64,000 bases of DNA from Alphaproteobacteria bacterium (GTDB taxonomy: Bacteria; Pseudomonadota; Alphaproteobacteria; Micavibrionales; Micavibrionaceae): contig JAUIIA010000004.1 of NCBI GenBank assembly GCA_030432025.1, forward strand, positions 124,001-188,000, read 5' to 3'. The translations under genes and the position numbers were made by a program. Of the stretch, positions 1-64,000 are shown in pieces (positions within the stretch are counted from its first letter, which is position 1; each line of letters begins with the position of its first letter). The notes beneath the pieces are model-generated. The model did not search any database. It was not told where the DNA came from and saw nothing but the letters and a program-made list of their open reading frames with translations.

Positions 1-3000
1 GAAACGGTTGAGGAACCAACTTACGGCATGCTCGGACAGATAGGCGATTTCGCGCATGGCCTTGAGCTGTACTTCCGCAGGAACTTTGTTATCCAGTGCT
101 TCGATCTGGTCCCAGATTGTGCGTAGATTAAAGGCATCACGGACGATGATATAGGCCTTGGCGATCAATGCCGCATCCGCGCCGCTTTTGTTCATTTTGG
201 ATTTGAGGAATGTCGGCCCCATACGGTTGACGAGCGAGTTGGCCATGGATGTGGCGACAATTTCACGCGCCAATTTGTGGCGTTTGATTTCCGTTTCGTA
301 TTTTTTGCGCAAATCATCGGGGAAGTAGTTGATGATCCAGTCTTCCATATCCGGATCTTCAGGGATGTCGGATTTCAGCAAATCCTTCGTGAAGGTGATT
401 TTTGCATAGGAGACGAGTACAGCCAGTTCGACTCGGGTCAGGCCCTTGCCGTTACGCATGCGTTGCTCGATTTTTTCATCATCCGGCAGACCTTCGAGTA
501 CGCGGTTCAGGCCTTGCTCTTTTTCGAGGTCTTTAATGAAGTCAGCTTGCAGCTGGATGTTGTCTTTGGCTTGCAGCTCGGCAAGACTGATCGCCTGCGC
601 TTGCTGGTAATTGTTTCTGAGTACGAGGTTGGCAACATCGTCCGTCATTTTTTCGAGCAGCTTGTTACGCGACTTCATGTCCATCTTGTGTGCTTTGGAA
701 CGCATCACATCGGTCATGAGAATTTTGATGTTTACCTCAAGGTCAGACGAGTTTACGCCGCCGGAGTTGTCAACGAAGTCTGTGTTCAGGCGGCCACCAT
801 TTTCGGCAAATTCAATACGGCCAAGCTGGGTCACGGCAAGGTTTGCACCTTCACCAATTACTTTCGATCGTAGCTCGGTGGCGTTGATACGAATGGCATC
901 ATTGGCTTTGTCGCCTGCATCGGCATGTTCTTCTCTTGTGGACTTGATATATGTACCGATTCCACCGAACCACATTAGGTCGGTGCGCGCTTTCAGCATT
1001 GCGCGGATCAATTCATTCGGTGTGACTTTTTCTTTTTCGATGTCGAAGCGGGCCTGAATTTCAGGTGTCAGCTCAAGGATTTTTTCATCACGGCTGAAGA
1101 TACGTCCGCCCTTTGATAGTTTGGATTTATCGTATTCATCCCAGCCCTTAACCGCGTCGAACAGACGTTTACGCTCTTTCCATGAGCTTTCCGCATCGGG
1201 GTCGGGGTCACAGAAAATGTGCAGGTGGTTAAAGGCACCGATAAGTTGGATATGCTTGGACAGCAGCATGCCGTTACCGAATACGTCGCCGCCCATGTCA
1301 CCGACACCGACAACATCGAAAGCTTCTTCTTGGGTGTTGTGGTTTAGTTGACGGAAGTGGAGTTTAACGGATTCCCAAGCACCGCGTGCGGTAATGCCCA
1401 TTTTCTTGTGGTCGTAACCAGCAGAACCACCGGATGCGAACGCGTCGTCGAGCCAGAAATCATATTCTTTCGAAATGCTGTTGGCGATGTCGGAAAAGCT
1501 GGCTGTTCCTTTGTCGGCGGCAACAACCAGGTAAGGGTCATCACCGTCACGGCGGACCACGTCTTTCGGCGGGATAACCTTTTTACCTTTCAGGTTATCG
1601 GTAATGTCCAGCAAACCGCGGATGAAGGTTTTATAACAACGGATACCTTCTTCCATGAATTCTTCACGGCTCTTGGTCGGTGTTTTGACAACAAATCCAC
1701 CTTTGGAGCCCATAGGCACGATGACGGCGTTCTTAACCATCTGTGCTTTCATCAGGCCAAGAACTTCGGTACGGAAATCTTCACGACGGTCTGACCAACG
1801 CAGACCACCACGGGCAATGATATCACCACGCAGGTGGATCGCCTCGACCTTCGGCGAGTAAACGAAAATCTCGCGGTAAGGTGCGGGTTGAGGTAGGTCA
1901 GGGACTTTCTTGCTGTCTATCTTGATGGACAGGTAGGATTTCGGGCTTCCGTCTTCCTGACTTTGATAGAAGTTTGTGCGCAGCGTCGTTTCAACGAGGC
2001 GCGTGAACATGCGCAGGATACGGTCCTGGTCCAGAGATTCAACAGCTTCCAATTCATGATCGATAGCAACAGCACAACCCGCGGCAAGGCTTTCGGCGTT
2101 ATCGCCGTTGGCAGGGTCGTGGAACGCCTTAAACAGGTCGACGATAATGCGGCTGATCTTTGCATTTTCGTTCAAGGCTTTTTCGACGTAAGCACGGCTG
2201 AACGGGTAGCGAATTTGGCGCAAGTAACGAACATAGGTGCGAAGAATAGTGATTTCTTGCCAGTCCATGTTGGCGGAGAGGATCAGGCGGTTCAGCCCGT
2301 CATTCTCCATTTCGTTTGCCCAGATTTTGGAGAAGCCGAGTTCGAAGTTCTCTTTTACGTCCTTGATTGAAATCACGTCTGCGATCGCAGGCGTTTCCAG
2401 CAGGAAGTCGTGTATCCAGACCGAGTAATCTGCATTTAATGCGGTTACTTCGAACGGAAGTTCGGAGATGGCGCGCAAGCCCAGATTTTCGAGGATCGGC
2501 ATGACGTCCGACAGGTTCAGCGGGCGTTCCGGGTTGTAAACCTTTACCCGAACCTGACGCAGATCGGCATCTTCGGGGCGGTACAGGTCGAGCTGTAATT
2601 TGCCGCTTTTATAGACTTCTTCTGTTTTAACAATATCAAAAATGGCCTGTTTGGCACGGTAACGGGATGTGTAACCGACAGGAAACGCATTGCCGTATTT
2701 CTGCGACAGGTCCGTGATATGGCCCTTGTCTTCAAATGTTTCGCTTAACGCCAGTGACAGAAGTTCTTGCCATGTTTGTCCGGCTTCCTGCAGGCGTTGT
2801 TCGATTTTCGAGACGTTGAATTTAAGCTCTTTGTCCTGACGCACGTTGATGGTGAACATCACACGGGCAAAAACGGAATCGTCCAAGGATGTCGAAAATG
2901 TTTCGCATGTGCCGTCGAGTTCTTCTTCAAGAATGGAACACATTTTCTGGCGTAGTGTTGTGCCGAAGCGGTCACGCGGAATGTAAACAAGGCATGAAAC

Positions 3001-4206
3001 GTAGCGGCGGAACGGGTCTTTGCGCAAGAATAGGGCGATGCGCTGGCGTTCCTGCAAGCGCAAGATGCTGAGGCATGTTTCGAGCAGGTTTTTCGGTGAA
3101 ATCTGGAAGAGTTCATCACGCGGGTATTTTTCAAGGATATGGCGCAGGGCTTTACGGTCATGAGAGCCTTGCACGAAGCCTGACATTTTTAGGACATCTT
3201 CGACTTTTTCACGCAAATAGGGGACGTCGCTGACGCTTCGTGAGTAAGTCACAGACGTGAAAAGTCCTAAAAACAGCTTTTCGCCGGAAACTTTTCCGTC
3301 TTCATCATACGTTTTGACGGCAACTGCATCCATCGGTACGCGACGGTGCACGGTAGCGAGGCGGTTGGTTTTTGAAATTGATAGAGGCGGCAGGTTTTTG
3401 CGTTTTTCCTGCAGGTTGCGCGGCAAGCCTTCCTCGTGATCGTTAATGTAGGCCGGCTTTACTTCGTTGCTGAGCAGGCCAAGACCGGAGTTACGTACGG
3501 TGCGGCTTTTAACTTCGCCGTCTTTTTCATAGAAGGAATATTCACGGTAGCCCAGCAGCGTGAAGTTATTGTCATGTAAATAATCCAGAAATTCGCAGTA
3601 TTGCTGAATTTCAGCGGCAGGGCGGCGCGTTTTTGCATTCGCAAGGTCTTCACGTGCTTCTTCCAGCGTTTTCAGCATTGTGCGCCAGTCGGTGTTCGCA
3701 GTCTGCACGTCTTCCAGGATTTCCAGAAGGCCCTTTTCCAATTCTTTCAGGGCCGATTCATGCGGGATATCCTTGATCTGCACATGAATATGGGATTGGC
3801 GGACATAGCCTTTCTTTTCTTTGATGGCTGTGTCGTCCAGTTTACCTTTTTTGTATTTGGCATACAGGATCGGGTGCAGGAGCAAATCGATCAGGAATGA
3901 ATTTCTGTTTACCTCGGCGGCGACGGAGTCCACCAGAAAGGCAAGATCATCACTGACAATGTCGATAAATGTGCCGCGCGCACCGCTTTCTTCGTCTTCA
4001 ACCGTGTACATGTCCAGCTTCGGTTGTCCCGGCTTACGGTCTTGTGACAGTTCCCAGTGGCTTTGTGCCACTTTGGAGAGAAGTGCAGGGGTGAAATAGT
4101 CGCGATCTTCCTCGCTCATCACCTCAACCAGCTCTTCAAGCAAATGCTTCAGGCCTTCAGGTGACTTTTCGGGCAGTTCTTTCAGCGCGTTTTTAGCTAG
4201 AGTCAT
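1..4206 (-). CDS. gdhB: NAD-specific glutamate dehydrogenase, large (about 180 kDa) type, C-terminus cut by window edge
   Basis: The minus-strand frame is open from 4206 to the window edge, 1402 codons, against about 1600 residues for the family, so roughly 200 C-terminal residues lie outside. The enzyme oxidatively deaminates glutamate to 2-oxoglutarate with NAD. The long N-terminal regulatory half holds FLVDS near residue 85. The catalytic block near residues 795-850 contains ARGGLRWSDR and MGSKGGF with its lysines, and the Rossmann motif VVGVGDMGGDVFGNG sits near 963-978. An in-frame ATG at 4245 would add 13 residues; neither start has a clear ribosome binding site. The gene is divergent from the yedK-type gene across a 134 bp gap. 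Confidence 0.93.
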   Translation of the reverse strand, partial: MTLAKNALKELPEKSPEGLKHLLEELVEVMSEEDRDYFTPALLSKVAQSHWELSQDRKPGQPKLDMYTVEDEESGARGTFIDIVSDDLAFLVDSVAAEVNRNSFLIDLLLHPILYAKYKKGKLDDTAIKEKKGYVRQSHIHVQIKDIPHESALKELEKGLLEILEDVQTANTDWRTMLKTLEEAREDLANAKTRRPAAEIQQYCEFLDYLHDNNFTLLGYREYSFYEKDGEVKSRTVRNSGLGLLSNEVKPAYINDHEEGLPRNLQEKRKNLPPLSISKTNRLATVHRRVPMDAVAVKTYDEDGKVSGEKLFLGLFTSVTYSRSVSDVPYLREKVEDVLKMSGFVQGSHDRKALRHILEKYPRDELFQISPKNLLETCLSILRLQERQRIALFLRKDPFRRYVSCLVYIPRDRFGTTLRQKMCSILEEELDGTCETFSTSLDDSVFARVMFTINVRQDKELKFNVSKIEQRLQEAGQTWQELLSLALSETFEDKGHITDLSQKYGNAFPVGYTSRYRAKQAIFDIVKTEEVYKSGKLQLDLYRPEDADLRQVRVKVYNPERPLNLSDVMPILENLGLRAISELPFEVTALNADYSVWIHDFLLETPAIADVISIKDVKENFELGFSKIWANEMENDGLNRLILSANMDWQEITILRTYVRYLRQIRYPFSRAYVEKALNENAKISRIIVDLFKAFHDPANGDNAESLAAGCAVAIDHELEAVESLDQDRILRMFTRLVETTLRTNFYQSQEDGSPKSYLSIKIDSKKVPDLPQPAPYREIFVYSPKVEAIHLRGDIIARGGLRWSDRREDFRTEVLGLMKAQMVKNAVIVPMGSKGGFVVKTPTKSREEFMEEGIRCYKTFIRGLLDITDNLKGKKVIPPKDVVRRDGDDPYLVVAADKGTASFSDIANSISKEYDFWLDDAFASGGSAGYDHKKMGITARGAWESVKLHFRQLNHNTQEEAFDVVGVGDMGGDVFGNGMLLSKHIQLIGAFNHLHIFCDPDPDAESSWKERKRLFDAVKGWDEYDKSKLSKGGRIFSRDEKILELTPEIQARFDIEKEKVTPNELIRAMLKARTDLMWFGGIGTYIKSTREEHADAGDKANDAIRINATELRSKVIGEGANLAVTQLGRIEFAENGGRLNTDFVDNSGGVNSSDLEVNIKILMTDVMRSKAHKMDMKSRNKLLEKMTDDVANLVLRNNYQQAQAISLAELQAKDNIQLQADFIKDLEKEQGLNRVLEGLPDDEKIEQRMRNGKGLTRVELAVLVSYAKITFTKDLLKSDIPEDPDMEDWIINYFPDDLRKKYETEIKRHKLAREIVATSMANSLVNRMGPTFLKSKMNKSGADAALIAKAYIIVRDAFNLRTIWDQIEALDNKVPAEVQLKAMREIAYLSEHAVSWFLNRF

Positions 4207-4340
4207 ATTGTTTTTATTAAAGATTACCGTCTTCTTGAGACGCATGTATGATACATAAATGACGACAAATCAAGAATGATTATTTAAGAAAAACCGTGTT
4301 GCAGCGCGCAAAAAACAAAAGAGTTTAAGAGTTTAAAAAT

Positions 4341-5003
4341 ATGTGTGGTCGATTTGTTTTATTCCTGCCGCCTTCGAAGCTGAAAGAACGCTTGGGGTTG
4401 GATAATTTGCTGAACATCCCGCCGCGGTATAATTGCGGGCCGATGCAGGAGCTTCCCGTGGTGGTGAAAAGCCGCATGGGCAAGGCCCGTTGGGGGTTCC
4501 GGCCAGAGTGGTCGAAGGCTGATGATCCGGCGATGGCGGCGAAAATGATCAACGCCCGCAGTGAGACGGTTGAGGAAAAGGCGTCTTTTAAGCAGAGCTG
4601 GGCACGCGGGCGCCGCTGTATTATTCCTGCGAACGGGTTTTATGAATGGGCGAAAGACGCGCATACGGGGGTAAATCAACCGTACTATATTCAGAGTGCG
4701 CAGAGTGACATGCTGTATTTCGGCGGATTATGGTCGAAGGTGGATGGGCAGGTCACATTTACGATTCTGACCAAGGCGGCGGATGATAATCTATCCCATC
4801 TGCATCACCGCAGTCCCGTAATGGTTGGTGAGAATGACGTCGATAACTGGTTTAACGGCGATGTGCGGGCGGCACGTGATCTTGTTACGCGTTCAACGAC
4901 ACATGATTTGCGTTTTCACAAGGTGGGGCTGGATGTCGGTAAAGTTGCCAATGATCACGAAGGGCTGATTGAGGAATACGAGCCGCAAAAGGCGTTACTC
5001 TGA
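4341..5003 (+). CDS. yedK: SOS response-associated peptidase family protein (YedK/HMCES type, abasic-site DNA-protein crosslinker)
   Basis: 220 residues, full length for the SRAP family, which crosslinks covalently to abasic sites in single-stranded DNA. Cys2 follows the start methionine (MCGRF) and is exposed as the nucleophile once Met1 is removed. NARSET (71-76), the NGFYEW block with Glu102, and HHRSP with His156 match the conserved active-site elements; the usual HRMP reads HRSP here. The start at 4341 is fixed because Cys must be residue 2. The 3' end overlaps the convergent tlpA-like gene by 9 bp. No GTTC-N7-GTTC site is visible upstream, so SOS control is not supported at this locus. 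Confidence 0.93.
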   Translation: MCGRFVLFLPPSKLKERLGLDNLLNIPPRYNCGPMQELPVVVKSRMGKARWGFRPEWSKADDPAMAAKMINARSETVEEKASFKQSWARGRRCIIPANGFYEWAKDAHTGVNQPYYIQSAQSDMLYFGGLWSKVDGQVTFTILTKAADDNLSHLHHRSPVMVGENDVDNWFNGDVRAARDLVTRSTTHDLRFHKVGLDVGKVANDHEGLIEEYEPQKALL

Positions 5004-5576
5004 AGCTTTTAATTCCACGATAATTTTCTCGACATATTCAACGGTCCAATCGGCGCCGACCAGTTTTTCACGCATGATGCCGTCTTGGTCGATGATGAGC
5101 GTTTCAGGTAATTTGTAGGTGCGGAAAATTTTATGCGTGGCTTCATTTTTATCATGTGTAATGAGGACGTTTTCGGCGTCCAGTTTTTCGCCCGATTTTT
5201 TCTCCAGTTTTTGCACAAATTCCAGCATGGTTTTTTCAGATACGTCTGAGGAAAGCGCGATGAAAACGACATCGTCAGGATGATTTTTTGCGATTTCGAT
5301 GAAGTGTGGGAATTCCTTCACGCATGGCGGACACCATGAAGCCCAGAAGTTTAGCAGGACAATTTTTCCTTCAAATTGCTGCAGTGTATATTCTTCGCCA
5401 TCGGCAGTTGTGAATGCAAATTCAGCCGCAGCATCGCCGCTGTCTATTTTTTCGGTTGGGGCCTCTGGTTGCACGATAATTGCTGGCGGTTTTTTGTCGA
5501 GATAGAGCGTAATCGAATATCCGGCGAGTGCGATGCTCGCCAGTGTAAGCGCGTTAATGATCAGTGTGTTTTTCAT
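4995..5576 (-). CDS. TlpA/ResA-like membrane-anchored thiol-disulfide oxidoreductase
   Basis: 193 residues: an N-terminal membrane anchor (about 5-25), a short linker, then a thioredoxin fold with the WASWCPPC active site (Cys82, Cys85). The ATG at 5576 is chosen because it forms an ATGA overlap with the stop of the upstream ccsA; a longer reading frame to 5606 would run into that gene. In System II cytochrome c maturation such a protein keeps the apocytochrome CXXCH cysteines reduced on the outer face of the membrane. Its place as third gene after resB and ccsA supports that role, although general periplasmic TlpA activity is also possible. Confidence 0.9.
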   Translation of the reverse strand: MKNTLIINALTLASIALAGYSITLYLDKKPPAIIVQPEAPTEKIDSGDAAAEFAFTTADGEEYTLQQFEGKIVLLNFWASWCPPCVKEFPHFIEIAKNHPDDVVFIALSSDVSEKTMLEFVQKLEKKSGEKLDAENVLITHDKNEATHKIFRTYKLPETLIIDQDGIMREKLVGADWTVEYVEKIIVELKASE

Positions 5577-7426
5577 GCCGCAACCTGCTGTTTTTTGTGC
5601 CGCCAATATAAGGCGCTGATCAGTAGAGTTTCAAGCACACAAAATGTGAGTAGTGCCTCGGCCATGCCGCTGGTGAAGCCGTATGAGTGAAGGCCGACAT
5701 TAAGCAGGTTTACACCGAACCATGATACGGCGACGACAATATTCAAACATGCGATTAGCGCCAAAAACATCGGTGGTTTAAAGCGGTTGGATACACGACC
5801 ATGCTGCACCCATATCAGCCATAACACGATGAGGAGTGCGCCGTTTTCTTTCGGGTCCCAACCCCAGAAACGGCCCCATGACTGATCGGCCCAGATGCCG
5901 CCTAAAACCGTCCCTACGGCGGTGAAGAGTAATGCGAATAATGATAGTTTATAGACATTGTTTTGCAGCGTCATGCGCAAGGCAGCTTGTTCGGGTTTTA
6001 AGGCCAACGCGGCGTGTGCTAGCACGGCGGCGATGACACACAAGCCATAGCCTGCTGTGATGATGAGTACGTGCGTGGTTAGCCAGAAGCCGGTATTCAG
6101 GACGGCAACGAGGACTTCCAGGTTATCTCCGTCAGGTTCAAAAAACGGTGCGCTGAGCAAAAGTAGTAGTGCCGAGAACGTACCCGCAAACAGGGCCAGC
6201 GGATTGCTTTTTTTGATGTGCATGATCAGCCCTGCCAGTGCGGCGATGACGGATACGAATAGAATAGATTCATATAAGGTGCCCACGGGCGGCCGATCCA
6301 GAATATAGATACGTGCAGCAATAACGCTGGCGTGGGCGATAATTGTGGCGCCCGTTAATGGCGCGCTGATTTTGTTCAGTGCTGGTGCGATCGAGCCCTT
6401 AAGACTGAAGAGGGCCATGATTGATATGGCTGTATATAAAAGTGTGATCCAGAGATAGGGTTTAGCGGTGCGATAAATGCGCTCGATTGCAAAGCGTTTT
6501 TCCGGGATGGTCGTAGCGGCTTGCAGCTTTGTTTCCGTTAAAAGCTCGGACGCTATGATGTCCCATTGCTCCGTATCATTATCGCGGTAACTTTGTGCTA
6601 AATCACTCCACATAGAGAGAAGAAATTCAGCGGCTTGGGAGTCCTCTCGATTCAAAACCGCCATCCATGGCGATACCCATTGTTCGTTGTTTTCTTCCGC
6701 TGCAGGAATAACGCGCAGCAACTTATTTGTCTGACCTGCCATTCGTAAGGTTTGCAGGTTGTATCCTGTCTCGGCCGTTGCGGCTTCTTCCGGACTGAAA
6801 TTGGCGGGGTTTGCACCCTTTTGTAGGACGATGGCCTTAACATCTTCCTGTAGCTTCTCCTCAATTTCCATCAAGTTCATGAAGCTGGGTGGCCCTGCAA
6901 TTTGTGCAGCATATTTCTCGGGTAATTGTATGTTGAGCGGTAATGTGCCGGAGAAGCTGCGCATAAGAGCGATCAGCGTTGCTGCTTTTTCGTGGGCGCT
7001 AATGAGTGCTTTTTCATCTTCGCTGAGCGTGTTTGCAGGTTTTTCCAGCAAGGTGATGACATCGGCTTGGGTCTGTTGAACGCCTTTGCTCAGATCTTCC
7101 AGGTTGAAAAATTCCTGACCGTCCGGCAGTTGCATTTTGTGCCGTACATTTTCGTTCTCGATACGGATCACTTTTATGAGGGCGGCGTTCTGCGGATCAA
7201 ACAAAGTCAGTGCCAGCCAATCCATGGCGGAGAGCTCGCCGATGCTGGTTTGGCTGGAAAGCTGTTCCAGATGGATTTGCGCAAAACTGTCCAGCGGCTT
7301 CAGGCGGCCTTCATGTTGCACCGGAATGTTTTGCAACACAGAAGAGCCGGGCTTATCATTTTGCGCATGCGCATTCATGGGCAACAGAACACATAACAAC
7401 AGAAAAACATGCAGCATTTTGATCAT
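5573..7426 (-). CDS. ccsA: cytochrome c biogenesis protein CcsA/ResC with large N-terminal periplasmic domain
   Basis: 617 residues. A signal peptide (about 1-21) is followed by a roughly 310-residue soluble region that begins with PVQHEGRLKPLDSFA, as in the long CcsA proteins of Bacteroidetes and related groups. The C-terminal half has about eight membrane helices with the tryptophan-rich heme-handling motif WGRFWGWDPKE near residue 517-527, flanked by histidines in TTH and GLHSYG. With ResB it forms the System II heme export and cytochrome c ligation complex. Both ends are ATGA overlaps with its neighbours, which fixes the start at 7426 and indicates translational coupling. Confidence 0.93.
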   Translation of the reverse strand: MIKMLHVFLLLCVLLPMNAHAQNDKPGSSVLQNIPVQHEGRLKPLDSFAQIHLEQLSSQTSIGELSAMDWLALTLFDPQNAALIKVIRIENENVRHKMQLPDGQEFFNLEDLSKGVQQTQADVITLLEKPANTLSEDEKALISAHEKAATLIALMRSFSGTLPLNIQLPEKYAAQIAGPPSFMNLMEIEEKLQEDVKAIVLQKGANPANFSPEEAATAETGYNLQTLRMAGQTNKLLRVIPAAEENNEQWVSPWMAVLNREDSQAAEFLLSMWSDLAQSYRDNDTEQWDIIASELLTETKLQAATTIPEKRFAIERIYRTAKPYLWITLLYTAISIMALFSLKGSIAPALNKISAPLTGATIIAHASVIAARIYILDRPPVGTLYESILFVSVIAALAGLIMHIKKSNPLALFAGTFSALLLLLSAPFFEPDGDNLEVLVAVLNTGFWLTTHVLIITAGYGLCVIAAVLAHAALALKPEQAALRMTLQNNVYKLSLFALLFTAVGTVLGGIWADQSWGRFWGWDPKENGALLIVLWLIWVQHGRVSNRFKPPMFLALIACLNIVVAVSWFGVNLLNVGLHSYGFTSGMAEALLTFCVLETLLISALYWRHKKQQVAA

Positions 7427-8535
7427 GGCTGTGCCTTTCTTTTTCTGCCGAGGGCAATGAAACAATGCAGCAAAAGGCCGAGCGTCATGATCGCCGTCCC
7501 GATATAGGGGAATAGCCGTCCTTTATTTTCAACGACAGCCAGAATGGTGGCTTCAAACCCTTGGCCCTTTTCAAAGGAAGACTGGAAGAACGTATAGCCG
7601 CGATAAGTTAGGGGCTGGTTCATTTCGATGCGGTATGGCCATTCAACATCACCGTCGCGCACGACAACATCGGAGTGGTAGCTTTTGGCCATGTCGGTGC
7701 CGCCGTAGCGTTCCTCGACAAAGTCTTGTAACTCGATCTCAAACGGCAGTGGGTATTGCGCTTTGCCGAGCATGATCAGATATGGCTGGCCGTCATGTTC
7801 AAATTCAATGGGTTTGGGCATGCCGTCAAACGCCATGTAAATCCCGTCCTGCGATGTGCCTGTTATATTGAGTTGTACGCCTGTTAGATTTGTTTCGGGT
7901 TGCGGGTCCAGTGGCTTTTCCTTAAAGGCCATGAATTGCGCCATCGATTGATAGGGCAAGGTTTCGTCGTAATTTTCAGTCTCTGCGCGTCTTAGAATTT
8001 CACAGTTTGCGCAGGCATATTGAACGTCGATACCGAAAGGCAGCTTTTCAAAATTCCAGTTTTTATTATCCTCGAAGTCGTAACGCGCCAGAAGGTCATC
8101 GCCCTGAAAGACCAGTAAATCACGTTGGCTGTAACTATAAGTGTACGGTGTGCTGTCGCCTTCGGGGATGAGCATGTATGTCTCACGTGCCGTCATGGCC
8201 GTTACCAGTCCGCCCAGAAGAAGAACGATGGCGCCGAGGTGGGTCAGTGCAATGCCGCTTTTTTCCCATTTCCAATCACTCTTGAACAGAAATTTGAGCA
8301 ACAGGTTTATGCTTAATACCCCGAGCAGAATATAAGCCCCCGGCAACGGCACTGGACCGGCCCATATAATAAAGGTGGAAAAATACTGATCGATGGCAGG
8401 CCAGAGACCGAGCCATCGTTGCGCCAGTGTGCCCGTAATCAGCAATATCATCAGTGGTGGCATGATCCAGAACACCATGTCCGCGTCGACGAGCGTGTTA
8501 AGAAGCTTTTTGGCTGATGGGGGCTGCTTTTCCAT
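7423..8535 (-). CDS. resB: cytochrome c biogenesis protein ResB/Ccs1
   Basis: 370 residues from the ATG at 8535. The open frame continues upstream to 8829, but that extension is arginine-rich, overlaps the divergent phosphoesterase gene and lacks family features. There are three N-terminal membrane helices, a large periplasmic domain and a final helix near the C-terminus. The block RIEMNQPLTYRGYTFFQSSF near residue 300 is the typical ResB signature. ResB is the apocytochrome-handling partner of CcsA in System II. It is the first gene of the resB-ccsA-tlpA unit, joined to ccsA by an ATGA overlap. Confidence 0.92.
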   Translation of the reverse strand: MEKQPPSAKKLLNTLVDADMVFWIMPPLMILLITGTLAQRWLGLWPAIDQYFSTFIIWAGPVPLPGAYILLGVLSINLLLKFLFKSDWKWEKSGIALTHLGAIVLLLGGLVTAMTARETYMLIPEGDSTPYTYSYSQRDLLVFQGDDLLARYDFEDNKNWNFEKLPFGIDVQYACANCEILRRAETENYDETLPYQSMAQFMAFKEKPLDPQPETNLTGVQLNITGTSQDGIYMAFDGMPKPIEFEHDGQPYLIMLGKAQYPLPFEIELQDFVEERYGGTDMAKSYHSDVVVRDGDVEWPYRIEMNQPLTYRGYTFFQSSFEKGQGFEATILAVVENKGRLFPYIGTAIMTLGLLLHCFIALGRKRKAQP

Positions 8536-8821
8536 GGGAGTGATGTATAGCAAATGTCTTTTTGATTCAATCACGTTTGCGGCAAAAGGGGTTGCATTTA
8601 CGGGTGGCTTTGCCCTATACAGTCCTCGGAAGGCGGCGCGGGCGAGATATCGCCCAACCCGGTCAGGGGCGAAAGCCAGCAGCCGTAAGTGATTTTTTCG
8701 GGTCGTGTCCGTCTTCCACTTTTTTATCTTGCTGCACCGCAAGAAATCAGTTGAAATGCTCTTCGAATCAGGCCTATCATTGCTCCGTAACAGGGAACGG
8801 AATAATGAGTCTAAAGAGACC

Positions 8822-9901
8822 ATGCACACGGAAAAATCGCTTGAAAGCGCTGGTGGACCTAGTCCGCTAAGCGCTGTTTTTATATCTGACAGTCACCTTT
8901 TTCACCCCCGTAACGGGGCGGCCACGGTCCATTTACGGGCAATTTTCGGGGCTGAAACGCAAAATGTATACGCCGTCGGCGATACGTTTGATCTGGAAGC
9001 GATCGAGCATGAGCTCTCGTTGCTGGATTTAGAGGAAGACCAGTTTCCCGAAAAATTTTCTGATGTTTTAAAGCTTATTGAATTCGAGGATATGGAGATG
9101 CATTTACGCGTTGTCGATACGATGATGATGCGTGCAGATCGCGGTGACACGGTGCGGGTGATTACGGGTAATCATGATATTTCGCTGGATATGTTGGACG
9201 GGGAACAGATTAACGGCGTTGATATCCGCAGTAAGGACGAATTTACGGATGGCGGGGGACGCCGCTTTTTGGTGGAGCATGGTCATATGCTCGACCCCGG
9301 ATTTTTACAAGATTATCAGGGTATGTACCGCATCGGTGATGTCATTTTGCATGGCAGCTTGTGGGTTGATCATAAGCTCGGTGAAATGATCCCGAGACTG
9401 AAGCATGAGTTTCACCTGAGTAACAGTCTGAAGGCTGTCGGGAAGATGTATATCAAGGGCTTTATGTCCCGTGCGATGGAACGGGCCAAGGAGCAGGGTG
9501 CCGATGGTATTATTTGCGGCCACATCCACAAACAAGCCTTTACGGACAAGGTCCCGTACACATTCAGGCCGGGCACATTGAATAGTGGTGCTTTGTATGT
9601 GAATTGCGGTGACGGCCTGACGCACGGAACATATCTTGTTCACAGCGACGGAGAGACTGATGCAGATTGGCATTTGTTGTCAGCTAAGCATTTGCCGAAA
9701 AATACTTTCGAGATTATGGCGAAGGAAAATCCGCTCCAGGATTACCGCGAACAAAGCATGGAGATGTTGCAGGCTTTATGGAGTGCGCATCTTGAGAAAA
9801 AACGCAAATCCGTCGCGCAACCGGGTGAGGCCGGCTTTGTTGGTCCATTGTTGCCGGATGACGAGGGTGTGCAGGTGTTTGCAGCCACGATGACCCGATG
9901 A
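8822..9901 (+). CDS. calcineurin-like metallophosphoesterase, LpxH-like (UDP-2,3-diacylglucosamine diphosphatase family)
   Basis: 359 residues with the full set of metallophosphoesterase motifs: SDSH (Asp23, His25), GDTFD, GNHD, EHGHMLD and CGHIHK. This motif spacing resembles the LpxH/YbbF group, which cleaves UDP-2,3-diacylglucosamine during lipid A synthesis, but most Alphaproteobacteria use LpxI, so the substrate is an inference. The C-terminal 100 residues extend beyond the catalytic fold. The ATG at 8822 follows an AAAGAG element; the open frame starts earlier at 8705 but would overlap the divergent resB region. It is a single gene, divergent from the cytochrome c operon. Confidence 0.78.
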   Translation: MHTEKSLESAGGPSPLSAVFISDSHLFHPRNGAATVHLRAIFGAETQNVYAVGDTFDLEAIEHELSLLDLEEDQFPEKFSDVLKLIEFEDMEMHLRVVDTMMMRADRGDTVRVITGNHDISLDMLDGEQINGVDIRSKDEFTDGGGRRFLVEHGHMLDPGFLQDYQGMYRIGDVILHGSLWVDHKLGEMIPRLKHEFHLSNSLKAVGKMYIKGFMSRAMERAKEQGADGIICGHIHKQAFTDKVPYTFRPGTLNSGALYVNCGDGLTHGTYLVHSDGETDADWHLLSAKHLPKNTFEIMAKENPLQDYREQSMEMLQALWSAHLEKKRKSVAQPGEAGFVGPLLPDDEGVQVFAATMTR

Positions 9902-9993
9902 AGGCCCGATAATTTTTACCGTGCCTGTATAGAAATGCGGAAAAACCGCTTCAAGCATTTGCCCTGATGCCGGAATCGCCTTATTTATAAAAT

Positions 9994-11712
9994 ATGTCTG
10001 AAACTCAAGTACCCTACCGCGTTCTCGCACGAAAATACCGTCCGCTGAATTTTGATGAATTGATTGGTCAGGATGCGCTGGTGCGCACGCTGAAAAACGC
10101 CATCGAAAGTGGCCGTATCGCGCATGCGTTTATGTTGACCGGTGTGCGCGGGGTCGGGAAGACGACAACGGCGCGGATTATTGCCAAGGCCTTGAACCAT
10201 TCGGGTGGGCCGACCGTCGGGCCGACGGATGATTGCGAGATTTGTAAGGCGATTTCCGAGGACCGCCATCCCGATGTGATCGAGATGGACGCGGCGACGC
10301 GTACAGGTGTTGATGACATTCGCGAAATTCTCGATGGCGTGCGTTACGCCCCGACCGAAGCGCGTTACAAAGTCTATGTTATCGACGAAGTGCACATGCT
10401 GTCCAAGAACGCGTTTAACGCGTTGCTGAAGACACTGGAAGAACCGCCGGAGCATGTGAAGTTTATTTTCGCGACGACCGAAATCCGCAAAGTGCCGATT
10501 ACCGTGCTGTCGCGGTGTCAGCGATTTGATTTGCGCCGTGTCGATGTGCCGACGCTTTCTAAGCATTTTACCAATATCTGTGAACAGGAAGGTGTAAAAG
10601 CCGAGGACGCCGCGATTGCGATGGTGGCGCGCGCTGCTGATGGTTCTGTGCGTGACGGTTTGAGTATTTTGGATCAGGCGATGGCACTGGCGGGTGAAAC
10701 AATTACCGCGCAGGCCGTTGAAGATATGCTGGGGTTGGCGGATCGTGCGAAGTCACTGGATTTGCTGGAGCGCGCTTTGACGGGGGAAATGCCCGAAGCG
10801 CTCAACATCATGGATGATCTGTATAAAAACGGCGCTGATCCTGTTGTTGTTATGCAGGATTTGCTGGATTTAACACATGCGCTGACGAAATTGCGCGCCG
10901 TGCCCGAAACCAAGGATATGAGTTTTACCATGTCGCGTGATGAAGTTGCGCGTGCGGCGGAGCTAGCTGGTAAGTTGACCATGCCGACCCTAGGCAAGAC
11001 ATGGCAGATATTATTAAAAGGTCTGGGTGAGGTGAAAATAGCCCCGAATCCGCAAGGTGCGGCCGAGATGGTTTTGATCCGTCTGGCTTATGCGGCTGAT
11101 TTGCCTGATCCTGCGACCTTGATTCAGTCTTTAAAGGATAATCCTGCACCGACGTCTCCGCCGCCTAGCGGTGGAGGCGCGCCTGCGGGTTCTGGTGGTG
11201 CGGTTACAGCCAGTGCTCCCGTTCATGTCGAAGCGCCGAGGGGTGGTCCCGGTGGCGCTAGTGGTGGCGGCGAGATGGCTTCCCATGCTTTAGCGGTCGT
11301 TGCCGACCCTGAACAGATTGCCGTGACCTCAATTAAGACGCTGGAAGATGTTGTAGCCACTTTGGAAGTGCATGATGAAGTTTTGCTGGCGTCACATGTT
11401 TTTCAGTACGTACATCTGGTGAAGCTGAAAGAAGGTCGACTGGAAGTCCGTATCGAGGAGACAGCGCCGCCCAAATTGGCGCAGGATCTGGGGCCGGCTT
11501 TATCTAAAATCATGGATCAGCGCTGGATTGTCAGCGTATCAAGCGCACCCGGTGAGCCGACATTGGCGGAGAAGGCGCAAGCCGTACTGGAAGCCGAGCG
11601 CGCGGAAATTTTACAATTACCGATTATTAGGGATATTCTCAGTGTCTTCCCTGATGCGGAATTAAAAGCTATAAATCACATAACCGAGGATAATAAGGAC
11701 GAACCGTCATGA
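9994..11712 (+). CDS. dnaX: DNA polymerase III subunit gamma/tau
   Basis: 572 residues. The clamp-loader AAA+ ATPase begins with LARKYRP and has Walker A GVRGVGKTTT (50-59), Walker B VIDEVHML, and the sensor region ATTEIRKVP. A proline/glycine linker near 385-430 leads to a tau-type C-terminal domain. The zinc module after Walker A is reduced: only Cys81 and Cys84 of DCEIC remain, where four cysteines are usual. No A-AAA-AAG slippage heptamer was seen, so a programmed gamma product as in E. coli is not supported. The stop overlaps the start of ybaB (ATGA). Confidence 0.96.
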   Translation: MSETQVPYRVLARKYRPLNFDELIGQDALVRTLKNAIESGRIAHAFMLTGVRGVGKTTTARIIAKALNHSGGPTVGPTDDCEICKAISEDRHPDVIEMDAATRTGVDDIREILDGVRYAPTEARYKVYVIDEVHMLSKNAFNALLKTLEEPPEHVKFIFATTEIRKVPITVLSRCQRFDLRRVDVPTLSKHFTNICEQEGVKAEDAAIAMVARAADGSVRDGLSILDQAMALAGETITAQAVEDMLGLADRAKSLDLLERALTGEMPEALNIMDDLYKNGADPVVVMQDLLDLTHALTKLRAVPETKDMSFTMSRDEVARAAELAGKLTMPTLGKTWQILLKGLGEVKIAPNPQGAAEMVLIRLAYAADLPDPATLIQSLKDNPAPTSPPPSGGGAPAGSGGAVTASAPVHVEAPRGGPGGASGGGEMASHALAVVADPEQIAVTSIKTLEDVVATLEVHDEVLLASHVFQYVHLVKLKEGRLEVRIEETAPPKLAQDLGPALSKIMDQRWIVSVSSAPGEPTLAEKAQAVLEAERAEILQLPIIRDILSVFPDAELKAINHITEDNKDEPS

Positions 11713-12032
11713 TGAATTTTAAAGACATGATGCAGCAAGCGCAGCAGATGCAATTCAAGCTGCAGGAAATGCAGGAAAAGCTGAAGGACGTTGATGTTGA
11801 AGGCGAAGCAGGTGGCGGCATGGTCAAGGTTTTGATGTCTTGCGCCGGTGTTGTGCGCGGTGTCGAAATCGATCCGTCGGTTGTTTCTGCGGATGATAAG
11901 GAAACGCTGGAAGATTTGATCACTGCGGCGATGAATAACGCGCATGAGAACAAAGAGCAGCACATCAAGGACGAAACGCAGGCGATGATGGAATCCATGG
12001 GCTTGCCTGCCGGAACGAAGTTACCGATCTAA
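11709..12032 (+). CDS. ybaB: YbaB/EbfC family nucleoid-associated protein
   Basis: 107 residues, full length. The N-terminal helix is glutamine- and methionine-rich (MMQQAQQMQ), followed by the small alpha-beta fold containing GGMVKV and ending with GLPAGTKLP, all typical of the family. These dimers bind DNA and are usually encoded after dnaX. Translation is coupled to dnaX by an ATGA overlap. The expected third gene, recR, is absent; an SDR gene begins 1 bp after the stop. Confidence 0.95.
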   Translation: MMNFKDMMQQAQQMQFKLQEMQEKLKDVDVEGEAGGGMVKVLMSCAGVVRGVEIDPSVVSADDKETLEDLITAAMNNAHENKEQHIKDETQAMMESMGLPAGTKLPI

Positions 12033-12033
12033 T

Positions 12034-12807
12034 ATGTCTTATTACAGACCTAAAACAGTCATGATCACCGGTTCTACAGGTGATTTCGGGCGTGCATTCG
12101 CGCAGCGTTTTGCCGAGATCGGCTGCAATCTGATTTTGCATGGCCGCTCGAAAAAAAAGCTAGAGGCATTGGCAGAGGAAATCAGGACCGGGTTTAATGC
12201 CGAGGTCGAACTCTGTGTTTGCGACGTCGCGAAAGCGGAGGATATTCCCAAGGCGGTGGCTGGAATTTCAGACGATTTTAAAGATATCGACTTGCTGATT
12301 AATAATGCGGGTCTGGCGCTGGGGCAGTCGGGTGCGACGGATGCCGAGCTTTCGGACTGGTTGACGATGATTGATGTTAATAACCGCGGGTTGGTTGCGT
12401 TTACGCTGGAAGTGCTGAAAGGCATGAATGCGCGTGGCAAAGGGCACATCATCAATATCGGCTCGACGGCGGGGTCATACCCGTATCCGGGCGGGCATGT
12501 GTATTGTGCGTCCAAAGCGTTTGTGAAGCAGTTTTCTTTGTCTTTGCGTGCGGACTTGCTGGATAAAAACATCCGCGTGACCAATATCGAACCCGGCATG
12601 GTGGAAACGCAATTCTCCACTGTACGTTTCAAAGGCGATGAGTCAGCGGCAGCGAACGTGTATGCCAATACCGATCCGTTGACGGCGGAAGATGTCGCCG
12701 AAAGCGTTTTCTGGGCCGCGACGTTGCCTGAACATTTCAACATCAACCGTATCGAGATGATGCCGACGCGACAGGCGCCGGGCGCTTTGGCGGTGGATAG
12801 AGATTAA
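12034..12807 (+). CDS. SDR family NAD(P)-dependent oxidoreductase (YdfG-like)
   Basis: 257 residues of a classical short-chain dehydrogenase. The cofactor motif is TGSTGDFG near residues 12-19, followed by NNAG near 90, the catalytic serine in GSTAGS and the YxxxK pair in YCASK near 153-157. The GIEPGMVETQF-like segment (NIEPGMVETQF) and the ending resemble 3-hydroxy acid/serine dehydrogenases of the YdfG group; the substrate cannot be read from sequence. It sits one base after ybaB and 13 bp before the exonuclease III gene, so it is probably cotranscribed with both. Confidence 0.88.
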   Translation: MSYYRPKTVMITGSTGDFGRAFAQRFAEIGCNLILHGRSKKKLEALAEEIRTGFNAEVELCVCDVAKAEDIPKAVAGISDDFKDIDLLINNAGLALGQSGATDAELSDWLTMIDVNNRGLVAFTLEVLKGMNARGKGHIINIGSTAGSYPYPGGHVYCASKAFVKQFSLSLRADLLDKNIRVTNIEPGMVETQFSTVRFKGDESAAANVYANTDPLTAEDVAESVFWAATLPEHFNINRIEMMPTRQAPGALAVDRD

Positions 12808-12820
12808 TCAAGAGGATTAC

Positions 12821-13612
12821 ATGAAACTTGTTACCTGGAATATTAATTCCGTACGCTTGCGTTTGCCGATTATTAAAGATCTGACTGAACGCGTACAGCC
12901 TGACATTCTATGCCTGCAGGAAACGAAGACACCAGATGAGCATTTTCCCGTCGAAGCCTTGAAGGATATGGGATACGCGCATCAGCATTTTCACGGTATG
13001 AAAAGCTATAACGGTGTATGTATCCTGTCCAAACACCCGTTTGAGGGGCAGGATATCCATCACCGTGTCGGGCGCGAGGATTGCCGCCATATTGCGGCGA
13101 AAATTGCGGATTTTGAGGTGCATAATCTCTACATTCCTGCGGGCGGTGATGAGCCGGACCCGGAGGCGAATGACAAGTTTGCTCATAAGCTGGACTTTGT
13201 TGACGAGATGACGCGTTGGTTCAAGGACCAGTATACATCCGATCAAAAGCTCATTGCTGTCGGCGACTTTAACATCGCCCCGTACGAGCATGATGTCTGG
13301 TCGCATAAGCAGCTTTTGAAGGTCGTATCGCATACACCGCCGGAAACGGAACGCTTGGCGAAGATGAAAGATTCGCTGGAATGGACGGATGTAGCCCGTC
13401 ATTTCGTGCCGATGGATGAAAAAGTCTATACATGGTGGTCGTACCGTAATCGTGACTGGAAGAAGTCAAACCGCGGCCGCAGGCTTGACCATGTCTGGGT
13501 AACGCCGCCGCTTAAAGATGCTTTGCAATCGCATGAGATTTTGAGTGAGGCGCGTGATTGGGAAAAACCATCCGACCATGTTCCGGTTATTGTTGAACTT
13601 AAAGCTGCGTAA
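12821..13612 (+). CDS. xth: exodeoxyribonuclease III
   Basis: 263 residues of the EEP nuclease fold. Motifs in order: WNINSVR near the start, LQETK with the metal-binding glutamate, GDFNIAP with the catalytic Asp-Asn pair, RLDHVW and the final SDHVPV. The enzyme acts as AP endonuclease and 3'-5' exonuclease in base excision repair. An AGAGGA element lies 4-9 bases before the ATG. The NIAPYEHDVW block marks it as XthA-type rather than a general phosphatase of the same fold. Confidence 0.95.
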   Translation: MKLVTWNINSVRLRLPIIKDLTERVQPDILCLQETKTPDEHFPVEALKDMGYAHQHFHGMKSYNGVCILSKHPFEGQDIHHRVGREDCRHIAAKIADFEVHNLYIPAGGDEPDPEANDKFAHKLDFVDEMTRWFKDQYTSDQKLIAVGDFNIAPYEHDVWSHKQLLKVVSHTPPETERLAKMKDSLEWTDVARHFVPMDEKVYTWWSYRNRDWKKSNRGRRLDHVWVTPPLKDALQSHEILSEARDWEKPSDHVPVIVELKAA

Positions 13613-13656
13613 CTGCGTTGGTTGAACGCCGTCAATTTAGCAAAGGATTTTAAGCG

Positions 13657-14427
13657 ATGAGAATTCTCTTCTTCATTTTATCACTCTGTACATTTGTGCT
13701 TGTAAGCCCGACGCAGGGACATGCCCAAAATGAGCAATCTCTGAACCGTACGATCTCCGTTACAGGTGAAGGAGAGGTTCGCGTTGTACCCGATCAGGTG
13801 CTGATTTCCATGGTTGCGGAAACGCGCGGGCCGGAATTGCTCGATACCCAAAAGCAGAATGATGGCTCCGTGAAGGCGGTTGTTGATTATGCGACGAAGA
13901 CCCTGGGGGTTGAGGAAAAACACGTACAGACAGATTTCGTCAATGTCGAGCCTGTTTACCGCAATTGTAATTATAATGATGAGCTGGCGGGGAAGTGTAA
14001 CCCGCTGGATATTATTTATTACAAAGTACGTAAGGGAATTCAGGTGCGTTTAAACGATCTGACGAAATACGAGGAGCTGATTACTAAATCCTTGCAGGTC
14101 GGTGTAACGCATATTGATGATGTGCAGTTCATCACGACAGAGCTGCGCAAACACCGTGACAAGGCGCGTGATATGGCGGCGCAAGCGGCGAAAGAAAAGG
14201 CAGACGCGGTTGCGGAAACTCTTGGGGTCACAGTGAAGAAGCCCGTGACGATTAATACGGAGAATTATTCCGTATTCCATTCAAGCGTATCGGCGCGGGG
14301 CGGGCGTAATATGATGATGCAGAATGCTATTCAGGAAAGCGGCGCTGGCGCTTCTTCCGGTGGCGGTTTGGCGATTGGCCAGATCAATGTGTCCGCAACC
14401 GTACGCGTGACATTTGAAATAGAATAA
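13657..14427 (+). CDS. SIMPL domain (DUF541) secreted protein
   Basis: 256 residues: signal peptide (about 1-23, cleavage after GHA), then a SIMPL domain starting with ISVTGEGEVRVVPDQ, the family's typical opening. The central AAQAAKEKADAVAETLGV helix is also characteristic. Members are periplasmic or surface proteins of poorly defined role, some linked to oxidative stress resistance. A glycine-rich loop (GAGASSGGG) precedes the last strand. It lies 44 bp after xth on the same strand and is followed convergently, 6 bp away, by the DUF1223 gene. Confidence 0.9.
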   Translation: MRILFFILSLCTFVLVSPTQGHAQNEQSLNRTISVTGEGEVRVVPDQVLISMVAETRGPELLDTQKQNDGSVKAVVDYATKTLGVEEKHVQTDFVNVEPVYRNCNYNDELAGKCNPLDIIYYKVRKGIQVRLNDLTKYEELITKSLQVGVTHIDDVQFITTELRKHRDKARDMAAQAAKEKADAVAETLGVTVKKPVTINTENYSVFHSSVSARGGRNMMMQNAIQESGAGASSGGGLAIGQINVSATVRVTFEIE

Positions 14428-14433
14428 GACAGT

Positions 14434-15150
14434 TTAAGGCGTTTGGCCTGCGGCGAGAATGCCGCCCTGATAGGTTTGAACCAAGATGGCGTAGCGTGTG
14501 TTTGCGCCGCCATCAACCGGATAGGCCATCGCCATGGCTTCGCCATTCCACCTCAGCAATTTTTTCATATCTGTCGCCGCATTTTGATAGCGGTGATAGC
14601 TGGTTGGTTTGTTGGCTGACTTCGCACTCTTTTCCATTGTAACCAACCACACATCTACTTCCTTGTTCAGCGGGATCTTGGGTAATTGTATGTCCAGATA
14701 CTCGCCGTTTATCTCCATACCGACCAGTTGGTGTTTTGCTTTGTTCGCGTTGCGCATGATTGCTGATTTGTCTCTCGCATCGACAACTGTTTGTCCGTTT
14801 ACGATGGCCATAGGGGTATAAATGCCCCGTGTCCGTAAGGCCATTTTGTAGATATTCTGGCGGGCATCGCAGAAGATTTGCGAATATATATCCTTGCGGT
14901 TGTTGCGGTCAAAGTAGGTGACGTGGCAGCCAATCGCGATGACATTTGGATTTTGTTGAAGAATTGTATTCATGTTGCTGTCGGCCGGCGGGCATGCCGG
15001 GCAGTATTTACTGGTGAATAATTCGACCACCGCTGGGGCTTTTTCAGCCGCATCCTGCGCGTGCGCAGGCGTTGTAAAAACAGCGAAAACCAGAGCTGTA
15101 GCTAAAAGGCCAAAAATGGCTAAATAATTGTTTGTATGTTTAAAAGTCAC
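14434..15150 (-). CDS. DUF1223 domain-containing protein, exported thioredoxin-like fold
   Basis: 238 residues with a GTG start at 15150. The frame stays open to 15219, but that extension lies inside the DUF1674 gene; the GTG follows a G-rich GGGGCGG element and gives a clean signal peptide (about 1-29, ending TPAHA). The family opening VVELFTSKYCPACPPAD carries a CPAC pair, and HVTYFD and GIYTPMAIVNG follow, all typical of DUF1223. The fold resembles thioredoxin but the function is not established. The start codon overlaps the last 11 bp of the DUF1674 gene, so the two are likely coupled. Confidence 0.88.
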   Translation of the reverse strand: MTFKHTNNYLAIFGLLATALVFAVFTTPAHAQDAAEKAPAVVELFTSKYCPACPPADSNMNTILQQNPNVIAIGCHVTYFDRNNRKDIYSQIFCDARQNIYKMALRTRGIYTPMAIVNGQTVVDARDKSAIMRNANKAKHQLVGMEINGEYLDIQLPKIPLNKEVDVWLVTMEKSAKSANKPTSYHRYQNAATDMKKLLRWNGEAMAMAYPVDGGANTRYAILVQTYQGGILAAGQTP

Positions 15151-15328
15151 TACACCGCCCCTTGACTTCCCAGTCGCCGAAGCGTGTTGGCTCGGGCAGG
15201 CCTGCGTCCTTGAAGCCACCGATTTCGCGTTCGCTGTTTTGCTTTTCAGGCGCTTGGCCGGCAGGTTTTTTCTCTGCAGGTGCTTGCGCGTCCTGCTGTA
15301 TTTCTGGGGTTTTCTTTTCGGTGCTCAT
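15140..15328 (-). CDS. DUF1674 protein, SdhAF4-like succinate dehydrogenase assembly factor
   Basis: 62 residues. The disordered, Ala/Pro/Lys-rich N-terminus leads to the conserved C-terminal block EIGG, then PEPTRFGDWE and KGRCSDF, which defines DUF1674. The mitochondrial homologue SDHAF4 helps to load or protect the flavinated SdhA subunit. No sdh genes are in this window, so the role is by family only. It is divergent from the chorismate mutase gene and overlaps the downstream DUF1223 gene. Confidence 0.9.
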   Translation of the reverse strand: MSTEKKTPEIQQDAQAPAEKKPAGQAPEKQNSEREIGGFKDAGLPEPTRFGDWEVKGRCSDF

Positions 15329-15378
15329 ATTTCATGATGTAGAGCAATTAACCCTATTTGAAAAGACCGTTTCACAAG

Positions 15379-15693
15379 ATGAGTATGAGTGATCCCGAAA
15401 TTGATGTGCCGCCCGAATTGCTGAAAATGCGTGAAGAGATAGATGCGCTCGATCAAGCTTTGATTGATGTGTTGGCCAAGCGCTATGACGTGGTCCGCCG
15501 TGTAGGTGAATTTAAAACCGAAAATGATATGGAAGCCGTGCAGCCCGTGCGTGCGCAGGCGGTGAAAGACCGTGCGGTCGATTTGGGTGAAGCCAAGGGG
15601 CTGGACCGTGAATTTACTCGTAAGCTCTATGACCTTGTTATCGACCATGCGCATGATATGGAGCATGAAATTCTGGGTGTGTCCGAAGATTAA
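15379..15693 (+). CDS. chorismate mutase, AroQ type
   Basis: 104 residues from the ATG at 15379; an in-frame TTG at 15358 and a second ATG at 15385 are alternatives. The all-helical AroQ pattern is clear: MREEIDALDQALIDVLAKR in helix 1, then VGEFKTEN with the active-site lysine, and VRAQAVKDR in helix 2. It converts chorismate to prephenate for phenylalanine and tyrosine synthesis, or could act on isochorismate. It is a stand-alone domain without prephenate dehydratase. rsmB starts 3 bp later. Confidence 0.9.
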   Translation: MSMSDPEIDVPPELLKMREEIDALDQALIDVLAKRYDVVRRVGEFKTENDMEAVQPVRAQAVKDRAVDLGEAKGLDREFTRKLYDLVIDHAHDMEHEILGVSED

Positions 15694-15696
15694 ATT

Positions 15697-17040
15697 ATGA
15701 ACTCAGAAAATCCTACTCCCGCTGAAAACGAAGAATTATCTGTAACCGACGGTATGGCCGCGCGTAAAGCCAGTCTGGCTTTGCTGGAAGACGTGTTGCA
15801 GCGCAAGCAAGCGCTCGACCACGCACTGGCCAATCAGGAGGCTTTCAAGGCCCTGCCGCAGCGCGACCGTGCGTTTGTCCGCATGCTGGTCACCACATGT
15901 TTGCGTCGCATGGGGCAGATCGACGATCTGATCGAGCGTGCGCTGGACCGTGAAACACCGAGGAACCTGACGCTGCAGAATATCCTGCGCATCGGTGTGA
16001 CGCAGATTTTGTTCATGGAAGTTGCTGACCACGCCGCTGTGGACACGAGTGTACGCCTTGCTGAAGAGCAGGGCATGGATAGGCAAAAGGCATTTGTGAA
16101 TGGCGTTTTGCGTACCATTACCCGCGAAGGTGTGGGGTGGAAGCATAAGCAGGATGAAACCCGTCTTAACACGCCAGAATGGTTGTTGAAGCTCTGGATT
16201 GAAGATTACGAATTACGCACCGCCGCCGAGATTGCCAAGGCGAATTTATCCGAAGCGCCGTTGGACATCACCGTGCGCGACCCGGAAAGCCGTAATTTCT
16301 GGTCGAGCAATTTTAAAGCGACGCAAATGACTACGGGCACGCTGCGTAAAACGTCGGGTGGTGCCGTCAGTGAATTGCAAGGCTTTGATGAAGGGCATTG
16401 GTGGGTACAGGATGCCGCCGCCGCAATCCCTGCGAAATTGTTCGGCGATGTACAAGGCGAGCATGTTTATGATTTATGTGCCGCGCCGGGTGGAAAGACA
16501 TTACAGCTCGCGGCGATGGGGGCGAAAGTAACGGCGCTTGACCGTTCCGCCAGCCGCTTAAAACGTTTAACAGCCAATCTGGAGCGGATGAAGTTAACCG
16601 ATAATGTCGAGATCATTACGGCCGATGCGGGAAGCTGGCGGCCGAAGGAGCCTGCGGGTTATGTTTTGCTCGATGCGCCGTGTAGTGCGACGGGTACGCT
16701 GCGTCGCCATCCCGATGTCGCGCATTTGAAATCCGCGACCGATGTTTCGCGTTTGCAGAATTTGCAAGCCGAGTTGTTGAAAAACGCGTTTGATATGCTG
16801 ATGCCTGGCGGTGTTCTGGTTTACTGTACGTGTTCTTTGCAAAAGGTCGAAGGCGAGCAGCAGATTGAAGCGTTCCTCAAAACCGAGCTTACTGCCGAAC
16901 GTTTGCCAATTACGGCGAAGGAGTTGGGTGGGTTTGATGAAGCGCTCACCGACGATGGTGATTTGCGCATTCTGCCGTTCCATCAGGCCGCCCTTGGCGG
17001 GATGGACGGGTTTTACATTGCAAGGCTAACTAAAGTTTAG
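15697..17040 (+). CDS. rsmB: 16S rRNA (cytosine(967)-C(5))-methyltransferase RsmB
   Basis: 447 residues: an N-terminal NusB-like RNA-binding domain (about 20-160) and a C-terminal SAM-dependent methyltransferase. The SAM site reads DLCAAPGGKT. The two catalytic cysteines lie in DAPCSATGTLRRHPD and YCTCSLQ, the RsmB/NOL1/NOP2/Sun signature. It methylates C967 of 16S rRNA. The gene follows chorismate mutase at 3 bp and is probably cotranscribed. Its end is 2 bp from the convergent membrane protein gene. Confidence 0.95.
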   Translation: MNSENPTPAENEELSVTDGMAARKASLALLEDVLQRKQALDHALANQEAFKALPQRDRAFVRMLVTTCLRRMGQIDDLIERALDRETPRNLTLQNILRIGVTQILFMEVADHAAVDTSVRLAEEQGMDRQKAFVNGVLRTITREGVGWKHKQDETRLNTPEWLLKLWIEDYELRTAAEIAKANLSEAPLDITVRDPESRNFWSSNFKATQMTTGTLRKTSGGAVSELQGFDEGHWWVQDAAAAIPAKLFGDVQGEHVYDLCAAPGGKTLQLAAMGAKVTALDRSASRLKRLTANLERMKLTDNVEIITADAGSWRPKEPAGYVLLDAPCSATGTLRRHPDVAHLKSATDVSRLQNLQAELLKNAFDMLMPGGVLVYCTCSLQKVEGEQQIEAFLKTELTAERLPITAKELGGFDEALTDDGDLRILPFHQAALGGMDGFYIARLTKV

Positions 17041-17042
17041 CT

Positions 17043-17498
17043 CTAAGATTTTCTTTCAAGGAACACGAGAAAAACTATCAAGCCGCAAGATAAGCAAAAA
17101 CTATAAAATTCGATAGGTCCAACAACCCTCCAGCACGCGTCTCTGCTGCAATCGGTCGTGGGATTATAAAAAAACCAGTAATAACTAAAAAGCACACCGC
17201 TAAAAGCTAGCAATGCTGTCGACTCATATAAGACAACTTCTCTGTCTTGTCTGTTTTTAGTGATTTTGTATATAGCAGCCAGAATGTTCAGGCAGGCAAA
17301 AAACGCGGGATAAAAGGTTATTCCAGTAAAAATTATACGAGAAATTCCTGACCCGAATATGCTTCTTATAGCGCCATTCAGAGAGTGAAAGACAGCAGTA
17401 TCAATTTCGAGCAAAATACCGAAAGCGATAAATATCATTGCGGTAAGCATGAAAAATACTAATCCAGTTACCGATATGATCTTTCCGAAGACGTGCAT
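17043..17498 (-). CDS. hypothetical four-helix membrane protein, AT-rich gene
   Basis: 151 residues that I do not recognise. Four hydrophobic segments are visible at about 8-30, 52-75, 90-112 and 125-147, with a short loop holding two cysteines (DCSRDAC) before the last helix, so a disulfide on the outer face is possible. The gene is clearly more AT-rich than its neighbours and uses AT-ending codons, which may mean recent acquisition. It lies alone on the minus strand between rsmB and rpe. No ribosome binding site stands out before the ATG. Confidence 0.7.
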   Translation of the reverse strand: MHVFGKIISVTGLVFFMLTAMIFIAFGILLEIDTAVFHSLNGAIRSIFGSGISRIIFTGITFYPAFFACLNILAAIYKITKNRQDREVVLYESTALLAFSGVLFSYYWFFYNPTTDCSRDACWRVVGPIEFYSFCLSCGLIVFLVFLERKS

Positions 17499-17581
17499 GT
17501 TTTAAAAATGAGGTTGTATAAAGAATGTTTAGGTTTATTATGCGGATAATTTTCGTTTCAATCGTAACATCCTTTCTGGCT

Positions 17582-17610
17582 TTGCATAAGTGATTCTGAT
17601 AAGTTTATAG
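17582..17610 (+). promoter_or_regulatory. candidate promoter of rpe
   Basis: TTGCAT (17582-17587), a 17-base spacer and TTATAG (17605-17610) form a reasonable sigma-70-like pair, placing transcription start near 17617 and a leader of about 50 bases before rpe. Confidence 0.5.
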
Positions 17611-17669
17611 TAAGTCACGGTTTTTTACGTTATTCACAAAACTATCCACGCGCTTTAAGAGTTTAATTT

Positions 17670-18329
17670 ATGCCGCAACAACCTGTTCGAATCGCGCCCT
17701 CAATTTTGTCATCTGACTTCTCCATTCTGGGTGAAGAAGTCCGCCGCATTGATGAAGGCGGCGCCGACTATATTCATATCGATGTAATGGACGGCCATTT
17801 CGTGCCGAATTTGACGTTCGGTGCGCCTGTGGTGAAATGTTTGCGTCCGCATAGTAAAAAGATTTTCGATGTACATTTGATGATCGCGCCCGTTGATCCG
17901 TTGATCGAGGATTTCGTTAAGGCGGGGAGCGATATTATCACCGCACATGTCGAGGCGGGCCCGCACCTGCACCGCACATTGCAGGCGATTAAAAGCCACG
18001 GCGTGAAGGCGGGCGTGTCCCTCAACCCGCATACGCCGATTGAGAGTATTCAGCATGTCATGGATATGGTTGATTTGATCCTGATTATGACCGTGAACCC
18101 GGGTTTTGGCGGGCAGAGTTTTATTCCTGTACTGGACAAGATTGCGGCCGCGCGCAAGATGATCGACGCGATTGGACGGGATATCGATTTGGAAGTAGAC
18201 GGCGGGGTCAATCCTGAAACCGCCAAACAGGTAATTGCAGCGGGTGCAGATGTTCTTGTGGCCGGAACGGCCGTATTCAAGGACGGGCCTGAGCAATACG
18301 CCGCCAATATTAAGGCGTTACGCGGGTAA
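17670..18329 (+). CDS. rpe: ribulose-phosphate 3-epimerase
   Basis: 219 residues, full-length TIM barrel. Conserved blocks: PSILSSDF at the start, HIDVMDGHFVPNLTFG with metal-binding His and Asp, DVHLMI, MTVNPGFGGQ and EVDGGVNPETA. It interconverts ribulose 5-phosphate and xylulose 5-phosphate in the pentose phosphate pathway. A promoter-like pair lies at 17582-17610. The heparinase-family gene follows after a short gap on the same strand. Confidence 0.97.
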   Translation: MPQQPVRIAPSILSSDFSILGEEVRRIDEGGADYIHIDVMDGHFVPNLTFGAPVVKCLRPHSKKIFDVHLMIAPVDPLIEDFVKAGSDIITAHVEAGPHLHRTLQAIKSHGVKAGVSLNPHTPIESIQHVMDMVDLILIMTVNPGFGGQSFIPVLDKIAAARKMIDAIGRDIDLEVDGGVNPETAKQVIAAGADVLVAGTAVFKDGPEQYAANIKALRG

Positions 18330-18359
18330 CGCTTAAGTCTTTTGTTTGTTAGAGGTGTT

Positions 18360-19988
18360 ATGCCGCTACAGTTTTTGAACATGATTAAGAATCGTGCAAG
18401 CCAGATGGCGTACTCGTCTACGCTGTATGACTGGAGCTTGCGCGGTTACACGCCTGAGCGTCTGATCGTGCGTCCGCAGGATTGCTGGACGGGGTCGGCG
18501 GATAAAGGTCGCTTGTTGTTTGATGGTGTCGTGTCATTCGAAGGCGAGAACTTGCCGTTGGCGCAATGCGGGTGGATGCCATTGGGAATTACGCAAGCCT
18601 GGATCAAACACGTACATGGGTTTACGTGGTTGCGGGATTTGCGCAGCTTGTCTTGTGAAAAAGGTATGGGCGCGGATGCCCGTCGGGCCGCGCGCGCGAT
18701 GATCAATAGCTGGTTTGCCTATTATCGCTATTGGGACCGTGATGTATGGGCGCCGGATGTGACGGGGCAGCGCTTGGCCATGTGGCTGAGCCATTATGAA
18801 TTTTTCGGCCAGTTTGAAGGTGATGACGAGGAAGCCGACCGTTTCGAACATATGTTTTTCGAGGCTGCGGTTCGGCAGGCGCGGCATTTGTCGCATGTAT
18901 TCTCGCAGAAAAACAGCGACCCGAAACATATCGGGCATTTCAATGCAGCGAAGGGCCTGTTGTATGCCGGTGTTGCCTTCGAAGGGCATGAAAACTGGAT
19001 CGATGTCGGTTTGAACGAGATTGAAAAGGCGCTGGATGAGCAGATTGCGGGCGATGGGTCGCACCGTTCACGTTCACCGAAGGATTTGATGGATGTACTG
19101 AAGGCCTTGCTGGATATTCGCATGGTTTTACAGGCGGCTGATTATCCGCTGCCGGAAAAAATACAGCATGCGATCGACGGTATGGGCCCTGCGCTGCGGT
19201 TTTTCCGCTACAACGACAAAGGCCTCGCGCTGTTTAACGGTGCGCAGGAAGGCGACCGTGATGAGCTGGACTCTGTTATGCGCCAATGCGGTATTCGTGG
19301 CAAGGCGATGAATTCTCTGCCGTGTACGGGTTTTGAACGTATCGTGCACGGGCGTACGACCATTATGATGGATGTCGGCAAGGCGGGTGACAATGTTTCC
19401 CACGCGGGGCCGCTTTCATTCGAGATGAATTACGGGCGGCAGCGCCTGTTCGTGAATTGCGGGCATCATCCGCTGGATGAAGACTGGCAGGATGCGCTGA
19501 GTGCGTGTCCGGCGCATACGGGCCTTACATTGGATAACCGAAACCCCGCTTTCGGCAAGGCATCTTATTCCAGTCGTGAAGATCACAAGACCGCGACATT
19601 GATTGAAGCGGCGCATGAAGGGTATATCGCGTTGAACGGGTTTACGCATAAACGTCGACTGTACGTGTCCGACCAAGGGCATGATATCCGTGGTGAAGAC
19701 TCCCTTACCGCGCAACATGATCCGCAAAAGCCGATTGAGGCGGTTATTCGTTTCCATCTACACCCTAAAGTTATGGTGTCCCTGATCCGCGATGGTGAGG
19801 AGGCTTTGCTCAGATTGCCCGGCGGTGTCGGGTTTCGTTTCCATCATTCCGGTGGCCGGTTGGCGCTTGAGGATAGCGTCTATCTGGGTAAGGGAAGCCA
19901 AATTCGGAAGACTAAACAATTGGCTATTTACGGCCAAGTTACTCACAAACAAGCGCGAATATTATGGGCTGTGCAACGTGAGGGATAA
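18360..19988 (+). CDS. heparinase II/III family protein
   Basis: 542 residues. The ATG at 18360 is preceded by AGAGGTG two bases upstream; the open frame begins at 18342 but lacks a better site. The N-terminal two-thirds is an alpha-helical barrel, and the C-terminal beta domain carries NVSHAGPLSFEMNYGRQRLFVNCG, typical of the family in Alphaproteobacteria, where the gene commonly sits by rpe or purH. There is no signal peptide, so action on an exported polysaccharide is doubtful and the substrate is unknown. Confidence 0.88.
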   Translation: MPLQFLNMIKNRASQMAYSSTLYDWSLRGYTPERLIVRPQDCWTGSADKGRLLFDGVVSFEGENLPLAQCGWMPLGITQAWIKHVHGFTWLRDLRSLSCEKGMGADARRAARAMINSWFAYYRYWDRDVWAPDVTGQRLAMWLSHYEFFGQFEGDDEEADRFEHMFFEAAVRQARHLSHVFSQKNSDPKHIGHFNAAKGLLYAGVAFEGHENWIDVGLNEIEKALDEQIAGDGSHRSRSPKDLMDVLKALLDIRMVLQAADYPLPEKIQHAIDGMGPALRFFRYNDKGLALFNGAQEGDRDELDSVMRQCGIRGKAMNSLPCTGFERIVHGRTTIMMDVGKAGDNVSHAGPLSFEMNYGRQRLFVNCGHHPLDEDWQDALSACPAHTGLTLDNRNPAFGKASYSSREDHKTATLIEAAHEGYIALNGFTHKRRLYVSDQGHDIRGEDSLTAQHDPQKPIEAVIRFHLHPKVMVSLIRDGEEALLRLPGGVGFRFHHSGGRLALEDSVYLGKGSQIRKTKQLAIYGQVTHKQARILWAVQREG

Positions 19989-20008
19989 AAGCGTATACTA
20001 ATATACAA

Positions 20009-21037
20009 ATGCAGACATCGCCGGCACAGACAGAAGAACCAAAGCACGATTACGACACCGACCTTCTTCGGCGTATAGAAAATCTCATCCGCAGTTTCCA
20101 AAAACATGTCAGCGATGCCGAAGGCAAGCAGTCAGAAGAGCAAATGGTTTATGCTCTGCGTACGCTGGTTGCGCTCGCCAATATGGTTTTGAAACAGCAG
20201 GATGTGTTCGGTATTGAGCCGTGGCATATCATTTCCCCTTATGCCCCTTTATCGATGCCCGGTGAGATGTTGCTCAGGGTTAAAGATTTTAAGGGCGAGC
20301 CGATGCCGCCTTATCCGGCGATTATGGCGTTTTATGATAATGGCTTCACGGCGCAGATTGATGCGATCTTGTTTTTGGCAGCGCTGGAACAGTTTGACCG
20401 CATGCGCAAAGAAGGGACGGAAAAACAGCTATCTATTAATATCTCTGCGCGATCTTTGCGTGATTCCGATTTTGTGAAGGCTACGCTGGCGCGGCTGGAG
20501 AGCTTGCAGCTAAATAGTGATGAGAAAATCATAATCGAGATCCACGAAAGCAGTCCCCATTTATCTATGAGCAGGCAGGTGCTGGAGCTTTATAAGGCGC
20601 TGGATGTCGGGTTTGCGATTGATGATGTCGGTTTGAATATGAATGATGTTCTGCGCTTGGCGGAATTCGAAGGGCTGGCGGAGTTTGTCAAAATTGATCG
20701 CCACTCCGTTTGTGCGCAAGACGGGCAAGCGAACGCCTTGGCGCAGGTCATGTCTTTCGTCCGTACGCTTATGCCGGATGTTGTTGCGGTTGCCGAAGGG
20801 GTAAAGAGCGAAGCCCATGCTTTTGAGATTGCGCAAGATTATCCTGATATACAGTATGTGCAGGGGCTGTATCTGACGAGCGATCGTGAAACGTTTAAAA
20901 ACAACTATTACAGCGTTGATGCCAGCGAGGTTCTGCAGAATTTGAGCGAAGCCGATATGGATGAGCTGGCGAGCCAGGTGCAGGGCGATTTACATGAATT
21001 TGAGAACCCGTTCGAGGGTGAATTCATCGGCGATTAA
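20009..21037 (+). CDS. EAL domain protein, divergent (possible c-di-GMP phosphodiesterase or effector)
   Basis: 342 residues. The N-terminal 80 residues have no recognised domain. The EAL region keeps a signature variant EMLLR (86-90), the Asn in INISARSL, EIHES with the metal glutamate, the Asp pair in IDDVG, KIDRH, AEGVKSE and VQGLYL. The loop-6 motif DDFGTG is altered to DDVGLN, and EAL itself to EML. Most metal ligands are present, so weak activity is possible, but a binding-only role cannot be excluded. An acidic tail follows. No GGDEF domain is encoded nearby. Confidence 0.85.
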   Translation: MQTSPAQTEEPKHDYDTDLLRRIENLIRSFQKHVSDAEGKQSEEQMVYALRTLVALANMVLKQQDVFGIEPWHIISPYAPLSMPGEMLLRVKDFKGEPMPPYPAIMAFYDNGFTAQIDAILFLAALEQFDRMRKEGTEKQLSINISARSLRDSDFVKATLARLESLQLNSDEKIIIEIHESSPHLSMSRQVLELYKALDVGFAIDDVGLNMNDVLRLAEFEGLAEFVKIDRHSVCAQDGQANALAQVMSFVRTLMPDVVAVAEGVKSEAHAFEIAQDYPDIQYVQGLYLTSDRETFKNNYYSVDASEVLQNLSEADMDELASQVQGDLHEFENPFEGEFIGD

Positions 21038-21056
21038 ACTCTAAAAATCAAAAATT

Positions 21057-21071
21057 GTTCTTTATTTGTTC
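21057..21071 (+). promoter_or_regulatory. LexA (SOS) box upstream of radA
   Basis: GTTC (21057-21060), seven bases, GTTC (21068-21071): an exact match to the alphaproteobacterial LexA operator GTTC-N7-GTTC. It lies 24 bases before the radA ATG, a position suited to repression. Confidence 0.7.
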
Positions 21072-21095
21072 TTTTTGTTGCGGCATAGTGATTCT

Positions 21096-22505
21096 ATGGC
21101 GAAGGCGAAGAAATCATATATCTGTCAGTCTTGTGGATCGGTCCATAGTAAGTGGGCGGGTAAGTGTGAATCCTGCGGTGAATGGAATTCCATGGCCGAG
21201 GATACAACTGCGCAAACGGCCGTGCCGAAAGGTTTGACCGCGAAAAAGGGGCGGAAGGTTGATTTTGTTTCTTTGAATGATCCCACGCAAACACATTACA
21301 AACGCTATGTTTCCGGTATTGATGAATTTGACCGTGTATGCGGTGGTGGTTTGGTGCCGGGTTCGGCAACGCTGATCGGTGGTGATCCGGGTATCGGTAA
21401 ATCGACATTATTGTTGCAGGCGATTTGTGCGCTGGCACAAAAAGGGGCCCGTTGTGTGTACGTTTCGGGTGAGGAAGCGATTGATCAGGTGCGGATGCGG
21501 GCAAAGCGGCTTGGTTTGGCTGAAGCGCCTGTGGAACTGGCTTCTACGACAAACATACGGGATATTTTGACCAGTGTTGAAGGTGGGGAGCGGCCCGTTG
21601 AATTTCTGGTGATCGATTCCATTCAAACAATGTATGTCGACAATATAGAATCCGCGCCGGGTACAGTGACGCAGGTACGGACGAGTGCGCAAGAAATTAT
21701 CCGTTATGCGAAGGCGCGTAATATGGCCGTGCTCTTTGTCGGGCATGTCACCAAGGAAGGGCAGATTGCCGGCCCGCGTGTGTTGGAGCATATGGTGGAT
21801 ACGGTGCTGTATTTTGAAGGCGACCGTTCGCATCATTTCCGCATTTTACGTGGCGTGAAAAACCGGTTTGGTCCTACGGATGAAATCGGCGTGTTTGAAA
21901 TGGAAGGCGGTGGTCTGGCCGAAGTCGAAAATCCGTCAGAGATTTTTCTCTCTCAACGTAATCAGGATGTGGCGGGAAGTGCGGTTCTGGCCGCGCTGGA
22001 AGGATCGCGCCCTATGCTGGTCGAAGTGCAGGCGCTGGCTGCGCCGTCATCATTGGCTTCGCCGCGTCGCTCGGTGATTGGTTGGGACCCGAACAGGCTG
22101 GCGATGATTGTCGCGGTGCTAGAGACACGTATCGGGTTGCAGCTTTCGGGTTGTGATATTTTCCTCAACATTGCCGGTGGTATCCGCATTAACGAACCTG
22201 CGGCCGATTTGGCTGTTGCTGCGGCTTTGATCAGTGCTTTGCAAAATAACCCGTTGCCCGCGGAAATGGTGTTTTTCGGCGAAGTGGGATTGGCCGGAGA
22301 GATCCGTCAGGTTGCGCAACCTGACTTAAGATTGAAGGAAGCGCACAAGCTTGGCTTTCGTGAAGCAATCATTCCCAAGTCGAAAAAGAGCCTCGCCAAG
22401 CAGAAGGCAGGAAACGACGAGATACGGGTTTCCGAACTGGATCATATTCAAATGCTGGCTGATCTCTTCGTCAGTAACGCACCGCCTAAAGCATACGCTG
22501 TGTAA
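21096..22505 (+). CDS. radA: DNA repair protein RadA
   Basis: 469 residues from the ATG at 21096. The C4 zinc finger is complete (Cys10, Cys13, Cys24, Cys27). Walker A GGDPGIGKST spans 95-104, and the RadA-specific KNRFG motif follows the RILRG segment. The Lon-like C-terminal domain is present, with the GGIRINEPAADLA block. RadA is a branch-migration helicase in recombinational repair. The open frame extends to 21066 but would start inside the operator region. A LexA box at 21057-21071 predicts damage induction. Confidence 0.96.
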   Translation: MAKAKKSYICQSCGSVHSKWAGKCESCGEWNSMAEDTTAQTAVPKGLTAKKGRKVDFVSLNDPTQTHYKRYVSGIDEFDRVCGGGLVPGSATLIGGDPGIGKSTLLLQAICALAQKGARCVYVSGEEAIDQVRMRAKRLGLAEAPVELASTTNIRDILTSVEGGERPVEFLVIDSIQTMYVDNIESAPGTVTQVRTSAQEIIRYAKARNMAVLFVGHVTKEGQIAGPRVLEHMVDTVLYFEGDRSHHFRILRGVKNRFGPTDEIGVFEMEGGGLAEVENPSEIFLSQRNQDVAGSAVLAALEGSRPMLVEVQALAAPSSLASPRRSVIGWDPNRLAMIVAVLETRIGLQLSGCDIFLNIAGGIRINEPAADLAVAAALISALQNNPLPAEMVFFGEVGLAGEIRQVAQPDLRLKEAHKLGFREAIIPKSKKSLAKQKAGNDEIRVSELDHIQMLADLFVSNAPPKAYAV

Positions 22506-22584
22506 TGCCGTACTAAAGTCTTGATTTTATAGCCCGCTTTACTTATGTATGGGGCTTAACCGCTAACCCACGCGCAGACTTTAT

Positions 22585-23331
22585 ATGATCGTTGATATTG
22601 TTGTTCTCGCCGTACTGCTGATTTCGGCTCTTATCGCCTTTATGCGCGGCCTTATTCGTGAGGTGCTGACGATTGCGGGCGTGGTCGGCGGTCTGGCTGC
22701 TGCCTATGTGGGTGGTCCGCTTCTAAAACCGCAGATGCGCGAATGGTTCGGCGTTACTGAAGGTGCGGAAGAAGAGGCTGAAAAGCTTATGGGCATTCTG
22801 CCCTATGATGTCGTTGCCGATGCTCTGTCCTACGGCGTTATCTTTATCGGTGTTGTTATTTTTCTTTCCATTCTTAGTCATTTTCTGGCTGAAGGCGTAC
22901 GCAGTATTGGCCTCGGTGCGATTGACCGTACATTAGGGTTTATTTTCGGCTTGTTGCGCGGTGTTGTAATTCTCGGCTTGTTGTATTTGCCGCTTCACTT
23001 GTTCATGGATGACGAAACCAAGGAAGGTATGTTCGAGGGCAGTACGACGCAGTTCTATTTAGAGCGTACAGCAGAAGTGATGGCCGGGTTCCTGCCCGAA
23101 GACGCGATCGAGAAGGCCGAAGAAGGCGTTCAAGAGTTGGAAGAAATTAGCGAGACGCGTAAAAAACTAGAGGAAAGCGGTCTTTTGAAGAAGGATGGCG
23201 ATGAAGAAACTCTGGAAAATCGAATTGAAGATAACAATATCATTATAGAAAGAAATGAAGGCTATAATGACGAGTTCCGTGATAACATGGACCAACTTTT
23301 CGAAGATGAAACTGACAGCAGCAATCCGTAG
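22585..23331 (+). CDS. cvpA: CvpA family membrane protein
   Basis: 248 residues with four membrane helices in the first 150 residues, a family-typical MRGLIREVL segment after helix 1, and an acidic coiled-coil-like tail of about 80 residues rich in Glu and Lys. CvpA is needed for colicin V production in E. coli and for envelope functions; its biochemical role is open. It lies 3 bp before purF, the conserved cvpA-purF order. The C-terminal tail is longer than in enterobacterial CvpA. Confidence 0.92.
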   Translation: MIVDIVVLAVLLISALIAFMRGLIREVLTIAGVVGGLAAAYVGGPLLKPQMREWFGVTEGAEEEAEKLMGILPYDVVADALSYGVIFIGVVIFLSILSHFLAEGVRSIGLGAIDRTLGFIFGLLRGVVILGLLYLPLHLFMDDETKEGMFEGSTTQFYLERTAEVMAGFLPEDAIEKAEEGVQELEEISETRKKLEESGLLKKDGDEETLENRIEDNNIIIERNEGYNDEFRDNMDQLFEDETDSSNP

Positions 23332-23334
23332 AAT

Positions 23335-24807
23335 ATGAGCGAAGTATCTCTAAATTTTGACGACGATAAACTTCACGAAGAATGTGGTGTTTTCGGCGTA
23401 TATGGTTCCGAAGATGCAGCCGCATTGACGGCTCTCGGGTTACATGCCCTCCAACATCGCGGGCAGGAAGCATGCGGGATTGTGTCCTATGACGGGGGCA
23501 CGTTTTTTGCACATAAAGCACAAGGCCTTGTCGGCGCGAATTTCAGCGAAGGCAGTGTTATGGACCGTCTTAAAGGCTATGCCGCGCTCGGTCATAACCG
23601 CTATGCCACCACGGGTGAAGGCGGCATGCGTAATGTACAACCGCTTTATGCCGATATGGATTTTGGCGGTTTCGCCGTTGCACATAACGGTAATCTGACG
23701 AATGCACATGCGTTACGCAAAGAGCTCGTCAAAGGCGGTTCTATATTCCAATCAACGAGTGACACCGAAACGATCATTCACCTGATTGCCGTATCGAGAA
23801 AAACCAATTTGGCAGAACGTTTTGTCGACGCGATTGAGCGTGTTAAAGGCGCGTATGCGTTTATTGCCTGCGCACAGGATCAAATGATAGGTATTCGCGA
23901 CCCGCATGGTATTCGCCCATTGGTGCTGGGTAGTTTGGGTGATGCGCATATCCTCGCGTCTGAAACATGCGCTCTGGATATTATCGGGGCCGAATTTGTT
24001 CGCGAGATTGCCCCCGGCGAGATGATTATCATCAACAAGGATGGCATCGAGAGTATTGCACCTTTTGAACAGGTCCCGGCGCAGCCATGTATTTTCGAAT
24101 ATGTTTACTTTGCACGCCCTGACAGTGTTATGGGTGGCCGTTCCGTATATGAAGTGCGTAAGAATATCGGTGGGGAGCTGGCAAAAGAAGAGCCTGTGCC
24201 GGGTGCTGACCTTGTTGTGCCTGTACCTGACAGCGGTACGCCGGCGGCCATTGGTTATGCCGAGGAATCAGGTATTCCGTTTGAGCTGGGCATTATTCGA
24301 AATCATTATGTCGGGCGTACGTTTATCGAGCCGACTGATAAGATCCGTCACTTGGGCGTGCGTCTTAAGCACAATGCCAACCGCAAATTCATTGAAGGTA
24401 AAAGCGTTGTTCTGGTTGATGACTCGATCGTTCGCGGAACTACGTCTAAGAAGATTGTAGAGATGATCCGTGCGGCCGGTGCCCGCGAAGTACATATGCG
24501 TATTTCATCACCGCCGATCCGTTACAGCTGTTTCTATGGTATTGATACGCCGACAACAGCCGAGTTGTTGGCGCATGAAAAATCCGTAGAAGAGATCTGT
24601 AAATATATCGGTGCGGATTCATTGGCCTATGTCACGATTGACGGGCTGTACCGTGCTCTTGGTGAAGAGAAGCGTAATAACGAACAACCGCAGTTCGAGG
24701 ATGCGTGCTTTACCGGTGATTATCCTGTTGAGCTGGTTGATTACAACAACAACCAGACAGGCGCAAAGGTCACAGACTTGCGTGAACGCGAACGTCGTAA
24801 ATCCTAA
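23335..24807 (+). CDS. purF: amidophosphoribosyltransferase
   Basis: 490 residues. A short propeptide ends before Cys17 in ECGVFGVYG, the N-terminal nucleophile of the glutaminase domain, which should be exposed by processing. HRGQEACGI, GHNRYATTG and AHNGNLTN follow. The C-terminal phosphoribosyltransferase domain contains VVLVDDSIVRGTT, the PRPP loop. It makes 5-phosphoribosylamine, the first committed step of purine synthesis. It forms a unit with cvpA. The gene ends 24 bp from the convergent mscS-type gene with no clear hairpin between them. Confidence 0.97.
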   Translation: MSEVSLNFDDDKLHEECGVFGVYGSEDAAALTALGLHALQHRGQEACGIVSYDGGTFFAHKAQGLVGANFSEGSVMDRLKGYAALGHNRYATTGEGGMRNVQPLYADMDFGGFAVAHNGNLTNAHALRKELVKGGSIFQSTSDTETIIHLIAVSRKTNLAERFVDAIERVKGAYAFIACAQDQMIGIRDPHGIRPLVLGSLGDAHILASETCALDIIGAEFVREIAPGEMIIINKDGIESIAPFEQVPAQPCIFEYVYFARPDSVMGGRSVYEVRKNIGGELAKEEPVPGADLVVPVPDSGTPAAIGYAEESGIPFELGIIRNHYVGRTFIEPTDKIRHLGVRLKHNANRKFIEGKSVVLVDDSIVRGTTSKKIVEMIRAAGAREVHMRISSPPIRYSCFYGIDTPTTAELLAHEKSVEEICKYIGADSLAYVTIDGLYRALGEEKRNNEQPQFEDACFTGDYPVELVDYNNNQTGAKVTDLRERERRKS

Positions 24808-24831
24808 ATCCTAGAAAATTTACTGATTAAT

Positions 24832-25686
24832 CTAAGCTGCTTTTTTCTTGGAGCTTGCCGCCAGCGCTTCCATGCTGTCTTGCGAAAATTCCAATGTACG
24901 TGTCGGGAACGGAATGCTGATGCCTGCCTTGTCCAGAGCTTGTTTGGTCAGCTTGGTCAATTCCCACTTGGTTGCGAGGAAGTCTGACGTGGCTGTCCAG
25001 TAACGAACACCGATATTGACGGATGAGTCGCCCAAGGCCGATACGTAATAGACAGGCTCTTTGCCTTCTGTGAGGACAATGCGCTCTTCCTTATCGATAA
25101 TCTTCTTGATCGCCTTGATCGCCGCATCGATATCTTCGTCGTATGCAATACCGTTGATGAGGTCATTACGGCGCTGTCTGTTGCGGCTGAAATTCACGAT
25201 TTCTGAATTCCAGATTTTACTGTTAGGGGCAAATACGTACAGGTTGTCGATTGTAGCGAGTTCGGTTGCAAACAGGCTGAGAGATTTGACTGTGCCCTTT
25301 ACGCTGCCTGCTTCGATGTAATCGCCGACATTGAACGGACGCAGGATTAACATCATTACGCCTGATGCTACATTCGACAGGGTGCCTTGTAAGGCCAAGC
25401 CAATAGCAAGGCCGGCAGCACCGAGTACAGCGAGCAAGCTGGCGGTTTGTACGCCAAGCTGGCCGAGAACAGCAACAAATGCGATGGCGAGGATAGCGTA
25501 TTTGGCTAAGCCGCCTAGAAAGCTTTTGATTGTTTCTTCGAGCTTCTTAAAAGATTTAATGCGGTTACTGGTCCAGTTACCGATCACCCATCCGGCAATC
25601 AAAATGGCAATCGCGGTTAATAAGCGCATGCCCCAGAATGTGATAAGTGCAACGAGTTCGCTTTCAGGTCCGAAATCCAGTTCCAT
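24832..25686 (-). CDS. small-conductance mechanosensitive channel, MscS type
   Basis: 284 residues, the size of E. coli MscS. Three membrane helices occupy about 10-110; the pore helix region reads ASLLAVLGAAGLAIGLALQGTL, with the alternating Gly/Ala pattern of TM3, then the beta domain (RPFNVGDYIEAGSVKG) and the C-terminal mixed domain ending in a lysine-rich tail. It protects against hypo-osmotic shock by opening under tension. AAGGAG precedes the ATG by about 10 bases. It is 32 bp downstream of der and may share its transcript. Confidence 0.94.
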   Translation of the reverse strand: MELDFGPESELVALITFWGMRLLTAIAILIAGWVIGNWTSNRIKSFKKLEETIKSFLGGLAKYAILAIAFVAVLGQLGVQTASLLAVLGAAGLAIGLALQGTLSNVASGVMMLILRPFNVGDYIEAGSVKGTVKSLSLFATELATIDNLYVFAPNSKIWNSEIVNFSRNRQRRNDLINGIAYDEDIDAAIKAIKKIIDKEERIVLTEGKEPVYYVSALGDSSVNIGVRYWTATSDFLATKWELTKLTKQALDKAGISIPFPTRTLEFSQDSMEALAASSKKKAA

Positions 25687-25718
25687 GCTCTAAAATCTCC
25701 TTTTATTTGAGCTTTTTT

Positions 25719-27131
25719 CTATGCATACGGGTTTTTGGACACTCTGACAAGTAGGCGGATTGGGACACCCGGAATGTCATAGTCCTTTCGCAGGCCATTA
25801 ATAATGTAGCGTTTATAGGCGGCGGGGAGTTTATCCGGCCTGGAAACCCATATCGCGAATGTCGGCGGGCGGGTTTTAATCTGGGTGATGTATTTCAATC
25901 GGTTCCGGCGTCCGCTGATCAGGGGTGCGGGGTTCTGGCTCTCTACTTTTTGGAGCCAACGGTTAAGCCCTGCGGTCTTGATACGCTTGTTCCATATGGT
26001 GTACGTGTCCAGCGCGCGGTCGAGCAGTTTGTTGATGTTTCGGCCGTTCAGGGCGGAGATCGTCTGCCACGGTATGTCTTTAATCTGTGCTAGTGATGTA
26101 TCCAGCTTGTGTGCCAGTTCGGCAAAGGCTTCATCCTTGTCATCAATGGAATCCCATTTATTGACGGCAATAACGAGCGCGCGGCCTTCTTCAATAATGT
26201 GTTGGGCGATCTGTAGGTCCTGCTTTTCGAGAATAGCGTTGGCATCAATGACCAGAATGACGATTTGTGCAAGACGGATCGCGCGCATGGAATCCTCGAC
26301 GCTCATACGTTCAATGCTGTCCTGTACTTTTGCTTTTTTACGCATGCCTGCCGTGTCGACCAGCTTGAATTGACGGTCCTGATAGTTCCAATCGACTGCG
26401 ATAGCATCGCGCGTAATGCCTGCTTCGGGCCCTGTCATTACACGTTGGTCTTCTACAATAGCGTTCAATAACGTGGATTTACCAACATTTGGGCGGCCGA
26501 CAATCGCGATTTTGAGCGGTTTTTCAGGATCGTCTTCTTCCTGTTTGAATTCGAAATCCTCGCGGCCTTCTAGTTCATCGATATCGTCGAAATTCTCGCT
26601 GTCGTCGAATGTGTCTTCGGCTATTTCTTCGTCCTCTTCGAGGAAGAAGGGGCTCAGGGCGTGATAGATGTCTTCCATGCCTGTGCCGTGCTCTGCGGAT
26701 ACGGCCAGCGGTTCACCAAGGCCCAGCCCGTATGCTTCCGCCATTGCGGTTTGAATGGCTTTTTCGTTTTCACCTTTATTGACGGCGAGGATGACCGGGA
26801 ATTTTTGTTTACGCAGCCAGCCCGCGAAATGTTCGTCCAACGGCGTAACACCCGCGCGTCCGTCGATCATGAACAGAACGGCATCGGCGCGTTTTAGGGC
26901 GGCTTCGGTTTGTTGACGCATGCGGCCTTGAATAGAGTCATCAAAGCTTTCTTCAAGCCCTGCGGTGTCGATAATGTGTATGTCACGGTCGAAAATGCTG
27001 CCGTCAGCCTCGCGCCAGTCGCGGGTAACACCCGGCCTGTCATCCACGATGGCAAGCTTCTTACCCGCAAAGCGGTTGAAGAGGGTGGATTTGCCGACAT
27101 TGGGACGGCCTATGAGAGCGAGTGTAAACAT
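25719..27131 (-). CDS. der: ribosome biogenesis GTPase Der (EngA)
   Basis: 470 residues with two tandem GTPase domains, the hallmark of Der. G1 motifs are GRPNVGKSTLFN near the start and GRPNVGKSTLLN near residue 210; G3 appears as DTAGLEE and DTAGMRK, and G4 as NKGE and NKWD. An acidic linker of about 40 residues separates the domains, and a KH-like C-terminal domain follows. The first G4 reads NKGE rather than the usual NKxD. It acts in 50S maturation. It follows bamB in the conserved yfgM-bamB-der order. Confidence 0.97.
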   Translation of the reverse strand: MFTLALIGRPNVGKSTLFNRFAGKKLAIVDDRPGVTRDWREADGSIFDRDIHIIDTAGLEESFDDSIQGRMRQQTEAALKRADAVLFMIDGRAGVTPLDEHFAGWLRKQKFPVILAVNKGENEKAIQTAMAEAYGLGLGEPLAVSAEHGTGMEDIYHALSPFFLEEDEEIAEDTFDDSENFDDIDELEGREDFEFKQEEDDPEKPLKIAIVGRPNVGKSTLLNAIVEDQRVMTGPEAGITRDAIAVDWNYQDRQFKLVDTAGMRKKAKVQDSIERMSVEDSMRAIRLAQIVILVIDANAILEKQDLQIAQHIIEEGRALVIAVNKWDSIDDKDEAFAELAHKLDTSLAQIKDIPWQTISALNGRNINKLLDRALDTYTIWNKRIKTAGLNRWLQKVESQNPAPLISGRRNRLKYITQIKTRPPTFAIWVSRPDKLPAAYKRYIINGLRKDYDIPGVPIRLLVRVSKNPYA

Positions 27132-27164
27132 GGCCGTTTGGTATCACGCCGTTATGGGCAATGT

Positions 27165-28472
27165 CTAGCGATAAGCGCTAAGCTTGCCGTCGTTGGAAAG
27201 AATATACATTTGTCCTGCGGCTACGATAGGCGCGATAGAGATTGTTGCGCCTGCATCCCATTCATTTAGGATCTCACCTGTTTCTGGGGCGACTTCGAAG
27301 ACGAGACCGTCAGTTCCGGCCAGAATAAGTCTTCCGCCCGCCAGGATTGGTCCCGTAAAGACGAGCGGATCGTCACCGTCAAAGCGCGGCAGGTTGGTAA
27401 CCCAGCGGATAGCGCCGCTGTCGCGGCCAAGTGCGATCAACTGATTATCAGTGGAGAGAACAAACATATGGTTGCCCGCCATCCATGGGGGCTGGGAGCC
27501 GCTGATCTCACGTTGCCAGATACGCGTACCTGTACGTTTGTCGATGGCGACAAGGCGCCCGCTGAAGCTGATGGCATAGACGATGCCCTTATCAATGACG
27601 GGCAGGGCGCGTACATCGGAAATCGTAGATAGACCGCCAAGACCGCGAACGGTTGCGAGGTTATCGGACCATGCAACAGAGCCGTTTTCGATGCGCAGGG
27701 CGCTGACCTCGCCCGATGAAAATGCGGGTACGACGATGTCCTGATTGGCGGCAGGGCTTGCAGCGCCGACAAGGGCGGCATCATCAGCAACGCCGTTATA
27801 TTCCCATAGCACTGTGCCGTCGGTAGCGCTTAAGGCCAATAGGCGGCTGTCCAATGTCGCCACGAATACACGGCCTTCGAATACTGTCGGCGCGGCACGG
27901 GAAACAGCGGGGATCGTTTTGCGCCAGAGAATTTTTCCGTCCGACGGGCGGACGGCCAAGACTTCATTAAAGCCGTTTGTCGCATAGAGCGCGCCTGTAC
28001 CCGCGGCAATACCGCCTGTGATAACGCGGTCATCTTCTTCATCCGCATTGATGTCAGTTCTCCAGATACGCTTACCGTTCGCGGTGTTGTATGCGCTTAG
28101 CTCGTTTTCGGTATCCAGTGTGTAGATAACGCCGTCAAAAACCACGGGCTGGGTGATGAGGGGGATTGAATCGTTGCCGCCTTCACCGATATCGGCGGTC
28201 CATACTCTTTTCAGTTCGCCTTCGTTCAGCGCCAGATTTTGCATGGAGTGATTCGGGTAACCGCCGACCTGCGGCCAGAATTCATTTTGCCACATTGGCG
28301 GCATTTGCAAACCTTGCGCTTCCAGCAACGGATCGTCCGGTTCCAGAGTGCGCTGAAGTTCAAGGACGCTGATACGTTCGCCTTCCAATGGCGGAGCATC
28401 GTCCTTATCGCTACAGGCGCTGAGGAAAACAAGAGTTCCGGCCAAAGCCAGAAGGGAAAAGGTGCGTAACAT
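27165..28472 (-). CDS. bamB: outer membrane assembly lipoprotein BamB
   Basis: 435 residues. The signal peptide ends in the lipobox LSAC with Cys20. The mature part is an eight-bladed PQQ-like beta-propeller with recurrent motifs such as GKRIWRTDI, DGKILWRKTI and DGTVLWEY. BamB is a lipoprotein of the BAM complex that assists beta-barrel insertion. An AGGA element precedes the start. It is 4 bp after yfgM and 33 bp before der. Confidence 0.94.
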   Translation of the reverse strand: MLRTFSLLALAGTLVFLSACSDKDDAPPLEGERISVLELQRTLEPDDPLLEAQGLQMPPMWQNEFWPQVGGYPNHSMQNLALNEGELKRVWTADIGEGGNDSIPLITQPVVFDGVIYTLDTENELSAYNTANGKRIWRTDINADEEDDRVITGGIAAGTGALYATNGFNEVLAVRPSDGKILWRKTIPAVSRAAPTVFEGRVFVATLDSRLLALSATDGTVLWEYNGVADDAALVGAASPAANQDIVVPAFSSGEVSALRIENGSVAWSDNLATVRGLGGLSTISDVRALPVIDKGIVYAISFSGRLVAIDKRTGTRIWQREISGSQPPWMAGNHMFVLSTDNQLIALGRDSGAIRWVTNLPRFDGDDPLVFTGPILAGGRLILAGTDGLVFEVAPETGEILNEWDAGATISIAPIVAAGQMYILSNDGKLSAYR

Positions 28473-28476
28473 AAAT

Positions 28477-29145
28477 TTATCCTGTTTCGGATGTTGTATG
28501 TGATTTCATAGTGTAGAGGTGCTTCAGCGCCGCAATACGTTCCTGCAGGCTTGCCGGAAGACCTTCGATTTTTGCCGCATTATCCAGATGGGTAAGTGCC
28601 GCGGCATAGTCTTCGGATTGATGAACCTGAATTACGGCGGACAGGATGTGTGCGTGTGCTTGCCAAGGGCTGTACTTGTCTTGTGTAACGGTTTGCAGGT
28701 TTTGCAGCAGGATTTTTCCGTCCACGTCTTCCTTCAGGTCCAGGTTAAGGTTCGCACTGGCGATAATGGCACCTTGGCGAATATGTGCAGGTAGTCCTGA
28801 ATCAGTGACCGCGCGTTCATAGAGCTTAAGTGCGACATCCTGTTTATTCTGACCCAGAGCGGTTGCGGCGGCTTGCATGATTGCTATTCCGCGCAGACCA
28901 TCACGGAAATCAAGCTCGGCATCGACGACGTTTTCAGGGTAGGCATCGTCATCCATCATGTTAATGATGGCCGCGGTTTGTTCTTCCTTTACGCTGAAAT
29001 CCCAGCTGCGGTAAGCGGATAGCAGCCCCGTCAGTACGATTGTGCCTATCACAAACCCGATAATGTAGAATTTGTTTTCCTGCCAGAACTTCTCCATGCG
29101 CTCTTGGCGCATGACGTCGTCAACTTCTTGTAATAAATCAGCCAT
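28477..29145 (-). CDS. yfgM: YfgM-like tetratricopeptide membrane protein
   Basis: 222 residues: a short cytoplasmic N-terminus, one membrane helix at about 26-45 (FYIIGFVIGTIVLTGLL), then an extracytoplasmic domain of TPR-like helical repeats. In E. coli YfgM associates with SecYEG and periplasmic chaperones. The N-terminal VDDVMRQERMEKFWQENK and the position directly before bamB and der agree with the family. An AGAAGAG element precedes the ATG. Confidence 0.88.
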   Translation of the reverse strand: MADLLQEVDDVMRQERMEKFWQENKFYIIGFVIGTIVLTGLLSAYRSWDFSVKEEQTAAIINMMDDDAYPENVVDAELDFRDGLRGIAIMQAAATALGQNKQDVALKLYERAVTDSGLPAHIRQGAIIASANLNLDLKEDVDGKILLQNLQTVTQDKYSPWQAHAHILSAVIQVHQSEDYAAALTHLDNAAKIEGLPASLQERIAALKHLYTMKSHTTSETG

Positions 29146-29207
29146 AATCTCTTCTTATATCGTTTAGAGGCTCGAATTTAAACGATTTCTGTGGCGTTTC
29201 CAGAACT

Positions 29208-29759
29208 TTATTTCCATTTGATGGAACAGCCCATAGAGGAGAACTGTTCTTTCGGGCCTTGTCCTGTTTCTGCGATCTCTAACATCGCGTTTACCAGCTC
29301 TTTTGTTGTATCTTCATTGGCAGCGTCAGGACCCGCGCTATCAAGGCGGCCGCGGTACTGCAATTCACCGTCAGCGTTGAAGCCGAAAATATCGGGTGTG
29401 CAAATTGCGTCATAGGCCCGGGCTACTGCTTGTGTTTCGTCAATGACGTACGGGAATGAAAAATCATTCTCTTCAGCAAATTTTTGCATGTTCTCGAACG
29501 AATCTGCAGGGTGTGTGGATGTGTCGTTCGGCATAATTGCGAGCACGCCGATGCCGTTGTCTTGTATGGTTTTTGCGTCTTCAACAAAGCGTTTGATGAT
29601 GGCTTTGACATACGGGCAATGATTGCAAATAAAGGCGATGACCGTTCCTTTTTCGCCCTTAATATCGGCCAGCGTTTTCATGGTGCCGTCGATGTTTTTT
29701 AATTCAAAATCAGGGGCTTGGAAATTTTCGTTTTCGGTCGGTGTATGTAGCAAAGCCAT
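29208..29759 (-). CDS. thioredoxin-fold protein (AhpC/TSA-like family)
   Basis: 183 residues. The start at 29759 is fixed by a strong AAGGAG element 7-12 bases upstream; the open frame to 29990 is antisense to the neighbouring gene. The fold is peroxiredoxin-like with the motif CNHCPYV at the active-site position, then a cis-proline region (CTPDIFGF). CNHCPYVKA is typical of a widespread small family often annotated as thioredoxin family or redoxin protein; the reaction is unknown. It is cytoplasmic, without a signal peptide. Confidence 0.88.
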   Translation of the reverse strand: MALLHTPTENENFQAPDFELKNIDGTMKTLADIKGEKGTVIAFICNHCPYVKAIIKRFVEDAKTIQDNGIGVLAIMPNDTSTHPADSFENMQKFAEENDFSFPYVIDETQAVARAYDAICTPDIFGFNADGELQYRGRLDSAGPDAANEDTTKELVNAMLEIAETGQGPKEQFSSMGCSIKWK

Positions 29760-29798
29760 TCTGTTTCTCCTTTTGCCCAAAAATGCTAAAATAAGGGA

Positions 29799-30134
29799 AT
29801 GACTGAAATTATACCTTTTTCGAAAACAAGTCACCCCTCCGGCTTTACCAACGCGCAGTTTAAGAAACTCGATGGTTTGTACCTGCAGGCTGCGGCTACG
29901 CGGGTTTTGAATTACCGTACGGTGGATTGTGATTTTGACGAAGGCGTGGCGACCTATACGTATTTTGTTGCCGAAGGCTTCAAGCCGCATTTACAGTTTG
30001 TCATCCGCAAGGTCGGACCGCGCACCACCATGTATGAAGTTTACATGAAGGATAAGGGCCGTATTGCGAAGAGCGGTGTTTTCGACAAAGCCTATTCCCG
30101 TCTGCAAGAAGAAGTTGAAAAACTCTTGGACTGA
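29799..30134 (+). CDS. hypothetical protein, 111 residues
   Basis: I do not recognise a named family. It is a soluble alpha-beta protein with a beta-rich centre (VATYTYFVAEGFKPHLQFVI) and a helical charged C-terminus (LQEEVEKLLD). AAGGGA lies directly before the ATG. It is divergent from the thioredoxin-fold gene across 39 bp and 63 bp ahead of icd. Codon use matches the neighbours, so it looks like a resident gene. Confidence 0.72.
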   Translation: MTEIIPFSKTSHPSGFTNAQFKKLDGLYLQAAATRVLNYRTVDCDFDEGVATYTYFVAEGFKPHLQFVIRKVGPRTTMYEVYMKDKGRIAKSGVFDKAYSRLQEEVEKLLD

Positions 30135-30197
30135 AGCTGAAACGCTTTATATTGATCCCACGAACGAAGTTTACCGGCTGAAGGCAAAGGGATATCC

Positions 30198-31412
30198 ATG
30201 AGCAAAATCAAAGTTAAAAATCCGATAGTTGAAATTGATGGCGACGAAATGACGCGCATCATTTGGCAGTTTATCAAGGACAAGTTGATCCTGCCGTATC
30301 TGGATGTGGATTTGAAATATTACGATCTCTCTATTCAAAGCCGTGATGAAACCGATGACCAGATTACGGTCGATGCGGCTAATGCGATCAAGGAACATGG
30401 GGTTGGGATCAAGTGTGCGACGATTACGCCTGACGAAGCGCGTGTTGAAGAATTTGGTTTGAAGAAAATGTGGCGTTCGCCGAACGGGACGATCCGTAAC
30501 ATCCTGAACGGAACGGTATTCCGTGAACCGATTACGACCAAGAACGTGCCGAAATATGTACCGGGATGGGAAAACCCGATTGTTATCGGCCGTCATGCCT
30601 TTGGTGATCAGTATAAAGCCACAGATATGAAAATCCCCGGCCCCGGACGCTTAACAATGAAGTTCGAACCAGAAGACGGTGGCGAGGCGCAAGAATGGGA
30701 AGTGTTCAACTTCCCCGCCAGCGGTGTCGCGATGGGCATGTACAACCTTGATGAAAGTATCGAGGGCTTTGCGCGCAGTTCTTTTAACTATGGTTTGCAG
30801 CGCGGCTATCCCGTTTACATGTCGACCAAAAATACGATCCTCAAACAATATGACGGAAAGTTCATGGAAATTTTCCAGCGTATTTATGATGAGGAGTTTA
30901 AGGCCGAATTCGAAGCGAGCGATCTATGGTACGAGCACCGTTTGATCGATGACATGGTTGCGTTTGCCCTGAAAGGTAATGGTGGCATTGTCTGGGCCTG
31001 TAAGAACTATGACGGTGACGTACAGTCCGATATCGTTGCGCAAGGGTTTGGTTCGCTGGGTCTTATGACCTCTGTATTGCTGACACCAGATGGTAAAACG
31101 GTTGAAACCGAAGCCGCACACGGAACCGTAACACGCCATTACCGTTTACATCAGGAAGGTAAGCCGACATCCACCAACCCGATCGCATCTATTTTTGCAT
31201 GGACGCGTGGTCTGAAATATCGCGGTGAGTTTGATGAAACTCCTGATGTTGTCGAGTTTGCCGAGACTGTCGAACGTGTATGTGTCGAAACCGTAGAGGC
31301 CGGACATATGACGAAAGACCTCGCGCTTTTGATTGGCAAGGATCAGAAATTCCTCACGACGCAGGAGTTTCTGGACAAGCTTGTTGAAGGTCTGGAAGAG
31401 GCTATGGCCTAG
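30198..31412 (+). CDS. icd: NADP-dependent isocitrate dehydrogenase
   Basis: 404 residues of the homodimeric eukaryote-like class found in Alphaproteobacteria. The start [12 protein letters not shown] is diagnostic; [19 protein letters not shown] contains the isocitrate-binding serine and arginines, and [10 protein letters not shown] with the NADP-binding residues follows. It converts isocitrate to 2-oxoglutarate in the TCA cycle. An AAGGGATATCC element precedes the ATG. It is transcribed alone or with the small upstream gene. Confidence 0.97.
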
Positions 31413-31490
31413 GGCTTCAAAGGGTTTTCAGTGTTCAACCCGTATAAATTGTCATATAGTAATGATTGCCAAGTAAAAGAGTTTATATAC

Positions 31491-32624
31491 ATGCGCTTAA
31501 TATACGTTTCTGCCTTTCTTCTTACGCTCTGTCTGCCGCAGCTCGCACAGGCGGAATACGACAAGCCGTATGTCGGTGACATGATCGAATATGACACACG
31601 TTACGAAGACACATTCGTGCATATCGCCCGTGATTTTAATCTCGGCTTTACCGAGTTGCGTGCTGCCAATCCTTATGTAGATCCGTGGCTGCCGGGGAGT
31701 GGTACTGACCTGCTTTTGCCGACGCGCCATCTTTTGCCTGATGCACCGCATAAGGGGATTGTAATTAATCTGGCGGACATGCGCCTGTACGCCTTTATAA
31801 ACGGTGATAATGCGCCTTATCACACGCCGATCGGTATTGGCCGTGAGGGGCTGAATACGCCGCAAGGTTCAACCAAAGTTGTTCGTAAAAAAGACGGGCC
31901 GACATGGACACCTACGCCGCGTATGCGCAGCGAGGACCCGACATTGAAGCCGCATTACCCGCCCGGGAGCGATAACCCGCTGGGTACGCATGCGCTTTAC
32001 CTTGGATGGCCCGCATATTTGATCCACGGTACAAACCGTCCGTTCGGCATTGGCCGTCGTATTAGCTCGGGCTGCATTCGTTTGTATCCGGAATCGATTG
32101 TAAAATTGTTTGATATGATCCCCGTGGGTACGCCTGTAACCGTTGTTAACCAACCCATCAAGGTCGCATGGATTGATGACGAGCTTTATCTGGAAGCAAA
32201 TCCGTCGCTTGAACAATCACGCGCGATGGAGGAAATGGGCGAAGTTCCTGAAGAAAAAATCAGCAACGACGAAATGAATATGATCATCAAGACGGCCGGT
32301 GAGTTCAAGGACCGTTTACGCTGGCCTGCTATTCGTAAAGCGCTCAAAACGCGTAATGGGTACCCTGTCGCTATTGCGCGCAGGCCATCGCTGGAGGTTA
32401 AGGATAACAAGATCATTGAGCATGAGACAAATGCCGGAGCGGCTGTTGAAGAGTTCGAGCCACCTGAAGAGGTTAAAGATCTGATTGAAGGGGCAGAGGA
32501 TGATGATACCGAGACAGCCGATGAGGGGCAGGATAATCTAGATGAGATCTATGTCGCCGAGGACGAGCAGCGTCCGGTGACTTACGACAATGCCGCCAAT
32601 CCGTTCAAAACATTAAATCCGTAA
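31491..32624 (+). CDS. L,D-transpeptidase (YkuD) with LysM-like N-terminus and acidic tail
   Basis: 377 residues from the ATG at 31491, which gives a signal peptide (about 1-21, ending AQA). A LysM-like segment spans about 40-80 (HIARDFNLGFTELRAANP). The YkuD catalytic domain holds His169 in IHGTN and Cys185 in SSGCIRLYP, the ErfK/YbiS arrangement, so it should form 3-3 peptidoglycan crosslinks or attach a protein to the wall. The last 120 residues are acidic and of low complexity, an unusual extension. The 3' end overlaps a convergent small membrane gene by 43 bp. Confidence 0.93.
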   Translation: MRLIYVSAFLLTLCLPQLAQAEYDKPYVGDMIEYDTRYEDTFVHIARDFNLGFTELRAANPYVDPWLPGSGTDLLLPTRHLLPDAPHKGIVINLADMRLYAFINGDNAPYHTPIGIGREGLNTPQGSTKVVRKKDGPTWTPTPRMRSEDPTLKPHYPPGSDNPLGTHALYLGWPAYLIHGTNRPFGIGRRISSGCIRLYPESIVKLFDMIPVGTPVTVVNQPIKVAWIDDELYLEANPSLEQSRAMEEMGEVPEEKISNDEMNMIIKTAGEFKDRLRWPAIRKALKTRNGYPVAIARRPSLEVKDNKIIEHETNAGAAVEEFEPPEEVKDLIEGAEDDDTETADEGQDNLDEIYVAEDEQRPVTYDNAANPFKTLNP

Positions 32625-32893
32625 ACCATCGGGATGATTGCCGGGACGCACAGGAAAAGGTAGCGTTCCTTGCCCTTGGCAAAGAAGAAGCCCACGCTGA
32701 AAAGACAGCACATAAGCCACGTAATCATTGTTCCCTGAAAGAAATCATTACGCAGGACCTCTATTCCGATTTGTTCGGGTATAGCCGGATCAAGCCGTCC
32801 TGAGATGACGGCGAGATTATAGCTGATGGATGCGGCGGAGAAGCCCAACGCATTTGCCAGCAGGAACAGAATAAAATCGATTACACGGCGCAT
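32582..32893 (-). CDS. hypothetical small membrane protein
   Basis: 103 residues from the ATG at 32893; an upstream start at 32932 would lie in a terminator hairpin. Three hydrophobic segments are seen at about 4-28, 52-70 and 76-98, with a positive KGKER loop. I do not recognise the family. It lies just after the terminator of the small lipoprotein gene on the same strand and overlaps the end of the L,D-transpeptidase gene by 43 bp. Coding status rests on the hydrophobic pattern alone. Confidence 0.55.
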   Translation of the reverse strand: MRRVIDFILFLLANALGFSAASISYNLAVISGRLDPAIPEQIGIEVLRNDFFQGTMITWLMCCLFSVGFFFAKGKERYLFLCVPAIIPMVYGFNVLNGLAALS

Positions 32894-32914
32894 AACGTTC
32901 TTATCATAGCGCAA

Positions 32915-32945
32915 AAAGAAAAGGCTGCCCAAGAGTGGGCAGCCT
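32915..32945 (-). terminator. intrinsic terminator of the small lipoprotein gene
   Basis: A 10 bp perfect stem (AAGGCTGCCC and GGGCAGCCTT) closes a 5-base loop. On the minus strand it is followed by a T-rich run (TTTTCTTTTT), so it ends transcription from the lipoprotein gene. Confidence 0.85.
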
Positions 32946-32969
32946 TAAAATCTTTATTTATCAGCAAAA

Positions 32970-33176
32970 TTATTTTGTTTGCTGTGCTCTGAATACGCGC
33001 TCAGCTCTTGGAGCAGGCTGCTTTGCAGGAGCAGGAGAAACTGTGTTTGAGTGTGTCGCTGTACGCTCTTGTGCGTAAGGTGCTTCATCTTCGAAGTTAC
33101 CAAGTTGGCCACCGTTACAAGCAGACAATGCAACCGCAGTACCGGCAATGCATAGAATAGTAGAGAATGTTTTCAT
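32970..33176 (-). CDS. small lipoprotein, 68 residues
   Basis: The N-terminus is a type II signal peptide with lipobox LSAC at Cys20. The mature part is only 49 residues, hydrophilic, Pro/Ala/Gln-rich and probably disordered. GAGG lies 6-9 bases before the ATG. A terminator follows directly at 32945-32915, so it is a single-gene transcript. The family is unknown; size and layout suggest an abundant small envelope lipoprotein. Confidence 0.8.
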   Translation of the reverse strand: MKTFSTILCIAGTAVALSACNGGQLGNFEDEAPYAQERTATHSNTVSPAPAKQPAPRAERVFRAQQTK

Positions 33177-33221
33177 TTCGACCTCGTTTAAAGTTAGTAA
33201 GTAAAACCTATGCTCATACCG

Positions 33222-33256
33222 AGCAATTGCTATAGTTTTTTCTTATACACAATCAA
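33222..33256 (-). promoter_or_regulatory. candidate promoter and palindrome of the small lipoprotein gene
   Basis: On the minus strand TTGATT (33256-33251), 16 bases and TATAGC (33234-33229) form a possible promoter. The 10-base palindrome AGCAATTGCT (33222-33231) overlaps the -10 element. Confidence 0.35.
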
Positions 33257-33339
33257 AAGGGCATTGAACACTGTTTTTCAAGAGTTTTTTTGGGAAATTT
33301 TTCAATATGTTGCGAATGTGCACCTAAATTGTGCGTTTA

Positions 33340-34578
33340 TTAAATGCGTTGATTCTTGCGAACCTGTTCGAAATAGCGGTCTATACCTTTTTTCAACGCT
33401 TTAGCAATTTTTTTGCGATGGGCGTGCGTATTGAGTAGGTCTGCCTCCTTTTTATTGGACATAAAGCCGGCTTCGACCAGGACAGAAGGAATATCGGGTG
33501 CTTTTAGAACCGCAAAGCCGGCAGAACGATGCGCCGTTACGAGTGTTTTTACGCTGTCGGCTTTAAAGCGGTCGACCAGCGTATTTGCAAAAAAGTTCGA
33601 TTGGTTTGATGTTTCACGCATGGCGATGTCGAGCAGCATGTTAGCAACGTCTTTATCCTCGACAGTTAAATCGATGCCTGCGATCAGGTCGGCTTTGTTT
33701 TCCCGTGCGGCAAGGCGGGCTGTCTGCGCGTCAGATGCTTTTTCGGACAGCGTATAAAAAGATGCGCCTTGTACGCTCGGGTCCTCAAGCGAGTCGGCAT
33801 GCACGGATAAAAACAAGTCGCCGTCATGTTTACGCGCGATTTTTACGCGGTCCGACAGTTTGATGAAGATGTCTGTCTCTCTGGTCAACTTTACGCGGTA
33901 TTGGCCGCTATCGAGGAGTTGCTTTTTCAATTCCTTGGCGATTGCCAGTACGACTTTTTTCTCATAGACGCCGTTTGAGCCGATTGCACCGGGGTCGACG
34001 CCTCCGTGGCCGGGATCAATTATAATTAGTGGCTTTTCAGCCTTTTTCGGCGGTATAGGAACACGCGGCGCTTGGGTTGTACCTTTGGCGACCACGTTGC
34101 TTTTAACATCTTCTACGTTCAAGGAGCCGTAAATCGCACTTTGCGTCTGTTTGAATAATCCGGCAGAGACATTTGCGAAATCAATGACCAGTCTTGGCGG
34201 TTTGGCTCCGTTTGCGGGCAGCACGAAAGCCTTTTGAATGCTTATCGGGCGGTTCATGTCAAAAACGATGCGTGAAATGCCAGGCTTTAGGTTGCCGTGA
34301 CGGGTTTCCAGTACGCCTGCGTTTTGTGGGCTTTCTACTTCACCGGCTTTCCATTCGAATGCGGGCAGGTCGATGACCATACGGTACGGGTCGCCTAACA
34401 CAAATGCGCGGTAATCGGCTGTACGGTCGAGATCGAGAACGAGGCGGGTTTTATCCTGATGCAGGCCAAAGCGCACGGCGTTTAAATCCAACGCATAGCT
34501 TTGCGAAGCAAAACTGAAAACAGCCAGCACGGTCAGAAAGCAGGATTGAATGAAACGTTTAAGCAAGCGAGGCCTCAA
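33340..34578 (-). CDS. amiC: N-acetylmuramoyl-L-alanine amidase (AMIN plus Amidase_3)
   Basis: 412 residues with no ATG available before the signal peptide: the start must be TTG, at 34578 or at 34566. The second has GAGG six bases upstream and may be the better choice. The AMIN domain (about 30-150) targets septal peptidoglycan. The Amidase_3 zinc site is complete: DPGHGG, the glutamate after VYEKK, SVHADS and the catalytic glutamate in VEAGFMSN. It splits daughter-cell wall during division. A 67 bp gap separates it from the sirtuin gene upstream. Confidence 0.93.
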   Translation of the reverse strand: MRPRLLKRFIQSCFLTVLAVFSFASQSYALDLNAVRFGLHQDKTRLVLDLDRTADYRAFVLGDPYRMVIDLPAFEWKAGEVESPQNAGVLETRHGNLKPGISRIVFDMNRPISIQKAFVLPANGAKPPRLVIDFANVSAGLFKQTQSAIYGSLNVEDVKSNVVAKGTTQAPRVPIPPKKAEKPLIIIDPGHGGVDPGAIGSNGVYEKKVVLAIAKELKKQLLDSGQYRVKLTRETDIFIKLSDRVKIARKHDGDLFLSVHADSLEDPSVQGASFYTLSEKASDAQTARLAARENKADLIAGIDLTVEDKDVANMLLDIAMRETSNQSNFFANTLVDRFKADSVKTLVTAHRSAGFAVLKAPDIPSVLVEAGFMSNKKEADLLNTHAHRKKIAKALKKGIDRYFEQVRKNQRI

Positions 34579-34644
34579 TTAAGCAGTAACCTTACATATA
34601 TAACATATCGTCATGGTGACCTGTAAAGTACGCAAAGCTAATAT

Positions 34645-35391
34645 TTAATCCTTCGCATTGATTTTGAGCAGTTCCTCGACGAGCGCGGGCACGGTTTGGC
34701 TTGCGGGGCCGTGAATGTGTTCGTGAAAGTCATTGGCCACCATGGAGGGTTCCAGATTGCATTCGATCGTCACCGCGCCGCTGAGCAGGGCCTCGCGTAC
34801 AAAGCCCGCAGCCGGATATACGTTTCCCGATGTGCCGATTGAGATAAAGAGATCGCAATTTTGTAAAGCCTGAAAGATTCGTTCCATTTGATAGGGCATT
34901 TCGCCAAACCAAACGATGTCGGGTCGTAAGCCACCCGCATAGCCACAATTTTCGCAGGCCATTTCAACGGAGAGGTCGTCGAAGCAATCGATTTTGTCGC
35001 CTTCACCGCTTGAGCAGTTGGCGCAAAAGGCCTTGAGAACTTCGCCATGCATGTGGATCAGGTTTTTACTGCCGCCGCGTTCATGCAGGTCGTCAATGTT
35101 CTGTGTGACGACCAGAACCTCACCCAACCAGTGTTCTTCCAGCTTTGCCAGTGCCTTATGGGCATTGTTCGGGTGTACGTCTTTTGCTCCCTTGCGGCGC
35201 ATATTGTAAAACTCATGTACGAGAACGGGGTCGCGGGCGAAGGCTTCCGGGGTTGCTACATCCTCGACCCGGTGTCCTTCCCACAAGCCGTCAGAGCCGC
35301 GAAAAGTCGCAAGGCCGCTTTCGGCGGATATTCCCGCGCCCGTCAGGACAACAATCGGGGCATCGGGAAGAATTTGGTCAAATACGTTCAT
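34645..35391 (-). CDS. cobB: NAD-dependent protein deacylase, sirtuin (CobB-like, class III)
   Basis: 248 residues. NAD-binding TGAGISAESG (17-26) and FRGSDGLW are followed by TQNIDDLHERGG and the catalytic histidine in HMHGEV. The zinc site is CANC and CENC. Tyr62 and Arg65 in FYNMRRK match the acidic-acyl pocket of class III sirtuins such as SIRT5, which favours desuccinylase activity besides deacetylation. The ribosome binding site is weak. The gene is divergent from rne. Confidence 0.94.
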   Translation of the reverse strand: MNVFDQILPDAPIVVLTGAGISAESGLATFRGSDGLWEGHRVEDVATPEAFARDPVLVHEFYNMRRKGAKDVHPNNAHKALAKLEEHWLGEVLVVTQNIDDLHERGGSKNLIHMHGEVLKAFCANCSSGEGDKIDCFDDLSVEMACENCGYAGGLRPDIVWFGEMPYQMERIFQALQNCDLFISIGTSGNVYPAAGFVREALLSGAVTIECNLEPSMVANDFHEHIHGPASQTVPALVEELLKINAKD

Positions 35392-35673
35392 CTTTTTTTA
35401 TCCTTACATATCAACTTTTTATCAAAACGAATCACTTTGTGTCTTGTGCTAATTTAGAGTTCTGTATATTGTGCTGTTGAGTGTTTAGTGTATTGCGGTT
35501 TTAGCGCTTTAAAAGGAATTACTTAGGTTTCGCGAACTGCAATATCCAAAATTTGATTTAACGTTTTGCGCGATTTCGCGCCGTTTGCTCGTGGACGACA
35601 CTCCGCGACCTTTTCTCTTAGGTTGGCGCACGAATCAAACAGGCAGCGCTCGCGCCACATATGGAGAAGCCCC
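35392..35673. other. rne upstream region, 282 bp without a gene
   Basis: AT-rich near the sirtuin gene and GC-rich near rne. A short hairpin, GCGCG-ATTT-CGCGC, lies at 35568-35581. GGAGAA is six bases before the rne ATG. An open frame from 35566 is in frame with rne but lacks support. RNase E mRNAs are often autoregulated through long leaders; nothing here proves it. Confidence 0.4.
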
Positions 35674-38244
35674 ATGGCAAAAAAGATGCTCATAGATGCA
35701 ACGCATACAGAAGAAACACGCGTTGCGGTCGTTGATAGCGGACGCCTTGATGAATTTGATTACGAAAGCGCATTCCGCAAACCCCTTAAAGGAAATATCT
35801 ATCTCGCGAAAGTTACCCGCGTTGAACCGTCGCTGCAGGCGGCGTTTGTAAATTTCGGTGGTAACCGTCACGGATTTTTACCGTTTTCTGAAATACACCC
35901 TGATTACTTCCGTATCCCTATCGCTGACCGCGAGGCTTTGATCGCCGAGCAGGAAGAAGAGCTGAAAAAGCACGATGAGGAAGAAGGTGAGCTGGACGAC
36001 ATCGATGTCGAAGATGGTGAAGGTGACACCGAAGAGGTTGATGACGATAAAGATACGGTCGATGAAGTCGGCGGTGAAGAGTCCAAGTCCGGCAAAGGAT
36101 CAAAAGGTAAGTCTTCCAAGGGTAAGTCCAAAAAAGCCGATCAGGATGACGAGGATAATAAAGGCAACCGTAAAAGCGACGACGATGAAGACGACGTGGA
36201 CGGTAACAAAGCCGAAGATAAAGATGAAGACGACGATGATAAAGGCAACCGCAGACGCGGTCGTCGTGGTGGCCGTGGTCGCGGCCGTGGTCGCGGTGGA
36301 AAGGGGCGCAATGCGCAACACCGTTCCAAACGCGTAGAAGCCTATGACGATATGGATGATGAACAGAAGTTCCGATTCAATCTTCGTCGTAAGTACAAAA
36401 TCCAGGAAGTGATCAAGCGCGGACAGATTATGTTGGTGCAGGTTTCCAAAGAAGAGCGCGGCAATAAAGGTGCGGCTGTCGGGTCTTACCTGTCTCTGCC
36501 GGGTCGTTATTGTGTGTTGATGCCGAACAGCCCGCGTGCAGGCGGTATCTCCCGCAAGATTTCGAACAACAAAGACCGCGCCAAAATGCGCGATATGATC
36601 AAGGAATTGGAGGTGCCGAAAGGCATGTCCGTTATCTTACGTACGGCCGGTGTTACACGCACGAAAGCCGAAGTTAAACGTGACCTCGATTATCTTCTAC
36701 GCTTGTGGAACACAATTCGTGAGACAACGCTGGAATCATCTGCGCCTGCTTTGGTGTATGAGGAAGCCGACCTGATCAAGCGTGCGGTGCGTGATTTGTA
36801 TACGCGCGATGTCAGCGAAGTTCATGTTGCCGGAGAAGAGGGCTTCAAGACTGCGAAGAATTTCATGAAGATGATGATTCCATCGCATGCGAAAAAAGTG
36901 ATCGAATTCAAAGATGACAGCACGTCATTGTTTAATAAATTTCAGGTTGAAGACCAAATCGCCGAAATCGGTGAGACAAGCGTTACGCTGAAGTCCGGTG
37001 GTTATCTGGTTATTAACCCGACGGAAGCACTTGTTTCTATCGATGTGAACTCCGGTAAGGCAACCAAGGAACGCCATATCGAGGAGACCGCGTTAAAGAC
37101 CAACCTGGAAGCTGCTGAAGAAGTCGCCCGTCAGATGCGTCTGCGTGACCTTGGTGGCTTGGTCGTTATTGACTTTATCGATATGGAAGACCGCCGCAAT
37201 AACGGTAAGGTTGAGCGTAAGATGCGCGAGGCGCTGTCCGGTGACCGCGCACGTATTCAGGTCGGACGTATTTCTTCGTTTGGTTTGATGGAAATGTCAC
37301 GACAACGTTTGAGCCCGTCATTGACGGAGTCACAGTTTGAAACCTGTCAGCATTGTGCAGGTACGGGACGTGTACGTACAGCGGATGCGGCCAGTATTCT
37401 GGTGCTGCGTGCGATTGAATCCGAAGGCAATAAGGGCCGCGCTGCGCAAGTGATCGCGCATGTGCCGAACGAAGTTGCGCTGTATATCTTGAATCACAAG
37501 CGTAAAAATCTCGCAGAAATCGAAGAACGCTATAACTTCACAGTTCTGCTCCGTGTCGACAGCTCTTTGGCCGCTTCGGACCATCGTGTTGAGGTGTCCA
37601 AGCCGGCGAATAAATCATCGGATGATGATGACGACGATCAGGATGACAACAACAATAATAAGAACAACGACGACGATAACGACAATGATGAGAAGTCCAA
37701 GCGTGGCCGTAGACGTGGTCGCCGCGGTGGCCGTGGTCGTGGGCGGGGTCGTAACAAGGATCAGGACAATGACTCCGATGATAAGGAATCGGAAGATTCC
37801 AAGTCTGATGACGATTCAAAGTCCAAGGATGACGACAAAAAGGACGACAAGAAAAAGTCCGCTGCTAAATCGACCAAGAAGACGGAAGCAAAAGACGATA
37901 AAGAGGATGATCAGTCTGACAAGGCTGACAAGAAGTCCAAAAAGTCTGATGATAAGAAGTCGGATGACAAGAAGAAAGCACCTGCCAAAAAATCCACGTC
38001 CAAAAAGAAGGACGATGACAAGGCTGATGATAAGGCTGACGATAAGAAGAAGCCTGCCGCTAAGTCGAGCAAGTCTTCAAAGAAAGACAGCGATGGTGAG
38101 GACAAAGCCAAAGACAAGCCTGTGAAGAAGGTCAAAGCATCCAACGACGACGCTCCTGCGGCGGATGAGCCAAAGGAATATGAAACCGTCAATGAAGCAC
38201 CTGAGAAGAAGAAAAAAGGTTGGTGGAATAAGCTGACTGACTAG
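35674..38244 (+). CDS. rne: ribonuclease E/G
   Basis: 857 residues from the ATG at 35674, chosen for GGAGAA six bases upstream. The S1 domain is interrupted at about 93-235 by a highly charged insert with acidic stretches and an RGRRGGRGRGRGRGG tract. The catalytic DNase I-like domain holds SIDVNSG and IDFIDMED with the metal-binding aspartates, and the zinc link is CQHCAGTG. The tail from about 630 repeats the pattern: an acidic stretch, a second RGG tract, then Lys/Asp/Ser low complexity, ending in KKKGWWNKLTD. The tail should scaffold a degradosome. Confidence 0.95.
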   Translation: MAKKMLIDATHTEETRVAVVDSGRLDEFDYESAFRKPLKGNIYLAKVTRVEPSLQAAFVNFGGNRHGFLPFSEIHPDYFRIPIADREALIAEQEEELKKHDEEEGELDDIDVEDGEGDTEEVDDDKDTVDEVGGEESKSGKGSKGKSSKGKSKKADQDDEDNKGNRKSDDDEDDVDGNKAEDKDEDDDDKGNRRRGRRGGRGRGRGRGGKGRNAQHRSKRVEAYDDMDDEQKFRFNLRRKYKIQEVIKRGQIMLVQVSKEERGNKGAAVGSYLSLPGRYCVLMPNSPRAGGISRKISNNKDRAKMRDMIKELEVPKGMSVILRTAGVTRTKAEVKRDLDYLLRLWNTIRETTLESSAPALVYEEADLIKRAVRDLYTRDVSEVHVAGEEGFKTAKNFMKMMIPSHAKKVIEFKDDSTSLFNKFQVEDQIAEIGETSVTLKSGGYLVINPTEALVSIDVNSGKATKERHIEETALKTNLEAAEEVARQMRLRDLGGLVVIDFIDMEDRRNNGKVERKMREALSGDRARIQVGRISSFGLMEMSRQRLSPSLTESQFETCQHCAGTGRVRTADAASILVLRAIESEGNKGRAAQVIAHVPNEVALYILNHKRKNLAEIEERYNFTVLLRVDSSLAASDHRVEVSKPANKSSDDDDDDQDDNNNNKNNDDDNDNDEKSKRGRRRGRRGGRGRGRGRNKDQDNDSDDKESEDSKSDDDSKSKDDDKKDDKKKSAAKSTKKTEAKDDKEDDQSDKADKKSKKSDDKKSDDKKKAPAKKSTSKKKDDDKADDKADDKKKPAAKSSKSSKKDSDGEDKAKDKPVKKVKASNDDAPAADEPKEYETVNEAPEKKKKGWWNKLTD

Positions 38245-38256
38245 TTTGTCAGTCGC

Positions 38257-39030
38257 TTATCGTTGTATCAGCACGTGGTAAAAATGATATGTGCCCGTGT
38301 CCGGTCCTGTTCCGCCGCCTTCAAAGCACGCGCTGTGCTGGCCGTCTATGCCATTGGCTGAGCTGATTGATCGTGTATTTGTGTTGTAGTTCCCTATGAA
38401 ATATGCCCAAGCAGCGGGCCATGCCGAATTATGATCTTGAGGCGGCGTATTTCCTACCGTTGGTACGTCGTTCATACGGTTTAGTTGTACGCAAAGGCTG
38501 TATTCGATGTAGGGAAGAAACACGAGCAACTCTTGTTGCTGATTACTTGCATTACAATTTACATTTGTACCCGTTCCTATTCCTTCAACGCAGGTCGTTC
38601 CATTGAAAAACCATTCTCCGCTATATTGCGGTGTTGGGCTGATGTCATCAATCCAGTCTTCCTGTGGGTCTGTGTAGGTCAGCCCGCCGCCATTTACATC
38701 AAAGACATGACATGAATGATCCGCCGGACTGTTGGGGTTAAAATATGTGTCATTATTATCTTCTACGCCGTCGGCGTTGCTGTCATGCCAGAAGGAAATC
38801 GAGTTTTCCGAACAGCCTAATTGCAGTAATTGTTGAATAGCGACTTCGTATGATTTTACGGTGCGCATAATGCGCGAAGCTTCAATGCTGCGTCGTTCAA
38901 AGTCACCGCTTTGGTCAACCGAGGAGCCGCCGCGACTCAAGATAATAGTAAGCGCGCCAAGCAAGGCCACCCCGATCAGGATGAACCACAGTGCGTTGCC
39001 GTTTTGTGATGAAGAGGAATGACTGTTCAT
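38257..39030 (-). CDS. hypothetical pilin-like anchored protein with calcium-loop motif
   Basis: 257 residues. A short hydrophilic N-terminus leads to one membrane helix (NALWFILIGVALLGALTIIL, about 12-31), as in a prepilin-like or single-pass anchor, then an extracytoplasmic domain with several cysteines that could form disulfides. The segment DSNADGVEDNND (about 82-93) matches the DxNxDGxxDxxD calcium loop. I do not recognise the family and see no pilus assembly genes nearby. GGGA directly precedes the ATG. It lies 12 bp after the end of rne on the opposite strand. Confidence 0.7.
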   Translation of the reverse strand: MNSHSSSSQNGNALWFILIGVALLGALTIILSRGGSSVDQSGDFERRSIEASRIMRTVKSYEVAIQQLLQLGCSENSISFWHDSNADGVEDNNDTYFNPNSPADHSCHVFDVNGGGLTYTDPQEDWIDDISPTPQYSGEWFFNGTTCVEGIGTGTNVNCNASNQQQELLVFLPYIEYSLCVQLNRMNDVPTVGNTPPQDHNSAWPAAWAYFIGNYNTNTRSISSANGIDGQHSACFEGGGTGPDTGTYHFYHVLIQR

Positions 39031-39049
39031 TCCCTAATTGTGGCATAGC

Positions 39050-40201
39050 TTACGCTGTTTGGGAATGTTGCTCTTGTCTGCTTTGCGCGTCTTCGACACG
39101 CTTGCGTGCATATTCGGAAGCAATGCTTGCCAGATCCCGCTCCGGGTGTGCTTCAGCCAGCTTCAGGACCTCTTCAAAGCGTTTTGGCACGCCTTCGCGT
39201 AATTCCTGTGTAACCTGTTCGGCGTTTTCTCCGACTTTGGCAACCCAGATCACGCCTGCGGCATTTACGATGTAGTCAGGACAGTACAAGATACCGAGCC
39301 TATGCATCAGCTTGCTTTGCGATCCGCCGATCTGATCGGCTTGCTGGTTGTTAGCTGCTCCACATACAATTTGCACGCCTGCGCTCTTCAGGCGTTTGAT
39401 GTTTTCATCCGTCAAGGTTCCGCCGATAGCATTGGGTGCGAATACATCCGCTTCGACATCATAAATTTCGTCCAATCCGACTTTCTGGATTTCAACATTT
39501 TCTGCTTTGAGCTTTTCAAAGGCCGCAGCAGATGTGTCAGTGGCATGGAGTATTGCACCTTCCTCATGAAGAAGTTTGGCCAAAGTACCGCCCACTGCGC
39601 CGATACCTTGCAATGAGACGCGTATACCTTGGAGGCTGTCCTTACCCAATTTATTTTTAACGGCGACTTTCATACAGCCGAACACGCCGACAGCCGTTAA
39701 GGGGGAGGGGTTGCCGCTGACGACATTGGCATCTTCGGATGTTGCGCCCTTAATGTAGGGTGTGGTTTCGAGCATTTTATCGAGCGCGTATTCGCTGATG
39801 TTCATATCTTCCGCGCCGTAATAGACCACATTATTCTTGTTAATGATATTGAAGCCCTCGGCCATGATCTCCAAGGCTACGTCACTCGGTCTGTCTTGAC
39901 CTTTATATGCCATTATTACGCTTTTGCCGCCGCCATGGTCTAGGCCGCCTGCTGCGTTTTTCCATGTCATCGCTTCGGAGAGTCTGAGTACATCTGTTAA
40001 TGCCTCGGCTTCGTTTTTATAGGCTTTATAACGAATACCGCCAAGACCGGGGCCTAAGGCCGTATTATGGATGCCGACAAAACCGATAAAATTATTGTCC
40101 GGCTCGGTTATTTTATAGACGTTTTCATGGTCCATAAATTGCGGGTGATTTTCTACAGGAACTTCGGAAACGCGTATATTTTCTTTAAAATCTTTTGCCA
40201 T
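39050..40201 (-). CDS. ldh: leucine (Glu/Leu/Phe/Val) dehydrogenase
   Basis: 383 residues of the amino acid dehydrogenase superfamily. GPGLGGIRY and the catalytic lysine segment AAGGLDHGGGKSVI mark the leucine/phenylalanine dehydrogenase group rather than glutamate dehydrogenase. The Rossmann motif is LQGIGAVGG. It deaminates branched-chain amino acids to keto acids with NAD. Together with the large glutamate dehydrogenase in this window it fits growth on amino acids. An inverted repeat lies upstream at 40286-40302. Confidence 0.88.
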   Translation of the reverse strand: MAKDFKENIRVSEVPVENHPQFMDHENVYKITEPDNNFIGFVGIHNTALGPGLGGIRYKAYKNEAEALTDVLRLSEAMTWKNAAGGLDHGGGKSVIMAYKGQDRPSDVALEIMAEGFNIINKNNVVYYGAEDMNISEYALDKMLETTPYIKGATSEDANVVSGNPSPLTAVGVFGCMKVAVKNKLGKDSLQGIRVSLQGIGAVGGTLAKLLHEEGAILHATDTSAAAFEKLKAENVEIQKVGLDEIYDVEADVFAPNAIGGTLTDENIKRLKSAGVQIVCGAANNQQADQIGGSQSKLMHRLGILYCPDYIVNAAGVIWVAKVGENAEQVTQELREGVPKRFEEVLKLAEAHPERDLASIASEYARKRVEDAQSRQEQHSQTA

Positions 40202-40285
40202 TGTTGTCTCTCAAAACTGACATTACCGAGCGTTAAAAAGCCACAGAAGGGCTATTTTTGCAAGCTATAACCATGATTTAGGCCG

Positions 40286-40302
40286 TGCACCGTCATGGTG
40301 CA
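40286..40302. promoter_or_regulatory. inverted repeat upstream of leucine dehydrogenase
   Basis: TGCACC-N5-GGTGCA, a perfect 6 bp dyad about 85 bases before the leucine dehydrogenase start. It may be an operator; T7 follows on the plus strand, but no plus-strand gene precedes it, so a terminator role is less likely. Confidence 0.35.
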
Positions 40303-40429
40303 GCGCACATTTTTTTAAAAACCGTCCAAAATAAATCTCTAATTTTATTTACTTTCTATAAAGATTTTATGTGTTATGTTAAATATGTAAGGACAAATGA
40401 TTGGTAATAAGGTGTGTTAAAAAATATAT

Positions 40430-40674
40430 CAGTCATTCTCCTCTTTTGTTGTCACAGACCAGTGACTTAGGGACATAAAGAGCGCAAAAAGCGCCAAGGT
40501 ATTGATCGAGCAAGGGAAGGCTCGTTAATTTCCGTTCCACAGGGTTCTTTCTAATAGGTTATTTAAAATTTTGGTTTATCTCTTATGTCATGCGCACTGG
40601 CCTGTATGAGAGCTTGGGAAGTATAAGTGTTGCCCCACGTAAATTCCTAAAGCGGTCATACAGGCTTTTTTTTT
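40430..40674 (+). ncRNA. candidate structured small RNA or leader RNA
   Basis: Successive short hairpins are visible: GTCAC/GTGAC near 40454, GCGC/GCGC near 40483, CGAGC/GCTCG near 40508, then a long stem-loop at 40600-40665 followed by T9. The 3' end is well defined by that terminator, the 5' end is a guess. It does not match tmRNA, RNase P, SRP RNA or a confident 6S RNA by eye. It could be a free small RNA or an attenuator-like leader of the secreted protein gene that starts at 40724. Confidence 0.4.
40600..40674 (+). terminator. strong intrinsic terminator with long stem
   Basis: GCCTGTATGA (40600-40609) pairs perfectly with TCATACAGGC (40656-40665), an inner helix of about eight pairs (CTTGGGAA with TTCCTAAAG, one bulge) extends it, and T9 follows at 40666-40674. 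Confidence 0.75.
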
Positions 40675-40723
40675 GCCTGAATCAGCGCTAGATTATTCCT
40701 ACATGCATAACTCAGGATCATTT

Positions 40724-41410
40724 ATGAAATCTCTATATCTCTTCTTTGCCCTTCTAGTCGGCTTGTCATTCGTTCCACAATCATCATTTGCGCAAGATGC
40801 TGAAGCGCCAGCAGAAGCCGAGGATGCGGATGCCGGTATGTCCGAACCGACACAGAAAGCGACAAACAAGGTTCTGGAGGATGTTCGTGCGTTTGCTGAT
40901 AACCTAAGTGACCAGAATAAAAGGCATTTTAGCGTTGTGTACGGTAACTATAACCTTATTCATGTTGTTAAAACCGTCCGTGAAGACCTGGGGAACGCGA
41001 TGGAAGTCTGTGAGGAGAAAAACCCCGAACTGGAGGGGCGTGCAACTGCGCGTTATCTTGAATGGACCCAAGCCGTAGACCCTGTGATCAAACAGGCGGA
41101 GGCCAATGTCGGGAATATGATCATTGCGCAGGATTATGCGCGTCCGCGTGAATTCGACCAGTTTTTCAAGAAAATCGATGATGCCCGTGAGCAACATGCA
41201 AAAGACGTGAAAAAAGTACCTGTCGATAGTCTGGAAGGTTGTCAGGGCATGATTGATAAAATGGATGAAACACAGCCTAATATGATCAAGTTGCTGAATG
41301 CGACACTTGTGAGCTTGCCCAAGGCGATTCAAGAGGAAAAAATGCAGAAAGAAAAAGAAGCTGCTGAAAATAGCTCTGAAGAGGCTGCGGAACCAACCGA
41401 GCGCGAATAA
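40724..41410 (+). CDS. hypothetical secreted protein, 228 residues
   Basis: The ATG at 40724, with AGGA about eight bases upstream, gives a signal peptide (about 1-20, ending SSFAQ). The mature protein is mostly helical, opens with an Ala/Glu/Asp-rich linker, and ends in a Lys/Glu-rich low-complexity tail. Two cysteines remain in the mature part (VCEEKNP and EGCQGM). No family is recognised. It lies after a strong terminator and 215 bp before the 1152-residue gene, on the same strand. Confidence 0.75.
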   Translation: MKSLYLFFALLVGLSFVPQSSFAQDAEAPAEAEDADAGMSEPTQKATNKVLEDVRAFADNLSDQNKRHFSVVYGNYNLIHVVKTVREDLGNAMEVCEEKNPELEGRATARYLEWTQAVDPVIKQAEANVGNMIIAQDYARPREFDQFFKKIDDAREQHAKDVKKVPVDSLEGCQGMIDKMDETQPNMIKLLNATLVSLPKAIQEEKMQKEKEAAENSSEEAAEPTERE

Positions 41411-41460
41411 CCCCTGAATTTGTTAACCTTTTGTTAACCAATTGAAATATCACGAAAAAT

Positions 41461-41489
41461 TTGTTTTTTTGTGCCCTTTATGGCATAAT
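41461..41489 (+). promoter_or_regulatory. candidate promoter of the 1152-residue gene
   Basis: TTGTTT (41461-41466), 17 bases and CATAAT (41484-41489). Transcription would start near 41496, leaving a leader of about 130 bases with a small CCTCT/AGAGG hairpin at 41507-41522. Confidence 0.5.
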
Positions 41490-41625
41490 GCAAGTACGTT
41501 AAGAGCCCTCTTTATATAGAGGAAAATTTTGTACATTAAAAACAATGGCTTAGCTTTTAGCGTTTGATAAAAAACCGTCATAAAAAAATAAAAACGGCGG
41601 GAAAAAATTTAGAGGGTGTGAATCA

Positions 41626-44600
41626 ATGGCGACTTTTGCCGAAAATCCTGCAGCTCAGAGGCTCATTACGGGCCTGGCCAGCGTTGGTGCCGACTTTCCG
41701 GACCCAGCGGCTGTCGATGAGGATGCGTTTCGGGTAGAAAGCGTTCGTTTCCTGAATATGCTGAACCAACTGCTCGGCGCCGATGCTCCTATCACTAGTG
41801 TTGATGGGCCGGTGCTTCAGGGCGTAAGCGGGTTGATTAATGAAAAACTCAAGGCGCCTGACGAGCACGGAAAAACGCCGCTACAATATCTGAAAGCGCT
41901 GGTGGACGGCGATACGGAATTTTTGGTTGAGAATGTCACGGGCCGTTCATATGGCGTGATCAGTAACCAGGGATATGCTCGCGATAAGTTCAATGAAATC
42001 TTCCGTAGTTCCGGGACAAGAGCAGAGAATGCAGTCGAGGCCTTGGAATTTGCGGCAGAAAATGACGAGGACATTGCCAAGCTTCTTACAGATCTGCGTA
42101 CACATGCGCCGGATGTCTTAAGAAACTTGCCTGAAGCTGTAGCTTTGCTTGAAGGCTCGGATGATTTGATGGCCGATCTGCAGACATTGGTTGATGAAGG
42201 TCTGTATACAGGACATACGATTAACCCCGGTACCGGAAGCATGCCAACCGCGCAGGAATATCAGGCCGCAGTAACGACGCTTGAAAGACTCTCTGCTTCT
42301 ACATCTGCAGACGGAGCCTGGGATGAAACGGATGCAAGAGCCATGCAGGCGTTATTCCGTACCATGCAGAATGACGGCTATTATGGTCAGGGTTGGACCG
42401 GTGCCAAGAACGGCATTTATGATGCCGCATGGCGCGCACATTTAGATGCGAAGCTTGCGGCGATGCCGGATACCGATCCGCGTAAAGAACATCTGACGAC
42501 AATGCTGGCCAGTGTTGATGTATTGGCCAGTCGTTCTCAAAGCCCTACACCACCACCGCCGGATATTAGGTCCGCGACAAGAACAGTTGAAGAGAGCCTG
42601 TTGGTTCTTGCCCCGAAAATTAATGAAACTCTGGAAGATGCCCAAGCCAGCATGAGCGGTCAGGGTGGGCTTGCGGAGTTGTTTCAGTCATTTGCCCAGG
42701 TCGGTATTCTGGAACATCGTATTCCTGAAATCAGCGGTGCAGACGAGAATTTTGATTTGCGCTCTCAAGCTGCGTTGCAAGGGTTGATGGTGTTCCTGAG
42801 TGACCCGATGGTCATGGATATTCCCGGTGAAAATAACTGGTACTACACGCCGGAAAAAGGCCAATTCATTCTTGCCAATATCGATAACTTGAAGACAAAA
42901 ATCAAAGGCTTGATGGGTGAGGAGAAATATAACGAGAGCGGTATCGAGGAGATGCTGACCCGTGACAACTTGTTGCCGTTGATCGAGTCGTTAGACTTTT
43001 TGGCTTCACAGGATCCGCCGCGTATATCACAGCAACTATTATTTAATCAGGGGTCCGTCGTTGCGGCTCCTTATACGACCGAGCTATTCCAGAGTCTTAT
43101 TTCCGTTCCTGAAGATCCGGCTGAAATTGAGTCATTAACGGCCCGCGGAGCGCACCGCATTGCGGGTATGTCCGCGAATAATCCGGATATGCTCAAGCTG
43201 ATGGAAGTGATGACACGTGAATTTACCGGACAGTTCGGCATTCTGGATATTATGCCCGATCTGGAAGGGGCGGATGCCTTGGGCGAAATTGACGGTACAG
43301 CAACACGCCAGCAAAGAATAGCCGACCTTTATAAGTCAGCTCGCGCCAAACATGCCGAAAACGGTCATGGTGCGACGCTTGATGATGATTTGTTCATTAT
43401 GATCAGTACGATCAACACATTGCCGTTTGGTAACTCCCGCTATAGACGCGATTACCTGCAAGTCATGCGTGAGGCTATTGATGCTGCTGGTGATATTACC
43501 GATCCTGATGAAGCGGCGCGCGTGTTTTCCGAGCGCGTAACGCAAGGAATGGATCGCTTGCACAATCTATATGGTCAGCCTTCGCATACGCAAGTTTTTG
43601 ATCGTGATGCACCTGCGTGGAAGCCGGGTCTGGAAAATATGACGATCACATCAGGCGGGGAAACATTCACAGCTTCCCAAATGGCAACGTTCTACGACAA
43701 TTTCCACATTATGGCGGCCGGTAACCCGTTTCAGGACCAGTTGGGTACAGACTTTTTGGAAATGCAGGGTGCGGCACATTTCAAAGATGACGAAGGCAAT
43801 ATGTATGTCTCGGGCATAGACAAGCAATCGATGATTTTCAGTGTCGAGAAAATCGACATTGCCCGCGTTACGGCGATTTATGAAGATGAGAGCATTTCTC
43901 TCGACGACAGAATAGAGCAAATGATTGAAGCCGATCCCGGGTTTGCGTTGTTAGCCGGAATCTGGGGTGATTATGGCGCAATGAATGCGGTGTTCAATCA
44001 GCGTATTTTTGACAACGCGCAAAATTTCAACACGATCTCTGAGCATTATCAAAGAGACGTTGATGCGATCAGAGAAGGGCGTGATGCGGCACAGGCCGAA
44101 CGTGATGCGTATATCCCGCCATATGCGAGAAGTACAACAGTCAGTGAATCCAAAGGTGAGCAAACCACAGCAGCCCGTTTTCAAGACGCGGCACAAGAGC
44201 CGAGCGTGTTTGATGACCAGACACGTACACGTACGCAAATATTGTCTGACCTGGATGCGTTGCGTAACTTTGCCAATGATGAGCTTAACTCCTCGCCGCG
44301 TGTAATTATGGCGCATGAGACAGGCATCATGGATATGCTTCGCCGTAATGATATTACCGGTGCGGATGGCCGCTCGATTGAATTGCCAGTCGGGAATTAT
44401 CCGGGTGTTGCCAGCTTGCGCGTTAAGCACATTGATTTGCCGCCCGAAGGTACGACAGGGCAGATGCTGTCCTATTTCGATTTCGAGAACAATACTATCC
44501 GAGTTATTCCGATGCCGGATTATCTGGTCGACCCTGCCCAGCGTGCAGAACTTATGAGTATGACGGGTGGGTCGGATACTGAAGCGTTCATGCGCGGTAT

Positions 44601-45084
44601 AAAAGACAACTACCCCGAGCTGTTTAACGCGATACAGGAATACCGCACAGGCGGCTATGGTGGTGGTGTAACTTCAGGGCCGATCGGTCGTAACGAATAT
44701 ACGCAGTTCAAAGAGTCTATGCGCGGGTTTTTGCGCAGTATCGAGCGTGACATTGTAGATCACGCCTATGTTGAGCCTGGCGAGGCCAGAACCCCTGATA
44801 CGTTCTGGGATAATATGAGAGATGCCGGACAAGGTGTCGCTAATGCGCCCGGAAGAATGGGCCGTCACATCGGACAGTATTTCGAGCCTATTGAAGACGG
44901 AGAAATCGAAGATACCGTCAGAGCCATCCCACAACGCATAGAGGACGGCTTTATTACGGCAGTCGGCGCGATCGGAAGTCGTGCGGGCGAGGCGTACGGA
45001 CAAGTTACCGGTGAGCGGGAATATCCGCTTTCACACCAAGTTAAAGGCGTGGCTACCGAAGTTCACGGTTTGGACAACAACTAA
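41626..45084 (+). CDS. giant hypothetical protein, 1152 residues, cysteine-free
   Basis: I recognise no family. The protein is soluble, acidic and mostly helical, with no signal peptide or membrane segment, and I found no cysteine in all 1152 residues. A proline stretch (SPTPPPPD) near 305-312 may divide an N-terminal third from the rest. The region near 800-870 is charged and coiled-coil-like, and the C-terminal end (QRIEDGFITAVGAIGSRAGEA) looks amphipathic. GAGGG lies about nine bases before the ATG. Absence of cysteine is common in large exported proteins, especially type I substrates, but no RTX repeats are seen. It is followed 91 bp later by the proline-rich gene. Confidence 0.85.
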   Translation: MATFAENPAAQRLITGLASVGADFPDPAAVDEDAFRVESVRFLNMLNQLLGADAPITSVDGPVLQGVSGLINEKLKAPDEHGKTPLQYLKALVDGDTEFLVENVTGRSYGVISNQGYARDKFNEIFRSSGTRAENAVEALEFAAENDEDIAKLLTDLRTHAPDVLRNLPEAVALLEGSDDLMADLQTLVDEGLYTGHTINPGTGSMPTAQEYQAAVTTLERLSASTSADGAWDETDARAMQALFRTMQNDGYYGQGWTGAKNGIYDAAWRAHLDAKLAAMPDTDPRKEHLTTMLASVDVLASRSQSPTPPPPDIRSATRTVEESLLVLAPKINETLEDAQASMSGQGGLAELFQSFAQVGILEHRIPEISGADENFDLRSQAALQGLMVFLSDPMVMDIPGENNWYYTPEKGQFILANIDNLKTKIKGLMGEEKYNESGIEEMLTRDNLLPLIESLDFLASQDPPRISQQLLFNQGSVVAAPYTTELFQSLISVPEDPAEIESLTARGAHRIAGMSANNPDMLKLMEVMTREFTGQFGILDIMPDLEGADALGEIDGTATRQQRIADLYKSARAKHAENGHGATLDDDLFIMISTINTLPFGNSRYRRDYLQVMREAIDAAGDITDPDEAARVFSERVTQGMDRLHNLYGQPSHTQVFDRDAPAWKPGLENMTITSGGETFTASQMATFYDNFHIMAAGNPFQDQLGTDFLEMQGAAHFKDDEGNMYVSGIDKQSMIFSVEKIDIARVTAIYEDESISLDDRIEQMIEADPGFALLAGIWGDYGAMNAVFNQRIFDNAQNFNTISEHYQRDVDAIREGRDAAQAERDAYIPPYARSTTVSESKGEQTTAARFQDAAQEPSVFDDQTRTRTQILSDLDALRNFANDELNSSPRVIMAHETGIMDMLRRNDITGADGRSIELPVGNYPGVASLRVKHIDLPPEGTTGQMLSYFDFENNTIRVIPMPDYLVDPAQRAELMSMTGGSDTEAFMRGIKDNYPELFNAIQEYRTGGYGGGVTSGPIGRNEYTQFKESMRGFLRSIERDIVDHAYVEPGEARTPDTFWDNMRDAGQGVANAPGRMGRHIGQYFEPIEDGEIEDTVRAIPQRIEDGFITAVGAIGSRAGEAYGQVTGEREYPLSHQVKGVATEVHGLDNN

Positions 45085-45175
45085 AAACATCCATCACTGT
45101 AGATCTTGACTAAAGAGGCTTCATAAATTGCCTCAGGCGCGGTAATGTAAATAGAAATTTATCAAAGAGTGTTTT

Positions 45176-46690
45176 ATGTCCGATTCAAATGCTGCCCAAC
45201 CCACAAATAGCGATCAGGAAAACAAGCTGACGAGTGACCGATTTGACGAGTTCAAAGAGGCGCTCGAGGTTTTGTATGTGATCAGTAATTTGAGTGCGCG
45301 TATCCAGTTTGCACAGAACTGGCCCGCTGCGGCTGATTTCGTGCTTGGCAAAGACCTGATCGAATATGACCGTGAGGGCGCTATCACCGATGAGGACAAG
45401 GAAGACCGCGCGGACTTGGAGCAAGAAGCAGAAGCCAAGCGCATTGCCTTGCTCGAATTCATGGACACGATGGAAGAGAAGAGCGTTGATAAGGGCGCTT
45501 TGCAGATTGAATATGTGAAGGAGGCCATGGAAAAACTGGGCCGTCCTTTAGCGCTTTTATTGTATGGCGAGGCTCTGGTTGACCGTTTTGTGCCACCTTC
45601 GCCTGAAGAACTCAAAGAAAAGGAAGAAGAGAAAAAGGGCGAGCAAGGCCAAGGAGATGCTGCCGGTGGAGCTGCTGCGGCGGAGACGACCGAGGTCGAT
45701 CCTCAACCGGCCCCCGATATGCCGACCCCTGAAACGCCGCCTGTCGCTCCTGTTGATGGTGCTGCGCCAGCTAATCCGGATGGTCCTACTGACGTTAACC
45801 CGACAAACTTATCGCCTGCGGTCACGGATGCGATGACCGATGGTTCCAGCGGCGCACCTAATATTCATCATGATCCGATGGATGATGTGAAGCCGATTGA
45901 TTTGGAGCCACCCAAGCCTGAAGCACCTGCAGAGCCGCCTGCGCCAGAGCCTATTCAAGAACCCGAGCCTGTCGTTGAGCAGCCCGCGCAAGCAGACCAG
46001 GGTGGAGAACCCTCAGAACCGCCTATGCCGCCACAGGATATCCCGCCACCCGAGATGCCTCCGTCAGCGGTCGAGAAGTCGGATGTTATTCAACCCTTGC
46101 AGCCCGACGGGCCAAAATTGCAAGAAGAAAGCCCTGTTAACCCTATTGATGCGGAGCAGGCCAAGGTCGAGGATGATAATCCGATGAAGCCGCTGGCTCC
46201 TGAAGCACCGCCTACACCACCTGAAACACCACCAACAGAATCTGTTGCTCCGCCTTTACCGCCGGAGCCGCCTGCGCCATCTCAGGCACCGCCGCCTTCC
46301 GAAGCACCGCCATCTGCAGCGGAGCCTTCACAGGCTGTGCCTGTTCAACCGACACCGGACGAACCCGAACTGCCGGAGGAGCCTGTTGGTCCTATCGAGA
46401 ATGATGCAATGAAGCCGTTTTCGGTGAATCCTCCGTCGTCTTCTCCACCACCTTCGTCGCCAGCGCCTGCAGCTCCCACTGAGCCGCCAGCAGCGCCACA
46501 GACTGAGACTACGCCGGCTGCACCGCCAACGCCGCCGCAGCCATCTCAACCAGCGCAACCGCCCGCTTCGCAGCAAGGCAGTGAAGAGCTGACGCAGAAG
46601 CCTGTGGCTATGAAATTCGTATCTTCCAAAGATAAAAAACCTGAGGGAGAAAACCCCGAGGGTGAGAAGAAAGACGGCGATCAGAGCTAG
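45176..46690 (+). CDS. hypothetical proline-rich protein, 504 residues, cysteine-free
   Basis: The first 145 residues form a folded, helical, acidic domain without signal peptide. From about 160 to 475 the chain is extremely rich in Pro, Ala and Glu and must be extended or disordered. Related short motifs recur: DPMDDVKPIDL, SDVIQPLQP, DNPMKPLAP and NDAMKPFSV. The tail is Lys/Glu-rich. No cysteine is present. AAAGAG lies about eight bases before the start. It follows the 1152-residue gene on the same strand and overlaps convergent ctaA by 4 bp. I do not recognise a family. Confidence 0.8.
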   Translation: MSDSNAAQPTNSDQENKLTSDRFDEFKEALEVLYVISNLSARIQFAQNWPAAADFVLGKDLIEYDREGAITDEDKEDRADLEQEAEAKRIALLEFMDTMEEKSVDKGALQIEYVKEAMEKLGRPLALLLYGEALVDRFVPPSPEELKEKEEEKKGEQGQGDAAGGAAAAETTEVDPQPAPDMPTPETPPVAPVDGAAPANPDGPTDVNPTNLSPAVTDAMTDGSSGAPNIHHDPMDDVKPIDLEPPKPEAPAEPPAPEPIQEPEPVVEQPAQADQGGEPSEPPMPPQDIPPPEMPPSAVEKSDVIQPLQPDGPKLQEESPVNPIDAEQAKVEDDNPMKPLAPEAPPTPPETPPTESVAPPLPPEPPAPSQAPPPSEAPPSAAEPSQAVPVQPTPDEPELPEEPVGPIENDAMKPFSVNPPSSSPPPSSPAPAAPTEPPAAPQTETTPAAPPTPPQPSQPAQPPASQQGSEELTQKPVAMKFVSSKDKKPEGENPEGEKKDGDQS

Positions 46691-47742
46691 TTACTTAGCG
46701 GCTTTTGGTCGGCTTTTTCGATTGGTTTAGTCTGGCGAATACTTAATAACAGCAATAATAGCAGAATGGCCGCACCTGCCTGGTGCAGGGCTGCTATTGT
46801 GATGTCTACCCCCGAGAGGATTGTGGCGATCCCTAATCCCATTTGCAGGAAGGCCATAAGCGCCAGCAGGTTGAGCGCCGTTGTTGCATATCCCTTAACC
46901 AGTCCATGTACCCATACGCTCAGCATGTAGAGCACTGTGAAAATCGCGAGCCAGCGATGGAAGAACTGCACGCTGCTGTGGTTTTTGATCAGGTTGGCAA
47001 AGACATTATCGTAGAGCCAGAAGTCAGGTGGTACGATCTGTCCTCCCATGAGCGGGAAGCTATCATTATATAGCAAGCCTGCGTCCAGTCCCGCCGTGAA
47101 TGCACCCCAAGTGATGGTGATGGCCAGAAACAAGGTTGCGCTATGCAGGTGGATGCGGAATTTTCGGTTCGCTTCGATGCGGGTGTTTGTGCCGAGAGAA
47201 AACGCGTACCAGAGCAAAAAGCCGTAAATTACAAACGCTAACCCTAAATGCGCGGCGAGACGAAAATGGCTGACGGCTGGTTGGTCGATCAGGCCGCTTT
47301 GTACCATGTACCAACCCATCAGCCCTTGCGCGCCGCCGAGGGCCAGCAGGAAGAGGAACTTTGATTTATAGCCTTGCGGGATCATGCCTTTGATCCAGAA
47401 GATCATCATAGGCAGGGCAAAGACCAGTCCGATGGTGCGGCCCCAGAGGCGGTGAAACCATTCCCAGAAAAAGATGGTTTTAAATTCATCCAGCTCCATC
47501 CAGAAATTCTTTTTCTCGAATTCGGGGCTGGCTTGGTAGAGGTTAAAGACGCGCTGCCATTCTTCTTCGGACATTGGTGGTAATGCGCCGATCAAGGGGC
47601 GCCATTCCACCATGGAGAGGCCGGATTCTGTTAATCTGGTGATCGCGCCAATGACCATCATGGCAAAAACCATGAACGCACAACCGTACAGCCAGATGGT
47701 TACGGATTTGTGATTTGTCGGATTTGATGCGGTTACTGTCAT
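46687..47742 (-). CDS. ctaA: heme A synthase (COX15/CtaA)
   Basis: 351 residues with eight membrane helices. Family motifs: TRLTESGLSMVEWRP after helix 1, FFWEWFHRLWGR with a heme-ligand histidine, the SHFRLAAHL helix and FFHRWLA, then LHQAGAAILL in the last helix pair. It oxidises the C8 methyl of heme O to give heme A for aa3 oxidase. It is the COX15-like form usual in Alphaproteobacteria. No other cox genes are in this window. Confidence 0.95.
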   Translation of the reverse strand: MTVTASNPTNHKSVTIWLYGCAFMVFAMMVIGAITRLTESGLSMVEWRPLIGALPPMSEEEWQRVFNLYQASPEFEKKNFWMELDEFKTIFFWEWFHRLWGRTIGLVFALPMMIFWIKGMIPQGYKSKFLFLLALGGAQGLMGWYMVQSGLIDQPAVSHFRLAAHLGLAFVIYGFLLWYAFSLGTNTRIEANRKFRIHLHSATLFLAITITWGAFTAGLDAGLLYNDSFPLMGGQIVPPDFWLYDNVFANLIKNHSSVQFFHRWLAIFTVLYMLSVWVHGLVKGYATTALNLLALMAFLQMGLGIATILSGVDITIAALHQAGAAILLLLLLLSIRQTKPIEKADQKPLSN

Positions 47743-47847
47743 TTTTTACAAGTCTTTTGCCATGCGTCTCTTTCAAGGCAATGCACTATGCTGTATTTAA
47801 TTTAAGTGTCAAACATCATATGCATTTTATTTGGGCACCCACGATCT

Positions 47848-48672
47848 ATGGCCAGTTTTGATATTATCGATTGCACCAGCCAATCCTACAGGTTTCTGTG
47901 GGATCATCGTTCCTATGCCATTCGTTTGTCAACGCCCGTGATCGTCGCGAAAATTGCGGCTTTCATCGCCTTTGTGCTGATCGGTATTGATGAAAACTTC
48001 TTAAGGCAGGGTTTGTTGCTGTTGCCGGTTTATTTTCTGGAAGGGTGGGTGATTGCCCAATTGGTGCTGATGGCTTTGCAAGTTGAGCACATGCCCAAAA
48101 AAGTGCCCGGCGTTAATGACAAGCAAGTATCTCATCCTTTATTGCCTTCTGCGCAGCAAATGCAGAGGAACATAAAGGCGTCGGCCGTGATTTACACGCT
48201 AACCAAGCTTGCTCTGGCTTTTGTGATCGGTACTACAATGCAGGGGCACCCGCCGGACAGTGCGACGAACCCGCCCGAAGCTAGTGGTTCAATGTTCATT
48301 TTTGTTGTGGCCTTGATTGCTATGATGATTTGGGCGTTTCGTTTTTTCTGGATATATATCCCGATGTTGATCGGGAAAACGCCACTGGATTATCTGCTCA
48401 GGTTTAAAGCGTATTCATCGTCCTTTTATCTATTGGGTGTATGGATGTTGTGCTTCGTGCCGATGGCTATCCTTATGTTGATGATGAGCGAGATTATGTC
48501 GATCATTTTGTCCATATTGTCATTACAGGATAATGAGACGGTCACCCATATAGGTTTATCTTTCATTCAGGGTACGGTTGATTATCTGCTTGCGCTATTG
48601 TCCAGTCTCGCTATAGGTTTCGGTGTTTTTTCAGTGTTCAACGATGAAAATAAAACGACACCGATCTGGTAG
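47848..48672 (+). CDS. hypothetical multi-spanning membrane protein
   Basis: 274 residues from the ATG at 47848; the frame is open from 47806 but the extension has no ribosome site. About five or six hydrophobic segments are seen, with a Pro/Asn-rich periplasmic-looking loop (near 145-160) in the middle and a short charged end. I do not recognise the family. It lies 5 bp before the ferredoxin gene and is probably cotranscribed with it. Confidence 0.75.
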   Translation: MASFDIIDCTSQSYRFLWDHRSYAIRLSTPVIVAKIAAFIAFVLIGIDENFLRQGLLLLPVYFLEGWVIAQLVLMALQVEHMPKKVPGVNDKQVSHPLLPSAQQMQRNIKASAVIYTLTKLALAFVIGTTMQGHPPDSATNPPEASGSMFIFVVALIAMMIWAFRFFWIYIPMLIGKTPLDYLLRFKAYSSSFYLLGVWMLCFVPMAILMLMMSEIMSIILSILSLQDNETVTHIGLSFIQGTVDYLLALLSSLAIGFGVFSVFNDENKTTPIW

Positions 48673-48677
48673 AATTC

Positions 48678-48992
48678 ATGAAGATTTATGTGACGGATTT
48701 GGAAGGCAAGGAACATGCTCTCGAGGCAATCGAGGGGTGGCGTGTGATGGAGATTATCCGCGAGCACGGTTTGCCGATTAAGGCGGAGTGCGGCGGTTGC
48801 TGTGCTTGCGCCACCTGCCATGTCTATGTCGATGAGGAATGGGCCGATAAATTGCCGGAGATGCGCGAGGACGAGGAAGAAATGCTGGATGAAGCATTCG
48901 ACCTTCAGGATAATTCGCGCTTGTCGTGCCAGCTCATCATGTCCGAAGAGTATGATGGTTTAAAAGTAAAGCTCGCCGCTATTGATGTCTAA
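48678..48992 (+). CDS. fdx: 2Fe-2S ferredoxin, adrenodoxin type
   Basis: 104 residues. The cluster ligands are in AECGGCCACATCHVYV (Cys-x5-Cys-x2-Cys pattern) with the fourth in RLSCQL. DLEGKEHALEAIEGWRVME opens the beta-grasp fold. This class serves iron-sulfur assembly or electron supply to oxygenases and cytochromes P450. It follows a membrane protein gene and overlaps the convergent P-loop gene by 4 bp. No isc or suf genes are near. Confidence 0.93.
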   Translation: MKIYVTDLEGKEHALEAIEGWRVMEIIREHGLPIKAECGGCCACATCHVYVDEEWADKLPEMREDEEEMLDEAFDLQDNSRLSCQLIMSEEYDGLKVKLAAIDV

Positions 48993-50137
48993 ACCAGAAC
49001 GGCATCACGCTTATCAGCCCCATCAGGCTTTGGCAGCTTTGCCGTTATAGCTGCGCGCAGTTTATTGTCTCTGGATGCCAGAGCGCTATTGCGAAGTCCG
49101 TCTGCAATTTCGGGGGTGCGCAGGTCGTCTTTGGTCAGGCAGCCAAAAGGCGGTGACATATTACCAAGGTTTCGTTTGATTTCACGAAGGGCCAGCGGTG
49201 CTGCAGAGGCTACGCCGCTGATGGCCAGTACTTCATATCCCTGATCGCGCATGGTCTGATTGGCTTGAATTGCCCCTAATGGCCCGTCGGCGGCCAAAAT
49301 TATACCATCAATACGCGCCTTAACGCTGGCGGAACTGAGAAGTTGCATATTGTCCTGTTGGAAAATGCCGTCGGCGATTTCCAATACAATTGTGTCGCAG
49401 CCATCAAGACGCAGCTTGTTAATAATATCATCCATGATCCGGTTGATTTGCGTGGTCGGGACCATGTATGTGGACGGGTATCCCATGTCTACAAAGTCGT
49501 ATCCTGCAACTGCGCCTGAATCTATCGGTGCGAACAGGTCGCCGGAATACCCCGTACCCGTTACCTTGCCGAAGCCGACTTTGTGTCCGGCGCGTGTTAG
49601 CCCGTGAATGGTTGAGCACGCCGTTGTTGTTTTCCCCGCGTCCATACCTGTGCCGAGAAATGCCATTACCACAGGTTTATTCAAGGTGGTGAGGCTTCTT
49701 TCCGGTGCTAATGAAAACTGGCGGGTATTCAGTTTTTGGCCATTTGTATCACGTAAAAACCCTCTGGGTTGAACGCGTGTGGGGGTGCCCATTTTGTGGT
49801 TTTTGTTCACGACTTTCGCAGCTACACCTCCACGGGATACGAGATCGCATTCCTCCAGAGTATCGGGAAGAACCGCTTCGTATTCCGCGATTGCGTACCG
49901 TTGACCGTATGCCAGCATGACCAGATCTCCGGTATGGATATCTTCTTCGCGTCCGTTTGGATTCTGTAATACTTTGACGTCACCTATGGATGTTACATGC
50001 GCAAGGATAATATCGCCTATTTGCGGGCGGCCTTCCTTCGTGATCTGTGTGGCGTTGCTGAAGTCCACATTTCGCAGCGCTGTGGCAACGCGCGCGCCAG
50101 CTTCCGCGAACGGTATCGTAATTGTGTTTGGTTCCAT
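48989..50137 (-). CDS. uncharacterised P-loop NTPase protein
   Basis: 382 residues. The first 150 form a beta-rich domain with RPQIGDIILAHVTSIG. Walker A GTGMDAGKTTT (about 162-172) starts a P-loop domain of the BioD/MobB/DUF1611-like kind; DTIVLEIADGIFQQDN may supply the second acidic motif. GYDFVDMGYPSTYMV is unusual and has no clear counterpart in those families. No function can be assigned. An AAGGA element precedes the ATG. It stands between a ferredoxin and usg without an obvious pathway link. Confidence 0.78.
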   Translation of the reverse strand: MEPNTITIPFAEAGARVATALRNVDFSNATQITKEGRPQIGDIILAHVTSIGDVKVLQNPNGREEDIHTGDLVMLAYGQRYAIAEYEAVLPDTLEECDLVSRGGVAAKVVNKNHKMGTPTRVQPRGFLRDTNGQKLNTRQFSLAPERSLTTLNKPVVMAFLGTGMDAGKTTTACSTIHGLTRAGHKVGFGKVTGTGYSGDLFAPIDSGAVAGYDFVDMGYPSTYMVPTTQINRIMDDIINKLRLDGCDTIVLEIADGIFQQDNMQLLSSASVKARIDGIILAADGPLGAIQANQTMRDQGYEVLAISGVASAAPLALREIKRNLGNMSPPFGCLTKDDLRTPEIADGLRNSALASRDNKLRAAITAKLPKPDGADKRDAVLV

Positions 50138-50166
50138 TTCCCCGTGTCCTTAAATTTTAAAAACAC

Positions 50167-50181
50167 GGGCGGTGTACGCCC
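50167..50181 (-). terminator. possible terminator after usg
   Basis: GGGCG-N5-CGCCC stem at 50167-50181; on the minus strand GTGTTTTT follows. A competing CCCGTGT/ACACGGG pairing overlaps it, so the call is weak. Confidence 0.35.
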
Positions 50182-50269
50182 ACTTTTAACATAAAACAAG
50201 ATAATTCTGCGCATTTCAGCCCTGCGTTTTATGCATGGCTGGGAAGCAGTCGAATACGGGTAGTTGTGA

Positions 50270-50533
50270 TTACTGCATAGTGCCGAGCCAGTCGGCGTTT
50301 CGGTAGTCTGAAGTGGTTATGATTTCACGTTTGGCGACATACACGGAATGGAGTTTTCCGTCTATTTCACGGGTCCAGAAATCGAGAAATTTATGAAGAT
50401 GCGGAAAAGTCGGCGCAAGATCGTAATCTTGCCAGATGAATTCCTGCAGCAAATCTTTTACATCCGGCATGTGATAGTAAATTTGCGCAGTTGTCAGGCG
50501 GTAATCGCCTAATTGTTTATTTAAATCAGCCAT
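50270..50533 (-). CDS. usg: Usg family protein
   Basis: 87 residues, full length. LTTAQIYYHMPD, EFIWQDYDLAPTFP and FLDFWTREIDGKLHSVYVA are the conserved blocks of this alphaproteobacterial family, first named in the trp region of Caulobacter. The role is not established. AAGGAGG six bases before the ATG is one of the best ribosome sites in the window and implies high expression. It is transcribed alone, divergent from groES. Confidence 0.93.
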   Translation of the reverse strand: MADLNKQLGDYRLTTAQIYYHMPDVKDLLQEFIWQDYDLAPTFPHLHKFLDFWTREIDGKLHSVYVAKREIITTSDYRNADWLGTMQ

Positions 50534-50717
50534 TTAATCCTCCTTACCCTGTTCTTGGGTCCAGTTATAAACCGTGGCGGAGCACTGCTCTCTGATGTCA
50601 TTATTCTACGACATCACCCCTATATAATATATGGAAATTGTTGCAAAAGCCTTAATTATCAACAGTTTCAGCGGATGTATGCTATTGGCCGGAGGTGTAA
50701 TTTTTCTTCGAAATCTC

Positions 50718-50746
50718 TTGAAAGTTTTGAGAGTCTGTACTATCTG
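50718..50746 (+). promoter_or_regulatory. groESL promoter, sigma-70 and sigma-32-like
   Basis: TTGAAA (50718-50723), 17 bases, TATCTG (50741-50746). With flanking bases it reads CTTGAA-N17-CTATCT, close to the alphaproteobacterial RpoH consensus. Confidence 0.65.
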
Positions 50747-50747
50747 T

Positions 50748-50774
50748 TTGGCACTCACTAATCGAGAGTGCTAA
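50748..50774 (+). promoter_or_regulatory. CIRCE element (HrcA operator) of groESL
   Basis: TTGGCACTC-N9-GAGTGCTAA, one mismatch from the CIRCE consensus TTAGCACTC-N9-GAGTGCTAA. It lies just downstream of the -10 element, so HrcA should repress groESL here. Confidence 0.93.
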
Positions 50775-50872
50775 CAGCGTTTTCAAAGTGAGTTTGGAAG
50801 GGGCTTTGATGTCCGCATTATATGGGGCAAAAAAGCCTGCTTGTTCAACCATAAACTTAGGAGAAAGTCGAA

Positions 50873-51175
50873 ATGGCAAAGAAAGTCAAATTTCGTCCTC
50901 TACATGACCGCGTTCTTGTCCGCCGCGTTGAAGCAGACACCAAGACAGCTGGTGGGATCATCATCCCTGACACAGCTTCCGAAAAGCCAATGGAAGGTGA
51001 AATCGTTGCAGCCGGTAAAGGCCACGTAAACGATAACGGCGATGTACGCCCACTGGACGTTAAAGAAGGCGACAAGGTCGTGTTCTCGAAATGGGCCGGA
51101 ACTGAAGTCACGATTGATGGCGAAGAGCTGATGGTGATGAAAGAGTCCGACATTATCGGAATCATTGCTGCTTAA
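50873..51175 (+). CDS. groES: co-chaperonin GroES
   Basis: 100 residues. [14 protein letters not shown] opens the fold, the mobile loop [17 protein letters not shown] binds GroEL, and [12 protein letters not shown] closes the fold. AGGAGA precedes the ATG. It is the first gene of the groESL operon with groEL 32 bp downstream, under CIRCE and a heat-shock-like promoter. Confidence 0.98.
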
Positions 51176-51195
51176 TTTAAACGCAAGACAAATAA

Positions 51196-52866
<1,671 letters not shown>

Positions 52867-52994
52867 TTTAAAGCGGTTCTTTTCTCGCTGGCGTTGTTGA
52901 ATTTCGGCTCGTTTATGAATTTTATAAACTTCGCCTTATTCGCCTAGCCGTCGGGGGAAATCTCTCGCTTTAAAAGCCGACCTACAAATTTAAT

Positions 52995-53024
52995 AAGGCC
53001 ACTCTGAATGGGTGGCCTTTTTTA
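52995..53024 (+). terminator. intrinsic terminator of groESL
   Basis: AAGGCCAC and GTGGCCTT form an 8 bp stem around TCTGAATGG, followed by a T-rich run. It lies 128 bp after groEL. Confidence 0.8.
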
Positions 53025-53098
53025 TTGTAATTTCGGGGGTCAGACCCTATAGTCCGCACAAAATATTTAACATATATAGGCTTCAGGTAAGGTTTGTT

Positions 53099-53899
53099 GT
53101 GGGACTGCGTGAAATCAATTATGGGCAAGTAGTCGTCAATGCGGCGACGGATTCCGGCGTGTGCTTTAACCTCGGAAGTTTGCCCATCAGCTTGCAGCAT
53201 AGTAACGAAGCAGCCGTACTGAATGTGACAGTGGCAGGGATGTCGTTTGCTACGCGCTGTGTCGTCGAATTCAAAAAATCAGCAGAGCAAGAAGGTATTG
53301 TTTTTGTCCCGAATAGCGCGCCTGCGCGTTTGGTCGACAGTTTTGTATCCAACCGAGGTGCGGGGCTAATTACCTCGGGGACATTGACGCTGGGTGCTGC
53401 AGGTTTTGCTGCGGCTGAGGCCATTACAAATAATCCCGATGCCGCGTCTACGGCCGGAATGCTCGGTTGCTTCGGGCTTGTACATATGTTCCGCGGTGCG
53501 GCCTCCGGCATGAAGGACGGGATCAAAAAATACGGGCTGGATTCCGTTGCGTTTGTATCCGCCGTTTCTGCATATATTATTGCGAACCCTGACTTGCCGA
53601 TGGTGGTGAAGGGGGCTTACGGTAGTATTGCTTTATTGTCCATGTATATGGCGGCCAAGCATGAAAAGGCAGACGGTATAAAGCAGCCGGACATTTATTT
53701 TGCGCTCACGTCTTATGCTGCGGCACTTTTGACCATGGATGATAACGTTGAAGTCGCAAAAGGTTTTGCCGGATGGGCGACAGGGTATCTGAGTTTGGAT
53801 GCCATGCGTAAAAAAGGGGGTGTTTGGCAAGCTCTCACAAGTTGGCGCGGCAAGAATAATGATGGAGGTAATGGCCTGGATTTAGGGAACGATATTTAG
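53099..53899 (+). CDS. hypothetical membrane protein with N-terminal beta domain
   Basis: 266 residues with a GTG start at 53099 preceded by AGGTAAGG at seven bases; the open frame from 53012 begins inside the groE terminator. The first 95 residues look like a small beta-barrel with some likeness to PilZ domains (REINYGQVVVNAATDSGV). Several Ala/Gly-rich helices follow (about 105-235), possibly membrane segments. The tail is Gly/Asn/Asp-rich. No family is recognised. It is convergent with the formyltransferase-like gene, 13 bp apart. Confidence 0.65.
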   Translation: MGLREINYGQVVVNAATDSGVCFNLGSLPISLQHSNEAAVLNVTVAGMSFATRCVVEFKKSAEQEGIVFVPNSAPARLVDSFVSNRGAGLITSGTLTLGAAGFAAAEAITNNPDAASTAGMLGCFGLVHMFRGAASGMKDGIKKYGLDSVAFVSAVSAYIIANPDLPMVVKGAYGSIALLSMYMAAKHEKADGIKQPDIYFALTSYAAALLTMDDNVEVAKGFAGWATGYLSLDAMRKKGGVWQALTSWRGKNNDGGNGLDLGNDI

Positions 53900-53912
53900 C
53901 TGTCTTTTCAGC

Positions 53913-55271
53913 TTATCCGTTCTTTTGTTCGGCTATTTCCAGCTCGCGGTCGTCCAAATCACCCTTCGCGATAATTGCACCGCTCAGAAGGTGTGCATCG
54001 ACAAGTCCTTTACCATCATGCGCTGCGGGATCGTATGCAGCATGTATAGATACTTTTTGATCTTCCCAATGCATAACAGCGTTTTCCAAAGCGCTTCTGA
54101 TACGTTTGCGGTCGTTCGCACCGTCGGGTCTGAATTTTGCCATCATGTGGTCCATCATGAACACAGGATCAACAATGTCAGGACGTGTTTCACCGGCTTT
54201 GACTTTTGCTATGACGTCGGGGTCGATTTTGTCGACAAACCCTCTTTCCTTGCCGAGTTCAACAAGTCTGGATAGGACTGTGCTCCAGCCGTCCGCACCG
54301 TTGAAGAACTCTTGGTCGGGATGTGAGTAGTATTTACCCGGACGACCTTCTTCCGCGAATTTATCCTGTGGCTTACCCTGAAACGGTACAGTTCCACCGA
54401 AGAAGTTTTCAATGCGGTCATACAGCATGCGTCCGGCAACCGGAGCCAGATCCGTGTAAAGGGATATAGCTGGTTTTGAGTAGTCGATCGGATCTGTGAT
54501 GTCTGTCATGATCGGACCGGCATCAATACCCTTACGCTTGGCTTTGCCGTCATAAACCATCTCATGCAGTGTCCATTTATAGGTGCGTTGCAGGTTGCTC
54601 ATGGCGTATATCGGACCAAAAATACCGCGATATTCTGGGAGTTTACCCGGGTGCAGGTTCCAGATTTCACCTTTGCGGACTGCGCCGTTGCGCATTTTTA
54701 CTTCTTTGCCGATTTGCGCGTTGATCAAATCGTCATGTGCGATTTGGTAACAACGACAAGATACAACCAAAGGCATGTTCTTATCTTGCTTAATGCGGCG
54801 GACGAATTCTTTCGAGTTGATGTCATCAACGGTTTCTACCTGCACACCTGCAATTTCTTGAAGCTGTTTCGGCGTATACAGAACGTCGTCACGCAACTGG
54901 CCCTTACCGTCAACCAAAGGATCCATGCCTTCGATGATGGGGTAGAGAACATTGTTTGTGAGGTAGCGTTCGTAGAAACTCAAATCTTGCAGTTCAAGCT
55001 GATGGGCCTGCTCTTTGGAAGAGGGCTTGTGCGAAGCCATGAATAGAACCGGCTGGTATCCTGCTTTGATGAGTTGCTTTACAACAACATTGATCGCATC
55101 CAGAGCGGAAACATCGTTACCGACAAGCAGGCCGACACGGGGGCTGTCATCGCTTTGCGGTTTTCCGGTGGCAGTTTTAAAAGCACGTTGAGTGCCTTTG
55201 GTTTTGGCTGTGCCGATTTGATCGCCGTCGCCGCCATTGGCTGCCGTCTTTTTCTGTTTGGACCCAGTCAT
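53913..55271 (-). CDS. formyltransferase-fold protein with N-terminal extension
   Basis: 452 residues. About 40 disordered, Lys/Thr-rich N-terminal residues precede a formyl-transferase domain of the Fmt/PurN kind. The catalytic triad appears intact as Asn205 and His207 in NLHPGKLPEYRG and Asp250 in GIDAGPIM. A long insert (about 80-165) and a C-terminal region of about 190 residues are not from methionyl-tRNA formyltransferase, so the acceptor is likely different, perhaps a sugar or amine. It is in line with the XRE regulator gene upstream, 37 bp away, and may be regulated by it. Confidence 0.78.
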   Translation of the reverse strand: MTGSKQKKTAANGGDGDQIGTAKTKGTQRAFKTATGKPQSDDSPRVGLLVGNDVSALDAINVVVKQLIKAGYQPVLFMASHKPSSKEQAHQLELQDLSFYERYLTNNVLYPIIEGMDPLVDGKGQLRDDVLYTPKQLQEIAGVQVETVDDINSKEFVRRIKQDKNMPLVVSCRCYQIAHDDLINAQIGKEVKMRNGAVRKGEIWNLHPGKLPEYRGIFGPIYAMSNLQRTYKWTLHEMVYDGKAKRKGIDAGPIMTDITDPIDYSKPAISLYTDLAPVAGRMLYDRIENFFGGTVPFQGKPQDKFAEEGRPGKYYSHPDQEFFNGADGWSTVLSRLVELGKERGFVDKIDPDVIAKVKAGETRPDIVDPVFMMDHMMAKFRPDGANDRKRIRSALENAVMHWEDQKVSIHAAYDPAAHDGKGLVDAHLLSGAIIAKGDLDDRELEIAEQKNG

Positions 55272-55308
55272 AAAAAGTTACTCAATCAGATCTCTATAGG
55301 ATCTATGT

Positions 55309-55962
55309 TTACTGCTGTGGGATTTTGATCGCTACGCTTTCCCACGCAATGTTAAACAAAACACGAAAGCCTTCAGCGAAAGATCTGTCCTGAAGCATTC
55401 GAACTAAAATTTCTTTTTCTTTAAAGTTCACGAATGCCAGTTTGTCTCCGTAGGCATAAATACACTGATCATCGAAATGTTCTTTGGGGAACCAACGATA
55501 TTCAGCGAAGTCGTTACTAATTAAATTGGTGTTGCCTTCTTCGGCAGTAATTCTAAAGCTCACCCGATCACTGAGTTCAGACATGCGCTGTGAGTGCATT
55601 TTGAACCACTCTTCGCCCAGCCACTTATACCAGTTATCAGGTTTCGCATTGTGCAGGCAGAATTCTCCACCTTGTTCTCTAGCCGTATTGTAGATGTCGT
55701 TCATGAATTGTCTGAAGCCATCTACGCCTTCAAAAATTTTGATCTCTCCGCTTTTTCTGCGAAGACCCGCATCACCCAAAAATTCGATGTCTGCTTCGTC
55801 AAACGCTCTGGAGATTTTTTCAATCGTTTTTGAATTTGGTTGGTTTGTTCCGTTCTCGATCCGGGCAATTCCGGTTTGCGATAAACCAGCTTTGTTGGCC
55901 AGGTCGTGCTGGTTCCACCCCAAAAGGGCTCTAGCAGCCCGAATTTGTTCAATAGTCGGCAT
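55309..55962 (-). CDS. XRE family transcriptional regulator with C-terminal sensor-like domain
   Basis: 217 residues. The N-terminal helix-turn-helix (about 1-60) reads IRAARALLGWNQHDLANKAGLSQ and IARIENG. From about 75 to 215 there is an alpha-beta domain resembling the PLD-like C-terminal domain of TrmB-type regulators (QCIYAYGDKLAFVNF, then MLQDRSFAEGFRVLFNIAWESV). The ligand is unknown. A dyad at 56025-56044 upstream is a candidate self-regulatory operator. It is followed 37 bp later by the formyltransferase-like gene. Confidence 0.85.
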   Translation of the reverse strand: MPTIEQIRAARALLGWNQHDLANKAGLSQTGIARIENGTNQPNSKTIEKISRAFDEADIEFLGDAGLRRKSGEIKIFEGVDGFRQFMNDIYNTAREQGGEFCLHNAKPDNWYKWLGEEWFKMHSQRMSELSDRVSFRITAEEGNTNLISNDFAEYRWFPKEHFDDQCIYAYGDKLAFVNFKEKEILVRMLQDRSFAEGFRVLFNIAWESVAIKIPQQ

Positions 55963-56024
55963 GATTAATGCATCCCTCTTGGTCGAAAAGTGTTAGCTCG
56001 TTTACGCGATTTGTGTCTTATATT

Positions 56025-56044
56025 GAACATTGATCCGAATGTCC
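56025..56044. promoter_or_regulatory. candidate operator of the XRE regulator
   Basis: GAACATT-N6-AATGTCC, a dyad with one mismatch, 63-82 bases before the regulator start in the AT-rich divergent region to mutM. Confidence 0.4.
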
Positions 56045-56257
56045 AGTGTTTTTTTTATATGTAAAACAAAAAATGCTATATTTTTTGCTAATATATACAT
56101 TTTATATGGCAAAATACCTGTTTGTTAAAAAATTAAGCTATAAAATATGTATTTTGTCGATCACCGAGCTGGATCTTGTAAAGAATTGAGTAAAGATTAC
56201 GAATAATATATGTATGCTCTGCCTTGCAAGCTATGTGAAACCTCTATTTGAAGCGTT

Positions 56258-57100
56258 ATGCCTGAACTGCCGGAAGTTGAAATTGTAAAACGTGCTCTTG
56301 AGCCAGTTCTTTTGGAACGGCCATTGCGCAAATTACAGTTTAATCGCGCAGATTTGCGTTTTGCCTTGCCGGGGGATTTGCCTGATAAGCTGGCGGGGCG
56401 CACAATTACCTCTATCAGCAGACGTGGTAAGTATATTCTCGCCTTTGCCGATAATGACCACGGGTTTGTTTTGCATCTGGGAATGTCCGGCGTTATCAGG
56501 ATTGAACACCCCGAAGAACAGAGCGATCAAAAGCATGATCATGTCGTATGGGCCTTTGATGAGGGTCCACGCATTGTTTTTAATGATGCACGGCGTTTTG
56601 GTTTTTTACAGGCCGTGCACGTAGAAGATTGGCAAGACTCGGCACCTTTTAATGCGATGGGACCGGAACCGTTGGGGAATTCTTTCAACGGGGAGTATCT
56701 GGCGGAAGCTCTCAGCGGCAAGAAGGCTTCTATTAAGTCGGCGTTGCTGGACCAACGGGTCGTGGCAGGAGTTGGCAATATATATGACTGCGAGGCTTTA
56801 TATATGTCGGGTATTGATCCGCGCCGAAGTGCGGGAAGCCTGAGCGCTCAAGAATGCGAAAAGCTGGCTCATGCTATTAAGACGGTTTTGGCCCTGGCGA
56901 TCGAAAAGGGAGGCTCTTCCTTGAAGGACTATAAACACACGGACGGTAATCTCGGGTATTTTCAGCACCATTTTGCGGTTTATGACCGTGAAGGGGACCC
57001 CTGTCCCAAGAGCGGTTGTCCATGCGGGACGGATAATGGTGTGCAAAGGATCGTTCAACATGGGCGCTCGACATTCTTTTGCCCGTATGTGCAGAATTAG
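56258..57100 (+). CDS. mutM: formamidopyrimidine-DNA glycosylase
   Basis: 280 residues. MPELPEVE provides the catalytic Pro2 and Glu3 once Met1 is removed. VAGVGNIYDCEAL and the helix-two-turn-helix region are typical. The C-terminal zinc finger is odd: Cys249, Cys254, Cys256 and Cys275 are present, but FCPYVQ has Val278 where the family has cysteine. It removes 8-oxoguanine. Zn binding may use the extra cysteine of CPKSGCPCG instead. The next gene starts 3 bp after the stop. Confidence 0.93.
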   Translation: MPELPEVEIVKRALEPVLLERPLRKLQFNRADLRFALPGDLPDKLAGRTITSISRRGKYILAFADNDHGFVLHLGMSGVIRIEHPEEQSDQKHDHVVWAFDEGPRIVFNDARRFGFLQAVHVEDWQDSAPFNAMGPEPLGNSFNGEYLAEALSGKKASIKSALLDQRVVAGVGNIYDCEALYMSGIDPRRSAGSLSAQECEKLAHAIKTVLALAIEKGGSSLKDYKHTDGNLGYFQHHFAVYDREGDPCPKSGCPCGTDNGVQRIVQHGRSTFFCPYVQN

Positions 57101-57103
57101 ACT

Positions 57104-57457
57104 ATGAAGCTTTTCCATCTCCTTATTATGCTTTTATGTATGGCCTTGCCGACGACGGCCGATGCGACGCAGTTTCTGTCGTCCGCGCAGGATATTCCGG
57201 TGATGGATGGCTTGGTTGAGGATAATGCCCGTACCGTGACCTATGATTCGCCACAGGGCCGCATTGTCGAATCGGTTTCACATTTGCAGGGCGTCGATGA
57301 GCAGAAAGTCCGTGCATATTATTTAGAGGCGCTTCCGGCTTTTGGATGGAGTTTTTTACGCTCCGGCGAATTTGTCCGACAAAATGAAATACTTAGGATG
57401 GATTTTGTTGAAGAAGGCAGCGAAAAATACTTCCGAATTTTTATAGAGCCTCGCTGA
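57104..57457 (+). CDS. hypothetical secreted protein, 117 residues
   Basis: Signal peptide of about 22 residues (cleavage near ADA). The mature domain has a YDSPQGRIVES strand, a helix (EQKVRAYYLEALPAFGW) and paired strands at the end, as in small periplasmic proteins of a type common next to mutM or ubiE in Alphaproteobacteria. No function is known. It is 3 bp after mutM, so cotranscribed. Confidence 0.78.
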   Translation: MKLFHLLIMLLCMALPTTADATQFLSSAQDIPVMDGLVEDNARTVTYDSPQGRIVESVSHLQGVDEQKVRAYYLEALPAFGWSFLRSGEFVRQNEILRMDFVEEGSEKYFRIFIEPR

Positions 57458-57480
57458 AACCCCTAGAGAATCGGCGCGAT

Positions 57481-57550
57481 TGTGAATAATTGGTATAAGA
57501 AGCTGTAACGCCATAAAATTTGATTGTTTGCTTGACAAAGATGTGGATAG
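57481..57550. promoter_or_regulatory. two DnaA-box-like sites upstream of rpsT
   Basis: TGTGAATAA (57481-57489) is the complement of TTATTCACA, a full match to TTATNCACA. TGTGGATAG (57542-57550) is the complement of CTATCCACA, one mismatch, and sits in the rpsT promoter spacer. Confidence 0.4.
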
Positions 57551-57561
57551 ACGCGTATATC
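57532..57561 (+). promoter_or_regulatory. rpsT promoter
   Basis: TTGACA (57532-57537), 18 bases, TATATC (57556-57561): the best sigma-70 match in the window, giving a leader of about 60 bases. Confidence 0.75.
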
Positions 57562-57627
57562 TCTTCGATCATTAAATGTAGGGCAATGAAGCCCGTTAAA
57601 AGACGACTTGAATAAGAAGGTTTGAAC

Positions 57628-57897
57628 ATGGCTAATCATAAGTCTTCAAAGAAAAGAATTCGCAGAAATGCACGCCGCGCGGAAATCAATGGCGCGCGCA
57701 TGAGCCGCATTCGTACGTTTATTAAAAAGGTTGAATTGGCACTGCAAAGTGGCGATGCTAAAGAAGCTGAGACTGCATTGAAAAATGCACAGCCTGAAAT
57801 CCAACGCGGAGTGGCAAAAGGGATTCTGCACAAGAATACAGCGTCCCGTAAATTGTCGAGATTATCTTCTCGTATCAAAGCTGTGAAAGCGGCTTAA
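57628..57897 (+). CDS. rpsT: 30S ribosomal protein S20
   Basis: 89 residues from the ATG at 57628, with AAGAAGG upstream; the frame also has an ATG two codons earlier. [14 protein letters not shown] is the classical start, and [17 protein letters not shown] the conserved end. It binds 16S rRNA. It is expressed from the promoter at 57532-57561 and followed by a hairpin near 57958. rpsT next to dnaA is a familiar alphaproteobacterial order. Confidence 0.97.
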
Positions 57898-58358
57898 TTT
57901 CCGAAGCGCGAAAATTTAGTAGCCTTCAAAATTATTACACAATATAGCTTTTTGACCGTCCTTCTTCTGATGCAAGAGGGACGGAAATTCTGTTTAGAAT
58001 CAATAACATAAAAAAATTTCTTTTTTCTATTTTCTTGTTTTGTTCGTGTTGCATTCGATTATTTTTTTAGTGTAGTCTCAAATTTATCGCAGACATCGCA
58101 GGCACAATTACCAAGATGTTTGGTTTAAGGGCATTTTTTAGCAATTTGCCACAGCACATTTGTGTGCGCATGGGGGGAAAATCGCCATACCCGTGAATTC
58201 GAAATAGAAAATTCGCATTCATCACGGTGATTTATAACCGAAAAATCTTTGAAAAAAGCACTTGTGAACGTTGTTCGCAAACCCTTTTTTGCGGCCTTTT
58301 TCAGAGTAACTAACTGTAATTTTACGTGTAACACCTAGACTTTTGGAGAGAATAAAAA
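57898..58358. other. rpsT-dnaA intergenic region, 461 bp
   Basis: Contains an 11 bp hairpin at about 57957-57985 (CCGTCCTTCTT pairing with AAGAGGGACGG), which lacks a T run, a T-rich stretch (58010-58070), GAAC-GTT-GTTC (58266-58276), and no DnaA box by eye. It presumably carries the dnaA promoter; none could be placed with confidence. It does not look like oriC. Confidence 0.5.
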
Positions 58359-59792
58359 ATGTCAGAAACTGGAGGAAAATCAGTCGCACTGATCCGCGGG
58401 AATGCTGAGTATCAAGAAGCTTCACTCGAGCCAAGTGCTCAGATCATGAAGGTGTGGAAGAAGGTTCATAATGATATGCGCGGCGAGTTTGGCGAGGCTA
58501 TTTTTCGTAGCTGGTTGAAGCCACTGAAGCTCCAGGCTTTTTATCATGGTACTATGGAAGTCTCCGTTCCTACACGTTTTATGCGCGACTGGATCCAGAA
58601 TCATTATGCCGAACGCATTCTTGCTATGTGTATTGAAGAAAGCGCGAACGGCGAAGAAGAAGTTAAGCGTCTACAGATTGTTGTCGTACAAAACGCTATC
58701 ATCGAAGACGAAGCTGAACAGGATGCTCCGGCGAAAGCCAACCAGAATCAAAAGACAGATGTTTCTGAAATTTCCTCCCCGCTTGATGAGCGTTTCACAT
58801 TCGAAACATTTGTTGTCGGTAAGCCGAATGCCTTGGCCCATGCGGCCGCCCGCCGAGTCGTCGAAAGTGCGGCTATACCGTTCAACCCATTGTTTATCTA
58901 TGGTGGTGTGGGTCTTGGTAAGACTCACTTGATGCACGCGATTGCGCATGCGATCGAAGAACAAACACCGGAAAAGACCGTCATGTATCTCTCTGCCGAG
59001 AAGTTCATGTACCAATTCGTCAAAGCGCTTCGTAATGACAGCACGATGACATTTAAGGAACAGTTCCGCAGCGTTGATGTGTTGATGATTGATGACATCC
59101 AGTTCATTGCCGGTAAGGAATCAACACAGGAAGAATTCTTCCATACCTTTAATGCGCTCGTTGACCAGAACAAGCAGATCATCATCTCCGCCGATAAGGC
59201 ACCGGGTGATCTAAACGGTCTGGATGAGCGCCTTCGTTCCCGTCTTGCATGGGGCTTGGTCGCTGACATTCACCCGACAACTTACGATCTTCGTCTTGGC
59301 ATTTTGCAGACAAAGCGTGAATTGCTTGGTGCCGATGTGCCTGACAGCGTGCTTGAATTCCTGGCTTTGAAAGTCACAAGCAACATCCGTGAACTTGAAG
59401 GCGCATTGAACAGAATCGTTGCTCACGCTGACGTTTCACGCCAAGAGATCACGCTGGAAAACACACAGGAAGTTCTACAAGACCTTCTTCGTGCGCATGA
59501 CCGTCGTATCACAATTGATGAAATTCAGCGCAAAGTGGCTGAGCATTACAATTTGCGTATGGCCGATATGCACTCCGCACGTCGTGCCCGCAATGTTGCC
59601 CGTCCACGTCAGGTGGCTATGTATCTGGCCAAACAATTGACGGCGCGCTCACTTCCTGAGATCGGCCGTAAGTTCGGTGGCCGTGACCACACAACTGTTA
59701 TGCATGCCGTGCGTAAAGTTGAAGAGTTGATGGAAGACGATGCACAGATTGCACAGGATGTAGATGTCATCCGTCGTGCGCTGACAGGCTGA
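58359..59792 (+). CDS. dnaA: chromosomal replication initiator DnaA
   Basis: 477 residues. Domain I holds WLKPL near 50. The AAA+ domain starts at about 150 with FTFETFVVGKPNALAHAA, Walker A is GGVGLGKTHL, Walker B is VLMIDDIQF. Domain IV keeps ARRARNVARPRQVAMYLAK and GRDHTTVMHA, the DnaA-box recognition signature. It initiates replication at oriC. GGAGAG precedes the ATG by about 10 bases. A strong terminator follows at 59832-59870. Confidence 0.98.
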   Translation: MSETGGKSVALIRGNAEYQEASLEPSAQIMKVWKKVHNDMRGEFGEAIFRSWLKPLKLQAFYHGTMEVSVPTRFMRDWIQNHYAERILAMCIEESANGEEEVKRLQIVVVQNAIIEDEAEQDAPAKANQNQKTDVSEISSPLDERFTFETFVVGKPNALAHAAARRVVESAAIPFNPLFIYGGVGLGKTHLMHAIAHAIEEQTPEKTVMYLSAEKFMYQFVKALRNDSTMTFKEQFRSVDVLMIDDIQFIAGKESTQEEFFHTFNALVDQNKQIIISADKAPGDLNGLDERLRSRLAWGLVADIHPTTYDLRLGILQTKRELLGADVPDSVLEFLALKVTSNIRELEGALNRIVAHADVSRQEITLENTQEVLQDLLRAHDRRITIDEIQRKVAEHYNLRMADMHSARRARNVARPRQVAMYLAKQLTARSLPEIGRKFGGRDHTTVMHAVRKVEELMEDDAQIAQDVDVIRRALTG

Positions 59793-59831
59793 TCATTCAA
59801 GTTCCTAGTTAAGCTGAGTTTACTGCCAAAG

Positions 59832-59870
59832 AAAAAACGCGGGGGTTTCTCCTTTCCCCCCGCGTTTTTT
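59832..59870. terminator. bidirectional intrinsic terminator between dnaA and the charged-repeat gene
   Basis: AAAAAACGCGGGGG pairs with CCCCCGCGTTTTTT around a short loop. A runs on one side and T runs on the other allow it to end both convergent transcripts. Confidence 0.93.
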
Positions 59871-59890
59871 AATGTTTGGTCGAAACGGTT

Positions 59891-60409
59891 TTAGTCGTTC
59901 ACGCTGCGTCTGCGTTCACGACGGCCTTCGCGTCTGTCTTCGGAGCGGTCGCGGACATCTTCACGGCGGTCGCGGCGATTCTCATGACGGTCTCTGACAT
60001 TTTCACGACGGTCACGAACGTCCTCGCGGTGGTCGCGCACATCTTCACGCGCATCGCGGCGGTCTTCGCGTTCATCCCAACGATCTTCGATTCGGTCACG
60101 ACGACCACCATCATGATTTTCATCCCAACGGTCTTCGCGTTCGTCCCAAACGTCCTCACGACGGTCACGGACATCTTCGCGGCGATCTCTGCGATTCTCA
60201 TGTCGGTCTCTGACATTTTCGCGATGGTCACGAATATCTTCCCGTCGGTCACGCACGTCTTCGCGGCGGTCTCTTCGGTCTTCGATTTTATCGAGTCGTT
60301 CTAATTTTTCCGGAGGCATCGGGGATTCATCCTGCGCCATTGCGGGTAAGCTCAGCATTGAAACACCTGAAAAGACTGTAACAGCCAGTAAAGTTTTTAA
60401 ATTTCGCAT
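59891..60409 (-). CDS. secreted charged-repeat protein (7-residue Arg/Asp/Glu repeats)
   Basis: 172 residues. A signal peptide (about 1-25, ending PAMAQ) is followed by a short linker and then about 15 consecutive 7-residue units of the form VRDRRED, with variants such as VRDRHEN and RWDERED. An internal duplication of a five-unit block is evident. The pattern of Arg and acidic residues at i and i+4 predicts a long rigid single alpha-helix. AGGAGAGAGAG lies before the ATG. No function is known. It shares the terminator at 59832-59870 with dnaA. Confidence 0.85.
   Translation of the reverse strand: MRNLKTLLAVTVFSGVSMLSLPAMAQDESPMPPEKLERLDKIEDRRDRREDVRDRREDIRDHRENVRDRHENRRDRREDVRDRREDVWDEREDRWDENHDGGRRDRIEDRWDEREDRRDAREDVRDHREDVRDRRENVRDRHENRRDRREDVRDRSEDRREGRRERRRSVND
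59930..60277 (-). repeat. 21 bp coding repeats in the charged-repeat gene
   Basis: About 15 imperfect 21-base units, each encoding one 7-residue unit; third positions vary, so selection acts on the protein. Confidence 0.85.
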
Positions 60410-60492
60410 TTGATTCTCTCTCTCCTAAAAAGTTATCTGCGTTCTAATATTAAATAATACGCAGCCAGTTCAGTAACCCTTCTTTTTATAGT

Positions 60493-60516
60493 TATACCCT
60501 GATTTGGTGGTATACT
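60493..60516 (+). promoter_or_regulatory. extended -10 promoter and inverted repeat before the 272-residue membrane protein gene
   Basis: TGGTATACT is an extended -10 element (TATACT at 60511-60516), with the start codon exactly seven bases further on. TATACC (60493-60498) and GGTATA (60509-60514) form a dyad with a 10-base centre overlapping it. Confidence 0.45.
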
Positions 60517-60522
60517 AGAGGT

Positions 60523-61341
60523 ATGAATTTGCAGGATTTTTTCTATTTAAACGCGGACGAGGTCGAGCGGTTTACAGCGGGCCAAGAGGTCGTGACGGTG
60601 CGGACTTCCACGCTTTATCATCTTGTCTGGTACGGCATTTTCCTGCTGGTGTTCTGGTCCTGTGTCGGTGTTTATGCGGGTTATCACTATCATGAGATGT
60701 TTCCTGCATTTGTTCCGTCTGTGGTGACCGATTGGTTTGCGGGTCTGGATGATGAAGTCCCGTACATCGCCGTTTGGGTTGGCGGGTTTATGATGATTTT
60801 TGTTTTGATGGCGCGGGCCATGTACAAAAAGTCGCGTAACGAACGGGGGTGGCGTGTAAAGGCGATGGCGAAAGGAGTGTTTATCCAATTTCGTCCATAT
60901 ATGAATCAGGATTTTAATGTGGAGGATGAGACTGTCTTTTTCATTCCGGCGGCACTTATTTCTGCTCTTCGTGAAGTACGGTTTTGGGAGAAGAGCGGTG
61001 CGGACGAGGTTACTTACAAAAAATTTGTCGAATTCCGCATCAAGCGGTTGGAGCGTGAGGAGCTGGAAAGGCGATTGAAAGAAGAGGGAAATCGTAAAAG
61101 TTCGTCAGGATCGCGTTGGATTATGGAGACGGTGAAGTTAAGCGAGGACGGTGCAGTGCTTGTCGATTTTGTAAATATGCGACCCGGGTCGAAGTCTTTT
61201 ATGAACGCTATGAAGCGCTGGTACATGACACAGCCGGCTTTGAAAAGGAGCATGAAAGAGGCCCGACAAGTGCCGAGCTCCCGTGAGCGTTTGAGAGAAA
61301 AAATGTCTGAACGGCGTAAAAACAGGCACGAAAAGATTTGA
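60523..61341 (+). CDS. hypothetical membrane protein, 272 residues
   Basis: Two membrane helices are seen at about 32-54 and 82-102, then a cytoplasmic domain rich in Arg, Lys and Glu. The start at 60523 has AGAGG only one base upstream, too near to act as a normal ribosome site, and no other methionine precedes the first helix. No family is recognised. It is 32 bp before bioB and may share its transcript. Confidence 0.75.
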   Translation: MNLQDFFYLNADEVERFTAGQEVVTVRTSTLYHLVWYGIFLLVFWSCVGVYAGYHYHEMFPAFVPSVVTDWFAGLDDEVPYIAVWVGGFMMIFVLMARAMYKKSRNERGWRVKAMAKGVFIQFRPYMNQDFNVEDETVFFIPAALISALREVRFWEKSGADEVTYKKFVEFRIKRLEREELERRLKEEGNRKSSSGSRWIMETVKLSEDGAVLVDFVNMRPGSKSFMNAMKRWYMTQPALKRSMKEARQVPSSRERLREKMSERRKNRHEKI

Positions 61342-61373
61342 ATGCTTATACCCCGCTGCTATAGTCGTTCATC

Positions 61374-62390
61374 ATGAAATTAGAAGACGTTAAAGACCTT
61401 TATAAGAAACCCTTGTTGGATTTGATTTACGATGCGGCAACGGTTCATCGGGCGAATCACGACCATTACGAAATGCAGATGTGTACGCTGCTGTCGATCA
61501 AGACAGGCGGGTGCATGGAGGATTGCAAATATTGTAGCCAGTCGATTCATAACAATGCCGATCTGGAAAAAGAAATCCTGATGAAAACCGATGAGGTTTT
61601 GGAGCAGGCACGTAAAGCCAAAGAAGCGGGTTCGACCCGCTTTTGTATGGGTGCTGCGTGGCCGCGTGTTCTTGATGGTCGTGCGTTTGATCGTGTTTGT
61701 GACATGGTCAAAGGTGTTTCGGATATGGGTATGGAAGCGTGTTGTACGCTGGGTATGTTGACCGAAGAGCAGGCTGTTAAGCTTAAAGAAGCGGGGCTGA
61801 CCGCGTATAACCACAACCTCGATACATCAGAAGAATATTACGAGAAGATTATTTCCACCCGTACATATCAGGACCGTCTTGATACTCTGGCCAATGTTGC
61901 CAAGGCGGGAATCTCCGCATGTTGTGGTGGTATTTTGGGCATGGGCGAGACCGAAGAGGATCGCATCAAGCTGCTTCATACTTTGTCTGAATTAGACCCG
62001 CAGCCCGAGTCGGTGCCGATTAATATGCTGGTGCCTGTTAAGGGGACACCTTTGGAAAATGTCGAGATGCTCGATATTTTTGAATGGATTCGCTGTATCG
62101 CCGTTGCGCGGATTTTGATGCCGAAATCTATGGTGCGTTTGTCGGCTGGCCGTCTGGAAATTTCCAAGGAAGCACAAGCGATGGCGTTCATGGCCGGTGC
62201 GAATGCAATCTTCACAGGTGAGAAGCTTTTGACTACGCCAAACCCTGAAAAAGATTTTGACTACACGCTTTTGGGTGAGCTGGGTATGAAACCACGCGCA
62301 CCTTATAAGGACGGTGAGCCAGTTACTGCACAAGGTGGTGGTTGTGGTAAAGCCGGTGGGTGTGGTTGCGCATCTCAGGAAGCTGCTTAA
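61374..62390 (+). CDS. bioB: biotin synthase
   Basis: 338 residues, radical SAM enzyme. The cluster motif is Cys-x3-Cys-x2-Cys in GGCMEDCKYCSQS. YNHNLDTSEEYY and SAGRLEISKEAQAMAF are conserved blocks. It inserts sulfur into dethiobiotin. The C-terminal Gly/Cys-rich tail (GGGCGKAGGCGCA) is an extra feature of some proteobacterial BioB. It heads the bioB-bioF-bioD run. Confidence 0.97.
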   Translation: MKLEDVKDLYKKPLLDLIYDAATVHRANHDHYEMQMCTLLSIKTGGCMEDCKYCSQSIHNNADLEKEILMKTDEVLEQARKAKEAGSTRFCMGAAWPRVLDGRAFDRVCDMVKGVSDMGMEACCTLGMLTEEQAVKLKEAGLTAYNHNLDTSEEYYEKIISTRTYQDRLDTLANVAKAGISACCGGILGMGETEEDRIKLLHTLSELDPQPESVPINMLVPVKGTPLENVEMLDIFEWIRCIAVARILMPKSMVRLSAGRLEISKEAQAMAFMAGANAIFTGEKLLTTPNPEKDFDYTLLGELGMKPRAPYKDGEPVTAQGGGCGKAGGCGCASQEAA

Positions 62391-62475
62391 TTTCATAGGC
62401 TATCATGCATTATCAAAAACAAGCGTGTGAAGTAGGCATATTGTGTGGCTGCGCAGAATGCTTTATCTGTAGCAG

Positions 62476-63600
62476 ATGCGTAATTTACAAGAAAAACTCG
62501 GCCAGCTGGAGGCGCAAGGGCGTCGACGTTCGCTCAAACTTCCGCAAGGGATTGATCTGACTTCGAATGATTATCTCGGTCTGGCGGAGCATCCGAAATT
62601 ACGCGAAGCGGCTATCGATTTTCTTCAAAATAGTTCAAGCGTTGGGGCTGGCGGTTCGCGGTTGTTACGCGGGCACACTTCGGCACATCAGGCGTTGGAG
62701 GAATTCGCCGCGACGTTTTTTGCCGCGCCGAGGACACTGTATTTTTCCAGTGGGTTTCAAGCCAATGCGGCTGTGTTTCAGGCGTTGCCGTCACGACACG
62801 ATACTATTATTTTCGATGAGTTTGTTCACGCCAGTGCACGCGAGGCGATTCAGAATTCGCATGCGCGGCGTATCAAGGTTCAGCACAACAACGTGCAAGG
62901 TTTCGAGAATGCGTTGAAAGAGGCGCAGGCATCTGAGCGCCAGAATGTCTGGATTGCGGTGGAGAGCATTTATTCCATGGATGGCGATGCCGCCCCACTT
63001 CCGGCGCTCTTTGATTTAGCCGAAAAATATGACGCGATACTGATCATTGATGAAGCGCATGGCAGCGGTGTGTGCGGGCCGACGGGGCGTGGATTGTCAG
63101 AAGAGTTGGTTTACGAACATGGTTATAAGCGCATTGTTACGCTGCATACTTGTGGTAAGGCGATTGGTGTTGCGGGCGGGCTTTTATGTGGTTCCGAAGA
63201 TGTGATCGATACGCTGATTAACACAGCGCGCGCTTTTATCTATTCGACAGCGCCGATGCCGCTGCAGGCATATCTGGTACAAAAATCGCTGGAGTTGATT
63301 GGCAGCGCGGAAGGGCAAGCAGCGCGTGAAAAGCTTCAAAAAATTGTAGCTCAGGCACATGAGTTTTTCGGTGGCTCGGGCACACATATCGTGCCGATTG
63401 TTATTGGTGATGATTTTGAATGCGTTGATGTGGCTAATAATCTGCAGGCACATGGCTATGATATTCGCGCGATTCGTCCGCCGACGGTGCCCGAAGGCAC
63501 AGCCAGATTGAGGCTGTCTTTAAGTGCGGCTCTGGACGAAGATATTTTACCTGCATTTGCAGATCACTATGAGGACGCTCGAAAGAAAGACGCAGCATGA
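62476..63600 (+). CDS. bioF: 8-amino-7-oxononanoate synthase
   Basis: 374 residues of the alpha-oxoamine synthase family. LTSNDYLGLAEHP, GAGGSRLLRGH, the IDEAHGSGVCG block and the PLP lysine in HTCGKAIG are visible. It condenses pimeloyl thioester with alanine. The ATG at 62476 gives the standard N-terminus. The stop overlaps the bioD start by 4 bp (ATGA). Confidence 0.95.
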   Translation: MRNLQEKLGQLEAQGRRRSLKLPQGIDLTSNDYLGLAEHPKLREAAIDFLQNSSSVGAGGSRLLRGHTSAHQALEEFAATFFAAPRTLYFSSGFQANAAVFQALPSRHDTIIFDEFVHASAREAIQNSHARRIKVQHNNVQGFENALKEAQASERQNVWIAVESIYSMDGDAAPLPALFDLAEKYDAILIIDEAHGSGVCGPTGRGLSEELVYEHGYKRIVTLHTCGKAIGVAGGLLCGSEDVIDTLINTARAFIYSTAPMPLQAYLVQKSLELIGSAEGQAAREKLQKIVAQAHEFFGGSGTHIVPIVIGDDFECVDVANNLQAHGYDIRAIRPPTVPEGTARLRLSLSAALDEDILPAFADHYEDARKKDAA

Positions 63601-64000
63601 GTAAGCATTTTGTTATTACAGGTACGGATACCGATATCGGAAAGACGGTTGTTGCGGCGATGTTGACGCAAGCGCTGGGTGCGACGTACTGGAAGCCTTT
63701 GCAGTCGGGTATAGAAGGCGGCGTTGATACCAAGGCTGTACAGAAAATGACAGGCTTGCCGAGTGAACGTTTTTTGGCTGAAAAATATGTGTTTACCGAG
63801 CCGCTTTCACCGCACCGTGCCGCCGAGTTGGATCAAATGGAGGTCGATGTCGATTCTCTGACTATTCCCGAAACCGATCAAAGACTTATTATAGAAGGGG
63901 CGGGCGGTTTGATGGTGCCGTTGACCCGCAAAAACCTGCTGATCAATCTGTTCAAGACGTGGCAGGTGCCTGTAATTTTGGTCGCTCGCACGGGCCTCGG
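63597..64000 (+). CDS. bioD: dethiobiotin synthetase, 3' end cut by window edge
   Basis: The first 134 codons are present of about 210. The P-loop reads GTDTDIGKT, WKPLQSG follows, and EGAGGLMVPL is the family's second conserved block. It closes the ureido ring with CO2 and ATP. Translation is coupled to bioF by the ATGA overlap. The frame is open at the window edge. Confidence 0.94.
   Translation, partial: MSKHFVITGTDTDIGKTVVAAMLTQALGATYWKPLQSGIEGGVDTKAVQKMTGLPSERFLAEKYVFTEPLSPHRAAELDQMEVDVDSLTIPETDQRLIIEGAGGLMVPLTRKNLLINLFKTWQVPVILVARTGL

Follow-up and report, generated by a model that had tools for sequence, protein, structure and literature searches.

The 64,000-nucleotide stretch of alphaproteobacterial DNA analysed here (the window) carries a regulator gene, REG, and an enzyme gene, ENZ, which we propose form a sensor–enzyme cassette in which REG senses a molecule made by its partner, a reading to which we give a probability of about 55%. 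Comparison of sequences across genomes indicates that regulator and enzyme are paired, that partners are swapped between species and that the sensor half of REG matches the class of the partner. We favour the cassette reading because of this linkage, the swaps within one slot, the matched sensor, the predicted sugar-sensor fold and the retention of catalytic residues, and also because the partners are mostly small-molecule enzymes and amino-acid-derived quorum signals exist.

The locus lies between groEL (51208–52866) and mutM (56258–57100), the latter divergent from REG. REG (55309–55962, minus strand, 217 aa) combines an XRE helix-turn-helix (HTH) with a PLD-fold, TrmB-like putative sensor domain, and 37 nt downstream on the same strand lies ENZ (53913–55271, 452 aa), a formyltransferase-fold enzyme and the variable partner gene of the cassette. 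The first-pass annotation had described a three-gene block at this position; three ORFs are indeed present, but the real unit appears to be the two-gene REG–ENZ cassette, with the third ORF, MEM (plus strand, from 53012 or 53099 to 53899), a bystander. Of the 57 genomes, 3 gave a match to MEM, counting the one it comes from, and at loci such as L041 and L148 MEM is absent and the partner gene directly adjoins groEL; we therefore reject MEM as a third member. Its description as a membrane protein is weak, since two stretches only just reach Kyte-Doolittle values of 1.4–1.5; it has no Pfam match. A terminator-like hairpin (52995–53019) follows groEL ahead of MEM, such hits being no commoner than in shuffled sequences.

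Residues ~1–62 of REG form an XRE/Cro-CI HTH (Pfam HTH_3, 8e-14) and residues ~67–210 the PLD-fold, TrmB-like domain. The Pfam matches of the window REG are to four Cro/CI-type HTH families only, and HTH_3 is present in all 76 aligned REG-type proteins. Residues 1–70 align with C.Kpn2I (4yba; VIA-align Z 12.4, rmsd 1.4, 70 aligned); thus, by Pfam and by this structure match, REG has an XRE HTH and lacks the N-terminal winged helix of TrmB. The AlphaFold model of REG (pLDDT 95.0, built from 76 sequences) has archaeal TrmBL2 as its best Foldseek match (8.9e-8), and because of this the earlier proposal of a TrmB-like sensor holds as a predicted fold. The model also aligns with TrmB itself (2f5t; VIA-align Z 10.8, rmsd 3.2, 126 aligned), and the REG sensor profile picks up, by sequence, distant TrmB-type regulators from outside the class. 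In the structure comparison TrmB is equalled in score by PLD-fold proteins with a wide range of functions, so that the fold alone leaves the ligand of REG unfixed. HxK(x4)D, the catalytic motif of phospholipase D enzymes, was seen in none of the invariant or nearly invariant columns of two REG alignments (A1 and A3) inspected by eye. Neither LuxR autoinducer-binding nor GerE-type domains occur in REG-type proteins among the 25 of 41 families listed.

ENZ keeps the Asn-His-Asp triad to which the annotation had drawn attention (N205, H207 and D250, invariant in five aligned sequences). Its structural model is poor (pLDDT 56), and the 50 structures listed as matches to this model (Z 11.3–13.7) are all formyltransferases, related deformylases or 10-formyl-THF hydrolase domains. 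The extra regions reported before are likewise present in the model, beyond the formyltransferase core at both ends and mostly at low confidence. The window ENZ has no Pfam hit, PF00551 included; the gathering score of that family is reached by four relatives (L127, L112, L163 and L027) and missed by two (L028 and L029). A standard pathway for the enzyme was looked for and, in agreement with the annotation, none was found, the NCBIfam scores for ArnA (22.7 of 777 bits), Fmt (13.3 of 201.5) and PRK06988 (18.3 of 316) falling far short and no equivalog cut-off being reached. ENZ thus resembles N-formyltransferases such as Fmt, ArnA, WlaRD and FdtF in fold and triad, but differs from them in its extra regions, which are partly common to its relatives, in matching no equivalog and in being tied to REG. 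Five of the six ENZ hits, the window's own counted, lie beside a REG and the sixth is weak (7.5e-4); the regulator is therefore linked to the enzyme in relatives too, and an inducible modification function, as first suggested, agrees with the tight linkage of a modifying enzyme to a regulator that has a ligand-type domain. Class-wide, ENZ-like proteins (E 1e-8) were found at 46 places in 41 of 385 genomes, and only the window's own place adjoins a REG place. Since most of these matches span little beyond the triad region and probably belong to formyltransferases of the ordinary kind, this search is neutral on the pairing with REG.

The pairing extends beyond the window: as far as gene neighbourhoods tell, REG with its adjacent enzyme is a family of two-gene cassettes. 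Among 112 non-identical ORFs matching six partner profiles, 98 lie directly downstream of a REG on the same strand, and four of the remaining 14 are long reading frames overlapping REG. Since our own cyclodipeptide synthase (CDPS) and EgtD-like profiles were built from REG-linked genes, searches with Pfam models alone were used to avoid circularity, places being compared with REG places by eye. In 57 genomes all 12 CDPS places (E 0.001; seven exceed the Pfam cut-off) and 28 of 30 EgtD-like genes (over the cut-off) fell in REG operons. A scripted comparison with our own profiles put 16 of 16 and 28 of 33 places beside REG, the five unlinked ones being three further tandem pieces in G042, the second piece of a gene in G018 and a lone one in G009. 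Seven of 11 class-wide CDPS places abut a REG place, two of these REGs (G075 and G200) being partial or weak, and four do not (G406, G076, G275 and G111). A Ser/Tyr/Glu/Tyr set, which we take to be the catalytic residues, is kept in 12 aligned CDPS proteins, one Tyr being nearly invariant. At 16 loci from other orders of the class, a recognised partner stands beside REG in seven (L208, L210 and L212–L216); the other nine have short flanks and no recognised partner.

Different enzymes occupy the same chromosomal position. In the mutM slot, defined as a REG divergent from mutM within 2.5 kb (33 REGs), the partners are EgtD-like (7), SAM methyltransferase (5), LPG-synthase-C (5), formyltransferase (4), GNAT (3), CDPS (3), PLP enzyme (1) and ATP-grasp (1), with a convergent unknown gene beside three REGs and no partner seen for one. 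Most partner families that Pfam could name are enzymes working on amino acids, aminoacyl groups or small molecules of other kinds, and further types include SHMT-like, aminotransferase and hydroxyacid dehydrogenase proteins. No autoinducer synthase of LuxI type was found among the 27 partner proteins, a sample of all partners, that were run against Pfam. Of 169 non-redundant REGs, 69 bear none of the seven main partner labels: 13 have another profile-supported partner, four a convergent unknown gene and 52 no recognised partner, four of the 52 being at a contig or locus end.

The two halves of REG behave differently with respect to the partner. For the tree test 25 duplicate sensors were dropped from 194 REG ORFs, leaving 169, of which the 100 labelled were counted and the 69 unlabelled were not. 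The seven partner labels can be placed on the sensor tree with 10 changes, 6 being the least possible and 55.3 the mean of shuffles that ignore relatedness. The HTH tree, which has 62 columns and is poorly resolved, needs 44 changes versus 55.5 in shuffles that likewise ignore relatedness, none of 200 being as low; the labels are thus clustered a little there also. Mean sensor identity is 0.377 for same-class and 0.274 for different-class pairs, and mean HTH identity 0.439 and 0.445, respectively. Even among pairs with HTH identity of at least 0.8, sensor identity is 0.571 in the 38 same-class versus 0.346 in the 108 different-class pairs. Class information per column is 0.700 in the sensor (permuted 0.367) and 0.331 in the HTH (permuted 0.280), the permutations again ignoring relatedness; residues 104–111, 120, 152 and 164–167 are examples of positions informative on class. 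Two comparisons illustrate the pattern: against the EgtD-type REG in the same slot of L148, the window REG has 85% HTH and 30% sensor identity (values from a run with a start-motif filter, which omits or mis-trims REGs with another HTH start), and against the formyltransferase-type REG of L029, outside the mutM slot, 44% HTH and 54% sensor identity. The sensor domain of REG thus appears matched to the adjacent enzyme, as in receptor–synthase pairs. That the sensor half changes with the enzyme and the DNA-binding half hardly does suggests that these pairs constitute a family for chemical sensing or signalling, though the sensor could also follow the enzyme through direct contact or by reading the enzyme's substrate.

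Direct contact would be expected if the cassettes were toxin–antitoxin-like modules, the main rival, which we consider unlikely. Here the partner would be a harmful enzyme, acting for example on aminoacyl-tRNA, which formylation, acetylation, aminoacyl transfer or cyclodipeptide formation would modify or deplete. REG would bind and neutralise this enzyme through its C-terminal domain and autoregulate through the HTH, and the coevolution of sensor and partner would reflect protein contact. Coevolution of toxins with the domains that neutralise them is a familiar pattern, and XRE domains like that of REG are common in antitoxins (REG scores 40.5 of 71.65 bits against the NCBIfam model for Y4mF and 18.1 of 79 bits against that for HipB). 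CDPS and EgtD-like genes almost never occur without REG in the 57 genomes, and aminoacyl-tRNA is a conceivable substrate for GNAT, formyltransferase, LPG-synthase-C and CDPS chemistry alike. As in type II toxin–antitoxin systems, the cassette is a two-gene operon with the XRE regulator first and a modular DNA-binding half. However, the partners of REG, known here from their sequences, are full-length small-molecule enzymes of many folds, and SAM and EgtD-like methyltransferases, PLP and SHMT-like enzymes, aminotransferases and hydroxyacid dehydrogenases would be atypical toxins. Moreover, the C-terminal part of REG is a full PLD-fold domain predicted to resemble the sugar-binding domain of TrmB, REG reaches the cut-off of no NCBIfam model, known antitoxin families included, and no PADLOC system was found at the cassette. 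The defence-type role raised in the annotation is not borne out either, PADLOC models hitting REG over the HTH only (residues 3–67) and neither ENZ nor MEM. Concerning carriage by phages or plasmids, the listed matches to REG span the HTH only and none covers 80% of REG; ENZ has no plasmid match and none of its relatives was found in viral contigs.

If REG instead sensed the substrate of its partner, such as an amino acid or a prey-derived metabolite, and switched on the enzyme that consumes it, the sensor would also be seen to follow the enzyme class. Of the relatives that carry a name, many are classed under Micavibrio, and Micavibrio aeruginosavorus preys on other bacteria (PMC3189940). We nevertheless regard substrate-responsive metabolism as improbable, as it would be unusual for nutrient-use genes to swap chemistry so often within a single slot and CDPS, a single enzyme with aminoacyl-tRNA substrates, is not catabolic. 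A further alternative is an autoregulated specialised metabolite that feeds back on its own production and plays no part in cell–cell signalling; it could be an antimicrobial, an osmolyte or a surface decoration. In its favour, CDPS and EgtD-like enzymes make specialised metabolites elsewhere, the PDB sequences that match ENZ best, if weakly, are sugar N-formyltransferases, and sugar-nucleotide genes (GDP-mannose dehydratase/epimerase type) lie 1–2 kb from the cassette in L029 (formyltransferase-type) and L039 (GNAT-type). It nevertheless seems very improbable: counting L060, where one such gene lies near the cassette, these genes occur at only 3 of 181 loci, and many REGs have no recognised partner.

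We also inspected the region upstream of REG. A promoter-like site on the minus strand (56017–56045), read from the sequence, consists of TGGACA (56045–56040), 17 nt and TATAAG (56022–56017); it was absent among the hits of a consensus scan. The dyad noted in the annotation, gaacattgatccgaatgtcc, is present at 56025–56044 and overlaps the −35-like TGGACA, but is not conserved: in the closest ortholog, L125, where the intergenic sequence around it is almost the same, both hexamers are kept and the right arm of the dyad is altered. Because it is changed in L125 and coincides with the promoter-like site, we reject the dyad as an operator. A putative operator is the imperfect inverted repeat at 56065–56089 (10-base arms with one mismatch, 5-base loop), one further arm base of which differs in L125. 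Across more loci, motif searches assigned no operator to REG. In an EM search of 43 upstream regions, some of them mis-trimmed where the HTH start differs, motifs beat four Markov shuffles at all three widths; those of 12 and 16 bases centre on GTCAA, which we take to be the −35 element of the divergent mutM promoter, and that of 20 bases has TG, then an A/T-rich part, then a ATGCATTTTTT-like part and could contain an operator. The 14-base pattern TRYA-N6-TRYA occurs in 13 of 27 mutM-slot regions versus a shuffle mean of 5.0 (largest 10). We do not call it an operator, because TRYA pairs at spacings of 3, 5, 7 and 9 occur about as often and because it is missing from both the window and L125.

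In the cassette reading, ENZ would yield a small molecule carrying an N-formyl group, with an amino acid, an aminoacyl-tRNA or an amino sugar as its probable source. This product, or a close derivative of it, would be the ligand of the PLD-fold, TrmB-like domain of REG; ligand binding would alter attachment of the XRE domain to DNA and thereby set the expression level of the cassette and possibly that of further genes. Between related species the DNA-binding half and the slot would be retained and sensor and enzyme exchanged as a matched set, changing which molecule REG reads. We infer that the ligand is the partner's product, that this product is a signal and what ENZ formylates.

Several known systems share parts of this arrangement. 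As in LuxI/LuxR AHL quorum sensing, a small-molecule enzyme adjoins a cytoplasmic receptor-regulator with a matched sensor, and receptors without a partner also occur; unlike there, the receptor fold is XRE plus PLD/TrmB-like, the enzymes are unrelated to LuxI, the partner changes fold between species and signalling is our proposal. From TrmB and TrmBL2, with which REG shares a predicted PLD-fold C-terminal domain, it differs in having an XRE domain where TrmB has a winged helix and in being tied to a neighbouring enzyme. VqmA belongs to a protein family other than REG. Quorum signals derived from amino acids, such as DPO and cyclo(Phe-Pro), have been described, and DPO, made through Tdh, is read by the cytoplasmic regulator VqmA (PMC6622552); unlike Tdh and VqmA, REG and its enzyme are adjacent and exchanged as a set. 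The layout also recalls pherotypes. Variation of the agr type likewise places a variable signal-plus-sensor block in conserved surroundings, with a peptide signal and a histidine kinase in agr and an enzyme product and a one-component regulator in the REG cassettes.

At somewhat less than even odds, the cassettes may amount to modular chemical signalling by matched sensor–synthase blocks of unrelated folds, in which each lineage has its own small-molecule 'language'. The hosts would then tentatively be Micavibrio-like bacteria and other, mostly small-genome Alphaproteobacteria, and the system possibly a pherotype system based on enzymes, not peptides. Within the literature collection searched, we found no paper describing REG–enzyme cassettes. 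Even under the toxin–antitoxin explanation they would be an unfamiliar module family with unusual enzyme cargo. Should REG read what its partner makes, each of about 100 non-redundant cassettes would name a small molecule and its sensor, and a receptor family would be following its synthase across unrelated enzyme folds. Some Micavibrio-like bacteria prey on other bacteria. Quorum genes have been noted in Micavibrio and their role left open in the available part of the report (PMC3189940); the cassettes, if they act as proposed, would give Micavibrio-like predators a concrete, testable communication system.

The interval between groEL (51208-52866, + strand) and mutM (56258-57100, +) contains three ORFs: MEM (53012 or 53099 to 53899, +), lying beyond a terminator-like hairpin that follows groEL, the formyltransferase-fold enzyme ENZ (53913-55271, −) and the XRE regulator REG (55309-55962, −). 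REG and ENZ share a strand, REG first, with a gap of 37 nt. The first-pass annotation described all three as an orphan block. We find that REG and ENZ are not orphans: together they belong to a widespread family of regulator-enzyme cassettes, of which the literature searches made found no description. MEM, previously called a membrane protein, is only weakly hydrophobic, has no match in a Pfam scan and finds matches in 3 of 57 genomes (its own counted); we treat it as a bystander beside the cassette. A 382-aa ORF at 48989-50137 (−), between a ferredoxin-like gene and an 87-aa small gene upstream of groES, may occupy a second variable slot; these two genes directly adjoin in loci L037 and L041 and have a different ORF between them in L026.

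REG carries an XRE helix-turn-helix (HTH) at residues 1-62 (HTH_3, Pfam), beyond which a Pfam scan of the window protein gave no match; across 76 aligned REG proteins the families matched by more than four members were all HTH, among the 25 of 41 families listed. An AlphaFold model using 76 sequences (pLDDT 95.0, pTM 0.72) gave archaeal TrmBL2 as the top Foldseek match (8.9e-8). With VIA-align it matched many PLD-fold proteins (Z 9-13), including the domain of TrmB that binds sugar (2f5t; Z 10.8, rmsd 3.2, 126 aligned), and its HTH matched C.Kpn2I, a controller protein of a restriction-modification system (Z 12.4, rmsd 1.4, 70 aligned). Since no conserved HKD motif was seen by eye, a binding role fits this PLD-fold putative sensor half better than catalysis.

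ENZ has no match in a Pfam scan, and NCBIfam formyltransferase models score it far under their cut-off. Its model is modest (pLDDT 56), with matches to formyltransferase-fold proteins at Z 11.3-13.7 among the 50 listed. Residues N205, H207 and D250 are invariant across five aligned sequences, and three relatives carry a stretch corresponding to the region around residues 80-135. Of the 57 genomes, 6 encode ENZ-like proteins; five of these hits, counting the one in the window, adjoin a REG, and the sixth (G037) is weak.

Relatives of REG are present in 49 of the 57 genomes, part of these matches spanning the HTH only, and the gene downstream varies between genomes. Among the best 80 of 460 relatives, those with names are MAGs, most of them recorded as 'Alphaproteobacteria bacterium' or Micavibrio and some as Rickettsiales, Hyphomicrobium or other taxa. 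The partners cluster (non-identical members) into EgtD-like (40), SAM methyltransferase (14), GNAT (13, plus a second group of 3), cyclodipeptide synthase (CDPS, 11), LPG-synthase-C (10) and formyltransferase (9) classes, named from Pfam-scanned representatives, some under cut-off (Methyltransf_33, Acetyltransf_1, Methyltransf_25/11, CDPS, LPG_synthase_C and Formyl_trans_N). One-off partners are PALP, SHMT, aminotransferase, 2-hydroxyacid dehydrogenase, Acetyltransf_6 and an ATP-grasp whose match is under its cut-off. The 735-aa partner at L029:6413-8620(−) has a formyltransferase part followed by weak GNAT matches at ~residues 423-490, all under cut-off. In L091 (G042:C6:32578-36286) one REG precedes a tandem series of EgtD-like genes or gene pieces, which looks like duplication of the partner, and L146:6084-11015 (the same genome place as L040) holds three REGs within ~5 kb, with PALP and SHMT-like partners.

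Using six partner profiles, we found 98 of 112 non-identical ORFs directly downstream of a REG on the same strand; these profiles were built from REG-downstream genes, and Pfam models provide the independent test. Within the 57 genomes PF16715 found 12 places (7 over cut-off), all adjoined by a REG. PF10017 found 30 genes that pass its cut-off: 26 immediately follow a REG, two are additional tandem copies in G042, and two lie elsewhere (G009:C3, G013:C41). The chance that a random gene lies downstream of a REG at a distance of up to 600 nt is roughly 0.0007. The sensor profile was found in 25 of 385 Alphaproteobacteria, counting the window's genome and three others from its family. In other orders 7 of 16 REG loci have a recognised partner (EgtD-like 2, LPG-synthase-C 2, CDPS 1, aminotransferase 1, hydroxyacid dehydrogenase 1), and class-wide 7 CDPS places out of 11 have a REG next to them. 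In a phylum-wide sample the profile matched 6 of 398 genomes; by eye, the four matches outside the class are TrmB-type regulators with a different DNA-binding domain. L225, L226 and L227 are such regulators (winged-helix plus PLD-like, by eye), the first two lying between the end of the ATP synthase genes and a ThiF/TcdA-like gene.

The slot beside mutM carries many chemistries. Thirty-three REGs have a divergently oriented mutM no more than 2.5 kb away, and for 23 of these groEL lies within 3.5 kb on the opposite side. Across the 33 the partner classes are EgtD-like (7), SAM methyltransferase (5), LPG-synthase-C (5), formyltransferase (4), GNAT (3), CDPS (3), PALP (1) and ATP-grasp (1); three have a convergent unknown gene and one no partner seen. 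Within the window's genus alone, the mutM-linked partner is a formyltransferase in G000 (the window's genome) and G004, EgtD-like in G002, G003 and G005, and a GNAT in G006.

The sensor follows the partner class and the DNA-binding half hardly does; the contrast between both halves within each protein serves as an internal control. Among 100 labelled non-redundant REGs with seven partner labels, the sensor tree needs 10 label changes (minimum possible 6, shuffled mean 55.3), and the HTH tree, poorly resolved on 62 columns, 44 (shuffled 55.5). Because none of 200 shuffles was as low as 44, the HTH retains a weak class signal, mainly in the CDPS and LPG groups. Class information per column is 0.700 for the sensor (permuted 0.367) and 0.331 for the HTH (permuted 0.280); tree and permutation tests both ignore relatedness. 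Sensor identity is 0.377 for same-class versus 0.274 for different-class pairs, and HTH identity 0.439 versus 0.445. Where HTH identity is at least 0.8, sensor identity is 0.571 in 38 same-class and 0.346 in 108 different-class pairs. The window REG shares 85% of its HTH and 30% of its sensor with L148 (mutM slot, EgtD-like), and 44% and 54% with L029 (formyltransferase, outside the mutM slot); L141 and L159 share 92% and 22%.

This modular pattern predicts that each REG senses the product of its partner. Most likely, the partner enzyme would make a small molecule that is read by the PLD/TrmB-like domain of the REG in its own cassette, and the XRE domain would then alter transcription; swapping sensor and enzyme as one block would keep the pair matched. 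The molecule may also leave the cell and so act as a signal between cells. Amino-acid-derived signals are on record (PMC6622552), and quorum genes of unknown role have been noted in Micavibrio aeruginosavorus (PMC3189940).

The main competing reading is protein contact of a toxin-antitoxin kind between partner and REG C-terminal domain, which would likewise make that domain track the partner; the broad range of small-molecule enzymes among the partners and the ligand-type C-terminal fold make it less likely. Some members may serve glycan decoration, since 3 of 181 loci have sugar-nucleotide genes nearby. Genes of GDP-mannose dehydratase and epimerase type lie at L029:3193-5215(+) and L039:2825-4793(+), and L060 has a homologue of one of them. 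The defence-type role proposed earlier is not one we can see here.

Counting against product sensing are 52 REGs with no recognised partner, the lack of an assigned operator and a class-wide search with ENZ that yielded no further REG-linked formyltransferases. Motif searches of upstream regions assigned no operator, and the dyad proposed in the first-pass annotation is not conserved. Of 169 REGs, 69 lack all seven labels: 13 have another profile-supported partner (three below curated cut-off: L130, L139 and L074), four a convergent unknown gene and 52 no recognised partner. The four convergent genes (L132:4803-5708, L133:6676-7659, L134:6674-7657 and L155:6676-7617, all −) encode 301-327 aa; a Pfam scan of two of them, from L132 and from L032 (which covers the same place as L133), found no match, and the L032 gene product has a cupin-like FHYHPPGK stretch. 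REGs without a recognised partner occur at L092 (G000:C6:231913-232482), L090, L096, L103, L106, L117 and L118; L092, the second REG of the window's genome, is among the 52. Such relatives are comparable to receptor 'solos'.

The surviving explanations (receptor-synthase pair, toxin-antitoxin and autoregulated enzyme) are each a known logic assembled here from new parts.
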